A stretch of DNA of 59,410 bases, taken from assembly GCA_007713595.1 (NCBI GenBank), contig VMRY01000014.1:1-59410 (forward strand), read 5' to 3'. Origin of the DNA: Sedimenticola thiotaurini. GTDB taxonomy: Bacteria > Pseudomonadota > Gammaproteobacteria > Chromatiales > Chromatiaceae. Below are positions 1 to 59,410 of this stretch, one piece after another. The notes beneath the pieces were generated by a model. The model did not search any database, had not been told where the DNA came from, and saw only the letters and a list, made by a program, of their open reading frames with translations. Numbering within the stretch: the first letter of the stretch is position 1; the number at the start of each line of letters is the position of its first letter. The translations under genes were made by a program, and so were the position numbers.

Positions 1-189
1 GCCATTGCTGACGATATTGGCAGAGATCTGATTTATGGATCCGAGAGAGTACACGTTGACTTCAACCAGATGCCAGCCACGGCTGCAGGAAAAACATCGG
101 CTAGCATAGCAAAGGGAATGTCTGATCAAGAAACTGGTAATGCGACCGCTATTCCTGATTACCTGGAAGGTCTAAATAGCAACCAATGA
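1..189 (+). CDS. C-terminal end of an unrecognised protein (5' partial)
   Basis: The frame is open from the first base of the window and ends at TGA 187-189, giving 62 residues. They are polar and alanine/glycine rich, with no motif or membrane segment that I recognise. A strong intrinsic terminator follows 20 bases later, which supports this being the true 3' end of a transcribed gene. The stop is in the same frame as the DNA polymerase II remnant downstream, but the residues before the stop do not resemble polymerase, so this is a separate gene. The function is unknown because most of the gene lies outside the window. Confidence 0.55.
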   Translation, partial: AIADDIGRDLIYGSERVHVDFNQMPATAAGKTSASIAKGMSDQETGNATAIPDYLEGLNSNQ

Positions 190-209
190 TTCTTTAAAAT
201 TCAGAGACT

Positions 210-241
210 AGCCAACTATGGAAGCATGGTTGGCTTTTTTA
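210..241 (+). terminator. Rho-independent terminator after the partial first gene
   Basis: The arms AGCCAAC (210-216) and GTTGGCT (229-235) are perfectly complementary, with a 12-base loop, and six T residues follow. It sits just after the stop of the first partial gene. It ends almost exactly where similarity to DNA polymerase II begins, so it would shut off transcription into the polymerase remnant. Confidence 0.8.
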
Positions 242-633
242 TTGCACTGGCACAACAATTTCAAAGAGAACTCTATAGGAAAGTTTTCTTTAATGAACCT
301 TATGAAGAGTACATCAGCGATCTGGTTTCAAATTTAAGAAAAGGAGAGCTGAATGACCAACTGGTCTATAGAAAACGCCTGCGCAGAAAGCTGGAAGATC
401 ATCAACGCAATGTGCAGCCACATGTTCAGGCCGCCAGAAAGCTGGACAGACCCCGCCGCTGGGTCAGCTACGTGATAACACTCAATGGACCAGAACCAAT
501 CGAAAAACTGAACAGTCCGATTGATTATCAACATTATATTGACCGTCAGATCGAACCTGTGGCCGATGGTATTTTACATTTTTTAAATGATAGTTTTGAG
601 CAAATAGCGGCTGATCAGCTAGCGCTTTTCTAA
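226..633 (+). pseudogene. polB: C-terminal remnant of DNA polymerase II (PolB)
   Basis: The 135-residue frame matches the extreme C-terminus of family B DNA polymerase II. Recognisable landmarks are LVYRKRLRR near residue 46, the NVQPHVQAAR segment, NGPEP near residue 88, the SPIDYQHYI block, EPVADGIL, and the terminal LALF. The full enzyme is about 780 residues, so the exonuclease, palm and fingers are all absent. Similarity starts at about residue 8 (base ~244). The nominal ATG lies inside the terminator hairpin of the preceding gene, so there is no credible ribosome binding site. The frame is otherwise intact, which suggests a fairly recent truncation by insertion or deletion. It is unlikely to be a functional polymerase. 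Confidence 0.85.
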
Positions 634-1478
634 TCACTTAACTTGATTGCGGTTGTCTTATGGCAACCATAATTTCTACCGTCCGGCAAAATACACAGCT
701 GATCAAAATAAGTTTCTGGCAGTACTTCAAAACTCTCAATTAGATGGCTCTCATCCAGAGAATCCAAATAACTCATGCAGCAGCCCTGGTGATAATTTGC
801 TCTTCTCCAGGGCGAGGCATACCACTGAATAAAAGCCTGTTTAAGAGAATAGATTTCATCTCCTGATTGCATCATAGTTCGTTCAAAGACTATCGCAATA
901 TCCCGATACCTATCAAAGTTAAGCAATTCATCCCAGAGCTCAGGCCGCCCTTTTTCTTTTAATCGCCAAGCAAAATAGACAGAATAGGCTTGGACATCCG
1001 CTTCGACAGCATAAGTCATTCTGACCATTTCATTCATCGAATAATCGAGGGATTGACGAAAACCCCTTCCTACCTGAACAACATGCCTAAGCTCATGAAT
1101 TACAATGGCTACTTTTTGATAAAAGCTCAAAGAAGATCGTATCGCGAGCACATTAAAGCGATAGTCATAATATCCTCTTGTACCATCAACACGATTTTCG
1201 ATGCAGAATGCAACACGTTTTTTTAATGCGTGATTCATTAAAGCATGTGCCAGTTCTTTTTCTGGCGCAATATAGCTAAATATTTCTTTGAATACTCGCT
1301 CAGCCTGATTTGAGACAATATCAGTTCCAGGATAATAACAGAGCTCCTGACTATCTGGATGCCATTTATTCAAATCGTTATCTGTTGCTGCTGATAAAAA
1401 ATGATATCGGACGTCGCTATAGCAGGACATCGAGAACATCAAGCAAAGAATCACGATTAGCTGTTTAATGATGCTCAC
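630..1478 (-). CDS. Secreted putative zinc metallopeptidase (HExxH type)
   Basis: The 282-residue protein begins (GTG start) with a short basic stretch and a hydrophobic segment (residues ~5-18) ending at a cysteine, so it is exported and may be a lipoprotein, although the lipobox is not canonical. In the middle lies HELRH, a gluzincin-type HExxH zinc-binding helix. About 30 residues later EADVQAYS supplies a likely third zinc ligand (Glu) within a long helix. The rest, including several cysteines, is unassigned. The gene is convergent with the PolB remnant and overlaps its end by 4 bases. Substrate and partners are unknown. The protease assignment rests on the two motifs only. Confidence 0.6.
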   Translation of the reverse strand: MSIIKQLIVILCLMFSMSCYSDVRYHFLSAATDNDLNKWHPDSQELCYYPGTDIVSNQAERVFKEIFSYIAPEKELAHALMNHALKKRVAFCIENRVDGTRGYYDYRFNVLAIRSSLSFYQKVAIVIHELRHVVQVGRGFRQSLDYSMNEMVRMTYAVEADVQAYSVYFAWRLKEKGRPELWDELLNFDRYRDIAIVFERTMMQSGDEIYSLKQAFIQWYASPWRRANYHQGCCMSYLDSLDESHLIESFEVLPETYFDQLCILPDGRNYGCHKTTAIKLSD

Positions 1479-1674
1479 ATTACCAATTGCTATTTGGTAC
1501 CTCCGAGAAATTTTTTACTTGCGATCAATAGTCGACAAAATTTACTACACAATATCAATTTAACTGGCATCCGCTTCCTATTGAATAGCAGAGTATTATC
1601 TGTCCTTACATATCTCCGACCACCCATGAGACCCAATAACTGAGGCTTGTGGATGATCAAAAACTCATTACTCT

Positions 1675-2256
1675 TTACTTCTTCGGTAAGCGACCCAGCA
1701 GATAAAACTCATCATTAGTACGCATACTGGTCAAATTGACCATACGATTTGAAAGCCCAAAGAAGGCTGAGATAGCTCCAATGTCCCAGATATCTTCATC
1801 ACTGAAACCGTGGCCATGCAGTAGTTCATAATCCTCATCCCCTACTTCATTGGCATTCAGGGTAATCTTCAAGGCAAAATCAAGCATCGCCTTCTGGCGG
1901 GGGGTGATATCGGCCTTGCGATAGTTGGCAGCGATCTGATCGGCAATCAGTGAATTTTTTTCACGTATGCGCAGGATGGCACCGTGCGCCACAACGCAGT
2001 AAATGCATTGATTTCTGCTGGATGTCGCGACCACAATCATTTCACGTTCACCCTTTGTCAAACCACTCTCTTTCTCCATCAGGGCATCATGATAGGCAAA
2101 GAAGGCTCGAAATTCATCGGGACGGTGGGCCAAGGCCAGAAAAACATTCGGTATAAAGCCAGACTTTTCCTGGACAGCCAAGATTACTTCTCGAATGTCC
2201 TCGGGCATCTCGTTGATATCGGGTATGGGGAATCGGCTAATGGGTTTGTCTGACAT
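1675..2256 (-). CDS. AhpD-like / carboxymuconolactone decarboxylase family peroxidase-related protein
   Basis: The 193-residue protein has the alkylhydroperoxidase D fold signature: EMIVVATSS, then the redox motif CIYC with a following H (CxxCxxxH), in the ~190-residue uncharacterised peroxidase-related enzyme subfamily. Such proteins reduce hydroperoxides or act as thiol-disulfide partners. The start at 2256 is chosen because a strong GGAGGT lies five bases upstream. A longer in-frame start at 2358 would run translation through an inverted repeat and is rejected. It lies downstream of the liu operon on the same strand but is separated from it by a palindromic repeat, so co-transcription is uncertain. 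Confidence 0.8.
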   Translation of the reverse strand: MSDKPISRFPIPDINEMPEDIREVILAVQEKSGFIPNVFLALAHRPDEFRAFFAYHDALMEKESGLTKGEREMIVVATSSRNQCIYCVVAHGAILRIREKNSLIADQIAANYRKADITPRQKAMLDFALKITLNANEVGDEDYELLHGHGFSDEDIWDIGAISAFFGLSNRMVNLTSMRTNDEFYLLGRLPKK

Positions 2257-2311
2257 GAATACCTCCGCATGAAGCGTTGTTATGGTTAAGTTTTTTGAAT
2301 CTGGATTTAGC

Positions 2312-2395
2312 GGTAGGGTGGGCACGTTTTTTGTGCCCACGTGGATGACACGCAGCAATTAACCGCATGGGCACAGACGACGTGCCCACCCTACC
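2312..2395. repeat. Palindromic intergenic repeat, copy 1
   Basis: Perfect 15-base terminal inverted repeats, GGTAGGGTGGGCACG at 2312-2326 and its complement at 2381-2395, bound an 84-base element. Two smaller hairpins (GGGCAC/GTGCCC) lie within it. It fills the gap between liuE and the AhpD-like gene. A diverged copy lies at 9590-9672. It resembles non-coding REP/MITE-like repeats of gammaproteobacteria. It contains no gene. Confidence 0.8.
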
Positions 2396-2400
2396 TGGAA

Positions 2401-3303
2401 TCAGTCCGCCGCGCTTAGTGCGCGAGCGACTTTAGAAGCCGGATCACGTTGCAGATAGCGGCTGATATAATCACCCGCCTGTAACAGCTTCTCCATATCG
2501 ATACCGGTCTGAATACCCAGCCCATTCAACATATAGAGTACGTCTTCAGTGGCCACATTTCCTGATGCTCCTTTGGCATAGGGACAGCCACCCAAGCCAG
2601 ATACAGAACTGTCGATTATTGATACACCGCGCTGTAACACGGCAAATAGATTGGCCAATGCCTGGCCGTAGGTATCGTGAAAATGAGCCGCAAGCTTTTC
2701 AACGGGCACGGTTTCCGCTACCGCATCGATCATCCGCTGTGCCTTTATAGGCGTACCTACACCGACGGTATCGCCTAGTGAGATTTCGTAGCAGCCCATC
2801 TCATAAAGATGGCGTGCAACATCGGCCACACGTTCAGGCGCAATCTCACCCTCATAGGGACAGCCGAGAACACAGGAGACATAACCACGCACCAATAATC
2901 CATGCTGTTTAGCCTGCGCCATGACATCACTGTATCGGGCAATACTCTCTTCTATAGAGCAGTTGATATTCTTTTGGGTAAAACTTTCAGATGCCGCCGC
3001 AAAGATGGCGATCTCTTTAACGCCAACTGAGAGCGCACTCTCAAGCCCTTTCAGATTCGGAACCAGCATGGGATAACTGACGCCAGGCTTCTGATCAATC
3101 AGCTGAAACAGTTCTGCACTCGATGCCATCTGTGGCACCCATTTTGGGGAGACAAAGCTACCAGCTTCGATAACCGACACACCTGCTTTCTCCAGTCGAT
3201 CGATCAGTCCAAGCTTTACTTCTACAGGTACCGGCGCAGCCTCATTCTGCAGGCCATCCCGTGGCCCTACTTCTACAATCTTTACGCGTTCTGGTAGTTT
3301 CAC
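2401..3303 (-). CDS. liuE: Hydroxymethylglutaryl-CoA lyase
   Basis: The enzyme cleaves 3-hydroxy-3-methylglutaryl-CoA to acetoacetate and acetyl-CoA, the last step of leucine and isovalerate degradation. The 300-residue length is standard for the bacterial enzyme. The N-terminal [12 protein letters not shown] opens the TIM barrel of the HMGL-like family. The family signature [15 protein letters not shown] near residue 230 carries the essential cysteine of the active-site loop. It is the last gene of the liu operon, 73 bases after liuD. No acetoacetate-activating enzyme is recognisable nearby, so acetoacetate must be handled elsewhere. Confidence 0.95.
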
Positions 3304-3376
3304 TCTCTATACCTTTTCAATAGCGGTAGACTGACAAATGTTTTCAACAACCAATAGACATATAGGATGATCCGAT

Positions 3377-5368
3377 CTACTCGATCACCAGCAAGGCTTC
3401 GCCATCTTCAACCTGATCTCCAACGGCAAAGCGTATCTCTTTAACAATGCCGTCGCTTGGCGCTGAGATGGTGTGCTCCATCTTCATCGCCTCCACAATC
3501 ATCACGGCATCACCTTGTTTAACTTCGTCACCTTCAGCCACATTAATGGCAATAACATTGCCCGTCATTGGCGCAACCAGACTGCCGCTGGCAGCTTCAC
3601 CCTCAAGGGCATCAAGTCGCGGATCGGTCAGGGTAAGCTGCCAGGAACGTCCCTGATGCAGTATGGTCAGTTCTTGATCATGCCGAATCACAGCGACTTT
3701 GAAGCGACGCCCTGACAAATCAGCCAGCAGATCACCATTCTCCAGAATCTCGCCTGACACCAGACATTCGCTCGTTGGAAGTTCCAGCAGATAGGCACCA
3801 TCACGGTAATGTGCCACCACACTGCCCTGCGCGCTCTCTGTCGACCAGTGCAAGGCATGAAAGCTGTCTTGATTCATACGCCAGCCACTGCCAATTCCCC
3901 AGGGAGAAAAGGGATCGTGGGAGTCGGCCTGTTCCTGCAGTGTACGTTTTTGCTCAACCAACAACCCATGAAGTGCAGCTATCGCCAGGATGTCATCCGA
4001 TAAAGATTCAACTACAGGGAAGAGTTCAGCCTCATGCTTCTCAATGAATCCCGTATCCAGTTCGGCATTGGAAAACGCTGGTAAGGCGCAGAGTGTAGAG
4101 AGAAATTCAAGATTGGTGGTTACACCTACGATGCGATAATCCGCCAGTGCCGCACGTAACTTATGCAATGCACTAGCCCGGTCTTCACCCCAGACAATCA
4201 GTTTGGCGATCATCGGGTCATAATGAATACTCACCTCATCACCCTGCTCGACCCCAGTATCGACCCGCACACAAGGGCCCTGCTCAGGTGTCTGCAGATA
4301 GCGCAGTTTCCCGGTTGCCGGCAGAAAATCTTTTGCCGGATTTTCCGCATAGACCCGAGCCTCAAAGGCATGGCCATTGATCTGCAACTCAGATTGAGCC
4401 ATGGGCAGCGGTTCACCGGATGCTACCTTCAGCTGCCACTCGACCAGGTCTTGTCCTGAGATCATCTCGGTTACAGGGTGCTCCACCTGCAAACGGGTAT
4501 TCATCTCCATGAAATAGAACTTGCCATCACTATCGAGCAGAAACTCCACCGTACCTGCACCGACATAACCAATCGCCTTGGCGGCATTGGTTGCTGCCTC
4601 TCCCATTTCAGCGCGCAGTTCAGGGGTCATGCCCGGCGCGGGCGCCTCTTCCAGAACTTTCTGGTGACGCCGTTGAACCGAGCAATCACGCTCAAACAGA
4701 TGGACGGCATTACCCTGTGTATCAGCAAACACCTGCAGTTCCACATGCCGCGGTGACAGCAGATAACGTTCCAGCAACACCTTGTCATCGCCAAATGAAG
4801 ATATCGCCTCACGCTTGGCAGCATTCAGCCCGGTTTCAAAATCGGCCGAACTACTGACCACCCGCATGCCTTTACCACCGCCACCGGCGGTGGCCTTGAT
4901 TAGCAAAGGATAGCCCATCTTATCCGCTTCACTTTTCAGCGTAGCCAGGGATTGATCTTCACCATGATAGCCAGGCACCAGTGGCACATTGGCTTTAGTC
5001 ATGATGATCTTGGCCTCACTCTTCGAGCCCATCGCAACAATCGCCGAGGATGGCGGACCAATAAAGGCGATACCTGCCGCCTGACAAGCTTCTGCGAATT
5101 CAGCATTTTCAGACAGGAAACCATAACCTGGATGAACCGCCTGGGCACCCGATGCCTTGGCGACTTCGAGTATTTTATCGGCCCGCAGATAACTCTCTTT
5201 CGCCGGAGCCGGTCCGATCAGATAGGCCTCATCACACAACGACACATGCATCGCATCAGCATCCGCCTCGGAATAGACAGCCACGGTGGTGATCCCCATG
5301 CGTCGCGCAGTACGGGCAACTCGGCAGGCAATCTCACCTCGATTGGCAATCAGAATCTTGTCAAACAT
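3377..5368 (-). CDS. liuD: 3-methylcrotonyl-CoA carboxylase, biotin-containing alpha subunit
   Basis: This 663-residue subunit carboxylates biotin with ATP and bicarbonate for conversion of 3-methylcrotonyl-CoA to 3-methylglutaconyl-CoA. The layout is a biotin carboxylase N-domain (ILIANRGEIACR at the start), an ATP-grasp domain with a glycine-rich loop (AGGGGKGM), a biotin carboxylase C-domain, a linker, and a C-terminal biotinyl domain with the AMKM motif whose lysine is residue 629. Length and order match MccA/LiuD. It starts 5 bases after liuC. Acetyl- or propionyl-CoA carboxylase alpha chains look similar, but the adjacent liuB and liuC fix the assignment. Confidence 0.95.
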   Translation of the reverse strand: MFDKILIANRGEIACRVARTARRMGITTVAVYSEADADAMHVSLCDEAYLIGPAPAKESYLRADKILEVAKASGAQAVHPGYGFLSENAEFAEACQAAGIAFIGPPSSAIVAMGSKSEAKIIMTKANVPLVPGYHGEDQSLATLKSEADKMGYPLLIKATAGGGGKGMRVVSSSADFETGLNAAKREAISSFGDDKVLLERYLLSPRHVELQVFADTQGNAVHLFERDCSVQRRHQKVLEEAPAPGMTPELRAEMGEAATNAAKAIGYVGAGTVEFLLDSDGKFYFMEMNTRLQVEHPVTEMISGQDLVEWQLKVASGEPLPMAQSELQINGHAFEARVYAENPAKDFLPATGKLRYLQTPEQGPCVRVDTGVEQGDEVSIHYDPMIAKLIVWGEDRASALHKLRAALADYRIVGVTTNLEFLSTLCALPAFSNAELDTGFIEKHEAELFPVVESLSDDILAIAALHGLLVEQKRTLQEQADSHDPFSPWGIGSGWRMNQDSFHALHWSTESAQGSVVAHYRDGAYLLELPTSECLVSGEILENGDLLADLSGRRFKVAVIRHDQELTILHQGRSWQLTLTDPRLDALEGEAASGSLVAPMTGNVIAINVAEGDEVKQGDAVMIVEAMKMEHTISAPSDGIVKEIRFAVGDQVEDGEALLVIE

Positions 5369-5373
5369 CTCTT

Positions 5374-6171
5374 TTAATCCTCTGGTATCCAGGCGGGAGG
5401 GCGCTTATTGAGGAAGGCATTCAATCCCTCTTTCCCCTCATCCGATGCACGTGCAGCGGTAATACGTTGCGCGGTATCCATAATGACCGACTCGCTGGTT
5501 GGTTTACGGGATACGGCAAAGATCAGTGACTTGGCAGCGGCCAATGAACGGGGGCCACCCATCAGCAGTTGATCAATCAAGGCATCGACTTGGGCCTGGA
5601 GTTGCTCTTCAGGAACCACTTCATGCACGAGACCTAATCGATGCGCCTCTACCGAATTAAAACGCTCTGCTGTCAGGAAATAGCGGCGTGCCGCACGTTC
5701 ACCTATGGCTGCAATGACATAGGGAGAGATCACTGCGGGGATCAAACCCAGACGAACCTCAGAGAGACAAAACTTCGCACTTTCACTCGCCACAGCCATG
5801 TCACAACAGGCCACAAGACCCACACCACCGCCAAAGGCCGCACCTTGTACAACCGCTATCGTCGGCTTGGAGAGATTGTTCAGCCGCTCCATCAGACTCG
5901 CCAGCGCCATCGCATCTTTAAGATTTTCTGACTCACTGTAGTCAGCCATGCGCCGCATCCAGCGCAGATCAGCACCGGCTGAGAAACTTTTACCTTCCGA
6001 GCGCAACACCACAATGCGTGCTTTGGGATCAACCTCAACCGATTCAAGTGCCTGCAGCAGCCGATTGATTAGTGTGTCATCAAAGGCGTTATGAATTTCC
6101 GGGCGATTAATGGTGAGTGTTGCCACTCCCCGATCGTCCAGGTCAAGCGTTACTGAATTTTCTGCCATCAT
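5374..6171 (-). CDS. liuC: Methylglutaconyl-CoA hydratase
   Basis: This crotonase-fold enzyme of 265 residues hydrates 3-methylglutaconyl-CoA to HMG-CoA. FSAGADLRWM (oxyanion hole / CoA site) lies near residue 63 and GAAFGGGVGL near residue 110, both typical of the enoyl-CoA hydratase/isomerase family. The FSAGADLRWM form is characteristic of LiuC. The gene lies between the two carboxylase subunit genes, 18 bases after liuB and 5 bases before liuD, as in other proteobacterial liu operons. Two adjacent ATG codons (6171, 6168) are possible starts. Confidence 0.92.
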   Translation of the reverse strand: MMAENSVTLDLDDRGVATLTINRPEIHNAFDDTLINRLLQALESVEVDPKARIVVLRSEGKSFSAGADLRWMRRMADYSESENLKDAMALASLMERLNNLSKPTIAVVQGAAFGGGVGLVACCDMAVASESAKFCLSEVRLGLIPAVISPYVIAAIGERAARRYFLTAERFNSVEAHRLGLVHEVVPEEQLQAQVDALIDQLLMGGPRSLAAAKSLIFAVSRKPTSESVIMDTAQRITAARASDEGKEGLNAFLNKRPPAWIPED

Positions 6172-6189
6172 CTTCCCATCACTCCCTGT

Positions 6190-7797
6190 TTACATCCTGA
6201 AGATGCCGAAGGTGGTCTTTTCAACAGGTGCATTCAATGCAGCGGAGAGCCCAAGACCCAATACGGTACGTGTCTCAGCCGGATCTATGATCCCATCATC
6301 CCAAAGCCTTGCACTGGCATAGTAGGGGTGGCCCTGGTGTTCATATTGATCTTTGACAGGTGTTTTGAAGGCCTCTTCATCTTCAGCCGACCAGTTTTCA
6401 CCCCGCGCTTCCATCGCATCCCGTTTAATCTGGCTCAATACATTGGCGGCCTGATCACCACCCATGACCGAGACCCGGGCGTTGGGCCACATCCAGAGAA
6501 AGCGTGAGCCGTAGGCACGACCACACATGGCATAGTTACCCGCGCCAAAACTACCGCCAACAATAACCGTAAACTTCGGCACCTTGGCACAGGCCACGGC
6601 TGTTACCATCTTGGCACCATCCTTTGCAATACCACCCGCTTCATATTTTTTACCTACCATGAAACCGGTAACATTTTGCAGGAAGACCAGTGGAATACCA
6701 CGCTGGGCACAGAGCTCTACAAAGTGCGCGCCCTTCTGCGCCGACTCGGAAAAGAGGATGCCGTTATTGGCAATGATGCCTACCGGATAACCGTGGATAT
6801 GGGCAAAGCCACAGATCAAGGTTGTACCATAAAGCTTTTTGAACTCATCCAGCTCACTGCCGTCCACCACGCGGGCGATCACTTCACGTATATCAAACGG
6901 CTTGCGCAGATCATTCGGCACGATGCCGTAGATATCCTCTTTTGGATAAAGGGGCTCAACAGGTTGTCGCAGTGTTACCTCGGGTTGTTTGGTGCGATTG
7001 AGTGTCTTGACCACTCGACGGGCCAGGCCCAGCGCATGAGAGTCATTCATCGCATAGTGATCCGTCACACCCGAGATACGGGAGTGCACATCGGCACCGC
7101 CCAGCTCTTCCGCCGTCACCACGGCACCGGTTGCCGCCTTGACCAGTGGCGGGCCACCCAGGAAGATCGTCCCCTGTTCTTTGACGATAATGCTCTCATC
7201 CGACATGGCGGGCACATAGGCGCCACCCGCAGTACAGGAACCCATTACCACGGCAATCTGCGGTATGCCCTGGGCCGACATATTGGCCTGGTTATAGAAG
7301 ATGCGACCAAAGTGTTCACGATCAGGAAACACCTCATCCTGGGTTGGCAGATTGGCACCACCGGAATCCACCAGATAGATACAGGGGAGTCGATTCTCCC
7401 GCGCAATCTCCTGGGCGCGGATATGCTTTTTTACTGTCATGGGGAAATAACTGCCCCCTTTGACCGTCGCATCATTGGCAATAATCATGCACTCCTGCCC
7501 GGAGACACGCCCTATGCCGGTAATCACACCCGCTGCAGGCACTTCATTTTTGTACATGTCGTAAGCGGCAAACTGGGAGAGTTCCAAAAAGGGCGAGCCC
7601 GTATCCAACAATACCCGGATACGTTCACGTGGTAGCAGTTTGCCCCGACTCAGATGCCTGTCACGGGCGCGTTCACCACCACCCTCGGCAATGGTCGCCA
7701 CGCGTTCACGAAGATCTGCCACCAATGCCTGCATGGAGGCCTGGTATTCCCGAAACTGTTCGCTTTTGCGATTGATACTGCTCTTGATGACCGACAT
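6190..7797 (-). CDS. liuB: 3-methylcrotonyl-CoA carboxylase, carboxyltransferase beta subunit
   Basis: The 535-residue carboxyltransferase transfers CO2 from carboxybiotin on LiuD to 3-methylcrotonyl-CoA. It shows both carboxyltransferase halves: an N-terminal part with [12 protein letters not shown] and [17 protein letters not shown], and a C-terminal part with [17 protein letters not shown] and [10 protein letters not shown]. The last block is typical of methylcrotonyl-CoA rather than propionyl-CoA carboxylases. Its ATG overlaps by one base the stop of the upstream gene (TAATG), indicating translational coupling. Confidence 0.95.
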
Positions 7798-8399
7798 TAC
7801 CAGCCTCCTGTCACTAACCAGCGATCGACCTGTTCAAGTCGGTCATTTCCCCAGAAGGGTTCGCCATCTACAAAAATGGTAGGCGATCCAAACACGCCTC
7901 TTGTTAACGCGGCTTCAGTTTCTTGTTTTAATCGTGCTTTCACTTCGGGTCTCTGAATCGCTTCAAGTAGTTCATTTGAATCGATACCAAGAGGTACCGC
8001 CAGCTCTGCAACCAGTTGTGGATCTGCACCATCACGCCCTTCAGCAAAAGTAGCGTTATAAACGGCCTTTGCCAGCCTCTTGGCCTTCTCTGGGTCATTA
8101 TCTGTCAACCAGTAAAACGCCCGTGAGGGTGCCAGCGCCGCCTTGGGAAACCCGGCTGGCAGTTGAAAAGGAACGCCTTGCATACGTGCACATCGTTGCA
8201 TGTCATGCAGTGAGTAATCACCCAGCAAGGGAATATCAACCAATGGACGCGCACCGGTTACTGCGAAAGTAGCGCCAACCAGGAAGGGGCGCCAGATCAC
8301 TTCCCGGCCATGCCTGGCCGCCAGCTCATCAATCCTTGAACTGGCCAGATAACCGTAGGGTGAGTAAAAATCAAAATAGAATTCGAGGGGTGCGGCCAT
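7797..8399 (-). CDS. 2-hydroxychromene-2-carboxylate isomerase-like, DsbA/GST-kappa fold protein
   Basis: The 200-residue protein begins with [15 protein letters not shown], the glutathione-binding start of HCCA isomerases, where a serine replaces the cysteines of true DsbA. The C-terminal [20 protein letters not shown] is also family-typical. HCCA isomerases act in naphthalene degradation, but close relatives occur in fatty-acid and branched-chain acyl-CoA operons with an unproven glutathione-linked role. Here the gene is embedded in the liu operon, 3 bases after an acyl-CoA dehydrogenase gene and overlapping liuB by one base. No aromatic-ring degradation genes are present, so naphthalene metabolism is unlikely. 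Confidence 0.85.
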
Positions 8400-8402
8400 G
8401 CG

Positions 8403-9539
8403 TCAATCCTCTGCAAGGGCGCGAGAGATGACGATGCGCTGGATATCGCTGGTCCCCTCATAAATCTGGGAGATACGTACATCGCGATAGATACGCTCAA
8501 CCGGGAAATCCTGCAGATAGCCGTATCCACCATGTACTTGGATGGCATCTGAGCAGATCCTTTCTGCCGCCTCGGAGGCAAACAATTTGGCCATGCAGGC
8601 CTGTTTCAGACAGGGCTCACCGGCATCACGCAGAACGGCCGCGTTCATTACCATCAGATGGGCCGCTTCCAGTTGTGTGGCCATGTCCGCCAGACGAAAT
8701 CCGACTGCCTGATGGTTGATAATTGGGGTACCGAAACTCTCCCGCTCCTTGGCGTAACTCAGAGCGGCTTCATAAGCCGCTCGTGCCATACCCACACACT
8801 GGGCGGCAATACCGATGCGACCACTCTCCAGGTTACTTAGCGCAATCTTGTAACCTTCACCCTCTTTGCCGATCAGGTGATCGACTGGTATGCGGCACTC
8901 ATCAAAAAAGATCTGCGCCGTGTCAGAGGCGTGCTGCCCTAGTTTTTTCTCTACATTGGCAACTTTATAACCGGGGTTATCCGTAGGCACTACAAAGGCA
9001 CTGATGCCCCGTTTACCCGCTGCAGGATCAGTCACTGCAAAGACAATGGCGAGCTGTGCGTATTTGCCCGAGGTGATGAACTGTTTGGTCCCATTCAGGA
9101 CATACTCATCACCCGCTCTTACCGCACGCATCTTGAGGGCTGAAGCATCTGACCCGGCTTGGGGCTCTGTCAGACAGAAGCAACCGAGCATCTCACCCGA
9201 TGCCAGTGGTTTCAGATAGGTCTGTTTCAGATAGTCACTACCAAATTTTAACAACGGCCCGCAGACCACCGAGTTGTTGACACTGAGTATGGTAGAGCAG
9301 GCGCCATCGCCTGCGGCAATCTCTTCAATAGCCAGGGCAAAGGAGACATAATCCGTACCAGCACCACCCCACTCTTCAGGCATGGTCATGCCAAACAGGC
9401 CAAGTGCGCCCATCTCTTTCAGTTCATCGGAAGGAAAGATACTCTCCCGATCCCATTCAGCTGCATGCGGTGCCAGCCGCTCCTGGGCAAAGTCCCGTGC
9501 CATGTCACGGATCATGCGCTGTTCTTCGCTGAGGATCAT
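8403..9539 (-). CDS. Acyl-CoA dehydrogenase (short-chain type)
   Basis: The 378-residue flavoenzyme introduces the alpha-beta double bond in acyl-CoA and passes electrons to [16 protein letters not shown] and the FAD-contacting [15 protein letters not shown] segment are visible. The catalytic base is the C-terminal glutamate in [10 protein letters not shown] (residue 361), as in short- and medium-chain dehydrogenases and unlike the isovaleryl-CoA dehydrogenase in the same operon. Likely substrates are butyryl-CoA or a methyl-branched short acyl-CoA. That fits hbd, crt and the thiolase encoded nearby. Exact chain-length preference cannot be read from sequence. Confidence 0.9.
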
Positions 9540-9589
9540 TCACTGACTCCTGTGGTTTGTTTTGTCTGCCCTGCAACAGGTCTTGATCT

Positions 9590-9672
9590 GAAGGGTGGAC
9601 ACATCTTTGGTGCCCACGCGATTGGATTGTATCGTGCTTCCGCGTGGGCACTGACGACGCACCCATCCTACC
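9590..9672. repeat. Palindromic intergenic repeat, copy 2 (diverged)
   Basis: This is an 83-base element with the same layout as the repeat at 2312-2395. Outer arms AAGGGTGGACAC and the GCACCCATCCTACC end pair imperfectly, and the inner GTGCCCACGCG (9610-9620) pairs with CGCGTGGGCAC (9641-9651). The two copies are clearly homologous but diverged. It fills the 141-base gap between the thiolase and acyl-CoA dehydrogenase genes. Confidence 0.75.
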
Positions 9673-9680
9673 GGTCTTGC

Positions 9681-10865
9681 TTAAACCCGCTCGATAGCGA
9701 CGGCCGTGGCTTCACCGCCACCGATACAGAGTGAGGCAATGCCTCGCTTCAGTCCCTGATTCTCCAGGGCCGCCAGAAGCGTTACTAGTATACGTGCACC
9801 TGATGCGCCAATCGGATGCCCGAGAGCACAGGCACCACCGTTGATATTGACCTTTTCATGATCAAGATTCATCTCCCGCATAGCCGCCATGGTGACAACG
9901 GCAAAGGCCTCATTGATCTCCCACAGATCCACTTCATCCTTGCTCCATTCCAGACGCTGTAACAGGTTCTGCATGGCATAGACAGGTGCTGTGGTAAACC
10001 AACAGGGCTCACCGGCATAACCGGCATGGCCATGAATAATGGCCTTGGGAGACAAGCCACGACGTTCTGCCTCAGATGCACGCATCATCACCAGTGCAGC
10101 TGCGCCATCTGAGATGGAACTGGAGTTGGCCGGCGTCACAGTACCGTCTTTTCGAAAGGCGGGACGCAGACTGGGGATTTTCTCCGGACGGGCATTGCCT
10201 GGCTGCTCATCAATTGTCACTTCCGTATCACCACCGCGCCCTTTGATGGTAACGGGGGTGATTTCCCGTTCAAAGCGACCCGCTTCAATTGCAGCGTTGG
10301 CACGACTCAGTGAGGCAATGGCGAATTCATCCTGCTGTTCACGGCTGAATTTAAAATGATCTGCACACTGCTCGGCAAAGGTACCCATCAGGGCGCCGCG
10401 ATCAAAGTAGGCATCCTCCAGTCCGTCGAGGAACATGTGATCCATTACCTTGCCATGGCCCAAGCGATAGCCGCCGCGTGCCCTGTCCAGCAGATAAGGG
10501 GCATTGGTCATGGACTCCATACCACCGGCGACCATCACATCATTGGTTCCAACCTTGAGTAGGTCATGGGCCAGCATCACCGCCTTCATACCAGAGCCAC
10601 ATACCTTGCTGACACCAGCACAGGTGGTGCTTAATGGAAGGCCAGCACCCAGTACCGCCTGTCGAGTCGGTGCCTGGCCAATGCCAGCCGTCAGTACATT
10701 ACCCATCAGTACTTCCTGTACATCTTCGGGACTGATGCCGGCCCTGCTCACAGCCGCTGCAATAGCCGCTGAACCCAGCTGCGGTGCAGTCAATGACGAC
10801 AGGGAACCCTGAAAACCACCCATCGGGGTACGGGCGATATCAACGATGACAATAGGATCACTCAT
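9681..10865 (-). CDS. Acetyl-CoA C-acetyltransferase (thiolase)
   Basis: This 394-residue thiolase interconverts acetoacetyl-CoA and two acetyl-CoA. The acyl-accepting cysteine is residue 89 in KVCGSGMKAV. The C-terminal NINGGACALGHPIGASGAR holds the second catalytic cysteine and histidine. Size and motifs fit the AtoB/PhaA biosynthetic-degradative type. It lies second in the liu operon after liuA and would finish both leucine-derived and butyryl-CoA-derived acetoacetyl-CoA. Confidence 0.92.
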   Translation of the reverse strand: MSDPIVIVDIARTPMGGFQGSLSSLTAPQLGSAAIAAAVSRAGISPEDVQEVLMGNVLTAGIGQAPTRQAVLGAGLPLSTTCAGVSKVCGSGMKAVMLAHDLLKVGTNDVMVAGGMESMTNAPYLLDRARGGYRLGHGKVMDHMFLDGLEDAYFDRGALMGTFAEQCADHFKFSREQQDEFAIASLSRANAAIEAGRFEREITPVTIKGRGGDTEVTIDEQPGNARPEKIPSLRPAFRKDGTVTPANSSSISDGAAALVMMRASEAERRGLSPKAIIHGHAGYAGEPCWFTTAPVYAMQNLLQRLEWSKDEVDLWEINEAFAVVTMAAMREMNLDHEKVNINGGACALGHPIGASGARILVTLLAALENQGLKRGIASLCIGGGEATAVAIERV

Positions 10866-10935
10866 GGGAAAACTCCGGTTTGTTCAATATTACAATTCAG
10901 CTTGTTATCGCAGGGGGCAGAGTCAAATGCACAGA

Positions 10936-10965
10936 GGTCGGAGTCGATCTGGACCGACTCCGACC
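10936..10965. repeat. Perfect 11-bp stem-loop between liuA and the thiolase gene
   Basis: GGTCGGAGTCG at 10936-10946 is perfectly complementary to CGACTCCGACC at 10955-10965, with an 8-base loop. No T tract follows on the minus strand, so it is not a standard terminator. It may stabilise the upstream liuA transcript or reduce read-through within the operon. Confidence 0.65.
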
Positions 10966-10975
10966 CTTTAACAAA

Positions 10976-12139
10976 TTATCGGGTTTCGTTAAACAACTCG
11001 CGGCCGATCAACATACGGCGTATTTCTGAAGTACCTGCGCCAATCTCATAAAGCTTGGCATCTCTCAGGAAACGGCCTGTTGGATATTCGTTAACATAGC
11101 CATTGCCACCCAGGGTCTGAATTGCCTCCAGTGCCATCCAGGTTGCTTTCTCTGCGGAGTAGAGAATTGCACCCGCCGCATCCTTTCGTGTTGTCTCACC
11201 ACGATCACACGCCTTGCCGACAGCATAGACATAAGCTTTACAAGCATTCATGGTGGTATACATATCCGCCATCTTGCCCTGCATCAACTCAAACTCACCG
11301 ATAGGACGCCCAAACTGTTCACGCTCGTGGATATAGGGCACCACCACATCCATACAGGCCTGCATAATGCCCAGTGGCCCACCAGAGAGAACGGCACGTT
11401 CGTAATCGAGCCCACTCATCAACACCTTCACGCCCTGATTGAGTCCACCGAGAATGTTCTCTTCCGGGACTTCCACATCTTCGAACACCAGCTCGCAGGT
11501 GTTGGAACCACGCATACCGAGCTTATCCAGTTTCTGGGCACTCTTAACACCAAACTCTCGCTCAATGATAAAGGCCGTAATCCCTTTTGGTCCGGCCTTA
11601 AGATCTGTCTTGGCATAGACCACCATCACATGGGCATCAGGGCCATTGGTGATCCACATCTTGTTACCGTTAAGGACATAACGGTCACCCTTCTTTTCCG
11701 CCTTCAGCTTCATGCCCACCACATCAGAGCCAGCATTGGGTTCAGACATGGCCAGTGCACCGATATGATCACCACTGATCAGCTTCGGTAGATATTTCTC
11801 TTTCTGTGCCTGGCTGCCGTTACGCTTGATCTGGTTTACACAGAGATTGGAGTGCGCACCATAGCTCAAACCAATAGAAGCGGAGGCACGGCTGATCTCT
11901 TCCATCGCCACCATATGTGCCAGGTAGCCCATCTCACTACCGCCAAACTCCTCCGCAACCGTGATACCCAACAGTCCCATATCACCAAATTTCTTCCACA
12001 GGTGATTGGGGAATTGGTTTTTCTCATCGGTTTCTGCCGCAAGAGGCGCTATCTCGGCCGCCGTAAACTCCTGCACGGCATCCCGCAGCATCTCTACGGT
12101 CTCGCCGAGATCAAAATTCAATGAAGGCAGATGGATCAT
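10976..12139 (-). CDS. liuA: Isovaleryl-CoA dehydrogenase
   Basis: This 387-residue FAD enzyme oxidises isovaleryl-CoA to 3-methylcrotonyl-CoA, the committed step of the liu pathway. It has the acyl-CoA dehydrogenase blocks [12 protein letters not shown] and [10 protein letters not shown]. The catalytic glutamate is at the isovaleryl-type position, E247 in [12 protein letters not shown], whereas the C-terminal position usual in other dehydrogenases reads [12 protein letters not shown] with no glutamate there. This relocation is diagnostic of isovaleryl-CoA dehydrogenases. It is the first gene of the minus-strand operon, with a LiuR-like palindrome about 175 bases upstream. Confidence 0.95.
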
Positions 12140-12312
12140 TCACTTTCTCCTTATATGGAACTGTTGGCGCGTCGAACAGCCCTATAGATCGTGCTCTGGC
12201 CGTGCCCTGATTAACTTAATTTGAGTTACACCAAACTTAGCAACACAACCGATTCAGAAACGTTGGCCACATGTGTCCCAGAATCTCCGGATGACCTGTG
12301 AGAGAACATAAC

Positions 12313-12333
12313 TTACGTTTACGTTAACGTCAA
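12313..12333. promoter_or_regulatory. LiuR-type operator upstream of liuA
   Basis: A near-palindrome with core ACGTTTACGTTAACGT lies in the 353-base gap (12140-12492) between liuA and liuR, about 175 bases before the liuA start. It matches five other sites in this window. LiuR is a MerR-family regulator of leucine-degradation genes in proteobacteria; binding here is inferred from motif and position. Apart from it I see no gene in this gap; the long leader to liuA is unexplained. Confidence 0.7.
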
Positions 12334-12492
12334 CTAAATAGTTGTGACTACCTTACTAATGAATCAAATGGGATTTAGTTAGAGTAAAGGGTAGTACCCT
12401 TTGAGAAAGAAAATGCAAAACAACGGGATAAAGTGTTTTTTGTTTTTATTGTGCAGCGTTACATAACAGTCCCTAAAACTGATAAGCGACTG

Positions 12493-12927
12493 TTAACCCT
12501 CATCTATCTCATTAAGCACACTGTGAGCGCGCTTCTCCACGCTCTCCATCTCATGCAAAACGGCTTCAATATCCTGACGCTGCTGCTCAAGCATCTCACG
12601 GCGCTCCTGTATTTTGCCGAGCAGGAATTTGAGCTGGGCGGTTTCACCGGGCGCGGTATCGTAGAGATCAAACATCTCTTTGACCTCAGATAGCGCAAAG
12701 CCTAGCCTTTTACCTCGCAAGACCAGCTTTAAACGGACTCGGTCACGCTCACGGTAGACGCGCCTGCGCCCTTTTCGACTCGGAGAGATCAATCCCTGAT
12801 CTTCATAAAAACGTATGGCCCGAGGAGTGACATCAAACTCTTTTGCAAGCTCAGAGATGGTATAGGTCGCTCCCTTCATGAGTTCGACATCTTCAGACGC
12901 TTCGGTGTGTATTTTTTCCATTAGCAT
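12493..12927 (-). CDS. liuR: MerR-family transcriptional regulator LiuR
   Basis: The 144-residue regulator has an N-terminal winged helix-turn-helix (YTISELAKEFDVTPRAIRFY, then GRRRVYRERDRVRLK) and a C-terminal coiled coil for dimerisation. It lacks the metal-binding cysteines of MerR/CueR, as expected for the acyl-CoA-responsive LiuR branch. It lies next to liuA, and copies of a palindromic motif flank it on both sides, so it probably controls its own gene as well. Starts at 12927, 12921 or 12879 are possible; the first has a weak GGGAT upstream. Confidence 0.9.
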   Translation of the reverse strand: MLMEKIHTEASEDVELMKGATYTISELAKEFDVTPRAIRFYEDQGLISPSRKGRRRVYRERDRVRLKLVLRGKRLGFALSEVKEMFDLYDTAPGETAQLKFLLGKIQERREMLEQQRQDIEAVLHEMESVEKRAHSVLNEIDEG

Positions 12928-13098
12928 ATTTTATCCCGAGTAACAGTGCCTTCGTACTCCAGCGCATTCCCGATAGTCATCAGGAGTGTAAACTTGTGAA
13001 TCCTTTGCCTCTGAATGAAGACAACAACCATTCTATTCATGCCATACTAAACTGCGTGAAAATGGTAAAGGTATCACCCCATGCTCACAGTTATAACC

Positions 13099-13117
13099 TA
13101 CGTTTACGTAAACGTCA
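13099..13117. promoter_or_regulatory. LiuR-type operator upstream of liuR
   Basis: TACGTTTACGTAAACGTCA is a near-perfect palindrome in the 392-base divergent gap 12928-13319 between liuR and icmF. It lies about 170 bases from the liuR start and could serve liuR autoregulation or act with the second site at 13185. No gene is seen in the gap. Confidence 0.7.
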
Positions 13118-13154
13118 CTATACTTTCCATTCCCAGCGGGAGCAAATCGTCATA

Positions 13155-13205
13155 TTGATGTCTATGTTGCCGTATATACTAATATTGACGTTTACGTTAA
13201 CGTAA
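13155..13205 (+). promoter_or_regulatory. Possible icmF promoter with LiuR-type operator
   Basis: A TTGATG (13155-13160) and TAATAT (13180-13185) pair with a 19-base spacer could be a promoter, although the match is weak. A LiuR-like site with core ACGTTTACGTTAACGT starts at 13185, directly at the end of the -10 element and about 115 bases before icmF. The operator position just downstream of -10 suggests repression. Operator confidence is higher than promoter confidence. Confidence 0.6.
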
Positions 13206-13319
13206 GGTAGCTTTAGTCTATTATAGGGCTAATGGAACATTAGTGCTGTTGTGCATTGTATCAGACGCCTTTACTGAATCCTCTATTATCAGCTAGTTAT
13301 AGAAACAACTGGAGACATC

Positions 13320-16300
13320 ATGTCAAACGTCCCTCAGGCAAACAGTGTTGTCGGAATTGCTCAGCAACAGAACAAAATCCGCTTCGTGACAGCCGCCAGT
13401 CTATTTGATGGCCATGATGCCTCCATCAACATCATGCGACGTATTCTCCAGTCTCAAGGGGCCGAGGTAATTCATCTGGGTCATAACCGCTCAGTGGCCG
13501 AGATTGTCAATGCTGCCCTCCAGGAGGATGCCCAGGGTATCGCCATCAGCTCCTACCAGGGCGGACATGTCGAATACCTGAAGTACATGGTAGACATGCT
13601 GAAAGAGCGCGGCGGCAGCGAGATCCGCATCTTTGCCGGTGGCGGCGGCGTCATTGTGCAGGAAGAGATAAGGGAGCTGCATGACTATGGCGTGACACGC
13701 ATATTCTCCCCAGAAGACGGCCAGAAAATGGGCCTGCAGGGCATGATCAAAATGGCCATGGAGCAGAGTGATTTTGACCCGGGCCAGCTTGCACCCAATA
13801 CGCTCCAACCGATAATGGAAGGTGACTGGCGCGCCCTTGCCCAGATCATCACTCAGCTGGAGACAAGTCAGGCCAGCAGCGCCCTCGCTGGCGAGATTGA
13901 TCAGGCCGTCAACACCCTGGATAAAAAGATCCCTGTTCTCGGCATCACCGGTACAGGCGGCTCAGGCAAATCATCACTGACCGATGAGCTGATCCGTCGC
14001 TTCAGACTGGGTCAACAGGATCAACTGAAAATCGCCATTATTGCGGTTGATCCCACGCGCAGAAAGACCGGTGGCGCACTGCTGGGCGATCGCATCCGCA
14101 TGAATGCCATTGAGCATCCGAACATCTTCTTTCGCTCTGTTGCCACCCGTGACGCCAGTGGCGAGGTACCCGAGTATGTCGCTGACATAGTCAAGGCATG
14201 CAAACTCTCTGGTTTTGATTTCATCATTGTTGAAACGCCCGGAATTGGCCAGGGCGACGCCGGTATCGTGCCGCTGGTGGATGCCTCACTCTATGTCATG
14301 ACACCGGAATTCGGCGCACAGAGCCAGCTGGAAAAGATCGACATGTTGGACTATGCCGACTTTGTAGCGATCAACAAATTCGATCGCAAGGGTGCCGAAG
14401 ACGCGTTCCGTGATGTGCGCAAACAGGTACAGCGCAATCAGGAGGCCTTTACCACACCGGTCGAAGAGATGCCTGTATTTGGCACCATTGCCGCACGCTT
14501 CAATGATGAAGGGGTTACCGCCCTCTATCACGGCCTGCTGGATAAACTATGCACGCTCGGCCTCACTGTTTCAGAGGACGCCCTGCCCCGTTCCAGCGAG
14601 CGGAAGTCAACCGGGAAACAGGTCATTGTCCCGGCGCAACGGGCACGTTATCTGGCGGAGATTGCAGAGACTGTTCGTGATTACAAAAAAACCGTCGACA
14701 TTCAGGCGCGTATTGCACGGGAACGTCAGCAACTGACCGAATCCAAGCGCATGCTGGGTGAGTCTGGAAGCGCTATTGATGCTCTGGACTCATTGATTGC
14801 AGAGCGTGACGCGGCCCTTGATCAGCGTGCTAAAAAGCTGTTGGAGATCTGGCCGCAAGTCAAAGCAAGCTACGCCGGTGATGAGTATGTGGTAAAGATT
14901 CGCGATAAAGAGATCCGCACCCAGATTACCCGCACCACAATGTCTGGCACAAAGATCCGCAAAGTGGTGCTACCCAAGTATGAAGATCATGGCGAACTGC
15001 TGAAGTGGCTGCTGCTGGAGAATGTTCCCGGCACGTTCCCCTACACCGCCGGCGTGTTTGCATTCAAGCGTGAAGGGGAAGACCCAACCCGGATGTTTGC
15101 CGGTGAAGGCGACGCATTCAGAACTAACCGTCGTTTTAAAAGACTCTCGGAACACGCTGATGCAAAAAGGCTTTCTACTGCATTTGATTCCGTCACTTTG
15201 TACGGTTGCGACCCGGATGAAAGGCCGGATATCTACGGCAAGATAGGTAATTCTGGCGTCTCCATAGCGACCCTGGAAGATATGAAAGTGCTGTACGACG
15301 GGTTTGATCTGTGCAACCCAAGTACCTCCGTCTCCATGACCGTTAACGGTCCGGCCCCGATGATCCTGGCGATGTTCCTGAATACCGCTATTGATCAACA
15401 GATTGGCAAGTTTGAAACTGACAACGGCCGTCAGCCCACCGATGAGGAGATCCAGAAGATCCGAGCCTGGGCACTCTCCAATGTACGCGGCACAGTACAA
15501 GCCGATATTCTCAAGGAGGATCAGGGGCAGAACACCTGTATCTTCTCCACCGAATTTGCCCTCAAGCTGATGGGCGATATCCAGGAGTATTTCGTCCATA
15601 ACCAGGTGCGTAATTTCTACTCGGTCTCGATCTCCGGCTATCACATAGCAGAGGCCGGTGCGAACCCGATCTCACAGCTCGCCTTCACCCTCTCCAATGG
15701 CTTCACCTATGTGGAGACCTATCTGGCGCGGGGTATGGACATTGATGAGTTTGCGCCCAATCTGTCATTCTTCTTCAGTAACGGCATGGACCCTGAATAC
15801 ACGGTAATGGGTCGGGTTGCCCGGCGCATCTGGGCTACCGCGATGCGCTTCAAGTACGGCGCCAACGAGCGCAGCCAGAAACTGAAATACCATATCCAGA
15901 CATCAGGCCGTTCCCTGCATGCCCAGGAGATGGACTTCAATGACATTCGCACTACCCTGCAGGCCCTGATCGCTATTTACGACAACTGCAACAGTCTGCA
16001 CACCAATGCCTATGATGAAGCGATCACCACCCCAACAGAGGAGTCTGTTCGTCGTGCACTGGCTATTCAGTTGATCATCAACAACGAGTGGGGCCTGACC
16101 AAAAATGAAAATCCCAACCAGGGCGCTTTCATTATTGACGAGCTCACCGATCTGGTTGAAGAGGCAGTACTCAGTGAATTTGAGCGCATCTCAGAACGAG
16201 GTGGTGTGCTGGGAGCAATGGAGACCGGCTACCAGCGCGGCAAGATTCAGGATGAATCAATGCATTACGAACACATGAAGCATGATGGCTCACTGCCTAT

Positions 16301-16583
16301 CATCGGCGTCAACACCTTCCTCAATCCCAAAGGCAATGAGGCAGTGACAATTGAACTGGCCCGCTCGACTGAAGAGGAGAAGCTGAGCCAGATTAAACGT
16401 CTGCGTGAATTTAATCAGCAACACGGCATGCAGGCAGAAGCCGCACTGCAGCGAATTCGCACTGCAGCCATCAATAACCAGAATATTTTCGTGGAGCTGG
16501 TGGATGCCGTACGTTTCTGTTCTTTGGGCCAGATCTCAAATGCCCTTTATGAAGTGGGCGGCCAATATCGCCGTAACATGTAA
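13320..16583 (+). CDS. icmF: Fused isobutyryl-CoA mutase IcmF (B12-dependent, with G-protein chaperone)
   Basis: This 1087-residue adenosylcobalamin enzyme interconverts isobutyryl-CoA and butyryl-CoA; characterised IcmF proteins also act on isovaleryl-/pivalyl-CoA. Order of domains: B12-binding domain (FDGHDAS, lower-ligand His32), MeaI-type GTPase with P-loop GTGGSGKS at 211-218, then the mutase TIM barrel. Substrate-defining residues are those of isobutyryl- rather than methylmalonyl-CoA mutase: F593 in TRMFAG (Tyr in MCM) and Q737 in GQNTCIF (Arg in MCM). GGAG lies 5 bases before the ATG. It heads a plus-strand icmF-hbd-crt unit divergent from liuR. Confidence 0.95.
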
Positions 16584-16593
16584 CCTTTAAGGG

Positions 16594-16614
16594 CGGCATT
16601 TATTGCCGATTTTT
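16594..16614 (+). terminator. Weak terminator-like hairpin after icmF
   Basis: CGGCA (16594-16598) and TGCCG (16604-16608) form a 5-bp stem, followed by ATTTTTAA. The stem is short, so it may only attenuate transcription into hbd. The rest of the gap to hbd (to 16763) is AT-rich with nothing further recognised. Confidence 0.4.
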
Positions 16615-16763
16615 AACTTTAACTTATTATCTTAATCTGCTGTTTTTAATAGTAAATTAAGAACTAAATAAATGCACTTATTAATCACAGAGAACGACCC
16701 TTTGCAGAGTCGCTTAAAATCCTTTTTAATAGGCACTATATTTCATTATTGCTAGAGGTTGAT

Positions 16764-17612
16764 ATGCAAGTTAATTCTGTCGGTGTTATCGGCGCCGGAA
16801 CAATGGGTAATGGTATTGCACAGGTATTTGCCGCGTCAGGCTTCAAAGTCATCCTGCATGATATTGCCGATGAACCACTCCAACGTGGACTCTCGACCAT
16901 AGAGCAAAGCCTCGGTCGCATGGTAAAGAAGGAGAAGATCAGCGAGGCAGACAAGGCTGCTACCCTGGCCAATATTCAGGGCGCCACCACTCTTGAAGCA
17001 CTGGCATCAGTTGACCTGGTTGTTGAAGCCGCCAGTGAAAACCTCGAGATAAAGAGCAAAATCTTTCAGGAGTTGGATCGTATCTGCAAACCTGAGGCGG
17101 TACTTGCAACCAACACCTCTTCCATCTCTCTCACCCGCATTGCACGGGAAACCCAGCGTCCTGAGAAAGTGATCGGCATGCACTTCATGAACCCGGTACC
17201 TGTCATGAAGCTGGTCGAGGTGATCCGCGCCCTGCAGACCAGCGACGAGGTCTACAACCTGATTGATGATCTGTCGAAAAAGATTGGCAAGATCCCGGTC
17301 GAGGTGAATGATAGCCCCGGCTTTGTCTCCAATAGAATCCTGTTGCCGATGATCAATGAGGCGATCTATACCCACTACGAAGGCGTGGCGACAGTTGAAG
17401 CCATTGACGAGGTGATGAAGCTCGGCATGAATCATCCGATGGGGCCGCTGGCACTGGCAGACCTGATCGGTCTGGACACCTGCCTGTCAATAATGGAAGT
17501 ACTGCATGAGGGACTGGGTGATACCAAGTACCGGCCCTGCCCCCTACTTCGCCGTATGGTTGATGCCGGTTACCTGGGTCGTAAAAGTGGTAAAGGTTTT
17601 TACGAGTACTGA
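16764..17612 (+). CDS. hbd: 3-hydroxybutyryl-CoA dehydrogenase
   Basis: This 282-residue NAD(P)-dependent enzyme oxidises 3-hydroxybutyryl-CoA to acetoacetyl-CoA. The N-terminal Rossmann motif is [14 protein letters not shown]. The catalytic histidine is in [15 protein letters not shown], and the C-terminal domain ends [11 protein letters not shown], all standard for this family. The ATG at 16764 has AGAGG five bases upstream; an upstream in-frame TTG at 16749 is less likely. With crt and the liu-operon dehydrogenase and thiolase it completes beta-oxidation of butyryl-CoA made by IcmF. Confidence 0.93.
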
Positions 17613-17635
17613 GCAGGCCACCTGCCAATGAGGTC

Positions 17636-18424
17636 ATGATGAGTTACGAAAACATCCTACTCGATCAGGTTGAACCGGGCATCTATCTGCTCACGATCAA
17701 CCGCCCCCGGAGCTTTAATTCGCTCAATAGTGCCACACTGGATGAGATCTATACCGCTGGTGAAGCACTCGCGAGCAGTGCAGATGCCCGGGTACTCCTG
17801 ATAACCGGTGCGGGCGAAAAGGCATTTGTAGCGGGTGCTGACATACCGGAGATGAAGGAGAAGACCGCACTGGAAGGCCAGGTCTTCTCACAAAAAGGGA
17901 TGCGTGCCTTTCGCCGGCTTGAGACCCTGGCCATACCGGTCATTGCTGTGGTGAATGGCTACTGTCTGGGTGGCGGCTGCGAACTGGCCATGAGCTGTGA
18001 CTGGATTATTGCCTCCGACAAGGCCCAGTTCGGACAGCCGGAAGTCAACCTCGGTGTTACACCGGGATTCGGCGCCAGCCAGCGCTTACCCAGACTCATC
18101 GGTCGGGCAAAGGCCATGGAGCTGTTGACTACTGGAAGACAGATCAAGGCAGATGAGGCCGGAGAGTGGGGCCTGGTCAATCACATCTACCCGGCGGCAG
18201 AGTTGATGGAGAAGGCACTGGAGACAGCCCGCACCATCTGTGAAAAGGGGCCTGTCGCGGTAAATCTGGTAAAACAGGCCGTTCAACGCGGCCAGGATCT
18301 CGATCTGGACAATGCCTGCCTACTCGAAAGCCAGGTATTTGGCCTCTGCTTCTCCACGGACGATCAAAAGGAGGGCATGGGCGCGTTCCTCGAAAAGCGC
18401 CCTCCCGCATTCAAGTCACGCTGA
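17636..18424 (+). CDS. crt: Enoyl-CoA hydratase (crotonase)
   Basis: This 262-residue crotonase-fold enzyme hydrates crotonyl-CoA to 3-hydroxybutyryl-CoA. KAFVAGADIPEM near residue 60 and GYCLGGGCELAMSCD near residue 107 are the CoA and oxyanion-hole blocks. EVNLGVTPGFGASQRLPR carries the second family glutamate. It starts 23 bases after hbd and is followed by a strong terminator, so it closes the icmF-hbd-crt unit. Confidence 0.92.
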   Translation: MMSYENILLDQVEPGIYLLTINRPRSFNSLNSATLDEIYTAGEALASSADARVLLITGAGEKAFVAGADIPEMKEKTALEGQVFSQKGMRAFRRLETLAIPVIAVVNGYCLGGGCELAMSCDWIIASDKAQFGQPEVNLGVTPGFGASQRLPRLIGRAKAMELLTTGRQIKADEAGEWGLVNHIYPAAELMEKALETARTICEKGPVAVNLVKQAVQRGQDLDLDNACLLESQVFGLCFSTDDQKEGMGAFLEKRPPAFKSR

Positions 18425-18462
18425 AAGTTACAAATCACAATTCACTCGTCTCCACTCCCTTC

Positions 18463-18493
18463 AACCGCCCTTAATCGGGCGGTTTTTCTTTCT
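18463..18493 (+). terminator. Rho-independent terminator after crt
   Basis: AACCGCCC (18463-18470), a 6-base loop and GGGCGGTT (18477-18484), followed by a pyrimidine-rich TTTCTTTCT tract. It lies 39 bases after the crt stop and ends the icmF-hbd-crt transcript. Confidence 0.9.
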
Positions 18494-18622
18494 CTAGCGA
18501 GAAAAAATCAGTTGGAGCTATTATTCCACCACGTAAGGACTACACTCAGGCAATGGCTAAGCCTGCAGTTAGCACAATGAGTGGCAAAATCACCCATCGT
18601 AAGGATTCAGGGCAATCACGTA

Positions 18623-18683
18623 TTGACCAGTCGTGATTTTTTAATTAGTGTTGCTCTACTAATTTACGTTTACGTAAACGTAA
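18623..18683 (+). promoter_or_regulatory. Promoter with perfect LiuR-type palindrome before the stress-protein gene
   Basis: TTGACC (18623-18628) and TAGTGT (18646-18651) are spaced 17 bases apart. The operator TTACGTTTACGTAAACGTAA (18664-18683) is a perfect 20-base palindrome directly downstream. The block 18611-18680 is repeated, diverged, at 19712-19780 before the next gene, and TTGACC, the 17-base spacing and TAGTGT are all kept in both copies. That conservation supports a functional promoter even though the -10 is poor. The rest of the 357-base gap (18425-18781) holds only the crt terminator. Confidence 0.6.
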
Positions 18684-18781
18684 TAATATTTTCGAAAAAT
18701 TGAACTGGCCGCAAATAAGTTTACAAACAACAGCGGTAGGAAATCGAATCCAAGCTATTGGTATAAGGGGGAAATAGCTCC

Positions 18782-19615
18782 ATGGCTCTAAAAGACATTC
18801 TGGTTCATATAGACAACACGTCTTACTCTGAGAAGCGGTTCAAGCTAGCCTTGCAGATTGCCAAGCAGAATGAGGCTGGATTGACTGCCCTGTTCGCCCG
18901 CGCCGATCCGTCTCTCAAGGGTTTTGAGCCCAATATGAAGCAGCGCCATCAGGCACATGAAGAGCTAAGCGCGGGCCTCCAAAGCCGTTTTATGAAGCTG
19001 GCAGATAAAGCTGAAGTAAAACTGACCTGGATAACCGCAAAACTCCCCAGCAGTGCGGATCAGGTAACCAACCAGGTGATCCAGCAAACCCAGCAAGCGG
19101 ACATGATTATTGTCGGCCAGCATGACCATAAAAACGCCGATGGCAGTGTGCCGGATGATATGCCTGAACTCCTGGTACTCGAGACAGGACGTCCCGTTCT
19201 CATCATTCCCTATGCAGGCGACTTCAAAACGGTCGGAAAAAAGGTGGTGGTTGCATGGACACCAGGCCGGGAATCTGTTCGTGCTTTGAATGACGCACTA
19301 CCACTGATGAGTGCGGCCAAAAAGGTCAAGGTCGTGGCCATCAACCCTAAGAAAAAGTCGAAAAAAGAGATCGGCGTTACGGCTGAACAAGCCGCTGCCC
19401 ATATTGCCCGACATGGCATCAAGACGGAAAGCGATCAATTTTCTACCCGCGGCGTGGATGAGGGCAACCTGATCCTGAATACACTCTCAGACGAACGTGC
19501 TGACCTGCTGGTGATGGGCGCTTATGGACACCACCGTTTCCGCGAACTCATTCTGGGTGGTGTGACGCAGAAGGTGTTTGAGAACATGACCACACCGGTC
19601 TTAATGTCTCATTAA
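18782..19615 (+). CDS. Tandem-domain universal stress protein (UspA family)
   Basis: The 277-residue protein has two Usp domains. The first starts ILVHIDNTSYSEKRFKLAL. The second begins after residue ~150 (KVVVAWTPGRESVRALNDAL) and ends with the nucleotide-loop segment VMGAYGHHRFRELILGGVT and TPVLMSH, close to the ATP-binding GxxGxH-type motif. Cellular role is not known in detail. It sits alone between two LiuR-type promoters, within the branched-acyl catabolism region, so induction together with these genes is likely. GGGGGA precedes the ATG. Confidence 0.88.
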   Translation: MALKDILVHIDNTSYSEKRFKLALQIAKQNEAGLTALFARADPSLKGFEPNMKQRHQAHEELSAGLQSRFMKLADKAEVKLTWITAKLPSSADQVTNQVIQQTQQADMIIVGQHDHKNADGSVPDDMPELLVLETGRPVLIIPYAGDFKTVGKKVVVAWTPGRESVRALNDALPLMSAAKKVKVVAINPKKKSKKEIGVTAEQAAAHIARHGIKTESDQFSTRGVDEGNLILNTLSDERADLLVMGAYGHHRFRELILGGVTQKVFENMTTPVLMSH

Positions 19616-19723
19616 TGAAGTAAAGAAATGGGTGGAGCTATCCCCTCCATGATGGGCATCTGGACAGGCATTCTCTCATTTTTAAGCGAATCCCTGAAAC
19701 AATAGAAAAAAGGCAAATCCAGG

Positions 19724-19810
19724 TTGACCATTGAGATTTTTTTAATTAGTGTTGGCTTTTAATTTACGTTAACGTAAACGGAAATAGAAAGTAATTGACG
19801 TTAACGTTAA
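19724..19810 (+). promoter_or_regulatory. Promoter with two LiuR-type operators before the acyl-CoA synthetase / ABC transporter genes
   Basis: TTGACC (19724-19729), 17 bases, TAGTGT (19747-19752), then TTTACGTTAACGTAAA (19763-19778, a perfect palindrome) and TTGACGTTAACGTTAA (19795-19810). The promoter block duplicates the one at 18611-18680. Two operators in tandem suggest tighter control than in front of the stress-protein gene. The 323-base gap 19616-19938 otherwise shows nothing recognisable. Confidence 0.65.
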
Positions 19811-19938
19811 TTACGGATAATAAAAATAGCCGACCATTTAGATCCGACACACATTTTAGAGCCTTTGTTGGCATCAATTGATACTTAATTACTGGCGCCT
19901 CTGTCGCCGGATCATTGAAAGTGAGAGGAGTTGAGGGA

Positions 19939-21915
19939 ATGTCATTACCCCCAAACCAACCGGGCGGACAATTCAGTGAAACGCTTGATACGTTTCCCAA
20001 GCTGCTGCTGAATCATGCCCAGGTTCGTGCTGATAAAATTGCCATGCGTGAAAAAGATCTGGGCATCTGGCAGTCGTGGACCTGGTCACAAGTAGCAGAC
20101 GAGGTGCGTGCCCTGGCCTGCGGGCTGGCCGCCCTGGGATTCCAACCGGGTGACAAACTGGCCATCGTGGGTGACAACCGTCCCCGCCTCTACTGGTCAA
20201 TGGCTGCTGCACAGTGTCTGGGCGGCGTGCCTGTGCCACTCTATCAGGACGCTGTTGCTGAAGAGATGATCTATGTACTTGATAACGCCGATGTACGCTT
20301 TGCCATCGTCGAGGATCAGGAACAGGTCGACAAACTGCTGGAAGTAAAAGAGAAAGCACCAAAGATCGAACACATCCTGTTCGATGATCCCCGCGGACTG
20401 CGCCACTACGACTACCCCTTCCTGAAAAGCATTGATGAAGTTCAAGAGTTGGGTCGCAAGTACGACGGTGGGCACCCCGGTTTCTTTGAGAAATCTGCCA
20501 CCTCTGGAACCGGTGATGACATCAGCATCATGCTCTACACCTCCGGTACCACAGGCAAGCCAAAGGGTGTGGTACTGACCAATGATAATGTCATCATCAC
20601 TGCACGCAACGGCATTATTCGCGAAGGTCTGACAGAGAATGAAGAGGTGCTGGCCTATCTGCCAATGGCTTGGGTAGGTGACAATCTTTTCTCTTACGCC
20701 CAATCCTATGTAGCCGGATTTACCATCAACTGCCCTGAGAGTGGTGCAACGGTATTAACTGATCTGCGTGAGATTGGTCCAACCTATTACTTCGCCCCAC
20801 CCCGCGTGTATGAAAACATGCTGACTCAGGTGATGATCCGCATGGAGGATGCCAGTAAGATTAAACAGAGCATGTTCCACTTCTTTATGGATCACGCGAA
20901 GAGTACCGGTACCCGTATCCTGGATGGCAAGCCGGTCTCTTTCATGGACAGGCTGATCTACAAACTGGGTAACTTTTTTGTCTATGGCCCACTACGCGAC
21001 GTACTCGGTCTGGGTCGCATTAAACTGGCCTATACAGCTGGTGAGGCGATCGGCCCGGAAATCTTCGATTTCTATCGTTCACTTGGTATCAACATCAAAC
21101 AGCTTTATGGCCAAACCGAAGGCATGGTATTCATCTGCGTTCAGCCAGATGGTGAGGTCTATGCCGATACTGTCGGTACACCGGCCATTGATGTAGAGAT
21201 CAAGATAGATGACAACGGCGAAGTACTTTACCGCAGCCCAGGTGTCTTCCACTCCTATTATAAGAACCCCGAGTCAACCGCCAAGACCAAGACTGAAGAT
21301 GGCTGGGTATTTACCGGTGACGCAGGTTTCTTTGCCGAGAATGGACATCTGAAGATCATTGATCGCGCAAAGGATGTAGGCAAGCTAAACGATGGCACTA
21401 TGTTTGCCCCTAAATACATCGAGAACAAGCTCAAGTTCTTCTCCTTCGTAAAAGAAGTCGTCGCCTTTGGTGACAAGCGCGACTACGCCAGCGTCTTTAT
21501 CAATATCGACCTGGAGGCCGTTGGCAACTGGGCGGAGCGGCGTAACCTCGCCTACTCCGGTTATACCGATCTGGCCAACCAGGATACGGTCTACGATATG
21601 ATTCAGGAGTGTGTTGAGCAGGTAAATATGGATCTCTCGAAAGACCCGCTGCTGAGTAACTCACAGATCAAACGCTTCCTAGTACTGCATAAAGAGCTGG
21701 ATCCCGATGATGGCGAATTAACCCGTACCCGCAAGGTACGTCGAAACTTCATCGCGGAACGTTATGGCCCTCTGATGGACGCACTCTACTCCGATGTTGC
21801 CGTTAAACATGTAGAAACAGAGGTGAAATTTGAGGATGGGCGTACCGGCGTTCTGACAGCCGATGTAAAAGTACGCAATGCCAAAACTTACACCCCCGTA
21901 AAAGCGGCCAGCTGA
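19939..21915 (+). CDS. AMP-forming long-chain acyl-CoA synthetase family protein
   Basis: The 658-residue ligase activates a carboxylic acid to its CoA thioester through an acyl-adenylate. The adenylate-forming motifs are MLYTSGTTGKPKG near residue 195, YGQTEG near 395 and FTGDAGFF near 460. It is first in an operon with a complete Liv-type importer, so the imported acid is probably its substrate. The ATG at 19939 is used because AGGAG lies 8 bases upstream; upstream TTG/GTG codons are less likely. Chain-length or branched preference cannot be read directly. LiuR-type operators precede it. Confidence 0.88.
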   Translation: MSLPPNQPGGQFSETLDTFPKLLLNHAQVRADKIAMREKDLGIWQSWTWSQVADEVRALACGLAALGFQPGDKLAIVGDNRPRLYWSMAAAQCLGGVPVPLYQDAVAEEMIYVLDNADVRFAIVEDQEQVDKLLEVKEKAPKIEHILFDDPRGLRHYDYPFLKSIDEVQELGRKYDGGHPGFFEKSATSGTGDDISIMLYTSGTTGKPKGVVLTNDNVIITARNGIIREGLTENEEVLAYLPMAWVGDNLFSYAQSYVAGFTINCPESGATVLTDLREIGPTYYFAPPRVYENMLTQVMIRMEDASKIKQSMFHFFMDHAKSTGTRILDGKPVSFMDRLIYKLGNFFVYGPLRDVLGLGRIKLAYTAGEAIGPEIFDFYRSLGINIKQLYGQTEGMVFICVQPDGEVYADTVGTPAIDVEIKIDDNGEVLYRSPGVFHSYYKNPESTAKTKTEDGWVFTGDAGFFAENGHLKIIDRAKDVGKLNDGTMFAPKYIENKLKFFSFVKEVVAFGDKRDYASVFINIDLEAVGNWAERRNLAYSGYTDLANQDTVYDMIQECVEQVNMDLSKDPLLSNSQIKRFLVLHKELDPDDGELTRTRKVRRNFIAERYGPLMDALYSDVAVKHVETEVKFEDGRTGVLTADVKVRNAKTYTPVKAAS

Positions 21916-21931
21916 GGATCAGGAAATTACT

Positions 21932-22717
21932 ATGAATGAACGTAATCTTGGAGATGTCATCCTCGACCTGAAGGGCATTTCACTCTCTTTTGGCGCCATG
22001 CGTGTACTGAACAACATCAGTTTCGACGTCAGACAGGGGGAGATCCGCTCCATCATCGGACCGAACGGTGCCGGCAAGAGCTCCATGCTCAACGTCATCA
22101 ACGGTGTCTATCACCCGCAGGAGGGTGAAATTACCTTCCGGGGTAAAGTCCGCAAAGAGATGAAAGTGCACGAAGCAGCCGGCTTTGGCATCGCCCGCAC
22201 CTTCCAGAACATCGCCCTTTTCAAGGGTATGAGCACACTGGATAACATCATGACCGGGCGTAACCTGAAGATGAAATCCAGCATGCTTGCGCAGGCCATC
22301 TACTGGGGTAAGGCTCAAAAAGAGGAGATCCAACATCGCAAGAAGGTGGAAGAGATCATCGACTTCCTGGAGATCCAGGCAATTCGTAAGACCCCGGTTG
22401 GACGTCTCCCTTACGGCATGCAAAAGCGAGTCGAGCTCGGACGTGCATTGGCAGCCGAACCAGAGATTCTACTGCTGGACGAACCAATGGCCGGTATGAA
22501 CGTGGAAGAGAAAGAGGATATGTCACGTTTTGTACTCGACATCAATGATGAGTTTGGAACCACCATTGTATTGATTGAGCATGATATGGGCGTGGTTATG
22601 GATATTTCTGATCGCGTTGTCGTGCTGGACTATGGCCGCCAACTTGCCGACGGCACACCCGATGTGGTGCGCAGTAACCAAGACGTGATAGATGCCTATC
22701 TTGGCGTCTCACATTAA
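21932..22717 (+). CDS. livG: Liv-type ABC transporter ATP-binding protein
   Basis: The 261-residue ATPase has Walker A GPNGAGKSS, a degenerate signature LPYGMQKRVELGRAL and Walker B ILLLDEPMAGM, with the extended C-terminal part typical of LivG. It energises import with LivF. It lies 16 bases after the acyl-CoA synthetase gene and 15 before the permease gene, in one operon. Confidence 0.9.
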   Translation: MNERNLGDVILDLKGISLSFGAMRVLNNISFDVRQGEIRSIIGPNGAGKSSMLNVINGVYHPQEGEITFRGKVRKEMKVHEAAGFGIARTFQNIALFKGMSTLDNIMTGRNLKMKSSMLAQAIYWGKAQKEEIQHRKKVEEIIDFLEIQAIRKTPVGRLPYGMQKRVELGRALAAEPEILLLDEPMAGMNVEEKEDMSRFVLDINDEFGTTIVLIEHDMGVVMDISDRVVVLDYGRQLADGTPDVVRSNQDVIDAYLGVSH

Positions 22718-22732
22718 TTCGGGAGATTAATC

Positions 22733-23725
22733 ATGCGCGTCGAACGCGATGTCATCTACATCATACTTGCTTCACTTCTGCTGATGGTCGCCATCCCCTG
22801 GGCGGCTGGGATGTTATCAGAAGAGATCTTTTTTGAATGGCCATTTTTCTTTGAAGTGGCAATCGGTGGACTGCTGGCCGGCGTTATGTACTCACTGGTA
22901 GCACTCGGCTTTGTATTGATCTTCAAGGCCTCGGGTGTTTTCAACTTTGCTCAAGGTGCGATGGTGCTGTTTTCTGCACTGACACTGGTTGGCCTGAATG
23001 AGATGGGCCTGCCAATGTGGCTCTCCATCATCGCCACACTGATTGTCATGTTAATACTGGCCATTGCCATTGAACGCGTGGTACTGCGCTCACTGGTGAA
23101 TCAGGAACACATCATCCTGTTCATGGCCACCATTGGTATCGCCTATTTTCTGGATGGCTTCGGTCAGACCCTTTGGGGTTCAGAAGTCAAACTGCTGGAT
23201 CTCGGTTTATCCCAGAACCCCGGCTTCTACTTTGGTGGCCTGATTCTGATCAACGATTTTGATTTGATCGCAGCTGGCATTGCCGGCGTACTGGTTATCT
23301 CACTGGCACTGTTTTTCCAGTACACCCGCATTGGACGCGCTCTACGTGCCGTAGCCGATGATCATCAGGCGGCATTGAGTGTGGGGATTCCACTGAAACA
23401 TATCTGGGTGATCGTCTGGGCGGTAGCCGGTATTGTGGCGCTGGTTGCCGGCATCATGTGGGGCAGCAAGCTGGGTGTTCAGTTCTCTTTGGCACTGATT
23501 GCACTCAAAGCCCTGCCCGTGTTGATCCTCGGCGGATTCACGTCGATTCCAGGTGCGATCATCGGCGGCTTGCTGATTGGTGCCGGTGAAAAACTGGCTG
23601 AAGTATTTATTGCGCCAATGATTGGCGGTGGTATTGAAGACTGGTTTGCCTATATGCTGGCACTGGCCTTCCTGGTATTCCGCCCGCAAGGGCTGTTTGG
23701 CGAAAAGATTATTGAGAGGGTGTAA
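22733..23725 (+). CDS. livH: Liv-type ABC transporter permease
   Basis: The 330-residue inner-membrane permease has about eight hydrophobic segments. It shows the LivH pattern GGLLAGVMYSLVALGFVLIF followed by GVFNFAQGAMV, and near the C-terminus KALPVLILGGFTSIPGAIIG, the coupling region to the ATPase. The first segment (residues ~8-27) is an N-terminal addition relative to short LivH proteins. It is 3 bases from livM. Confidence 0.9.
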   Translation: MRVERDVIYIILASLLLMVAIPWAAGMLSEEIFFEWPFFFEVAIGGLLAGVMYSLVALGFVLIFKASGVFNFAQGAMVLFSALTLVGLNEMGLPMWLSIIATLIVMLILAIAIERVVLRSLVNQEHIILFMATIGIAYFLDGFGQTLWGSEVKLLDLGLSQNPGFYFGGLILINDFDLIAAGIAGVLVISLALFFQYTRIGRALRAVADDHQAALSVGIPLKHIWVIVWAVAGIVALVAGIMWGSKLGVQFSLALIALKALPVLILGGFTSIPGAIIGGLLIGAGEKLAEVFIAPMIGGGIEDWFAYMLALAFLVFRPQGLFGEKIIERV

Positions 23726-23728
23726 CTG

Positions 23729-24808
23729 ATGTTTTACCGCGAAGCTGGAGAATTCAAGGCATCCTATCAGAAGGACCAGGCCATACTGACAATTCGTCAG
23801 GACCGTTGGTTTATGTGGGCTCTTATGGCCATCGCCTTTCTGGTCATACCCAACGTTGCCGGAGATTATTGGCTCGGCACCATCATGCTACCGTTCCTCA
23901 TTCTTGCCCTCGCCGCATTGGGTCTGAATGTCCTCACTGGTTATGCCGGACAGTTGAGTCTGGGTACTGGCGGTTTCATGGCGACTGGGGCTTTTGCTGC
24001 TTATAAGCTGGCTACCATGTTCCCAGGCATGCATATACTCTTGGTATTATTGTTCTCTGGCACTATTACAGCCGGGGTCGGTATCCTGTTTGGCATTCCA
24101 TCGCTACGCATCAAGGGTTTCTACTTGGCAGTAGCCACATTGGCATCCCAGTTCTTCCTGATCTGGATGTTTAATAAGTTTGGCTGGTTTACCAACTACA
24201 GCTCATCGGGCGTCATCACCGCCCCGCAAATGAGTGTTTTTGGCGGCATTATGGTGACAGGCGCCCACGCCACAGTCACAGCAAAATACCTTTTCGCCCT
24301 GTCGATTGTTACGCTGCTTGCACTGATCACAAAAAACCTGGTGCGTTCCAATATCGGACGTGAATGGATGGCTGTACGTGACATGGATATAGCGGCTGAA
24401 ATCATCGGTATCAAGATGCTGCCGACCAAATTGAAAGCGTTTGCCTACAGCTCATTCCTGTGTGGTATCTCTGGCGCACTCTGGGCCTTTGTACATACCG
24501 GTTCAGTAGAGCCATTGGCGTTTGATGTGAATCGCTCATTTCAGATTCTATTCATGATTATCATCGGCGGACTTGGCTCTATCATGGGAGCCTTCCTTGG
24601 TGCCGCCTTTATCGTACTGCTACCCATATTTTTGTCCAATGCCCCACATTGGTTTGGACTTAACATAGCGGTCGATCTCATATCACACATCGAAGCGATG
24701 GTATTCGGTGCGCTGATCATCTTCTTCTTGATTGTCGAGCCACACGGCCTTGCCCGGCTCTGGCAAATAACGAAGGAAAAACTGCGGCTCTGGCCGTTCC
24801 CTTACTGA
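23729..24808 (+). CDS. livM: Liv-type ABC transporter permease
   Basis: The 359-residue permease has about ten membrane segments and the LivM blocks ALGLNVLTGYAGQLSLGTGGF and FMIIIGGLGSIMGAFLGAAF. A hydrophilic N-terminus of about 30 residues precedes the first segment. It pairs with LivH as the channel of the importer. It lies between livH and the binding-protein gene, in the same direction. Confidence 0.9.
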   Translation: MFYREAGEFKASYQKDQAILTIRQDRWFMWALMAIAFLVIPNVAGDYWLGTIMLPFLILALAALGLNVLTGYAGQLSLGTGGFMATGAFAAYKLATMFPGMHILLVLLFSGTITAGVGILFGIPSLRIKGFYLAVATLASQFFLIWMFNKFGWFTNYSSSGVITAPQMSVFGGIMVTGAHATVTAKYLFALSIVTLLALITKNLVRSNIGREWMAVRDMDIAAEIIGIKMLPTKLKAFAYSSFLCGISGALWAFVHTGSVEPLAFDVNRSFQILFMIIIGGLGSIMGAFLGAAFIVLLPIFLSNAPHWFGLNIAVDLISHIEAMVFGALIIFFLIVEPHGLARLWQITKEKLRLWPFPY

Positions 24809-24884
24809 TTAAGGGTCAATTGAAATGCAAGATCACGAATCCGCTCAGGATAACTTGAGATTGTTCAGATGGAGGAAACAACGA

Positions 24885-26213
24885 GTGAATATAAATAAAG
24901 TAAAAACGGGCCTGATTGCTGCTGCCGTAGGAATGGCAAGCCTTGTTGCAACACCGGCTGTAATGGCCGCCGATGGCCAGTTCATCGGCTCCCTGGTATA
25001 CCGTACCGGTCCTTATGCACCGGGTGGCATTCCATGGGCTGATGGTTTCGCCGACTACATCAACCTGCTCAATGAGCGTGATGGTGGCATCAATGGCGTC
25101 AAGCTGGATCTTGAAGAGTGTGATACCGCTTACAACACCGACAAAGGTGTGGAGTGTTATGAACGCCTTAAAGGCAACGGCCCCACCGGCATGCCTGCAG
25201 TCATGCCACTCTCTACCGGCATCACCTATGCCCTGCTGGATCGTGTTGTAGCGGATAAAATTCCACTGATCACTTCCGGTTATGGCCGTGCCGATGCCGC
25301 TGACGGTACTATCTTCCCATACGTGTTTGTGCCGCCAGCAACCTATTGGGGTGGCGCAGATATCGCGATTAACTACATGGCGAGTGAAGAAGGCGGATAC
25401 AATAACCTGAAAGGCAAGAAGATTGCTCTGGTCTACCATGACTCCGCCTATGGCAAAGAGCCGATCAAGACTCTAGAAGCACTTGCGAAACAGCATGGTT
25501 TCAATCTGTCTCTGTTCCCAGTACCGCATCCCGGTCTGGAACAAAAAGCTACCTGGCTGAAGATTGGTCGTCAGCTGCGTCCCGATTATGTACTTATGTA
25601 TGGTTGGGGCGTAATGAACGCCACCGCTATCAAAGAGGCAGCAGCGGTCAACTTCCCACGTGAAAAGTTCATCGGTATCTGGTGGTCTGGCAATGACGTG
25701 GACATGGTACCTGCAGGTAATGCTGCTGTGGGTTACAAATCCCTGCAGTTCAACGGTGTAGGTGCTGACTTTGACGTGCATAAGATGATCAAGAAAGTGC
25801 TCTACGCCAACGGTAAGGGTTCAGCCGATTCTGAAGCCGGCATCGGCGAAGTAGCCTATAACCGGGGTTTGCAGAGTGCGGTTCTCCTAGCCGAGGCACT
25901 ACGTACCGCCATGAACGAGTTTGGCAACAAACCGGTGACTGGCGAGCAAGTACAGTGGGCAATGGATCGTCTCAACATTGACGAAGCACGCCTGAAAGCC
26001 ATTGGTGCCGAAGGTCTGTTTGACCCCATCAAGCTGACCTGTGCTGACCATCTGGGTAAAGGCCGCGCCAAAATTACTCAGTGGGATGGCAAGCAATGGA
26101 AAGCCATTACCGACTGGATCCAGCCCAACAACGAGATGCTTGACGTCATGTACAAGGAGTCTGCGGCCGCTTACGCCAAAGAGAAAGGCATCACCCCACG
26201 TGATTGTAAATAA
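24885..26213 (+). CDS. livK: Periplasmic substrate-binding protein of the Liv-type transporter
   Basis: The 442-residue precursor has a Sec signal peptide (basic NKVKTG, hydrophobic core, cleavage after TPAVMA). The mature protein is a type I periplasmic-binding fold of the leucine/amide family with GGINGVKLDLEECDTAYN near its start. The GTG at 24885 is preferred: GGAGG lies 9 bases upstream and the signal peptide starts there; the longer frame from 24825 would bury it. Several aromatic residues and the adjacent acyl-CoA ligases suggest an organic acid rather than an amino acid as ligand; this is inference. Confidence 0.88.
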   Translation: MNINKVKTGLIAAAVGMASLVATPAVMAADGQFIGSLVYRTGPYAPGGIPWADGFADYINLLNERDGGINGVKLDLEECDTAYNTDKGVECYERLKGNGPTGMPAVMPLSTGITYALLDRVVADKIPLITSGYGRADAADGTIFPYVFVPPATYWGGADIAINYMASEEGGYNNLKGKKIALVYHDSAYGKEPIKTLEALAKQHGFNLSLFPVPHPGLEQKATWLKIGRQLRPDYVLMYGWGVMNATAIKEAAAVNFPREKFIGIWWSGNDVDMVPAGNAAVGYKSLQFNGVGADFDVHKMIKKVLYANGKGSADSEAGIGEVAYNRGLQSAVLLAEALRTAMNEFGNKPVTGEQVQWAMDRLNIDEARLKAIGAEGLFDPIKLTCADHLGKGRAKITQWDGKQWKAITDWIQPNNEMLDVMYKESAAAYAKEKGITPRDCK

Positions 26214-26223
26214 TCACAGCTAA

Positions 26224-26276
26224 CGATGGATTAACCATCGGACGAAGTCCCCGCAGTCGTTAATGGCTGCGGGGAC
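26224..26276 (+). repeat. Two consecutive stem-loops between livK and livF
   Basis: CGATGG/CCATCG (26224-26240, loop ATTAA) is followed by GTCCCCGCAG (26247-26256) and CTGCGGGGAC (26267-26276), a perfect 10-bp stem. No T tract follows. Placed just after the binding-protein gene, they may protect its 3' end and lower livF expression, giving the usual excess of binding protein. Confidence 0.7.
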
Positions 26277-26308
26277 ATCCTCCAACACACAGATACAACA
26301 GGCACAGC

Positions 26309-27124
26309 ATGACTGAAAACACGAATGCCTTCTTAGAGGTCAACAACATCGAGGTGATCTACGATCACGTCATCCTGGTACTCAAGGGCGTCTCCCTGGA
26401 GGTTCCCAAGGGAGGCATCGTGGCACTGCTTGGTGCGAATGGTGCGGGAAAATCTACCACGCTGAAGGCGATTTCAAATTTGCTCGGTGCTGAACGAGGT
26501 GATGTCACCAAAGGCAACATCCTCTATAAAGGCGAAGCGGTTGAGAGTCTCAACCCCTCTGATCTGGTCAAGCGCGGCGTTGTACAGGTAATGGAAGGAC
26601 GTCACTGTTTTGAACATCTTACCATTGAAGAGAATTTGTTGACGGGTGCCTATACCCGACGCGACGGTCGTAAGGCCATTGCCGAAAGCCTCGAACTGAT
26701 CTATGACTACTTCCCTCGCCTGCGTGAGCGCAGAAGCAGTCAAGCCGGCTATACCTCAGGTGGTGAACAGCAGATGTGTGCCATCGGCCGTGCCATGCTG
26801 GCAAAACCGGACATGATTCTGCTGGATGAGCCCTCTATGGGCCTTGCTCCACAGCTGGTCGAAGAGATCTTCGAGATCGTGAAAAAACTGAATCAGAATG
26901 AAGGCGTCAGCTTCCTGCTGGCCGAACAGAATACCAACGTTGCCCTGCGTTTTTCAGACTATGGCTACATCATGGAGAATGGCCGTGTCGTAATGGAGGG
27001 TAATGCAAAAGAACTGAGTGAAAATGAAGACGTTAAAGAGTTCTACCTTGGACTCTCAAGTGAAGGCCGCAAGAGCTTCCGTGACGTCAAAAACTATCGT
27101 CGCCGCAAACGCTGGCTGGCGTAA
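26309..27124 (+). CDS. livF: Liv-type ABC transporter ATP-binding protein
   Basis: The 271-residue ATPase has Walker A GANGAGKST, signature YTSGGEQQMCAIGRAML and Walker B MILLDEPSMGLAP. It is slightly longer than LivF of E. coli because of a basic C-terminal tail ending YRRRKRWLA. It completes the importer after the intergenic hairpins. No terminator is evident before the next ligase gene. Confidence 0.9.
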   Translation: MTENTNAFLEVNNIEVIYDHVILVLKGVSLEVPKGGIVALLGANGAGKSTTLKAISNLLGAERGDVTKGNILYKGEAVESLNPSDLVKRGVVQVMEGRHCFEHLTIEENLLTGAYTRRDGRKAIAESLELIYDYFPRLRERRSSQAGYTSGGEQQMCAIGRAMLAKPDMILLDEPSMGLAPQLVEEIFEIVKKLNQNEGVSFLLAEQNTNVALRFSDYGYIMENGRVVMEGNAKELSENEDVKEFYLGLSSEGRKSFRDVKNYRRRKRWLA

Positions 27125-27277
27125 TAGGTAGACTCAGGCGGTCGCGGCCGTCATTTAACTCACCCGACGTTACCAAACGGTAAGCTGACACTCAGCAACC
27201 GTGCTGTCGGATGCACCCTGAAGCAATTGTGATTTGTTCTGGATTGGCAAATCACCGAGATGTGGGCTCATAGCACT

Positions 27278-28513
27278 ATGACTAACTATTACGATGAACT
27301 GGAAACCCAGGACGCCCAAACCCGTCAGCAGTTATTGATCAAAGCTGTTGCTAAACAGGTAGCCCACGCTAAATCCAAGACGGTGGCTTATGGAAAAATC
27401 TTTGCAGATATAAACCCCGAAGAACTGACGTCTGTTGAAGCAATTACCCATCTTCCCCTGACCCGCAAGTCCGCTCTGATAGAGTTGCAGGCCGCAGCCA
27501 AACCATTTGGTGGCTTAGCCGCAGTCAGACCACCGGAGCTGACCCATATCTTCGCCTCACCCGGCCCGATCTATGAGCCCGGGTCAAAACGTAAGGATTT
27601 CTGGCGTTTCAGCCGCTCACTGTATGCGACAGGTTTCAGACAGGGAGATCTGGTACATAACTGCTTCTCCTACCATTTCGTACCAGCCGGCTTGATGCTT
27701 GAAAGCGGTGCCCATGCGCTGGGCTGTTCTGTAATCCCGGCCGGCGTCGGTCAGACCGAACTGCAGGTACAGACCATTGCTGATCTGAAACCTGACGGCT
27801 ATGTTGGCACCCCATCATTCCTCAAGATCATTCTTGAAAAGGCTGATGATATGGGTGTCGATGTCAGCAGCCTGAAAAAGGCGCTGGTCTCGGGTGAGCC
27901 CCTCCCCCCGCCACTTCGGGAAGGGTTTAAGAAAAGGGGTATTCAGGTGCTGCAATGCTACGCCACCGCTGACTTGGGGGTAATTGCCTATGAAACAGCC
28001 GCAATGGAAGGGCTGATTATCGATGAAGGCGTCTATGTCGAGATCGTCAGACCAGGTACTGGAGAGCTTGTTGCAGACGGAGAAGTTGGCGAAGTAGTGG
28101 TCACCAGTTTGAATCCGGATTATCCTTTAATTCGATTTGCTACTGGGGATCTGTCGGCCATCATGCCAGGTACCAGTCCATGCGGCAGAACCAATCGACG
28201 AATCAAAGGCTGGATGGGTCGAGCCGACCAGACCGCCAAGGTTCGTGGCATGTTCATTCACCCTGAGCAAGTTGACAAAGTGATCAAACGTCATCCGGAA
28301 ATCAGCAAAGCGCGATTGATGGTGGATTGGGTCAATGAGAGTGACTCAATCACCTTGCAATATGAGGCAGACAAACAATCCGATCTCCTTGATAACGCCA
28401 TCGCCAACAGCATTCGTGATATCTGTAAGGTTCGCGGTGATGCAAAACAGATGGCTATTGGTTCACTGCCCAATGATGGAAAAGTCATTGATGATATTCG
28501 AAAATATGATTAA
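27278..28513 (+). CDS. PaaK-like AMP-dependent ligase (phenylacetate-CoA ligase family)
   Basis: The 411-residue adenylate-forming protein is of the PaaK family: it starts NYYDELETQDAQ as family members do, with a shortened adenylation region (SPGPIYEPGSKRKDF rather than the usual SSGTTG form), then FATGDLS and GWMGRADQTAKVRGMF. The altered phosphate loop raises the question of whether it is an active ligase. The ATG at 27278 is chosen over 27260 by homology of the start; neither has a good ribosome site. It lies downstream of the Liv importer genes on the same strand. Confidence 0.8.
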   Translation: MTNYYDELETQDAQTRQQLLIKAVAKQVAHAKSKTVAYGKIFADINPEELTSVEAITHLPLTRKSALIELQAAAKPFGGLAAVRPPELTHIFASPGPIYEPGSKRKDFWRFSRSLYATGFRQGDLVHNCFSYHFVPAGLMLESGAHALGCSVIPAGVGQTELQVQTIADLKPDGYVGTPSFLKIILEKADDMGVDVSSLKKALVSGEPLPPPLREGFKKRGIQVLQCYATADLGVIAYETAAMEGLIIDEGVYVEIVRPGTGELVADGEVGEVVVTSLNPDYPLIRFATGDLSAIMPGTSPCGRTNRRIKGWMGRADQTAKVRGMFIHPEQVDKVIKRHPEISKARLMVDWVNESDSITLQYEADKQSDLLDNAIANSIRDICKVRGDAKQMAIGSLPNDGKVIDDIRKYD

Positions 28514-28570
28514 ATCCTCCAGCTGATCCCGTTTTCTGGCAGAATAGCGAACTCACCTTTAGTGTTGCAC

Positions 28571-28590
28571 CCCTCTCCTTGTGGAGAGGG
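28571..28590. repeat. Perfect 8-bp hairpin just before the CoA-transferase gene
   Basis: CCCTCTCC (28571-28578) and GGAGAGGG (28583-28590) with a TTGT loop, 14 bases before the chosen ATG. It could affect translation initiation or be a REP-type remnant. Confidence 0.6.
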
Positions 28591-28604
28591 TCTTGAGGCA
28601 TGCC

Positions 28605-29711
28605 ATGAACAACCATAATTTTTTAGCCGGATACCGTGTTCTGGACCTCTCCCAGTACATACCAGGTCCATTCGCTACCCGCATGCTCTCCGATCTTGGA
28701 GCAGATGTCATCAAAGTAGAACCACCACGTGGCGATCCGATGCGCAATTTTATGCTTTCGGACAATGCCATGCCATCTGCGCTGTACCGTCATCTTAACC
28801 GAGGCAAACGTATCGTCCGGCTGGATCTGAAAACTGATCACGGAAAGGCCGAGCTATCCCGTCTGATCAAGCAGGCCGACGTCCTTCTGGAATCCTTTAG
28901 ACCCGGTGTTATGGAACGACTCGGATTCGACTGTAAGAGACTGGAACAGCTTAATCCTCAGCTAATTCATTGTGCGCTCTCCGGGTTTGGCCAGAATGGT
29001 CCCTATCGCGATCATGCAGGTCACGATCTGACTTACTGCGCCGCCAGTGGTGCGCTGAGTGCAACCGGCACAAGTGAACAGCCGGTAATGATATTCCCGC
29101 CTCTTGCTGATCATGCCGGCGCCATGCAGGCAGTCAACACAATTCAAGCCGCACTGCTGGGGCGCGTTAAAAGCAACAAGGGGGCTTTTATTGATATCAG
29201 CCTGTTTGATTCGGCGATGGCCTGGCAGTATCTTGGTTTGAGTGAAGCGGAAGAGAAATCGGGCGTTCAGCGCGAACAGCTACTATTGAATGGTGGTGCC
29301 GCCTGCTACAACATTTATCAAACCGCCGATGGGCAATTCTTCGCCCTGGCCCCACTGGAAGCAAAATTCTGGCAGGCATTCTGTGAAGCTGTGGATAGAA
29401 CGGCCTGGATACCGAGACATCTTGAAAACATGCCACAGACCACATTGATTGCAGAACTGCGGGAGCTGTTCCTGTCGCAACCACTAGAGCATTGGCAACA
29501 GTTGCTGGAAGGCGTCGACTGCTGTTTTGAAATCATCCCCACACTGGATCAGATAAAGCAGCACCCACAGGTTGAAGCGCGTGGTCTACTGAATGATTGG
29601 GAACCCAATTATCCCGCATGGATAGATGGTGCGCCCTGCAAGAATGAAAGAGGAATGATCAGGATAAACGAAGGGACATCGGTGGAGTGGCTGCCCATCG
29701 ACAGCGAATAG
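28605..29711 (+). CDS. CaiB/BaiF (family III) CoA-transferase
   Basis: The 368-residue protein starts YRVLDLSQYIPGPFATRML and continues GADVIKVEPPRGDPMR, the class III CoA-transferase fold that also includes alpha-methylacyl-CoA racemase. The catalytic aspartate of transferases is expected near residue 150-170; GHDLTYCAASGALS and PPLADHAGAM cover this region. It could move CoA between branched acids or racemise a 2-methylacyl-CoA. The ATG at 28605 has GAGG 7 bases upstream. It is the last gene of the plus-strand run. Confidence 0.85.
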   Translation: MNNHNFLAGYRVLDLSQYIPGPFATRMLSDLGADVIKVEPPRGDPMRNFMLSDNAMPSALYRHLNRGKRIVRLDLKTDHGKAELSRLIKQADVLLESFRPGVMERLGFDCKRLEQLNPQLIHCALSGFGQNGPYRDHAGHDLTYCAASGALSATGTSEQPVMIFPPLADHAGAMQAVNTIQAALLGRVKSNKGAFIDISLFDSAMAWQYLGLSEAEEKSGVQREQLLLNGGAACYNIYQTADGQFFALAPLEAKFWQAFCEAVDRTAWIPRHLENMPQTTLIAELRELFLSQPLEHWQQLLEGVDCCFEIIPTLDQIKQHPQVEARGLLNDWEPNYPAWIDGAPCKNERGMIRINEGTSVEWLPIDSE

Positions 29712-29716
29712 CAAAT

Positions 29717-29746
29717 TGATGAAGTGGACTCTGATCCACTTCATCA
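29717..29746. terminator. Bidirectional hairpin between convergent genes
   Basis: TGATGAAGTGGA (29717-29728), a 6-base loop and TCCACTTCATCA (29735-29746) form a perfect 12-bp stem, between the ends of the CoA-transferase gene and the convergent MaoC-type gene. T tracts are lacking on both sides, so termination is inferred from position and stem strength. Confidence 0.6.
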
Positions 29747-29759
29747 TTACAGAAACTGC

Positions 29760-30233
29760 TCAGCCAATTGTGATGGCTGGCAACTCGGGTTTGTCAAGCC
29801 GCACTTTCTGATCGGGTGCAATGACCCGAGCATCCCCCTTAGCGACCAACTCTCCCTTTTGATTGACTACTTGGCAATCCAGTGACACACGGCGCTTTTC
29901 ATCCTCTTTGCCGGTTACTGTTAATGTCACTGTGATCTCATCACCTGGCCTGACCGGCCGTCTGAACTGAAGATTCTGCTCCAGATAGATGGTGCCAGGG
30001 CCCGGTAACACAGTAGCAACGGCAGCAGAAATAACTGAGCCGGTCCACATGCCATGTGCTATACGTCCCTTAAACAGGGTTTCCCGGGCAAAGGCATCAT
30101 CGAGATGCACTGGATTAACATCACCAGAAATTTTGGCAAAGAGTACGATATCTTCTTCGGTAAGACTTTTTCTGTAATTTGCAGACGTGCCAATCTCCAA
30201 CTCATTGTATGGTATGTTTTCCATCACGGCCAT
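29760..30233 (-). CDS. MaoC-family enoyl-CoA hydratase ((R)-specific type)
   Basis: This 157-residue single hot-dog-fold protein has the hydratase 2 motif with catalytic D38 and H43 in SGDVNPVHLD, followed by GRIAHGMWTGS. Such enzymes make (R)-3-hydroxyacyl-CoA from enoyl-CoA (PhaJ-like) or hydrate branched enoyl-CoAs. GGGG lies 8 bases before the ATG. It is convergent with the CoA-transferase gene and 58 bases downstream of the Nudix/lactamase fusion gene, perhaps co-transcribed with it. Confidence 0.88.
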   Translation of the reverse strand: MAVMENIPYNELEIGTSANYRKSLTEEDIVLFAKISGDVNPVHLDDAFARETLFKGRIAHGMWTGSVISAAVATVLPGPGTIYLEQNLQFRRPVRPGDEITVTLTVTGKEDEKRRVSLDCQVVNQKGELVAKGDARVIAPDQKVRLDKPELPAITIG

Positions 30234-30291
30234 AAACCAATCCCCTTAGTCAATTTAACAGACCAGGGATAAGGTTTTATTTTGAGTAAAA

Positions 30292-31626
30292 TTAAACCTG
30301 ATGCCCCAGCTTTCGCAGATGCTGTCTTACATTCTGCCTGGCTAATGGTATCAGTTTCTTATTAATACCGCGGTAAAGAGTTTTCACCATCTGCTCCAGA
30401 TCAACTCCCTGCTCCAGTAAAGCAATGATCTGCGTTTCCCGTTCCTGTCGATGCTGTAGAGTCTTCTCAACCAGATAGGTACCGCCGATAGGAATGCCGT
30501 GGGAAGAGAGAATGGCCTTTGGCTGCAGATCGATAACCCGTTGCAGGCTCTCAAAGTAATGCTGCATGTTTCCTTCCGGCTCAGGTATCACTACCGTAGC
30601 CATAGGTTGAACCAGATCAGCCACAAAAAACCATGCCATATCTATGGGAGCAAAGCCGATCATGCCATCATCGTGTCCGGGCAATTCATAGCAGTGCACA
30701 TCCCTGCCCAGCCACTGTGTCAGATGGGTACCCTCCTCCACATGGATGACTTCAACCTGATCCAGATAATCATCACCATTGGAAGCCAACAGACGCTGCT
30801 CGGTCTTTTTGGAACAACGCAGCGGAAGATTTAATCTTCGTGCTATCTCTGGTGCACGTTCATGATGATCACGATGATGATGGGTTATCAATATGCCATC
30901 AACGGGATAGCGCTTCAGGGTATTCAGCAGACGCGCCATCACCTCCTCATCGGCCGGTGCAGGATCTACCAGATAGCGGGGTGAATCACCTGTACCGATG
31001 ATCAATGCATAAGTATATTCTGCGGGAGGAAGCGTGTTGGAAGGTGTGGGAATATAACCCAGACCGTGGATCATCTCCAGATAGGCCAGTTCCCGGGTTT
31101 CGTCATACTCAAGCGTAATGGGTTCGATCTTCGGTGTAGCCATATTCTCAGCCAGCGCAACTGCAGTACGCATAACCGGGATAACCATCATCCCTTCACC
31201 TGAGGTGTACGCTTCTAGGAACGCCTCCCCCCTCATCCAGTCTGACCAGGCAATTTCATTACTGTCTGGTTTAAACTGCGGTTTGGATTTAAGTACAATC
31301 TTGTAATAGTGCGCATGAAACCGGACACGTTCAAAAGCGGGGGTTATCGCGATACCTAACAGATCGATCGCTGCAACTTCATCGGCTTGAATAGCCTGCT
31401 CAAGATCGAAACCCAACTCCTCTTCAATCTCACGAATAAGTGCCCTTATGCGCTCCGGCTTGAATTCACTGATGAGTGGATGATCGTATTCATAATCAGA
31501 ATCTTCGTCATCCACCTTGCCACCAGGAAAGGCCAGGTACCCTGGAAAGGCACGCAGATAGTCCTGGCGCTTGATTACAAACACCTCGTCATCATGCACC
31601 AGAATGGCAGCTACAGCATCGCGCAT
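30292..31626 (-). CDS. Nudix hydrolase fused to a metallo-beta-lactamase-fold hydrolase
   Basis: The 444-residue fusion has an N-terminal Nudix domain (residues ~1-180; PGGKVDDED, then REIEEELGF with a ~20-residue insertion in the box). A metallo-beta-lactamase domain follows, with ILITHHHRDHHE, the downstream PGHDDG and FVADLV, and SSHG ligands. The C-terminal tail LVEKTLQHRQERE resembles the helical end of LACTB2-like hydrolases. Nudix domains of this type occur in CoA or nucleotide pyrophosphatases; the lactamase half may act on thioesters or RNA. The fusion joins two hydrolases on one chain; the true substrate is unknown. Confidence 0.85.
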   Translation of the reverse strand: MRDAVAAILVHDDEVFVIKRQDYLRAFPGYLAFPGGKVDDEDSDYEYDHPLISEFKPERIRALIREIEEELGFDLEQAIQADEVAAIDLLGIAITPAFERVRFHAHYYKIVLKSKPQFKPDSNEIAWSDWMRGEAFLEAYTSGEGMMVIPVMRTAVALAENMATPKIEPITLEYDETRELAYLEMIHGLGYIPTPSNTLPPAEYTYALIIGTGDSPRYLVDPAPADEEVMARLLNTLKRYPVDGILITHHHRDHHERAPEIARRLNLPLRCSKKTEQRLLASNGDDYLDQVEVIHVEEGTHLTQWLGRDVHCYELPGHDDGMIGFAPIDMAWFFVADLVQPMATVVIPEPEGNMQHYFESLQRVIDLQPKAILSSHGIPIGGTYLVEKTLQHRQERETQIIALLEQGVDLEQMVKTLYRGINKKLIPLARQNVRQHLRKLGHQV

Positions 31627-31719
31627 AAAATACCCTGAGTATGGTTTGTTTCAAATGATACCATAATCAGGGTGATTGCGTTCTTAAAAGCCCACTCTTT
31701 CAGTGGTTAATAATCAGTA

Positions 31720-32484
31720 TTAACCCGCTTCCTTAATGCTCGAATCAGCAATCCATCCGCCCACTGCCTGCAGCGGACGTAGCGTATTATCCTGACTGAC
31801 CCAGGCTACAATCGCATGGCGCTTTGCTCCAACGGATCGTACCTTGGGAAGTGCAACCTGCCAGCTAAGATCCGATGAGTTTGCGTGATTCAACCCAACC
31901 ACCACAAATTCATGGGCGAGCTGCCGTCCTCTGTTTTCACCTGCGGCGACTTCTGTGTTGATGCCAAAGGCGAGTACAGCCACATACAGCCTCAATGTTT
32001 TGTCTGATTGTTCTACCGGATCAAATCGAGCGGTCAAACCCTGATCAGTCACTTCGACAGAGAGTGTGCCCACCGTCTGAGCTGACCCCGCAGGCAGTTG
32101 ACTGGACTTGCTACGCCACTCCTTACCATTTAGAAACACGCCCGGTGTGTAGACAGTTCGTACACCACCTTCCTTCTGATAACGGTACTGTCGCTCACTG
32201 AACTGCTTTTGTGCAAAACGATCCTTCCAACCTATGTAATCCCAGTAGTCCACATGAAAGGCCATGGGAATAACCTGCTTCCAGAGCTTTTCATCGTCAA
32301 CAAAACGATTAAGCCAGGCCTCGGCTGGTGGACAGCTGCTACACCCCTCTGACGTAAACAGTTCAATCAGGGAAACCTGCTGCGTTCCACTTGTCAATTT
32401 AACCGTATCGGCCAACGCACTACTCGTCAGCGATGTTGCCAATAGCAAACCGGTCAGTGATCGACTGTAGTTGAATATACTCAT
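31720..32484 (-). CDS. Secreted DUF1223 thioredoxin-like protein
   Basis: The 254-residue precursor has a signal peptide cleaved after SSALA and then the DUF1223 domain: LIELFTSEGCSSCPPAEAWL with redox-type C48 and C51, PMAFHVDYWDYIGWKD, and YTPGVFLNG. The fold is thioredoxin-like. It is the last gene of msrP-msrQ-msrB, 12 bases after msrB, so it may supply reducing power to the envelope MsrB; this is inferred from context. Confidence 0.87.
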   Translation of the reverse strand: MSIFNYSRSLTGLLLATSLTSSALADTVKLTSGTQQVSLIELFTSEGCSSCPPAEAWLNRFVDDEKLWKQVIPMAFHVDYWDYIGWKDRFAQKQFSERQYRYQKEGGVRTVYTPGVFLNGKEWRSKSSQLPAGSAQTVGTLSVEVTDQGLTARFDPVEQSDKTLRLYVAVLAFGINTEVAAGENRGRQLAHEFVVVGLNHANSSDLSWQVALPKVRSVGAKRHAIVAWVSQDNTLRPLQAVGGWIADSSIKEAG

Positions 32485-32496
32485 CCGCTTTATTCC

Positions 32497-33051
32497 TCAC
32501 TGCGGTTTCATAGTGAACTGCTCAAGAAACTCCCCATAACCTTTGGCTTCGAGTTGCTCAACAGGAATAAAACGCAACGAGGCCGAATTAATGCAGTAGC
32601 GCAAACCGGTTGGCTTAGGTCCATCCTCAAACACATGACCGAGATGGGAGTCCGCATAACGGGAGCGCACTTCTGTGCGGCGCATACCCCATGCCCAATC
32701 ACTCTTCTTCAGCACATGATCATCCACCAGCGGCCTGGTAAAACTGGGCCAGCCGGTACCTGACTTGAACTTATCCTTTGAACTGAACAGGGGCTCTCCA
32801 GATACCACATCCACGTAGATTCCATTCGCCTTGTTATTCCAATAAGGATTACTGAATGGCCTCTCTGTCGCCTCTTCCTGAGTGACCCGATACTGCTCGG
32901 GTGTCAGCATCTGACGTATCTGCTCATCCCCTGGACGGGTCCAGCGTTCAGCCATGGCTGACTTGTTACCATCAGCCTCTGCGCCCGTAACCAAGAGTTG
33001 GCTGATCAACAGCATTGCAAACAGCGAACTTAAAATAGATGATCGGTTCAT
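32497..33051 (-). CDS. msrB: Secreted peptide-methionine (R)-S-oxide reductase
   Basis: The 184-residue protein carries a signal peptide (cleavage near GAEA/DGN) and a full MsrB domain: SGTGWPSF, the [12 protein letters not shown] block and catalytic C153 in [11 protein letters not shown]. The CxxC pairs that bind structural zinc in many MsrB proteins are absent ([12 protein letters not shown] where VC.VCG is usual). It would repair methionine-R-sulfoxide in exported proteins. It lies 5 bases downstream of msrQ. Confidence 0.93.
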
Positions 33052-33056
33052 AATTT

Positions 33057-33713
33057 TTACTCCTTCAATATCGTGTCGCTGCGTCGACCCGGAAGGGTCA
33101 AGCGAAACAGATGTTTGATTTTTTCCTGGGTACGCGCAGGCAGACGAAACAGCATCAGCAGCAGAAACAGCGCCAGATAATTCAGTGGTGAGAAGGTATC
33201 CGCCTTAACCAGCCAGAGGTAATGGATCACGCCACCCAGACCACAGAGATAGACCAGCTTGTGCAGACGTTTCCAGCGCTTACCACCTAACCGCTTTATC
33301 ATGCCATTGGTGGAAGTCATCGCAAGGGGAATCAGCATCAGAAATACGCTAAAACCGACCGTTACATAGGGACGCTTAGCCACGTCCAAAAGAATAGCCG
33401 CCACATCAAAACTGTGATCAAGCACGGCATAGGTCATAAAGTGCAACAGCGCATAGAAAAAACTGTAAACACCCAGCATGCGTCGCAGGCGGACCAGTTC
33501 ATTTACTCCCGTCAGCTTGCAGAGTGGCGTAATCGCCAGGGTTAGCAGAAGCAGGCGCAATGCCCAGAGACCTGTCTGATGAGTGATTGTTTCAACAGGA
33601 TTGGCACCCAGATTATCACTGAACCCCTGTTCCACTAACAGTGCCAGTGGCACCAGCAATATAAGAAACAGTGCAGGTTTAATCAGTCGGATTATTAATT
33701 GTGCGCGAGTCAT
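33057..33713 (-). CDS. msrQ: MsrQ, haem-binding membrane partner of MsrP
   Basis: The 218-residue inner-membrane protein has about six hydrophobic helices with conserved histidines ([27 protein letters not shown]) that bind haem b in the ferric-reductase-like fold. MsrQ passes electrons from the respiratory chain to the periplasmic MsrP. It lies 15 bases after msrP and 5 before msrB. Confidence 0.93.
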
Positions 33714-33728
33714 CTTTAATCAGCCTGT

Positions 33729-34697
33729 TCAGAAATACTTCTTCAAGTCCATTCCGCTATAAAGTGACGCTACCTGATCCGCATAACCATTAAACATTTG
33801 CGTCTCCTGTTTCAGCCAGTTACCGATACGCCGTTCTTTCTTCTGACTCCAGCGTGAGTGATCAACATTGGGATTTACATTAGAGTAAAAACCATACTCA
33901 TCCGGTTGCACCTGATTCCAGGTAGAGACCGGCTGTTCTTCAGTAAAACTGATACGAACAATTGATTTGATACTCTTGAAACCGTATTTCCACGGCACTA
34001 CCAAACGCAGGGGTGCACCGTTCTGGTTGGGCAGTTCAGCGCCATACATACCCACCGCTAACATAGCCAGTGGATGCATCGCTTCATCGATACGCAGACC
34101 TTCACGATAAGGCCAATCCAATACACGCTGTTTCTGGCCCGGCATACGAGTCGCGTCATGCAAGGTATAGAAAGAGACATACTTTGCCTTAGAGGTCGGC
34201 TGAAAGCGTTTGAGGGCATCCCCCAGGGAGAATCCCACCCAGGGAATCACCATAGACCATGCCTCAACACAACGCAGGCGATAGATGCGCTCTTCCAAAG
34301 CATGTGTCTTGAGGATATCTTCGAGTGTATAGGTGCCCGGTTTTTCACAAGCGCCATCGACTGTGACAGACCAGGGTGTTGCCACAAAATCCTGACTGTT
34401 CTCTTTTGGGTCGCTCTTGCGGGTGCCAAACTCATAGAAGTTGCAATAACTGGTGGCATCATCAAAGTCCGTCAGCTTTTCATCACTGCTGAAGGGACTC
34501 TTAATCAGAGAGGGAAAGGGTCGTTTGCCCGGTGCTGCCTCTGCCCATGACTGCTTACTCAAGGATAGACCAATAACTGATGTCGCAATACCCAGGCCCA
34601 ACATACCGCTGTCACGGATGAATTTCCGCCGGTTCAGATAGGTATTCTGATCAGTAATTTCGGAGGGTTTAATATCGTCAGGCTTTTTAATCAGCAT
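33729..34697 (-). CDS. msrP: Periplasmic molybdopterin methionine-sulfoxide reductase MsrP
   Basis: The 322-residue protein has a Tat signal with the twin arginines at residues 23-24 (RRKFIRDSG). The sulfite-oxidase-like molybdenum domain has C143 in [13 protein letters not shown] as the metal ligand. It reduces methionine sulfoxides in envelope proteins, with MsrQ as electron donor. It is the first gene of the operon msrP-msrQ-msrB-DUF1223, all predicted for the envelope. A 213-base gap precedes it with no recognisable gene. Confidence 0.94.
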
Positions 34698-34910
34698 ACT
34701 ACAATTCCCATAGCGGTGTTTATTCTTATCACCAAGTATGGAAGATACTATGCCAAAAACGAATTACGACCACATCACCCAAAGATCACAATTTAATAAC
34801 GGGAATTATTTGGTTGCCGCAGCAGCTCTGGTGGGTGTAGCTGATTTAACAACGACTCGATGGAGAGCATAGAAGTGGAACAATGCAACACTAAATCTAA
34901 TAGCCTATTG

Positions 34911-35078
34911 TTATGTATCGCTGGAGGGCGCAGATTTATCGTCGTTACCAGATACAGCTTGACCGTCTGTCGACTGACTATCGCTGACTGCTGACTTTTG
35001 TAAACGCTTCTCTTCCTTCTTCTTCTTTTTAGCTAACTCTTTCTGGCGCTTTTCAAAAGCATAATTGGGTTTTGCCAT
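34911..35078 (-). CDS. Small conserved lysine-rich protein
   Basis: The 55-residue protein begins AKPNYAFEKRQKELAKKKKK, a start that recurs in short proteobacterial proteins of unknown role, and ends in a serine-rich acidic tail. The start at 35078 is chosen because GGAGAG lies 8 bases upstream; a start at 35093 would add five residues. Charge suggests nucleic-acid or ribosome binding, but nothing in the sequence proves that. Confidence 0.6.
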   Translation of the reverse strand: MAKPNYAFEKRQKELAKKKKKEEKRLQKSAVSDSQSTDGQAVSGNDDKSAPSSDT

Positions 35079-35376
35079 GCCTATTCTCTCCAATAAATCC
35101 TATGATTAGTGGGGTTAGGATACGACATTTTTGAACTAATAGGTGGAATACTATGTTTTGTTGATAACTAATCTTTATGATTACACAAGGATTGAACCAA
35201 TGGTTTGTCTCGCTCAACTGATAAGAACATAAACACATAAGGAGATGGTAATGGCTTGATCATGTCTGATTCGATTGAAAAGCAGTTTAAACGTAATTAA
35301 TTGGGCTTGTTCAATCTGCCAACGCCCATTACCAACTCTATTCGTTTCCCCCTGAAATTAAGGCTATTGTTTTGCC

Positions 35377-35841
35377 ATGGTTAGCGCTAGTTTGTACAGC
35401 TCTAGCGCCGACATCTTCACTTGCATGGACAAGTATTGGGCATGCAGAAGACCGATCATTCGAGCGGTTGCACCTGATACTTTAACTGTAATTAGTCGAA
35501 ATCACGAATACACAGAGCTTCTAAATGGCAGCGTAGTTCGAATCATGGCTAATTTTGGTATTGCGGCAAATGGGGATGGCGTTCCTCTTGACCACGCTTC
35601 TATAAAATTCAGGGTAATGTCAAGCACCAGTGATAGGACGGCACTTGAGTACCCCCTCGAATGGTCGAAACGGTATAGTGGTTTAAATCAGGATCGAGAT
35701 CGGGATTCAGCAGCTGTTAATATCCCAAGGGATGTTATAGCGCAATTCGCCATTAAAGAATGTAATAAAGAAAAAGAGAGGATGCCGAGGAACCAAAGCC
35801 GGACACCCACCTATAGGTGGTCTAGGGTTGTGCCTGTGTAG
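35377..35841 (+). CDS. Hypothetical protein of unknown function
   Basis: The 154-codon frame has no recognised domain. The middle (residues ~60-130) looks coding in composition, with a plausible polar sequence and balanced residues; the first 35 residues are less convincing and hold two cysteines. Only a weak AAGG precedes the ATG. A perfect palindrome CCACCTATAGGTGG (35807-35820) lies in its last codons. It may be a fragment of a transferred gene. The 298-base gap before it is AT-rich with nothing seen. Confidence 0.35.
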   Translation: MVSASLYSSSADIFTCMDKYWACRRPIIRAVAPDTLTVISRNHEYTELLNGSVVRIMANFGIAANGDGVPLDHASIKFRVMSSTSDRTALEYPLEWSKRYSGLNQDRDRDSAAVNIPRDVIAQFAIKECNKEKERMPRNQSRTPTYRWSRVVPV

Positions 35842-35986
35842 TGATTCTTGAAGTGTAAAAATGGGTATGAAATGAGAAGAATTATAGGTGTCCTGAATTT
35901 TGTTTGGATTCCAGGTATCGAATTTCACATTGTAATGCAGGGATGTTGGGTCTATTCTTTTTATACTTCTTTTGGAGTAGTTCGCT

Positions 35987-36616
35987 ATGGCCAGTAAAAT
36001 TATCTCAAATACGAACAATCTTACTGAACTGTCCGTAGAACAAATCACTGAAGCCAGAGTAACCGGCTGCACACCCGCGATACACTTGAAAGTCTGCCAT
36101 CGATACTTGTTACCCAGTCTCCTCTTTGCTTTGGGTGCACTATTGAGTGCGTCTGCCTTGGCGACGCCGATTCACTTATTGTTCGAAAGGGATGCGGACG
36201 GACAGGCCGGGAATGAGCTGGCGGTCGTTTCCTATCCCGATTTGCCTTCGCTAATCAGCAGCACCAGCTCTTTCACACAGTTTACCCAAGTGGATGTCTC
36301 CAGTGCCTTCAGTGTCGGCGGTATTACCTTTGACGGTAGCGCCTATCGCACCCTATTTGAAAGGGATGCCGACGGACAGGCGGGAAATGAGCTGGCGGTC
36401 GTCTCCTATCCCTCCTTCGCGGATCTGATTGGCAGCACCAACTCTTTCACACAGTTTACCCAAGTGGATGTCTCGAGCGCCTTCAGTGTCAGTGGGTTTT
36501 ACTCTGACCCCCCGGAGAATCAGAACGTTAGTGAACCGGTGACGCTCAGTCTGCTCGTTTTAGGTCTACTTACAATAGGCCTGGATAGTCGAGTGCGAAA
36601 AAGATTGATCATATAA
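35987..36616 (+). CDS. PEP-CTERM-like exported protein with internal tandem duplication
   Basis: The 209-residue protein has a 38-residue polar leader, then a hydrophobic signal (YLLPSLLFALGALLSASALA). Two copies of a ~58-residue unit follow, each with LFERDADGQAGNELAVVSYP and SFTQFTQVDVSSAFSV. The C-terminus is SEPVTLSLLVLGLLTIGL and then RVRKR, the proline-hydrophobic-basic layout of PEP-CTERM sorting signals. Such proteins are processed by exosortase and sent to the surface or matrix. GGAG lies 9 bases before the ATG. No exosortase is in the window. Confidence 0.75.
   Translation: MASKIISNTNNLTELSVEQITEARVTGCTPAIHLKVCHRYLLPSLLFALGALLSASALATPIHLLFERDADGQAGNELAVVSYPDLPSLISSTSSFTQFTQVDVSSAFSVGGITFDGSAYRTLFERDADGQAGNELAVVSYPSFADLIGSTNSFTQFTQVDVSSAFSVSGFYSDPPENQNVSEPVTLSLLVLGLLTIGLDSRVRKRLII
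36182..36497 (+). repeat. 174-bp tandem duplication inside the PEP-CTERM-like gene
   Basis: Copy 1 starts at 36182 and copy 2 at 36356, a spacing of 174 bases (58 codons). Long stretches are identical at DNA level, for example the region encoding FTQFTQVDVSSAF. Differences are clustered in the middle of the unit. Copy 2 lacks the last few codons. Confidence 0.85.
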
Positions 36617-36764
36617 ATATTGGAAAAAAGCGAACTGAGCGTCCAGTAGCATAGGGGGCATCAGTTTGAATTTAGATTAAGCATTTCTCAAACTTTACGG
36701 TTCTTTTTCATTTTGCCGAAAGAAACAGGGCATGGGTGTCCTATTTATTTGTTCTATTTATTTG

Positions 36765-37568
36765 TTACACCTTTGGTTTGATTGCCTCGATTGCTGCAGA
36801 AACAACATAATCCTCTATCTTACTATCAGGTAGCCAGTTTCGAATAAATTTTTTACTCTCATCTTTTGGTTTGATCTCTATTTCAACAAAACCAGCATGT
36901 TTGAGCATATCTTCAATATCATGAACTGATGAAGCCCCAGATAGACATCCAGTTAACAGTTTCATGTCATTTCTTGCTTTCTCAGGGATTTTAGCAGTCG
37001 CTACAACATCTGATATTGCCAATCGTCCGCCAGGTTTGAGAACCCTGAAACATTCTTGAAATACCTTCGCTTTTTCTGGCGACAAATTTATAACGCAATT
37101 GGAAATAATTACATCCACTACTTCATCTGCTACAGGCAAATGTTCTATTTCACCAAGACGGTAATCAATATTTCTGTGTTCAACCTTGTCTATATTTGCA
37201 CGAGCTTTCGTCACCATTTCTGGTGTCATGTCAACACCGATAACCTGCCCTGATTCTCCAACTTTCTTAGAAGCAAGAAAACAGTCAAATCCGCCACCAC
37301 TGCCTAAGTCTAAGACAGTTTCTCCCAATTTCAGTGCGGCTATTGCCATTGGGTTTCCACAACCTAACCCCATATTTGCACCCTCAGGTACCTGATTTAC
37401 ATCATTGCTTGAGTAGCCAAGTTCCATTGTGGTGATTTTTGCATCGGGAAGAGACCCAGTGCAGCATGAGGACTCAGTACCGCAACACGACGAACCAGAC
37501 GACTCGGCCACCTTGCCATACTGTTCACGAACGCTTTTGCGAATATTGTCGTTTACTAATAGTGTCAT
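36765..37568 (-). CDS. arsM: Arsenite S-adenosylmethionine methyltransferase
   Basis: The 267-residue enzyme methylates As(III) to methylated arsenicals. It has the SAM-binding loop LDLGSGGGFD at residues 87-96 and three cysteines at conserved ArsM positions: C70 (GLGCGNP), C158 (SNCVINLSPEK) and C208 (LTGCLSGAS). An extra N-terminal pair of CC motifs (28-29, 35-36) could bind arsenic first. GGAGA precedes the ATG. It lies 82 bases downstream of sigZ on the same strand. Confidence 0.93.
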   Translation of the reverse strand: MTLLVNDNIRKSVREQYGKVAESSGSSCCGTESSCCTGSLPDAKITTMELGYSSNDVNQVPEGANMGLGCGNPMAIAALKLGETVLDLGSGGGFDCFLASKKVGESGQVIGVDMTPEMVTKARANIDKVEHRNIDYRLGEIEHLPVADEVVDVIISNCVINLSPEKAKVFQECFRVLKPGGRLAISDVVATAKIPEKARNDMKLLTGCLSGASSVHDIEDMLKHAGFVEIEIKPKDESKKFIRNWLPDSKIEDYVVSAAIEAIKPKV

Positions 37569-37650
37569 TGCTGTCTCCTGAATTAAGGTTAAATGAATAG
37601 TACAACCTCATAGACGGAGATATTTGAAAAAGGACGCAAACCTTATTAGG

Positions 37651-38196
37651 TTAGCAATAATTACAATCTTTATTCTTCTTAACATATGAAACCAACTGAT
37701 TGTTTTTGTTGATCTCTATTTGGCAACAGTCATGCAGCATGTTTTTTAATAAAGCTCTACCTCTTTGTACTCTTGATTTTGCACCAGACAATGAAAGATT
37801 TTCGATTTCGGCCACTTCCTTTTGGGTTTTGTTTCCTATTTCTGAAAGCAGGACAGCTTTTCGATATTTATCAGGCAGTTCATTAACCATTGGCTCAAGG
37901 CATGATGATAATTCTTTCCTGATTATTTCTTCTTCGTTTGGTTCTGGCTGTTCGATCCAGTCTGGCAGCTGTTCTGTTAGTCTTCTTGAGCGATAATGGT
38001 CAATTACTGTATTTCGAGTTACCTGATACAGCCAGCTCTCAAGCTTTACATTTTCCTTCAATGAATCAAGTCGATTATGTATTTTTGCGAACACGTCCTG
38101 GAGAATATCTTCCACTACATCTTCAGCAACTTTGCTTCTTATGAAGGTAGTTAACCTCATGTGGTATTCATGCCAGATTTTTTCAGTTGTTTTCAT
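37651..38196 (-). CDS. sigZ: RNA polymerase sigma factor SigZ (ECF family)
   Basis: The 181-residue sigma factor has region 2 (residues ~5-70, with DILQDVFAKIHNRL and LYQVTRNTVIDHYR) and region 4 (LPDKYRKAVLLSEI, QKEVAEIENLSLSGAKSRVQRGRALLK). The C-terminus adds two cysteine motifs, HDCCQIE and DCNYC. The ATG at 38196 is preferred over an upstream GTG at 38220. It is followed by arsM, so it may sense arsenite or thiol stress through the tail and activate arsM; this is inference. Confidence 0.9.
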   Translation of the reverse strand: MKTTEKIWHEYHMRLTTFIRSKVAEDVVEDILQDVFAKIHNRLDSLKENVKLESWLYQVTRNTVIDHYRSRRLTEQLPDWIEQPEPNEEEIIRKELSSCLEPMVNELPDKYRKAVLLSEIGNKTQKEVAEIENLSLSGAKSRVQRGRALLKNMLHDCCQIEINKNNQLVSYVKKNKDCNYC

Positions 38197-38533
38197 ACTG
38201 GTTCCGTAGAGACATAACACTGTTTTTCAGCGTCACATAAACCTATTTAGCCGATGCTATCCGCTTTTTAATAATCAAAATTGTTTATTATAATCTTAGT
38301 GATTACAAGATGTTATTTTTCTTTTCGGTAAACACTATAAACGGGTAATAAAACACCTGGCGCTGAACTCGATCAGCCAACATCTTATTCACTTCCTTCA
38401 ATTTAACCAATAGCACCCCATTCGGTTGAATACAGAAGGATTAATGCAAAGTGTAGATATTTTTAAACTGAATCTATGGCCAAGAGCATGAATGCTTTTT
38501 TAGTGGGTGAACATTTAGACCACCTACAATCAA
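38197..38533. other. Intergenic region upstream of sigZ
   Basis: This 337-base AT-rich stretch lies between the end of the TIR gene and the start of sigZ. I see no gene, no clear sigma-70 promoter and no repeat. The sigZ promoter must lie here or further upstream. Confidence 0.5.
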
Positions 38534-40576
38534 TCACTTCTGCTGATAACTGACCAGTTCAAAAGTATCTGTGTCTATGGCCTGGCCTGATGCTGAGATT
38601 GTATTGCGAACCATCTTCACGAAACGTTTAACTTCTTTGGCGTACCAGATACGGTACGTAACCCGCACTGGTTCACGACTGGCCTCTGTCTGACTGCCAC
38701 TCGAATTTCTGGAGCTTTGTAACGTGATTTTCAGCGCATTAAACGTACCAGCAGGCACTGTGATGGTTTCAGTGTCGTCTGCTTCTCCCTGAGTATTCCA
38801 GCCTGTCCAGAAGTTATTGGTATCAGGTGTGGGTATACCTCGCCACTCTGAGTTTGCATCGAGTTCATCAAAAGCATAAAGATAGGGACTGAATTCAGTA
38901 CCCATCTGATTGGATTGTGTGACATAGGCAACGGGGCCACGCACAAACCGCTGCCCGAGTTGCTTGCGTGCATTGCTATCTACCTGTGTCAGCGTCTCTT
39001 GAACAGCGTTATCTTTTACTGACAGCACAGCGACTTCGATGGTGTGTTTAGGACTGGATGCCCAGCGCCCACGGATTTTATAGATCCATTTATCGCCTAC
39101 ATTGGGTAACTTGCTGTCAATAATCACATCGGGAGCCGGCTTGGCTGGAATAACAACGGGCTGGGGAGGTGACTCAGCTGTTTTTTCTGGTGTAGCTACC
39201 AGACTATCAGTTATTTTTTGATTGCCGCTCTGTGCCACAAGCTTGAAAGCAGTCGTGCCTTCAAGCACAACGATGACACAATCTTTTTGTAGATTATTTA
39301 ATTGACCAGGCCGAGGCTCAATAACCAGCTGCTGGGCACGCTCCACTTCGTAGCAGAGCCTGGCCCGCTTGCCACTTACCTTGCTTGTAAAATGAAGTAT
39401 CTTGGGAATCACCACCTTGGAAATAGGGGGGGCAATCGGTTTGGTTATTGGCTTAACAACTGAACCTGGCACAGGTTCCGGTGCCACAACGGGTGACGAG
39501 GGTGCTGCAGTAATAACAGCAGGTAGCGCCCTGACAATAGCGGACAGGGATACTGTAACAGGCGAATCATCAGGGCCGGTTATCTTTAACTCGGTATCAA
39601 GTTGGCCTTCACTGCTAGGCGCAAACCGCAGTTCAACAACACAACTTTCATTGGGCGAGAGATTGTCGGCACAGTCGTGATCTATCGAAAGGCTATTTGT
39701 GACTTCATCCGCCAGCAGTAATCCTGGTATTGGTATTATTGCGTTGCCACTGTTTGTGAGTGTGAGTGTTGCCTGTGCAGTACTGCCTAACATGACCTTT
39801 CCATAATCAATATGTAGCGGTTCAACCTCAAGTCTTCCTTGGACAACAGGCTGATCAGGTACAGACGGTTGTGGTGGTGTAAGAGTGGAAGTGGCAGGTG
39901 CTTTTACAGCGGCTATTGTGGGTGGGAGTTTTGGCTTCTGCTGAGAAACAGGTTGTTTCAATTGCGTGGGTGAGGCAAACCAGAACCCCAGCATGATCAC
40001 ACAGACCAAACCAAGAACAGTAAAAATGATCCACTTTTTATTGCTTGGTTCACTTGAAATCTTAGAAGCACTGCTCTGTTTCGTCTTACTAGGCTGGGCA
40101 GCGTTAACACCTTCAGAAAGATAGATCTTCTCCAGCGCGTCAATCAGGTTACCCGTGCTCGACTCCCACTGTTTGTGTCTAATCTCAATGGCCTGACGAC
40201 GACTCAACCCGAGCAGTTCGTCAGGCAGTTGATCAGCCCGTGGCATTAATGCACCATCCAGCAGCACTGGTACGACACGAATGTCCCGCTTCAGGGCAGT
40301 ACTGGTTTCTATTCGAATAAAATCATTCGGATCATCCAGCCTGCGATGGCCACTGCCATCATCAATCTCCAACCACTCATGACCAATAAGGACAATTAAA
40401 ACTTTGCAGGAGGTGACCGCACGCTCTATGGCATCAACAAAGTCAGTACCGGGATCGATTCCCTCAACATCCATAAAGACGCGCTCAGCACCAAAATGAG
40501 CGGCCAGACGATCATACAGCCGACCTGCATAACCAGCCGAGTCATCACGTCGATAACTGATAAAGATCCCGTCCAC
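38534..40576 (-). CDS. Membrane-anchored TIR-domain protein with an extracytoplasmic ASH-like region
   Basis: The 680-residue protein starts with a TIR domain (residues 1-152: IFISYRRDDSAGYAGRLYD, MDVEGIDPGTDF, VLIVLIGHEWL), with E90 in DFIRIETSTAL at the NADase-glutamate position. A polar linker and one membrane segment (182-202) follow. Outside are a proline-rich stretch, an ASPM-SPD-2-Hydin-like beta domain (LEVEPLHIDYGKVMLGSTA...LTNSGN...CVVELRFAPSS), a second proline-rich linker and a C-terminal domain with VPAGTFNALKITL. The start is GTG 40576 with GGAGGAG 7 bases upstream. It lies 67 bases after the haem-enzyme genes on the same strand. Confidence 0.85.
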   Translation of the reverse strand: MDGIFISYRRDDSAGYAGRLYDRLAAHFGAERVFMDVEGIDPGTDFVDAIERAVTSCKVLIVLIGHEWLEIDDGSGHRRLDDPNDFIRIETSTALKRDIRVVPVLLDGALMPRADQLPDELLGLSRRQAIEIRHKQWESSTGNLIDALEKIYLSEGVNAAQPSKTKQSSASKISSEPSNKKWIIFTVLGLVCVIMLGFWFASPTQLKQPVSQQKPKLPPTIAAVKAPATSTLTPPQPSVPDQPVVQGRLEVEPLHIDYGKVMLGSTAQATLTLTNSGNAIIPIPGLLLADEVTNSLSIDHDCADNLSPNESCVVELRFAPSSEGQLDTELKITGPDDSPVTVSLSAIVRALPAVITAAPSSPVVAPEPVPGSVVKPITKPIAPPISKVVIPKILHFTSKVSGKRARLCYEVERAQQLVIEPRPGQLNNLQKDCVIVVLEGTTAFKLVAQSGNQKITDSLVATPEKTAESPPQPVVIPAKPAPDVIIDSKLPNVGDKWIYKIRGRWASSPKHTIEVAVLSVKDNAVQETLTQVDSNARKQLGQRFVRGPVAYVTQSNQMGTEFSPYLYAFDELDANSEWRGIPTPDTNNFWTGWNTQGEADDTETITVPAGTFNALKITLQSSRNSSGSQTEASREPVRVTYRIWYAKEVKRFVKMVRNTISASGQAIDTDTFELVSYQQK

Positions 40577-40643
40577 TATTCAATCTCCTCCAGCGAGGAG
40601 ATTACGATAATCCCCGATCATAGGTTTACTGTTCCGCGCAAGT

Positions 40644-41864
40644 TTATTTGGGATCATTAAAAACCTCAGCACCTGTCGGTTCCATATGGGCAACATCATT
40701 CATCTGTTGACGAAACCTTGACAGCTCAAAATACATGCGCCGACGTGCACGACTCTGATTACCAAGCGGTCGATGCTCAGGTATACAGTGCCAGGGATTG
40801 ATCTTTAGCTGTTTGGCAAATGCAAATTGCGCTTCTGATGTGAAATGTTGTTTGGCTATATGAATTGTTGCAGCGGGGATGTAGGGCGACAGTTTTTCCG
40901 GCCAGCGAACAGCTGCATTCTCTATGGGCATACGGTGTGGATCTGTCTGCACCTGAATCTGCAGATCAAACTCCACCGCCTTTTCATCCAGTGTTTTCAC
41001 CATATTGTCACGCAGATAATTAAATGGGGGTGAGCCAAAGGGCAGTCCAGGGATAGTGGTTGGCACCTCTGTTTTCGGTGCAAATGAGTACATCATGGCC
41101 TGTCCTTCCCCGAGAAGATAGGGAACGCAGCTGTAATAGCGATGACCCAAAGGATTAAACTGTGTTTCATTCCAGAGTGCCTGCATGATGAAATCCAGCA
41201 CGTGGGAGTCAAATGGGTTTAAAAAATAGTAGATCGGCATATCAACCAGACTCCAATACTGGAGCTTGGCATTCTCCCTCACATCCGGCGTTACAAAGGT
41301 GGGCGTGCAGACACCCATCATGTCCTGGGTAAACTGCTCTTCATCCATTAACTTTTTACCCGGTACATCCATTATCTTAAGTGCCATGCTGGAAAACCCA
41401 ACATCGCGAATATCCGCAGGCACATCAGGTCCGGGGCCCGAGTAACGTACATAGGCGGGATAACTGCGCTGGCTGGCAAAGATCCCCTGCCGCAGATGAT
41501 CGGGAAGATCTTCTCGAACAGTCACCGTGGCCTTTACAATACCGTGGGTTTTTGTATTCCCTCCCCGCTCATATTTACCGGGTTTGAAGTGGCCGCGCAT
41601 CTGATCCGCCATCAAATCGATAATGTCATCCAGTGCCTGCTCTTCCCAGGGGAATATCTTCTCCTCTGCCAGGCCCAGGCCATAGTCTGGGCGATTTCGG
41701 TTAATCAGATACTGTAACAAGTTAGCAATGGGCTCCCGTGTCAGACGATTAAGTGTGGGTCTGAAGAATGGTTCCAGTCGACGTTCTACATTAAGGCCAG
41801 CAACCAGTACTCTATGTAGCAGGTCAAGTGCGGGATAGATTCGCCTGCGCAGTGCCTTGTTCAT
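40644..41864 (-). CDS. Catalase-like haem protein, copy 1 (cytoplasmic or peripheral)
   Basis: The 406-residue protein belongs to the catalase-related superfamily, shorter than true catalases. It has the distal histidine H107 in KTHGIVKATVTV. Near the C-terminus EHRPLGNQSRARRRMY supplies the proximal arrangement RxxxY (R374, Y378). No signal peptide is visible. Relatives include peroxidases and allene-oxide-synthase-like enzymes that rearrange fatty-acid hydroperoxides. Its start overlaps the DyP stop by 4 bases (ATGA), so the two are translationally coupled. Confidence 0.85.
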   Translation of the reverse strand: MNKALRRRIYPALDLLHRVLVAGLNVERRLEPFFRPTLNRLTREPIANLLQYLINRNRPDYGLGLAEEKIFPWEEQALDDIIDLMADQMRGHFKPGKYERGGNTKTHGIVKATVTVREDLPDHLRQGIFASQRSYPAYVRYSGPGPDVPADIRDVGFSSMALKIMDVPGKKLMDEEQFTQDMMGVCTPTFVTPDVRENAKLQYWSLVDMPIYYFLNPFDSHVLDFIMQALWNETQFNPLGHRYYSCVPYLLGEGQAMMYSFAPKTEVPTTIPGLPFGSPPFNYLRDNMVKTLDEKAVEFDLQIQVQTDPHRMPIENAAVRWPEKLSPYIPAATIHIAKQHFTSEAQFAFAKQLKINPWHCIPEHRPLGNQSRARRRMYFELSRFRQQMNDVAHMEPTGAEVFNDPK

Positions 41865-43399
41865 GATTCAGCCCTGCCCCTGGCGTTAGAGAAACTGGCC
41901 ATGTAGCGCAATGCCCGAATACCGGGCATAAAGAAATAGGCGCCACCCTGAACCGTGACGAACTGGGGCATTCCGTGAGTACAGTGTGCAGGCCCATCCG
42001 CATCTGGCTGGCTGAAGTGATTTGTCGACGCGCCATTGGAGAGAGGCTGTCGGTTTCCCAACAGCGGATCCGTCTCGTTTTGAATGCCGCCAAACTTGGC
42101 ACCCATTGACCAGGCATTCTGTACAAACTCAAACTGACGCGATATATTGGCGACCAGACAGATGAAGTGCAGGCCCCGCTCTACCTGTTGCACTTCCGGT
42201 TTCAGCGCCTCTTCTTCCGATAGCTGTTCACCATAGGCCCGCCCACGACGCAACAGCCGATGAAATCGGGTAGAGGCGATGAGATCATCGCCAGGATGCT
42301 TACGTCCAAAGCCAAAAATACGTACCAGTCTTGACAACAGCCCGGTCACACCCGGTGGGAAGTCACCCGTCCGGGGATTGGAACGTCGTATGTGAGAACC
42401 GACAGGACACTGCTGGCCATGCGGATCATTGTCAAAATTAAATTGATTTAAGACCGCCTGTTTTCCACTTGTTTTAATCCCTTCTATGGGTTGCACAACT
42501 CGTTCCACAAGTGGCGTACCATCACGTTGACGTCCCACCATGCTGCTCGCCAGTTGTTCTCGCTTCTCATGATCACCTTGTGCCTGCTGATCCATGAATT
42601 TCCAGAAAGCTGGCACATCCTGATGTAGCTGGCGCATAACCAGATAACTGCCGTTACGTCCAAGATCACGCAGATGCGGCTGCTCTTCTGCTGTTGGTAA
42701 GAGTAGCGACTGGGGGTCACTCGCCGGATCAATCAAAGGCCGTTCGGTATACTGCCCATACTCATTAGGATAGCCGAGCAACAGCTCCCCGAGCGAAAGC
42801 AGATTGGAAAAACGGTCCCGTTGATGAAGATCCGTACTCTGTTCCCTTCCCCAGTCAATATCAGGTTGACTGATACCATCGGTAAAGCCAAACGGTTCGA
42901 TACTGTCATTATCGGTGGTGTCGAGGTCGGCAATAATTTTAAATGCCTCTCCGAAGCATTGATCCAGGACATTTTCAGACCATGTGGTCAATTGATCTGT
43001 TTTGGCATACAGCATTAATAACAGATGTGGCACTGCATCTGCAGATCCGCCCCACGCCCATTGATCCGGTGCATTATCTGCCACATCACCCAACCGTCGT
43101 GAACGATTACTGTCTGCCGACATGCCAACGATAAACTCATCTGAGAACTGCTCGATCAGATCATCACACACACCCAGCTCTCTTAACCCTTCGGCACTTA
43201 TAGCGATCTGCAGGGCTGTTTGTGGCGGTGACTCTGACCATTCAGCACTGTTCACCGACGCACCTCTGATCCACTCGCACGCCCGCACTGCATCGACAAT
43301 GGCCAGCAATAAAAACCGCGCCTCTTTCAGCCCACCATGGCCAAAGCGAGCCAGCGCCTGTATGTCACCGTATTCTGGAGCAGCGGGTCTATGCATCAT
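41861..43399 (-). CDS. DyP-type haem peroxidase
   Basis: The 512-residue peroxidase has the DyP signature GFTDGISQP (residues 171-179; catalytic D174). The haem-ligand histidine is H334 in CPVGSHIRRSNPR, followed by FHRLLRRGRAYG, typical of the long (class C/D-like) DyP proteins. There is no signal peptide. DyP enzymes oxidise bulky substrates with hydrogen peroxide or organic peroxides. It lies 9 bases downstream of a membrane protein gene and overlaps the catalase-like gene. Confidence 0.93.
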   Translation of the reverse strand: MMHRPAAPEYGDIQALARFGHGGLKEARFLLLAIVDAVRACEWIRGASVNSAEWSESPPQTALQIAISAEGLRELGVCDDLIEQFSDEFIVGMSADSNRSRRLGDVADNAPDQWAWGGSADAVPHLLLMLYAKTDQLTTWSENVLDQCFGEAFKIIADLDTTDNDSIEPFGFTDGISQPDIDWGREQSTDLHQRDRFSNLLSLGELLLGYPNEYGQYTERPLIDPASDPQSLLLPTAEEQPHLRDLGRNGSYLVMRQLHQDVPAFWKFMDQQAQGDHEKREQLASSMVGRQRDGTPLVERVVQPIEGIKTSGKQAVLNQFNFDNDPHGQQCPVGSHIRRSNPRTGDFPPGVTGLLSRLVRIFGFGRKHPGDDLIASTRFHRLLRRGRAYGEQLSEEEALKPEVQQVERGLHFICLVANISRQFEFVQNAWSMGAKFGGIQNETDPLLGNRQPLSNGASTNHFSQPDADGPAHCTHGMPQFVTVQGGAYFFMPGIRALRYMASFSNARGRAES

Positions 43400-43408
43400 G
43401 TTCCTGTG

Positions 43409-44710
43409 TCATACCTGAATCTCCGCCAGCCACTGCCTGATCTCATCATCGTTGTCCTGACGGATTTCAACACCCTCACGAATACGACTGTTTCGCGCCA
43501 GATCAAAGGCGGTTTTACCCGGATAGGCCTTGTACCAGACCTGGGTCGGTAACTGACGACGGCGTAAGAAATGTTTGAATTTCTGCTCCCGCTCTGCACC
43601 GGCCTTTATCAACCAGCGAGTGGATGGATAACCTGCCCCGTTGCTGAATACCAGATTCAAACCCCAGGCGACCTTATTGATAAAGTCATCCATATAACTC
43701 TCCAGGCTGCCATCATAGTTACTGGCAAACAGAAGACGCTGGTTATTATCCATCATCACCCAACGAGCAAAGTGAATGGTTTGCACCCGGGTCAAATGAC
43801 CACGGTTATAGACATGTATGGATGCATAATCGAGTAACCAGAGAAAAAGCCGAACAGCATAGCGCCTGAAGGGTTGCGGTTTCACTTCTCCGTATGCGCT
43901 GAAGGGATTGGTCACATCATGATCTTCCCGTTGTGACAGCCGCTGTATATGTTCCCGTGGCGGGCGTGACACCGCTTCAGGATCACTCTTTTCAAGACTC
44001 CGCAACCGATAGATGAGATAGGGCGAAAACAGCAGAAATATTGGTGAAAGAGTAAGAAGAATCAGCGGCACGCCCAGTTTATGCACAAGATTTTTTAACC
44101 ACCAGCCTATCGGTGTTGACAGTGAAGGTGTCAGGCTCAGTCGCGCAGCGGCCTTTTCCTGTTCGACAAATGACAAAAGTTGCTGGCGAATCGCACGTGG
44201 GTTATCACGACCAACGTCATTCACTATACGTTCAAGTTGCGTTGATAATGCCTGGTGCAGCGCCTCCTCCTCACGTATCTGAGTAACGGTACGACCGAGC
44301 CAGTTTATATAATTGGCAGAAGGTTTGATATTGCGCGCCTGTAACCAGTTCACCAGGCTTTCATGTTCAGCTGGAAACGGTTCGCAGTGGGAAAAGACGC
44401 TTCGCAGTTGCGGCCCTGCCAGCACTGCCATTTCTGCAATAAACGTATCCGAAGGTCCATCGCAGTCACCCAAAAAAACCAATCGTGGTGGTACTTCCGG
44501 AAAAGAGAATACATCCTGTTCTGCAACAAGTGTCTCCAGAATAAGGAAACGTGCGACATGCAGACGATCAAATCGCGTAAAAGGAAAGCCTCTATTGTGT
44601 GGATCCAGCTCGCCCGGCTCGCTGTTCATCGCTTCAAGGAGCGTGCGCAATTGTTCCAACTGTCCAGCGGCAATTTTCGCAACAATCATGAATGTGGATT
44701 GTGGTGTCAT
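43409..44710 (-). CDS. Unknown membrane protein with an internal duplication, in the haem-enzyme operon
   Basis: The 433-residue protein has no named function that I recognise. Its N-terminal half carries LHVARFLIL, then RLVFLGDCDGPSDTFI. The C-terminal half repeats the pattern as IHFARWVMM, then RLLFASNYDGSLESYM, so two related ferredoxin-like (dimeric alpha-beta barrel type) modules are likely. Between them lies one hydrophobic segment (~212-234). Dimeric alpha-beta barrel modules are also the building block of DyP peroxidases, encoded just downstream. The ATG at 44710 is used; the longer frame starts at a TTG. Confidence 0.7.
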   Translation of the reverse strand: MTPQSTFMIVAKIAAGQLEQLRTLLEAMNSEPGELDPHNRGFPFTRFDRLHVARFLILETLVAEQDVFSFPEVPPRLVFLGDCDGPSDTFIAEMAVLAGPQLRSVFSHCEPFPAEHESLVNWLQARNIKPSANYINWLGRTVTQIREEEALHQALSTQLERIVNDVGRDNPRAIRQQLLSFVEQEKAAARLSLTPSLSTPIGWWLKNLVHKLGVPLILLTLSPIFLLFSPYLIYRLRSLEKSDPEAVSRPPREHIQRLSQREDHDVTNPFSAYGEVKPQPFRRYAVRLFLWLLDYASIHVYNRGHLTRVQTIHFARWVMMDNNQRLLFASNYDGSLESYMDDFINKVAWGLNLVFSNGAGYPSTRWLIKAGAEREQKFKHFLRRRQLPTQVWYKAYPGKTAFDLARNSRIREGVEIRQDNDDEIRQWLAEIQV

Positions 44711-44739
44711 GCCATGCAACCTGCCTCATCAAAAAGCTC

Positions 44740-45195
44740 TTATTTTGTTCGATTCTGCGTAAGTGCAAAATCCAGTACCCGGGTCTTTTTCCACCAGACT
44801 TTGCCGAGATAAACACCGGGTTCTACTTCACGGATTTCATCCCGGATAACCTTGGCAAAAAAAGAGGTTTTGGAATAATCAATTACAATGGTCTCCTTAC
44901 CATCCATCCAGCTTTTATCCCGATACACCTTGGCAACGACAAACGTCAGACTGAATGGAGAGACCTTGTTAACCAGGATGCCGGATTGATAATCCGGTGG
45001 AAAGAGGTCAAACACCTTACCCTGCCAGGCAAAAGCGCGTGCGATAAATGCCAGTGTTTTGGAAAACAGTGAACCCGTTACAATGGCTGTGCCACGGGTA
45101 TCACCTGAAGGGATGGAACCCGCTTCAGCATTGCGATAGATTTCATCCAGCTCATCACGTGACATAACCAGCCACTTTGCTACCCGTTGATTCAT
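44740..45195 (-). CDS. Unknown 151-residue protein in the haem-enzyme operon
   Basis: No signal peptide or domain is recognised. The sequence is beta-rich, with VFDLFPPDYQSGILVNKV, FVVAKVYRDKSWMDGKETIVIDYS and EVEPGVYLGKVWWKKTRVLDFAL, a pattern compatible with a small lipocalin-like or barrel fold that binds a hydrophobic ligand; this is a guess. Its ATG overlaps the stop of the secreted catalase-like gene by 4 bases, and GAGG precedes it, so it belongs to the operon. Confidence 0.7.
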   Translation of the reverse strand: MNQRVAKWLVMSRDELDEIYRNAEAGSIPSGDTRGTAIVTGSLFSKTLAFIARAFAWQGKVFDLFPPDYQSGILVNKVSPFSLTFVVAKVYRDKSWMDGKETIVIDYSKTSFFAKVIRDEIREVEPGVYLGKVWWKKTRVLDFALTQNRTK

Positions 45196-46235
45196 GGTGC
45201 CTCTTTATTGCGCAATTGAGATGCCTTGAAGTAGGTTTCCCGCCTTACCTCATTCATTCGGCCCAGGGGTTTGTGCTCTGGCAGACTCTGCCAGGGATTA
45301 AAACTGACCTTTTCGCAGGCTGCCAAGGCATCGTCTGTATCAAAGTCCTGGTCTTCAATCGTTATGGTCGCCAGGGTCACAAATGGAGAGTCTGCCTCAT
45401 CCCAGATTACCGAGGCATCTTCAATCGGCATCGCTTCCGGATCGGTTCGTTTTTGTACGCCAAACTCCAGACAGGCCGACGCTTGACTGATATGTTGCTT
45501 CATTGCAGAACGTAATTGATTTTCGCCAGCGACGCCCTCAACCGACACGGATTTTCCTGCACAGGGCGTTACCGAGTATTTAACCGCCGTCCCATCATCA
45601 CTGCCGTGCCTGAAAGGTGTAGTACTCCAGTAACGAATGGCGAATGGATTGCTGTGTACCGCCCTGGCTTTAAAAAGAATCCACAGCGATTTAAGGTGGG
45701 GATTTAGCGGATTGATGAAAAAACCCGTGATTTTATCTTCCTGTCGCGCTCTGATGAAATCAAGAAACTCTTCCGGTGTAGCCACAAACAGTGCCGGGTA
45801 ACTGTTCAGTAAAAAATCCTGTACACCTATCTCACCCCAAAGTGGATCACCTTTAACATCAAAGACCTTTATAGACAAACCTCGAATATCTTTTTTCGTA
45901 TCATCCTGTTCACTGGCATTGGCAAATCGTAACAAAGCGCGATAACTTTCAGGTTGTGCAAATAGCCCCTGCTTAAACTCCTTGGCTATTCCATCATGCA
46001 CCTTGAAGGTAGCCGCGAAACATCCCAGGCTTTTTGCTTGATTAAAACGTGGCATGATCCCATTGCTTGCGCTGGATTGAGTGATCGCAGCAATACGCTG
46101 ATTCATCTCGGCCACCAACTGCTCAGGGCTGACCCTCTCATCTGCTGCTATAGCCCCTGTCATGAAACCACTTACCGCTAGAGGTATCAGCGTCCGTATT
46201 ATTAGGTTAAATTGAATTCTCATTGACTGACTCAC
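45192..46235 (-). CDS. Secreted catalase-like haem protein, copy 2, lacking the distal histidine
   Basis: The 347-residue precursor has a signal peptide (cleavage after MTGAIA) and then a catalase-like domain. The segment aligned with KTHG of copy 1 reads KSLGCFAATFKV, so the distal histidine is replaced by L70. The proximal RxxxY remains (R331, Y335 in NEVRRETYF), as does NPWQSLPEHKPLG. Haem binding is therefore expected but normal catalase chemistry is not. The GTG at 46235 with AGGGAT upstream is used; ATG 46223 is an alternative. It starts 8 bases after the large haem peroxidase gene. Confidence 0.85.
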   Translation of the reverse strand: MSQSMRIQFNLIIRTLIPLAVSGFMTGAIAADERVSPEQLVAEMNQRIAAITQSSASNGIMPRFNQAKSLGCFAATFKVHDGIAKEFKQGLFAQPESYRALLRFANASEQDDTKKDIRGLSIKVFDVKGDPLWGEIGVQDFLLNSYPALFVATPEEFLDFIRARQEDKITGFFINPLNPHLKSLWILFKARAVHSNPFAIRYWSTTPFRHGSDDGTAVKYSVTPCAGKSVSVEGVAGENQLRSAMKQHISQASACLEFGVQKRTDPEAMPIEDASVIWDEADSPFVTLATITIEDQDFDTDDALAACEKVSFNPWQSLPEHKPLGRMNEVRRETYFKASQLRNKEAP

Positions 46236-46243
46236 ATGTATCC

Positions 46244-49159
46244 CTATGGCCTGTCAGAGAAAGCCGGATCCGTTTCTGCACCCGAGCGTGGTTTCCAGGA
46301 GAGATCATAATATTCCCCGCGATCACGCGCCCAGGGGTCAAACGCATTTTTAACCATCATCAGTTCATCCTTTATTTCGGGAATATTTCGGATGAGCAGA
46401 CGCTTTAATGGCGACACTGCCACCTCATGCCCATTGACCTTGCCTGGTTCCAGACAGGCCTGGCTGCCATCGGGCAATTCACTCACCGGATAGGGACATT
46501 CCGACACAGGCCCATTATTCACCACCCAGTCATAGCCCAATTGCGAGTAGAACTCTGGCCGGAAACTGGAGGTAAAGAAGCGGTCACTGAACAGTCGCCT
46601 GGATGCATTGACGATAAAGATATGAAATTGTGTTTCAGAAATGGCAAAACCATGGGGCCGGGTGTACTCGGCCATCCAGCCCACGATGTTGTCTACATCT
46701 TCAATATTGTCCACCACCGAACCGTCTGGCTGGCCATGACAATCATTGATAAAACTGCCATCGGGATTTCGTTGCGCTGTGGAGATAATCTTGCTGGCAT
46801 CACACGCATGGTTACCGTAGATGCTGCGAAGCCGTTGCACGGTCTCCTCCTGATGCTTTCGCCAGGAGCTGTTTTCATCCAGACGATGGTCGACAAAATC
46901 ATCAAACCGGGTCAGTGTTTTTAGACCAATCTGTCGACGGAACTCATTGAATCGAGGAACGCCGCGTTCACGATCCCGCAAGATATCCAGTGCAATAATA
47001 TCCAGCGATTTAGTTTCAGATGCCAGATGAGGCATTGGCAGATTTTGTAAAAACAGCGGCGAGTTGCGTAACTGTAGCAGGCCCAAACGCTGCCGTCCCA
47101 TGCTCAGACCCCAGTTCTCAAGCCCCCGTTTGTGCATCTCTTCAGTAGCCCCTTTTCTCACTGTAGCGGCAACAGGTATCTTGAGTGTGATTTTATTCGG
47201 GTCGCTGGTAGTGCGGAACTCAATCAGATCAGGCGCCAGTGCATGTAGACGATAAACCGATGGGAACTCTTCAGGGAAATTGAACGGTGAACCAAAATGA
47301 TTTGTACCACCGTTGACATCCTCTTCCAGGTTATTCAGATCCCAAGCGTCATGCTTCCACCATAAATGGCCAGTCGGTTTTTTACTACCCAGCCCAAAGA
47401 TCCCCGCACCGGATGCAAATACCGAGTAAGCGCTGGCAGAGGCCTTGGCCTCAGATGATTGTCCCAGCATTTGCGCCAGTTTTGCTGAGGCCCGGCCAAG
47501 AAAACTTTGATCCTTGCCGGTTATACGCCGCAGAATTTGCGATACACGACTCTCCTCCTGATTAAATAATCCTGACCAGTTGGAGTTCATCCCTTTGTTC
47601 AATGCCTCGTTATAGAGCAGTTGCGTGGTCCATTCGATGGTATGAATCTTGGCAATCTCGGCAGAGACAACCAAACGGGCGGCCTGATATAACCGCTCAT
47701 CATCGACGTCTTTATAAGCGATCATCTGGTCAGGCTGACTGGGGTTACGTAGCCCGGAGTCTGCATCTGGCGTGTTGTTCTGTAATTCGCGGAAATGGTC
47801 AATGAAAGCGTTATGCTCTCTCGTAAACAAATTGTGATAGAAACTGAGACCAATATTCCAATTGTCCGGAAACGCCGCTGACTCCTGGCCCAACCACTGT
47901 GGCTGTACTGGACAATCTTCACTGTAGGTCACACAACTCGCCAGCAAGGGTAGATAGTTATCCTGCATCAACAGTTTGGCATTATCATTCGGATCACGTG
48001 CAACACGATGTAGCGAGACTTCATCATAGCCATAGATTTGTGAGGCATCCCACCAGGCCGTAACCTGATTCCCAGTTGTCTTATAAGCGCGTTTCAGGTG
48101 GCGCTTGCCCTCAAACTCAAAACTTTCTGGTTCGGTTGTTTCAGCATAGAGCGATGGCTGAGCACGATCCCCCGGACGACAACCCAGGTCCTGTGCCTCC
48201 GTTGAATCACAACCAACAGTCATCAGACTGTTTTCATTTAGCCCTTCGACTGTATGGGAGAACCAGTCATGGGTCATGAACTGAATCCAGAAGGCCGCTA
48301 GCACATTAAAGAAAGGTGCTTTTATGTAGTCGCAATTCACTTCCGTTGAATAATTGGCATCACCCAGTCCATTGTTACATCCATTGCCCGGTGTTTGTTC
48401 ACGCGTAAAGAGTTTGCGACTGAGGAGTTGCGGATCGGGCTTCATCAAACCAAGACGGCCGCCATGCCGGTTTCTGGTCAGTTCGGTTTTTTCCAGCCGC
48501 GGAAAGGTCTCCTCAAACTGGGCGTTCCGTGCAAACGGCATTCCGCTGGCGCCCATTCTTGGATTGGTCAGGTCATTGCAGATGCCGGTTAAGGTACGAT
48601 GGGTGATTAACTCACCACGGCACAACTGTTTTCCATCCCCACCTACCGCCATATAATCGGGATGATCTGGTGGGAGTTTCATCTCATCCCATACCGTATT
48701 GGCAGCACGCACAGGATCAGTGACAAACCGCTGGTAAGTGCTCTGGTCAAACAGATTGAATTTAATCAGTTCAATACGCTGATATTCCAGGTCCATCAAG
48801 GCACCATCAATACCCCGACCATCAGGAAAGATATGCTCTCCCAGACGTGTATTGGCTTTATCACCCTGGCTTTTACTCTGCTCATCGCCGTTGGCGTAGT
48901 AGTTCTGCCAATCGACCCAGGGGGTATTGCGATACTTTACAGCCTTGTCACCACCGCGACAGCGCGCTGTATCTTCTTCAACTTTACCAAGGAAACGTTT
49001 GGTTGGATCTTCAGCAATTTCGAGCAGACCCGAGGCGGCCATTCTCAGGCAAGCCTTTGTATCACTGTCAGCCAGAGCAGCGGAACTCCAGATAAACAGG
49101 CCACCTACCCCTGTGCAGACAGCAAGAACTGCTGTGCTGCATATATGCAACTTCTTCAT
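46244..49159 (-). CDS. Secreted animal-type haem peroxidase / fatty-acid dioxygenase homologue
   Basis: The 971-residue precursor has a signal peptide (MKKLHICSTAVLAVCTG, cleavage near SSAALA) and an animal-haem-peroxidase domain. FWIQFMTHDWFSH carries the likely distal histidine (H297) and YHNLFTREHNAF follows later. VYRLHALAPDL places Y636 three residues before H639, the Tyr-x-x-His arrangement of cyclooxygenase and alpha-dioxygenase, where His is the proximal ligand and Tyr the radical residue. A fatty-acid oxygenase role is thus possible. The ATG at 49159 has GGGGGGA just upstream. It is first in the minus-strand run. Confidence 0.85.
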   Translation of the reverse strand: MKKLHICSTAVLAVCTGVGGLFIWSSAALADSDTKACLRMAASGLLEIAEDPTKRFLGKVEEDTARCRGGDKAVKYRNTPWVDWQNYYANGDEQSKSQGDKANTRLGEHIFPDGRGIDGALMDLEYQRIELIKFNLFDQSTYQRFVTDPVRAANTVWDEMKLPPDHPDYMAVGGDGKQLCRGELITHRTLTGICNDLTNPRMGASGMPFARNAQFEETFPRLEKTELTRNRHGGRLGLMKPDPQLLSRKLFTREQTPGNGCNNGLGDANYSTEVNCDYIKAPFFNVLAAFWIQFMTHDWFSHTVEGLNENSLMTVGCDSTEAQDLGCRPGDRAQPSLYAETTEPESFEFEGKRHLKRAYKTTGNQVTAWWDASQIYGYDEVSLHRVARDPNDNAKLLMQDNYLPLLASCVTYSEDCPVQPQWLGQESAAFPDNWNIGLSFYHNLFTREHNAFIDHFRELQNNTPDADSGLRNPSQPDQMIAYKDVDDERLYQAARLVVSAEIAKIHTIEWTTQLLYNEALNKGMNSNWSGLFNQEESRVSQILRRITGKDQSFLGRASAKLAQMLGQSSEAKASASAYSVFASGAGIFGLGSKKPTGHLWWKHDAWDLNNLEEDVNGGTNHFGSPFNFPEEFPSVYRLHALAPDLIEFRTTSDPNKITLKIPVAATVRKGATEEMHKRGLENWGLSMGRQRLGLLQLRNSPLFLQNLPMPHLASETKSLDIIALDILRDRERGVPRFNEFRRQIGLKTLTRFDDFVDHRLDENSSWRKHQEETVQRLRSIYGNHACDASKIISTAQRNPDGSFINDCHGQPDGSVVDNIEDVDNIVGWMAEYTRPHGFAISETQFHIFIVNASRRLFSDRFFTSSFRPEFYSQLGYDWVVNNGPVSECPYPVSELPDGSQACLEPGKVNGHEVAVSPLKRLLIRNIPEIKDELMMVKNAFDPWARDRGEYYDLSWKPRSGAETDPAFSDRP

Positions 49160-49450
49160 AAGTCCCCCCATAATCCTTTAGGGTTTGGTACATTTCTGGA
49201 TTACTTAAAACCCAAGCCCATTATGCTTTCCTGCTTTTATGACTATTATCATAGTACAGCGTGATTAATTTCATAGGTGGTATTAAACTTATAATCATTG
49301 TACTGCGACACACTCCATCTAATATTTTGAGTGAACAATACATTGCTATTTGCAGTGTTTATAAAACATTTAGGCGTAATTTGCTTTAACTGAATTCTAT
49401 GTTTTTACATAGGGTTTTCTGCACCAAGGGCAAGGATTACCGAGGTTCGA

Positions 49451-50413
49451 ATGGAATCAACAGATGAGTTCTGGGGCTTTCTTGACCGTATGCCTTTACT
49501 GCTGCAGCAATACAGCACCCACTCTTATGTATTGCTTGCACTTCTAGGCATTGCCGGTGCTATTTTATTGGCATGGCATCTTTTCAAGCTAAAGTCTTCC
49601 GGTGAAGGCCTATCAAAGCTGATGTTTGCTGCAGGTGGAATGCTGCTGTTTTTATCCATCAGCGGCGCCATACTCAAAATCAGTTCTGAACTGGGTGAAC
49701 AGCAACAAGGCAAAGAGAACATCGCCCGTTTCCTGGAGGATAATCGCGTCGATAGCGATGAGCACTGGGTTATTATCGTCGACTTCACCAACCCTGTGGC
49801 CTCTCCTGATACTGAATCAGAGGTCAATACTCAGGATAAAATGCGTCTATTTGTAGCGGGAATAAAAGAGGTTCTGCTCGAAGACATCCCCGAAGATTTT
49901 TCACAGCCTCGTATCAAACTGCTCCCCACCAAGGACAGTCCCTGGAACAAGGGAATTGATGACAACAATTACGACGAAGTGATAGACAAGCTGAACGGCG
50001 ATGAGCTGATGTGGGGCGTCATTCATAAAGAGAGCCTTAACGGAAAGGCCTTTCTAGCCATCTCTGCCCAGCTGGGCAATACCGCCGGGCATGATCTGGG
50101 GCGCCAGGCTCCCCTGCACGATCTCGACCTGAACAGCGATCTACGTCGCGAGTTTCAATTTGATCGTGACGGCTACAGCCGTTTAATCGGGATGGTGATG
50201 CTGGGCATGGCACTTGAAACCGTACAACGTGCCGAGCAGATCCAAGGTGAGGGCCGGCGCAAAGAGTTCCTCAGAGCTAGCAAGCAGCTCACCGCCATGC
50301 GTAAAAAAGTCTCCGGGGCACGTGATGACCCTATTCTTAAACGCACCGTTTACAGCAGCCAGGTTGACGAATTGATCAGAAAGAGCGAACTTGAAGCGGA
50401 GGGCAGACAATGA
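49451..50413 (+). CDS. Membrane protein of unknown function, coupled to a TPR protein
   Basis: The 320-residue protein has two N-terminal membrane segments (~27-46 and ~56-76). A soluble region follows containing VIIVDFTNPVASPD and GRQAPLHDLDLNSDLRREF, then a basic C-terminal helix region. No family is recognised. GAGG lies 5 bases before the ATG. Its stop overlaps the start of the TPR gene (ATGA), implying a two-protein unit. It is divergent from the haem-enzyme operon; the 279-base gap between them holds nothing recognised. Confidence 0.75.
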   Translation: MESTDEFWGFLDRMPLLLQQYSTHSYVLLALLGIAGAILLAWHLFKLKSSGEGLSKLMFAAGGMLLFLSISGAILKISSELGEQQQGKENIARFLEDNRVDSDEHWVIIVDFTNPVASPDTESEVNTQDKMRLFVAGIKEVLLEDIPEDFSQPRIKLLPTKDSPWNKGIDDNNYDEVIDKLNGDELMWGVIHKESLNGKAFLAISAQLGNTAGHDLGRQAPLHDLDLNSDLRREFQFDRDGYSRLIGMVMLGMALETVQRAEQIQGEGRRKEFLRASKQLTAMRKKVSGARDDPILKRTVYSSQVDELIRKSELEAEGRQ

Positions 50414-51528
50414 AACGTCTTACTCTATGCCTTTTTGTCTTGTTCTCTGGCCTATTCATATTAACCACCAGAGCAGGCATACAGATTGAGGTAGTTGACC
50501 CACTCTATTTTGAGAAAAAACATGAGGTCATATTCCCCTGGGCTGATGCCAAATTGGTCACCTTTGAATTTGAAGCAGTCGAGGGAATCGAAGGTGGGAA
50601 GCAACGGGCAAAAGAGCTGCATAATCAATTCCTGCAAAAAATACAGGGCCTGCCCGGCGGCGCTATCCTCACCTTCCTCACACCAGAAGGACAACGCATT
50701 GAAAACTACCGCTTCACCGTAAAACAGGCGGCACAACAACAAAAAGCACAAATGAGCCTGTGGGGACGCATGTTTCCAGATAAGTCGGGGGACTCATTAA
50801 TCAATGTACGACTTGGATTGGTTGAACCACCGAATGGTATACAGGCTGCTTTTGAAAGCCGCATTGAAATGCCAAGAGGAGAACAGCCCATACGTGGATT
50901 TATCAATGATGAAATAACGCAAAAGCGTATCGACTTCCTGACAGTAAAAGAGTCCAACATCGCCGCACTGGCTGACTTTCTGTCTGGCATGGCCTTCTAC
51001 TATAAGGGTGCAAAAAAAGAGAACAGTCGCGCCATACAGTTACTGGAAACTGCCATACGACGGCTTAATAGTTATATCGACAATACCCTTAGTCAAGTCG
51101 ATTACTCGGCAGCCTCAGCCGCCCATCTCTATATCGCACGCGCTTACTTCATACTAGCAGACCTGGAGAGAGAGAAGCGTAAAGCTCACCGCTTAAACGC
51201 AGAACAATACGCAACAAAGGCCATCGATTTAAACCCCTACGAGCCTGACCCTTACACCGTTTTAGCCGTAATTCGATCGGCAACCGGACACACAACCCAG
51301 GAGATAGCGCCATTGCTCAAAAAAGCGGTATTACTCGCCCCTGGCAGTTTAACTGCAAGTTACAATCTTGCATTGGTCAACAGTGGAACCGGTCAATTGC
51401 AGGACGCAATACAGCGACTGGAGCATGTCGATTACCTGCAACAACAGGAGCAACAGCCGACATACAGGGAGTTGGATAAACTGCAGGATAAACTGCGTAC
51501 GATAAACAGTGACCGTCAGACCCACTAG
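50410..51528 (+). CDS. Exported TPR-repeat protein of unknown function
   Basis: The 372-residue precursor has a signal peptide (LTLCLFVLFSGLFILTTRA). A beta-rich N-terminal half follows, then a helical half with tetratricopeptide-like repeats (ADFLSGMAFYYKGAKKENSRA, YIARAYFILADLEREK, EQYATKAIDLNPYEPDPYTV, AVLLAPGSLTASYNLALV). TPR regions mediate protein contacts, so it is probably a periplasmic partner of the overlapping membrane protein. Confidence 0.78.
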   Translation: MKRLTLCLFVLFSGLFILTTRAGIQIEVVDPLYFEKKHEVIFPWADAKLVTFEFEAVEGIEGGKQRAKELHNQFLQKIQGLPGGAILTFLTPEGQRIENYRFTVKQAAQQQKAQMSLWGRMFPDKSGDSLINVRLGLVEPPNGIQAAFESRIEMPRGEQPIRGFINDEITQKRIDFLTVKESNIAALADFLSGMAFYYKGAKKENSRAIQLLETAIRRLNSYIDNTLSQVDYSAASAAHLYIARAYFILADLEREKRKAHRLNAEQYATKAIDLNPYEPDPYTVLAVIRSATGHTTQEIAPLLKKAVLLAPGSLTASYNLALVNSGTGQLQDAIQRLEHVDYLQQQEQQPTYRELDKLQDKLRTINSDRQTH

Positions 51529-51577
51529 CCTGTAAATAGTCACTGGAACTGTTTACCGGCGATTTTTTTAAAACGAA

Positions 51578-52045
51578 CTAACTACGCACATGCATCAGTA
51601 ACAGCCAGATGCGTTTGCGGATATTGTTTATCCGCACACTCCAGCGATACTTGCTATTCTTCTTGACATGCGGGTAGCGCAGTTTCAGATCATTCAGCTT
51701 GTCGTAGATTGATTCGACCAGTTCATCGGCCTGCTTGCCTTGCCAGGATGCCAGATCCGTACCTTTCAGAGCAGGTAGCGTGGCGATCTTTCCTCGTTTC
51801 AGGGAATTGAAGTTGAAACCGGCATTGGCCAGTCGCTTGTATTCAGCTACAGAGATCTTTTCAATCACCTCACCCAGCTCGACCTTATCCTTTACTACAA
51901 TATCGAGATAGATCAGATTATCTTTCAATTCACCAATCAAGGCCCGTGAATCACCTTTTGACTTCTTCCACCAGGCAGTCAGTTCTTTAGAGGCTGAGCC
52001 AGCAGCTGAGAGTGATTTGAGTACAGTGGGAGTGGTTATGTCCAT
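51578..52045 (-). CDS. Hypothetical soluble protein
   Basis: The 155-residue protein is helical and lysine-rich, with AWWKKSKGDSRALIGELKDNL and a basic C-terminus (KYRWSVRINNIRKRIWLLLM). No domain is recognised. The start at 52045 is chosen because GAGG lies 5 bases upstream; the frame extends to 52099 without a ribosome site. It is convergent with the TPR gene. The following gap to the XRE-cupin gene shows no gene. Confidence 0.6.
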   Translation of the reverse strand: MDITTPTVLKSLSAAGSASKELTAWWKKSKGDSRALIGELKDNLIYLDIVVKDKVELGEVIEKISVAEYKRLANAGFNFNSLKRGKIATLPALKGTDLASWQGKQADELVESIYDKLNDLKLRYPHVKKNSKYRWSVRINNIRKRIWLLLMHVRS

Positions 52046-52338
52046 CGCGCCTCTTTCCCTGGTTTTTATTTGGCTATTGAGTTTTCTGGCGAGTTTCATC
52101 GCGCCAGTGAATTATGCGACTAGTAATCACGGATGGAGAAGTGCTTACACACTACTCTATCTATGGCGAATGGGATTATTTTTGAAGCCACAATCAGGCG
52201 CATAAATTTAACTCCCGCGCAGAATATCAGAGATATTATCATTGGTAAAACAAGGATTTGTATAACCAAGTGAGATCGGGGAACATTGATCTTGAAGTAA
52301 TAACAACCGCTATTACATTGATTGCTGACAAATATAAC

Positions 52339-52920
52339 TCAGCCCGTATAGGTCACAACCAGATACCCCTCCGCCCTGCCACTACCAATGTTACGGATGC
52401 TGTGTTCAACATCTGCCCGGTAATGAGCTGAATCTCCTTTTTTCAGGATACACAGATCTGTTGACGAGTGAATCTCTACACTGCCTTTGTGCAAGGTAAA
52501 CAGCTCTTTTGTGCCCTCAAAGTGAGCCGCGCTGGTGAGTGCCTCGCCGGGGGCTATACTGATCTCATAGAACTCAATGCTTTTCTCCATGTTGAGTGGG
52601 GAGAGCGTACGAATACGACACTGATCGTCAGAGCGATAAAGATGGGAGGCATCATTGGCACGTATCACCTCTATGCCTGACTGGGTCCAGGGTTCATGGA
52701 CCAGTTCACCGATAGAGATAGAGAAGGCCTGGGCGATGCGACAGGCAACTGTCAGGGTGGGATTGGCCTGCCCCCGCTCAATCTGACTCAGCATGGATCG
52801 GCTGACTCCAGACGCCATGGCCAGCTCTTCCAGGGTCAGGCCACTCTTCTTGCGCAGCAGTTTGACCCGTTCGGAGAGTGTCACGGCAGCGTTATCAGAA
52901 TCAGCTAGTGTTGAACTCAT
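52339..52920 (-). CDS. XRE-family regulator with C-terminal cupin domain
   Basis: The 193-residue regulator has a helix-turn-helix (LTLEELAMASGVSRSMLSQI, residues ~24-44, then ERGQANPT) and a cupin sensor domain (residues ~110-190, GSVEIHSS and DSAHYRADVEHSIRN). Such proteins repress small metabolic operons and respond to metabolites. It is divergent from tdh-kbl with a 103-base gap holding an inverted repeat, so threonine catabolism is the likely target. Confidence 0.88.
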   Translation of the reverse strand: MSSTLADSDNAAVTLSERVKLLRKKSGLTLEELAMASGVSRSMLSQIERGQANPTLTVACRIAQAFSISIGELVHEPWTQSGIEVIRANDASHLYRSDDQCRIRTLSPLNMEKSIEFYEISIAPGEALTSAAHFEGTKELFTLHKGSVEIHSSTDLCILKKGDSAHYRADVEHSIRNIGSGRAEGYLVVTYTG

Positions 52921-52949
52921 TAAAAATTCTCTAATATTGGATTATTTTC

Positions 52950-52982
52950 TTGTATATAGGATTAATTAAATCTAGTATACAA
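52950..52982. promoter_or_regulatory. Candidate operator between the XRE-cupin gene and tdh
   Basis: TTGTATA (52950-52956) and TATACAA (52976-52982) form an inverted repeat with a 19-base spacer. GGATT elements recur around it. Its position in the divergent gap suits binding by the XRE-cupin protein, but this is not proven. Confidence 0.4.
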
Positions 52983-53023
52983 AACATCAATCCACTATAG
53001 CGGATATTTTTACAGGAATCACC

Positions 53024-54070
53024 ATGAATAACATGAAGGCACTTGTCAAAGCCGAGGCGAAACCAGGTATCTGGTTACAGGATGTTCCCCGTCCTGTCCC
53101 AGGCATTAATGATGTGCTGATCAAAATAAAACGCACGGCAATCTGTGGCACGGATATTCATATCTATAACTGGGACAGCTGGGCTCAGAAGACTATTCCG
53201 GTGCCCATGGTGGTCGGACATGAGTTTGTTGGCGAGATCATTGAAGTCGGCAGCAATGTGATTGATTTCAAGCCCGGCCAGATCGTCTCCGGTGAAGGTC
53301 ACGTGGTGTGCGGCCGCTGTCGTAACTGTATGGCAGGTCGTCGCCATCTGTGCGCCCATACCAGTGGTGTCGGGGTCAACCGCACTGGCTCCTTTGCCGA
53401 GTATCTGGTGCTGCCGATGTCCAATGTCTGGGAGCATCGGCCGGGTATCGATCTGGATGTGGCTTCTATATTTGATCCGTTTGGTAACGCGGTACACACC
53501 GCACTGCAGTTTGATCTGCTGGGTGAGGATGTATTGATTACCGGCGCTGGACCCATTGGTGCCATGGCGGCAGCGGTGTGTAAACATGCGGGGGCGAGAC
53601 ATGTGGTGATTACGGATATAAACCCCTGGAGACTGGAACTGGCAAAAAAACTGGGTGCTGACCGCACGGTCGATGTAAGCAAAGAGAGCCTGGAAGATGT
53701 CAAAAAGGAACTGCATATGAGCGAGGGGTTTGATGTGGGCCTGGAGATGTCAGGCAATTCATCGGCCTTCAATGAGATGATCAGCCACATGTGTCATGGC
53801 GGCAAGATTGCTCTGCTTGGTATTGTCGGAGAAGAGACGCAAATCGACTGGAATACGGTGATCTTCAATATGCTGACGATTAAAGGTGTCTATGGTCGGG
53901 AGATGTATGAGACCTGGTACAAGATGTCGGTATTTATTGAATCGGGCCTCGATATTTCACCGGTGATTACACACCACTATCACTACACTGACTTCCAGGC
54001 GGGCTTTGATGCCATGCTTTCGGGCGAGTCGGGTAAAGTCATTCTGAATTGGGAAGATCATGTACGGTAA
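53024..54070 (+). CDS. tdh: L-threonine 3-dehydrogenase
   Basis: This 348-residue zinc-dependent, NAD-linked enzyme oxidises L-threonine to 2-amino-3-oxobutanoate. It has the catalytic zinc region ([19 protein letters not shown]), the structural zinc cysteines in [15 protein letters not shown] and the Rossmann [12 protein letters not shown]. It is slightly longer than the E. coli enzyme at the N-terminus. AGGA lies 6 bases before the ATG. It overlaps kbl by 11 bases, so both are coupled. Confidence 0.95.
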
Positions 54071-55250
54071 ATTTCAGCAACATCTCCAGGAACAACTGGA
54101 CGCCATTCGTACAGCAGGACTCTACAAAAATGAGCGGGTCATTTCGTCACCGCAGGGGGCGCATGTCTCAGTCCAGCAAGGCGCAGAGATACTAAACCTC
54201 TGTGCTAATAATTACCTGGGGCTGGCACAGCATCCTGCCATTCAGAAAGCGGCACAACAGGGGTTAGCTGAATGGGGCTATGGCCTTGCCTCTGTCCGGT
54301 TTATCTGTGGCACGCAGACCATTCACAAAACACTGGAAGAGCACCTGAGTCGTTTCCTTGGTATGGAAGAGACCATCCTCTACCCCTCCTGTTTCGATGC
54401 CAATGGCGGCCTGTTCGAGACGCTGCTGAGCCCCGATGATGCGGTAATTTCAGATGCATTGAATCACGCCTCGATAATTGATGGCGTTCGACTCTGTCGT
54501 GCCCAGCGCTATCGCTACAAGAATAATGATATGGCGGATCTGGAAGAGCAGTTGAAAGCAGCGGATGCGGCCGGTGCGCGCTACAAACTGATCACCACAG
54601 ACGGCGTCTTCTCCATGGATGGCTATATCGCGCAACTGGACAAGATCTGTGACCTCGCCGAGCAGTATGGTGCACTGGTCCATTTTGATGACAGCCATGC
54701 GGTCGGCTTTGTCGGTGCCACCGGGCGCGGTACACATGAACAGTGTCACTGCATGGACCGGGTTGATATCACCACCGGCACACTGGGTAAGGCTTTGGGC
54801 GGTGCCAGTGGTGGTTACACCAGTGGACGACGCGAGATTGTGGAACTGCTGCGCCAACGCTCCCGCCCCTATCTCTTCTCCAATACGGTAGCGCCGCCGG
54901 TTGTGGCCGGTGCCATTGCCGCACTGGAACTGCTGGAAGGCTCTTCTGAACTGCGTGATCGCCTGGAGCAAAACACCCGATTATTCCGCAAAGGAATGGA
55001 ACAGGCGGGCTTTGATCTTCTGCCGGGGAGTCATCCAATTGTGCCGATCATGCTCTATGACGCACCCAGGGCCGCTGAGTTTGCCGAACGCATGCTCGGC
55101 AAAGGAATTTACGTGGTGGCCTTCTCCTATCCCGTGGTACCCGAGGGTCGTGCACGTATACGCACACAGATCTCGGCCGCCCATACTGAGGAGGATCTGC
55201 AACAGGCCATTACAGCCTTCAGTGAAGTGAAACGCGAGATGGGTATTTAA
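54060..55250 (+). CDS. kbl: Glycine C-acetyltransferase (2-amino-3-ketobutyrate CoA ligase)
   Basis: This 396-residue PLP enzyme converts 2-amino-3-oxobutanoate and CoA to glycine and acetyl-CoA, completing the Tdh pathway. CANNYLGLA near the start, [12 protein letters not shown] (cofactor aspartate) and [14 protein letters not shown] (Schiff-base lysine) are family blocks. It begins inside the tdh 3' end, preventing accumulation of the unstable intermediate by coupling expression. Confidence 0.95.
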
Positions 55251-55257
55251 CTTACCG

Positions 55258-55866
55258 TTATTCAGTGGGCGTATAGTGCTTCTTTAACAGCTCATACGCC
55301 TCTCTGATTTCAATAAACCGCGCCTGCTCTCCTCCTTTATCCGGGTGATGCCTGGTGATGAGTTGGCGATAACTGCTCTGTATGGCTGACCAATTCAGTT
55401 CATCAGAACCATCAAGTCCGAGCCGCGACAACGCTTCTGCCTGTTTATCAATGGCGTAGTAGCGATCCCAAAAACTGCCTAATAATGCAGTCACATCTGA
55501 CTCGGATGTTTCATGGAGGTTTTTCCAGTCCAGATAATAATGACGCAGCGGTTCATTGGTAGAGATGTCCATACCACCAGGGCTTTCTGAAACGGCACTG
55601 GGTATAAAACGAATCAGCAATGGATCAATCTGCAGACGCATGCCCCACTCCAACATGGAGTCTTGAATCTGGCAAAGCGCATTCATAACCAGGAAATGTT
55701 TTTGGAACAGCGCCAGTTCACCTGACTCTACTGTGGCAGAAAAATGATCCCCCGATTCAAGCAGGCGCTTGATTATTTCATGCTCACTTAAACCCTCCGG
55801 CTCATCATGCAACAGGGCGAGTATCGGTACAATAAGTGGGTTGTCATACATAGCCCCATTATCCAT
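55258..55866 (-). CDS. DnaJ-related protein with C-terminal J domain
   Basis: The 202-residue protein has an N-terminal DNAJ-related domain (NPLIVPILALLHDEPEGLS, then LFQKHFLVMNALCQIQ) and a J domain at residues ~150-202 with the HPD motif in RHHPDKGGEQ. J domains stimulate Hsp70 ATPase. The J domain at the C-terminus is typical of this gammaproteobacterial family. The gene is convergent with kbl, with only 7 bases between them. Confidence 0.88.
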   Translation of the reverse strand: MDNGAMYDNPLIVPILALLHDEPEGLSEHEIIKRLLESGDHFSATVESGELALFQKHFLVMNALCQIQDSMLEWGMRLQIDPLLIRFIPSAVSESPGGMDISTNEPLRHYYLDWKNLHETSESDVTALLGSFWDRYYAIDKQAEALSRLGLDGSDELNWSAIQSSYRQLITRHHPDKGGEQARFIEIREAYELLKKHYTPTE

Positions 55867-55904
55867 ACTTCCACCATCTTAGGTAAATCGGCTGACAAGA
55901 GATC

Positions 55905-56675
55905 ATGTGTACACTCGTTATACTGTATCGGCCAGCGCATCAGTGGCCCCTGCTTCTGGCAGGAAACCGGGATGAGATGCGTGATCGTCCCACCTCACCA
56001 CCAGCCTATCACTGGCCTGCCCAACCTGAGGTGATTGCAGGACTGGATCACCTGGGTGGCGGTACCTGGCTCGGTATGAATCATCAGGGTGTAGTAGCGG
56101 TGGTAATGAATCGGGAAGGCACGCTGGGACCCGCCGCTGGCAAGCAGAGTCGCGGTGATTTAGTGTTACAGGCCCTGCAACAGGAGTCAGCAGAAAAGGC
56201 AGTCAGCGTCCTGCTATCCATCAAGCCAGAGAGTTATCGGGCATTCAACCTGTTCATCGGGGATAACCAGCTCTGTTACTGGATTCGTAATCGGGACGAT
56301 GATCAGCAAAATCAACTGGAGAGTTTTCCAATAGCGCCTGGGCTGCACATGCTTGCATCTAGGGAGCTGGATGACCCGAGCCACCCACGTATTAAGCATT
56401 GGTTGCCACATTTTCAAGCATCTGAACTACCTGTCCCGGAAAAACAGCAATGGGAGAGCTGGTCTCTGTTATTAGCGGCAAAAGCCCCGGCGAACTCGCC
56501 CGATGGTCATGATGCTATGAACATGGATCTGCCGATAGGATTCGCCACAGTCTCCAGCTCGCTTATTGCGCTACCAGCAGCATCGACAGAGAGAGAACCC
56601 ATCTGGCTCTATGCAGATGGGGCACCTGACCAAGCAACATTTAATCCCATCAAATTCTCTCCCAGTGAAACCTGA
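55905..56675 (+). CDS. NRDE-family (TANGO2-like) protein
   Basis: The 256-residue protein starts CTLVILYRPAHQWPLLLAGN and carries NRDE at residues 21-24 followed by RPTSPPAYHW. The exposed Cys2 suggests an Ntn-type fold. TANGO2 relatives are linked to haem trafficking and lipid metabolism in eukaryotes; the bacterial role is undefined. It stands alone, 38 bases from the divergent DnaJ-related gene. Confidence 0.9.
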   Translation: MCTLVILYRPAHQWPLLLAGNRDEMRDRPTSPPAYHWPAQPEVIAGLDHLGGGTWLGMNHQGVVAVVMNREGTLGPAAGKQSRGDLVLQALQQESAEKAVSVLLSIKPESYRAFNLFIGDNQLCYWIRNRDDDQQNQLESFPIAPGLHMLASRELDDPSHPRIKHWLPHFQASELPVPEKQQWESWSLLLAAKAPANSPDGHDAMNMDLPIGFATVSSSLIALPAASTEREPIWLYADGAPDQATFNPIKFSPSET

Positions 56676-56773
56676 GATTAAGAGGAATTTTTATTAAACT
56701 AACGCTAAACTTATAACAATAACTAGAGACATTCTGGACCTAAAAAATAGACAAGGGATAAAGGGGATTCGTT

Positions 56774-58423
56774 ATGCAACGCTCATTGAAACAGAATCAG
56801 TGGTCTGTGAAACTGATCTTTATCTGTCTGTTTCTTTTTACCGGTGTCGCTTCGGCCCAGGAGTGGGTTTATACCGTTGTCCCTGGCGATAATCTTTGGA
56901 ACTTCTGCGAGAAGTATCTTCATAAAGTCGGCTACTGGAAAAAAATACAACAGATCAATAACATAAAAAGACCAAGGCGCATGCAGCCCGGCACCCAGGT
57001 ACGGGTACCGATGGAGTGGATCAAACACAATGCAGCCCATGCAGAGGTTGTTACCGCCCGGGGTAAGGCGAGCCTGGTAAAAGCTGATGGTACACGCATT
57101 GATACACTGACACCCGGCACGCGCATTTTACTGGGCGACCGACTGGAGACAGGCCCGGAGAGCAACGTGGCCGTTCGCTTTGCCGATAATTCACTGATCA
57201 CACTGCATGCCGAGAGTACAATCCGCTTTGATCATCTCTCCGCCTATGGTGAAACCGGCATGGTGGACTCTCGCCTGCATCTAATGAAGGGTCGTGGTGA
57301 TACACGCATCACCCCCGCATCCGGCCCCGGCAGCCGATTTGAGATCCACACCCCCTCGGCTATAAGCGCAGTGAGGGGTACGGAATATCGCCTCTCAAGC
57401 AGTGATGTAAATGACGCGTCTACTTTTGAAGTACTGAAAGGCAGAGTGGCCGTTTCAGGCGAGAAGCAGACCCAGCTCCTGCCGGCCCGCTTTGGAACCC
57501 GTGTCGAAGCAGGCAAGCCACCTCTCCCGCCCCGGGAACTACTGCCAGCACCCAGTTTTGACACCCTGCCGGAGAAGATCCAGCAACTCAATTGGCCGAT
57601 CACCTGGCAGGCACTCCCCGGGGCCGAGGGTTATAGGGCTGAGTTATCACAACAAGCCGACTTTCTCTCCCCGCTCTGGCAACAGCAGGTAACCTCAACC
57701 CGGGTTCCACTGCCAGACCTGCCAGATGGCCAATACTATTTTCGCGTGAGGGGCATTGATGATATTGGCCTGGAAGGGATCAACCAGACAGAGCGAGTGA
57801 CGCTTGATGCGCATCCCCAGCCGCCGATCCCGCTCTCGCCCAACAACGCGAGTGTCTTCAGGGGAACCCTGCCCAAGCTTAGCTGGAGCGCTTCAGCAGA
57901 TGCTGTAGCCTATCGTCTGCAAATTGCCAATGACGCCAAGTTTGAGCAACTCCTGGTTGATCAGAACAATCTGGATGCAACGGGATTTGAAACCACTGAG
58001 CAGAAAGCGGCAGGGAAATATTACTGGCGTCTCTTCTCGATTAGCGCATCTGGCGAACAGGGGCCGGCCAGTGATATACGAGAGTGGGAGGTCAAACTGA
58101 TACCGGACAAACCAGAGACTATGATCGACACGACCGAATCAGGCATCACCACCTCCTGGCGAGCAGGCATTGCAGGTCAGACTTACCAGGTGCAACTAGC
58201 TACTGACCCTGAGTTTAAAGAGCTCTTGATCGACGAAGCGCTGCAGGAATCACAGCGTACACTGCAACCCGTTACAGGCCAGGTCCGTTATTTTCGCGTC
58301 CGCTACATCGAACCGGATGGATTTGAAGGCCCTTGGGGCGCTACGCAACGGATTGACCCAACCCCGGATGACAGTTGGATCTATACGGTTATCGCCGGCG
58401 TGCTGGGCATTCTGTTGCTGTGA
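56774..58423 (+). CDS. LysM-FecR domain surface protein with C-terminal membrane anchor
   Basis: The 549-residue precursor has a signal peptide (cleavage near GVASA), then a LysM domain (residues ~33-80, VVPGDNLWNFCEKYL), a FecR-type domain (~90-235, with SAISAVRGTEYRLSS), two or three fibronectin-like beta modules (YRAELSQQADF, YRLQIANDAKF, YQVQLATDPEF), and a final hydrophobic segment (WIYTVIAGVLGILLL). The protein probably binds peptidoglycan through LysM. It is not a classical FecR regulator because there is no FecI or TonB receptor nearby. AGGGG lies 7 bases before the ATG. Confidence 0.85.
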   Translation: MQRSLKQNQWSVKLIFICLFLFTGVASAQEWVYTVVPGDNLWNFCEKYLHKVGYWKKIQQINNIKRPRRMQPGTQVRVPMEWIKHNAAHAEVVTARGKASLVKADGTRIDTLTPGTRILLGDRLETGPESNVAVRFADNSLITLHAESTIRFDHLSAYGETGMVDSRLHLMKGRGDTRITPASGPGSRFEIHTPSAISAVRGTEYRLSSSDVNDASTFEVLKGRVAVSGEKQTQLLPARFGTRVEAGKPPLPPRELLPAPSFDTLPEKIQQLNWPITWQALPGAEGYRAELSQQADFLSPLWQQQVTSTRVPLPDLPDGQYYFRVRGIDDIGLEGINQTERVTLDAHPQPPIPLSPNNASVFRGTLPKLSWSASADAVAYRLQIANDAKFEQLLVDQNNLDATGFETTEQKAAGKYYWRLFSISASGEQGPASDIREWEVKLIPDKPETMIDTTESGITTSWRAGIAGQTYQVQLATDPEFKELLIDEALQESQRTLQPVTGQVRYFRVRYIEPDGFEGPWGATQRIDPTPDDSWIYTVIAGVLGILLL

Positions 58424-58548
58424 CAGAGATAGTTAGACAGTCCAACTCATTCGTGTGCAACTAGAACAAGGGACCCATTTCAGCACAGCAATATCAGTTG
58501 CTGAGATGGTTCTCTATTCAGCCTGGTTGAAAATATCTTTGATTCTAT

Positions 58549-58782
58549 TCAGGCGACTCGTCGTCCTCCTGCTACAGAATGACGACTGAATATCCGTTCC
58601 CCTGGTACCACCGCCGTGCCAGCTTTCAACTCTTCCCGAAAAGCGATAAGTGACTTAAGCAGGGCATCCAGATGGCAGTCGCTCTCTGGCATGGTTTTCA
58701 GTTGGACCAAGTGTGATTCCAGCTCCTGTTGGTAATGGAACCCCTTGTTAATGGCAGGGTTAGGATGATATTTATCCTTCAT
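58549..58782 (-). CDS. Small hypothetical protein
   Basis: The 77-residue protein begins MKDKYHPNPAINKGFHYQQE and has a helical middle (LESHLVQLKTMP, LDALLKSLIAFREEL). No family recognised. The frame extends to 58845, but the first 21 residues of the extension have no coding look. The ribosome site is weak. Confidence 0.45.
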   Translation of the reverse strand: MKDKYHPNPAINKGFHYQQELESHLVQLKTMPESDCHLDALLKSLIAFREELKAGTAVVPGERIFSRHSVAGGRRVA

Positions 58783-59055
58783 CTTCAATTCTCTTATGCG
58801 GTTGCTACAGAAGGCGCCATTAAACCCGCCCCTCATTACAATCACGTTAAAGTCCGCTTACAGATTTGCTGCAATCCGGGTGGATTTAACGGATACAAAT
58901 AACCGGCGTGATATTTCCCCACTGCCTGAGCCAATCAGTAATCAACTGACCTGGAACAGCTGTTAGGTATTTTTAATGCCCCTGACATGCACCTGAATGT
59001 TTTTTTATGTCTATAGTTAAATCAGGGAGAGGATATCCGATCCATTCAGGGGCAG

Positions 59056-59410
59056 ATGACAGGTTTGGCTGTGGAACAGACTAATGAATCCCTAATGCGG
59101 CTACTGGCGATGTATTTCTCGCCCTTTGCGCTCCCCCATCTCACTCCGGCCAAGAATGCAAACTGGAGAGAAAGGAAACGGATTCACCGTATAAACATGT
59201 TACATTTTCGTCCGTTTATGCGACGTTATATTTTCCGCTCCGGACAACTGGTGCTGGGCTGTTTTGCTGCGTCATTTCTGTTCGCCAGTCTACTCCCCTT
59301 TCCACTTCTGGCTATTGCCGCAAGTTTAGGCATCATTGTGGCGGTGATAAACACCGTTTTTTTTATCTTTTTTCCGCAGTCGGCTAAAGATATTTCTTCG
59401 AGGGGAGGCC
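59056..59410 (+). CDS. N-terminal part of a membrane protein (3' partial)
   Basis: The frame opens at ATG 59056, the only in-frame start after an upstream stop, and runs to the window edge (118 residues). It has a basic region (NWRERKRIHRIN, PFMRRYIFR) and two hydrophobic segments (~68-88 and ~92-107). No family is recognised. Low AT content and clean reading frame support coding. The 210-base gap before it shows no gene. Confidence 0.55.
   Translation, partial: MTGLAVEQTNESLMRLLAMYFSPFALPHLTPAKNANWRERKRIHRINMLHFRPFMRRYIFRSGQLVLGCFAASFLFASLLPFPLLAIAASLGIIVAVINTVFFIFFPQSAKDISSRGG

Follow-up and report, generated by a model that had tools for sequence, protein, structure and literature searches.

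The window, i.e. the whole 59,410-nt stretch of Sedimenticola thiotaurini contig VMRY01000014.1 (GCA_007713595.1) analyzed here, contains in its ORF listing a block of six tightly packed genes at 40644-49159 (Table 1). From P6 to P1, the intergenic gaps are 20, -4, 29, 9 and -4 nt with ATG starts, the first being reduced to 8 nt if the GTG of P5 is used. A preliminary description of this DNA had proposed a close-packed order of six genes, which is confirmed, with the minus strand used throughout and spacings from 29 to -4 nt. Consensus scans were uninformative: promoter-like sites numbered 9 where shuffled sequences gave 11.4, and terminator-like sites numbered 13 where they gave 8.1 (sd 2.8).

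Table 1. Genes of the block in the window.
Gene	Coordinates	Strand	Basis of assignment
P6, An_peroxidase, alpha-dioxygenase-like haem protein	46244-49159	-	PF03098 and solved-structure matches
P5, catalase-like, signal-like N-terminus	45192-46235	-	PF00199
P4, 151 aa, no assigned family	44740-45195	-	ORF; calycin/lipocalin-like model of modest confidence
P3, two ABM/dimeric alpha+beta barrel-like halves	43409-44719	-	AF2 model and Foldseek
P2, DyP-type peroxidase, 512 aa	41861-43399	-	PF20628 and solved-structure match
P1, second catalase-like protein, 406 aa	40644-41864	-	homology to P5

Two flanking candidates were rejected as members. The TIR/choice-of-anchor protein (38534-40576) lies on the same strand, 67 nt downstream. 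Among five species, its gene adjoins the block only in G000 and G008, its best match being away from the block in G001, G003 and G004 (G001 has an additional TIR-only partial match at the opposite side of the block). Of the 80 P6 loci, 1 contains this gene. The divergent pair at 49451-51528 is restricted to the nearest kin, with a 46-residue remnant of its first gene retained in G001.

P6 has 971 aa from the ATG at 49159, a start available in 5/5 species, and its ORF could begin at 49171. It matches PF03098 (6e-65) and the solved alpha-dioxygenases 4kvj (5e-54) and 4hhr (2e-52). The distal H297, the proximal H639, the radical Tyr Y636 and the substrate residues H506, T511 and R855 are all kept in 80/80 rows of the alignment, which comprises the window and 79 of the 80 loci (L124 was excluded, its P6 being split across two frames). 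In the rice alpha-dioxygenase, according to PMC8720084, His311, Thr316 and Arg559 position the carboxylate and the alpha-carbon. Equivalents of H506, T511 and R855 are absent from the two COX-like bacterial peroxidases compared, and 12 of 12 checked key residues are identical between P6 and the Calothrix protein taken as CalDOX. By its sequence P6 is an alpha-dioxygenase, which predicts C2 hydroperoxidation to 2-hydroperoxy fatty acids, unlike the 10S products of the Nostoc pair discussed below. It is best read as an enzyme that oxygenates lipids, and lipid chemistry is the likely function of the block. A plasmid search with P6 gave 20 records, all below 60% identity and none covering 80% of the protein.

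P5 has 347 aa when read from its GTG and 343 aa from the ATG at 46223, and matches PF00199 with 1e-7. P1 has no Pfam match and finds the P5 of the window at 4.8e-36, which makes them homologous; the best solved match of a joint P1 and P5 profile is the coral cAOS (1u5u, 3.7e-10). The distal His position is occupied by Gln62 in P5 (343-aa numbering) and by Asn103 in P1, and the proximal R-xxx-Y motifs end at Y331 and Y378, respectively. Including the residue before it, the distal pair is Asn-Gln in 35/35 P5 rows and Gly-Asn in 30/30 P1 rows, with four further independent proteins agreeing with the latter, while the proximal Arg-xxx-Tyr haem ligand is kept in 35/35 P5 rows and 29/29 P1 rows, the thirtieth stopping short of the motif. 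The distal catalytic His of monofunctional haem catalases is therefore missing from 65/65 rows (30 P1 and 35 P5), whereas it is retained in 3/3 outgroup rows of the same alignment and in the 4/4 plasmid catalase-family proteins inspected, out of 124 records matched. A K-T-H-G stretch of P1, taken by eye as a Thr-His connection, was rejected after alignment with catalases and outgroup rows, because its His sits four residues past the true distal position. What is new here, as read from these alignments, is that the haem-ligand motif is retained in P5 and P1 alike and a carboxamide takes the place of the distal His.

In P2, the C-terminal domain PF20628 is above the cut-off (8e-6, 26.1 bits against 20), and the N-terminal model PF21105 (22.5 against 27.5) and TIGR01413 (86 against 100.5) are below theirs. 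The protein matches the solved structure 8re3 (2e-40), and D174, R384 and H336, which we take to be the distal Asp and Arg and the proximal His of the DyP site, are kept in 30/30 rows. P3, 436 aa long if it starts at the TTG and 433 aa if at the ATG at 44710, has a long internal hydrophobic helix at about 201-241. Its AF2 prediction (pLDDT 86.2, pTM 0.87) models as ABM-like, with two dimeric alpha+beta barrel-like halves (Foldseek 9lmn, ABM/SchA-like, 1e-4, TM 0.38/0.45). P3 is split into two ORFs in L035 and L155, and in L034 a partial match lies beside DyP. For P4, no Pfam family above cut-off and no NCBIfam match was found. The Foldseek top match of its model (pLDDT 69.7) is 4mve (Tcur_1030; 4.8e-5, TM 0.62), followed by bile-acid-binding and lipocalin/FABP barrels at E 0.024 and worse, which weakly suggests a calycin/lipocalin-like beta barrel. 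Both families are rare overall: P3 is carried by 5 among 369 genomes of the class and P4 by 4 among 398 genomes of the phylum, the genome of the window included in each case.

Signal-like N-termini, called by a hydropathy rule and not by a signal-peptide program, were found in the window only in P6 and P5, being absent from P4, P2 and P1. Among 18 full loci, they occur in P6 (16/18), P5 (14/18), P4 (1/18), P2 (0/18) and P1 (1/18). The action outside the cell proposed in the preliminary description can thus apply to two of the six proteins at most, as P6 and P5 have signal-like N-termini but P4, P2 and P1 have none, and P3 has an internal helix.

The census covered 80 P6 relatives, a scan having found 42 more outside this set. 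All six modules are nearby in 23 of the 80, including three from Sedimenticola and five Halomonadaceae in which P1 is fused to DyP, whereas six other genes of the window, used as control, are each present in 1/80 loci. The carriers are Gammaproteobacteria and Desulfobacterota, with the order fixed in some and shuffled in others, so the recurrence of the gene set in other genomes holds across two phyla, and the lack of co-occurrence that the preliminary description named as a refutation was not seen. Some records are duplicates (L158 and L117; L036 and L064), L158 being given no separate count, and three loci are also genomes of the genus set (L050 is G008, L051 is G003 and L095 is G001). Within the genus, the identical order is found in 5/9 genomes and the block was not found in the other 4/9, one of them 65% complete. 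Against the nearest species, dN/dS is 0.025-0.094 across the six genes, P1 having the lowest value (0.025), these values being rough because dS is 0.85-1.83. The pairwise identities of P6 and its partners are only moderately correlated (0.48-0.67, 17 full loci), so a strictly joint inheritance of the block is not claimed.

P5 types adjoin P6 in 34/34 cases and P1 types adjoin P2 or P3 in 24/24. On the other hand, of the 49 P6 loci that extend 6 kb or more downstream, 15 have none of the five partners, which are thus dispensable for P6. We found DyP and P1 in one frame in five Halomonadaceae, a fusion of P450, P3-like and DyP, and a Rhizobium fusion of a catalase-like protein with an alpha-dioxygenase; the catalase half of the latter keeps the distal His, which means that the carboxamide is not needed for this pairing. 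L120 has P6 with P4-P3-P2-P1 plus a patatin, a lipoxygenase and a second An_peroxidase (haem peroxidase); in L032 a patatin lies alongside P4-P3-P2, and L156 has a putative esterase and another alpha/beta hydrolase as neighbours. In L156 and L157, P4-P3-P2-P1 lies beside GMC oxidoreductases with no P6 within the fetched 18 kb, thus this unit may serve other chemistry. L152 has P3-P2-P1 on a 12.7-kb contig.

The gene set, its conservation, the catalytic residues and the fusions are read directly from the DNA, and from them we infer the substrates, order of steps, compartments and products of a pathway. We suggest, with a probability of about 60%, an oxylipin-type pathway of fatty-acid alpha-oxidation as the function of the block. 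In it, P6 would be exported and would convert free fatty acids to 2-hydroperoxy acids by adding O2 at C2. P5, likewise exported and having Gln at the distal position of its catalase fold, would reduce, isomerise or cleave the 2-hydroperoxide instead of dismutating H2O2. P4, membrane-bound P3, DyP P2 and P1, the second carboxamide catalase, would make up another unit, separable from the first and located at the inner membrane. Using peroxide as oxidant, it would oxidise or dispose of the product, be it the hydroperoxide, an aldehyde or a 2-hydroxy acid; the P4 barrel is perhaps lipid-binding. We favour this pathway because P6 keeps the haem ligands, the radical Tyr and the carboxylate residues in 80/80 rows, because of the P5-P6 and P1-P2/P3 adjacency, the fusions and the signal-like N-termini of P6 and P5, and because of the lipid-gene neighbours (patatin, lipoxygenase, second An_peroxidase, esterase). 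The oxylipin system of the preliminary description is partly supported, in that P6 is best explained as oxygenating lipids; its C2 chemistry is a prediction, export concerns two of six proteins at most, and 15/49 P6 loci have no partners. Counting against the pathway are these loci, the P4-P3-P2-P1 unit beside GMC oxidoreductases, the distal His of the Rhizobium fusion and the only moderate identity correlations; moreover, P1 and P5 could be inactive without the distal His.

A bolder version, which we regard as possible and rather doubtful, is that P5 and P1 are two lineages of a new carboxamide (Gln, Asn) catalase-fold class of fatty-acid hydroperoxide isomerases/lyases within a modular lipid-oxidation machine. 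A P6-P5 front end would make and convert 2-hydroperoxy acids, and a mobile P4-P3-P2-P1 core would take the products of front ends that can be exchanged, namely an alpha-dioxygenase, a lipoxygenase/COX-like enzyme, a GMC oxidase or a P450. The distal carboxamide in the catalase fold would then parallel the Asn at the distal position in prostacyclin synthase and in plant allene oxide synthase. Two catalase-fold families that invariably lack the distal His offer a direct test of what separates H2O2 dismutation from lipid-hydroperoxide chemistry. For P3 and P4, protein families without a name, the block hints at a function. It also points to a little-known bacterial lipid-oxidation pathway; if true, this would be a conserved multi-gene bacterial oxylipin route built on an alpha-dioxygenase.

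It is also conceivable, if unlikely, that the block serves catabolism or lipid clean-up, with P6 shortening fatty acids by alpha-oxidation, to supply carbon or to turn over membranes. The other haem proteins would then just remove the peroxides formed, with no signalling or defined oxylipin. The intact catalytic residues of P2 fit this, as does the carrier Pseudomaricurvus alcaniphilus, whose name hints at alkane use, but working catalases would be expected for peroxide removal and the distal His is missing from every P1 and P5 row. The same loss could mean that P1 and P5 are pseudoenzymes, i.e. non-catalytic proteins that serve their neighbours as haem-holding scaffolds, as haem carriers or as sensors. 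We likewise find this improbable since the replacement is non-random (always Gln in P5 and always Asn in P1), the proximal motif is kept wherever the row reaches it and dN/dS is lowest for P1 among the six genes. Less plausible still, P4-P3-P2-P1 may be a general peroxide-driven oxidation unit, not lipid-specific, fed by an alpha-dioxygenase, a GMC oxidoreductase or a P450, as the loci L156, L157 and L152 and the P450 fusion would allow; the patatin, lipoxygenase and esterase neighbours and, weakly, the lipocalin-like model of P4 argue against it. Chance neighbourhood or an annotation artefact, compatible with the patchy occurrence in the genus, is refuted by the census, given an order conserved across two phyla, fusions, purifying selection and control genes at 1/80.

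To our knowledge, the known bacterial oxylipin routes are single enzymes or pairs, and the alpha-oxidation pathway proposed here can be compared with several of them and with eukaryotic enzymes. The preliminary description likened the catalase-like proteins to the coral allene oxide synthase. They share its catalase fold, and hydroperoxide chemistry is proposed for them, but the likening fails at the distal pair, which is Thr-His in coral (T66 and H67; PMC5617202) but Asn-Gln in P5 and in P1 Gly-Asn, and they are paired with a haem dioxygenase instead of a lipoxygenase. P6 is like the cyanobacterial CalDOX and LepDOX (PMC8720084), being 38% identical to the CalDOX-taken Calothrix protein over 570 aligned positions, but is 387 residues longer, with a signal-like N-terminus and an operon with haem partners; PMC8720084 states that no equivalent metabolism of fatty acids had been reported outside plants. 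A distal Asn lies beside the haem iron in CYP74 allene oxide synthase, prostacyclin synthase and fungal linoleate diol synthases (PMC13049297); these have a P450 fold and a thiolate ligand, so that the comparison with P5 and P1 is an analogy only, and the same paper reports this Asn as dispensable in several of these enzymes, which counts against the pathway proposed here. The preliminary description knew of no described system with this gene set, and no description of the six-gene set was found in the literature searched; the pairing of a haem dioxygenase with a catalase-related protein is not new. In Nostoc punctiforme, the product of a linoleate 10S-dioxygenase is turned over by a separately encoded catalase-related hydroperoxide lyase (Brash 2014, as told in PMC13049297). 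Like this pair, the block combines a COX-superfamily fatty-acid dioxygenase with a separately encoded catalase-related protein; unlike it, the block has the alpha-dioxygenase residues of P6, partners with distal Gln and Asn, and three further genes.

The six genes lie on the minus strand in the order P6, P5, P4, P3, P2 and P1 (5' to 3'), with intergenic gaps of 20 (8 if P5 uses a GTG start), -4, 29, 9 and -4 nt. The ATG at 49159, where the preliminary description ended the block, opens the 971-aa frame of P6 and is possible in all 5 species. Among the full loci described below, a hydropathy rule (no signal-peptide program) finds hydrophobic N-termini in P6 (16 of 18) and P5 (14 of 18), being rare in P4 (1/18), P2 (0/18) and P1 (1/18).

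Genes of the window, with family matches; P6 to P1 make up the block at 40644-49159
Feature	Position	Length	Strand	Family or remark
P6		971 aa	minus	PF03098
P5		343 or 347 aa	minus	PF00199
P4		151 aa	minus	no family above cut-off
P3		433 or 436 aa	minus	no family above cut-off
P2		512 aa	minus	DyP C-terminal family
P1		406 aa	minus	no family above cut-off; homologous to window P5
PEP-CTERM-like protein	35987-36616			putative (by eye); internal segment repeated
SigZ sigma factor, then methyltransferase	36765-38220			NCBIfam equivalog; arsenite-methyltransferase-like by eye
TIR domain and choice-of-anchor D protein	38534-40576			matched in 9 of 10 genomes searched, many matches to the TIR part only
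Divergent membrane and TPR genes	49451-51528			no known function; intact only in the nearest species; genome G001 keeps a fragment of the first gene

The block was found in 5 of 9 genus genomes (window's included), always in one single order, and not in the other 4, one of which is 65% complete. One genome of a sister genus (G009) carries a decayed copy, with P4 gapped, P3 cut, a DyP remnant, a stop in P1 and P6 split over contig ends. Against the nearest species, dN/dS varies from 0.025 to 0.094 across the six genes, a rough estimate since dS is 0.85-1.83; against a second species, dS is saturated for 3 of the 6. The block is real and conserved.

The top solved relatives of P6 are the alpha-dioxygenases 4kvj (5e-54) and 4hhr (2e-52), with lactoperoxidase far behind (1.7e-4). 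The key residues published for the rice enzyme, H157, H382, Y379, H311, T316 and R559 (PMC8720084), lie three positions further along the 4kvj chain, and their counterparts in P6 (H297, H639, Y636, H506, T511 and R855) do not vary in any of the 80 rows (the window and 79 loci). A plasmid protein of Calothrix sp. PCC 6303 was taken to be CalDOX, since the nine residues checked all sit at the published numbers; it shares with P6 38% identity over 570 positions and 12 of 12 key residues. The carboxylate residues are missing from both COX-like bacterial peroxidases compared. By these residues P6 is alpha-dioxygenase-like, and its expected product would be a 2-hydroperoxy fatty acid, a compound that gives the Cn-1 aldehyde by CO2 loss or the 2-hydroxy acid (PMC9305512). 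Phylogeny had already placed alpha-dioxygenase sequences in Proteobacteria and Acidobacteria (PMC8720084).

The two catalase-like proteins are related, window P5 being matched by the P1 search at 4.8e-36. In an alignment of 68 rows (65 ORFs from the 80 loci, window P1, window P5 and L035), the distal position is Asn in 30 of 30 P1 and Gln in 35 of 35 P5, with His in the three outgroup rows (L035, L109 and L127); the proximal Arg-xxx-Tyr is present in all rows long enough to include it. Five independent proteins beyond the alignment concur (Asn in P1 of L152, L153, L156 and L157; Gln in P5 of L153), and all four plasmid proteins of the catalase family that were picked out of 124 records retain His. 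Profile alignment to solved catalases puts this column on their His, which we take to be the catalytic one. A rival explanation is that P5 and P1 lost function. Distal Asn is found in plant allene oxide synthase, prostacyclin synthase and linoleate diol synthases, in some of which it is dispensable (PMC13049297). We infer that the carboxamide fits P5 and P1 for hydroperoxide chemistry.

For P3 and P4, profile searches against solved structures found no credible relative (best E of 0.84 and 1). The P3 model (pLDDT 86.2) has a long helix and two ABM-like halves, and its top match is the ABM/SchA-like WhiE-ORFI at 1e-4, yet with a TM of just 0.38/0.45. P4 was modeled with modest confidence as a beta barrel (pLDDT 69.7), its top match being Tcur_1030 (4.8e-5), followed by bile-acid-binding and lipocalin proteins with E of at least 0.024.

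A P6 scan of genome contigs gave 122 relatives, the best 80 of which were analysed; the closest are from Sedimenticola, and a 98% test found no pair of near-copies among the 80 loci. All six modules occur in 23 of these 80 (3 from Sedimenticola), while six other window genes used as control occur in 1 of 80 each, two of them merely at 28% identity, which upholds the co-occurrence in other genomes. L153 is one further full set. The 49 loci with 6 kb or more of sequence downstream hold the following partners of P6: P5 in 30, P4 in 34, P3 in 26, P2 in 26 and P1 in 25, with all five in 22 and none in 15. Order and strand are the same in 18 of the 23 full loci; in five from Halomonadaceae, P6-P5-P4 is divergent to P3 and a fusion of DyP with P1. 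Among the 18, DyP is spread over two frames in L060, and a contig end cuts P1 in L069. Among the full sets, 19 are from Gammaproteobacteria, 3 from Desulfobulbia and 1 from an unranked gamma symbiont; the title of one of the three Desulfobulbia, Desulfopila sp. IMCC35006, names a strain rather than a MAG. A quick P6 tree places three Desulfobacterota (Thermodesulfobacteriota) rows among gammaproteobacterial ones, and the starred clade that holds them has 18 members. L056, L075 and L082 come from relatives of sulphate reducers (Desulfobulbia), and an O2-dependent oxygenase block is odd in such largely anaerobic bacteria.

The block appears to split into two units, P6-P5 and P3-P2-P1, with P4 adjoining either, because its parts recur in other arrangements. 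Two same-family genes replace P3-P2-P1 after P6-P5-P4 at six of the loci (L063, L066, L070, L071, L073 and L074); the L066 pair are RoxA-like di-haem cytochromes by Pfam, and those of the other five were assigned by clustering, this cluster having 17 members in 10 loci. L120 (4136-22723, a Nitrosomonas communis MAG) carries patatin, a second An_peroxidase, lipoxygenase, P6, GMC oxidoreductase, cytochrome c and P4-P3-P2-P1. L032 has patatin, P4, P3 and P2, with no PF03098 match in its genome (81% complete). P4-P3-P2-P1 lies between GMC and an esterase in L156 and follows cytochrome c and GMC in L157, and L152 has P3-P2-P1. Of the P5-type proteins, 34 of 34 adjoin P6, and of the P1-type ORFs, 24 of 24 adjoin P2 or P3, the five fused P1 coming on top.

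These fusions join DyP and Asn-type P1 in a single frame of about 880-1120 codons, stop to stop, in five Halomonadaceae (L091, L097, L100, L102 and L117). One 1423-aa frame (L154:7879-12150) combines cytochrome P450, P3-like and DyP parts. On the Rhizobium phaseoli plasmid pRetR611c, a 942-aa protein (L164:2768-5596) unites a catalase-like half that retains the distal His with an alpha-dioxygenase half that has all 12 residues; a RoxA-like gene comes next. Sixteen plasmid-collection records match 80% or more of its length at a single place: 10 are near-identical Rhizobium and the remainder are 56-58% identical, with Phyllobacterium and Nonomuraea among them. Another dioxygenase-like/catalase-like pair lies on a Methylobacterium currus plasmid (L162:1-2517), where a COX-like An_peroxidase gene adjoins a His-bearing catalase-family gene.

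Taken by its sequences, the block most likely encodes a lipid alpha-oxidation pathway. The preliminary description knew of no described system with this gene set. Titles and abstract starts, searched largely without subscription journals, likewise gave neither the six-gene set nor distal Gln/Asn catalases or the fusions; the pairing of a dioxygenase with a catalase-related protein is, however, known from Nostoc, where a 10S-dioxygenase and a catalase-related lyase are described (PMC13049297). The suggested likeness to coral allene oxide synthase does not hold for the published distal hallmark, since the pair is T66-H67 in the coral enzyme (PMC5617202) and Asn-Gln in P5 or Gly-Asn in P1. The pairing principle is already known; new variants on it are a dioxygenase of the alpha type, a pair of carboxamide catalases and a DyP core that is separable from the rest.
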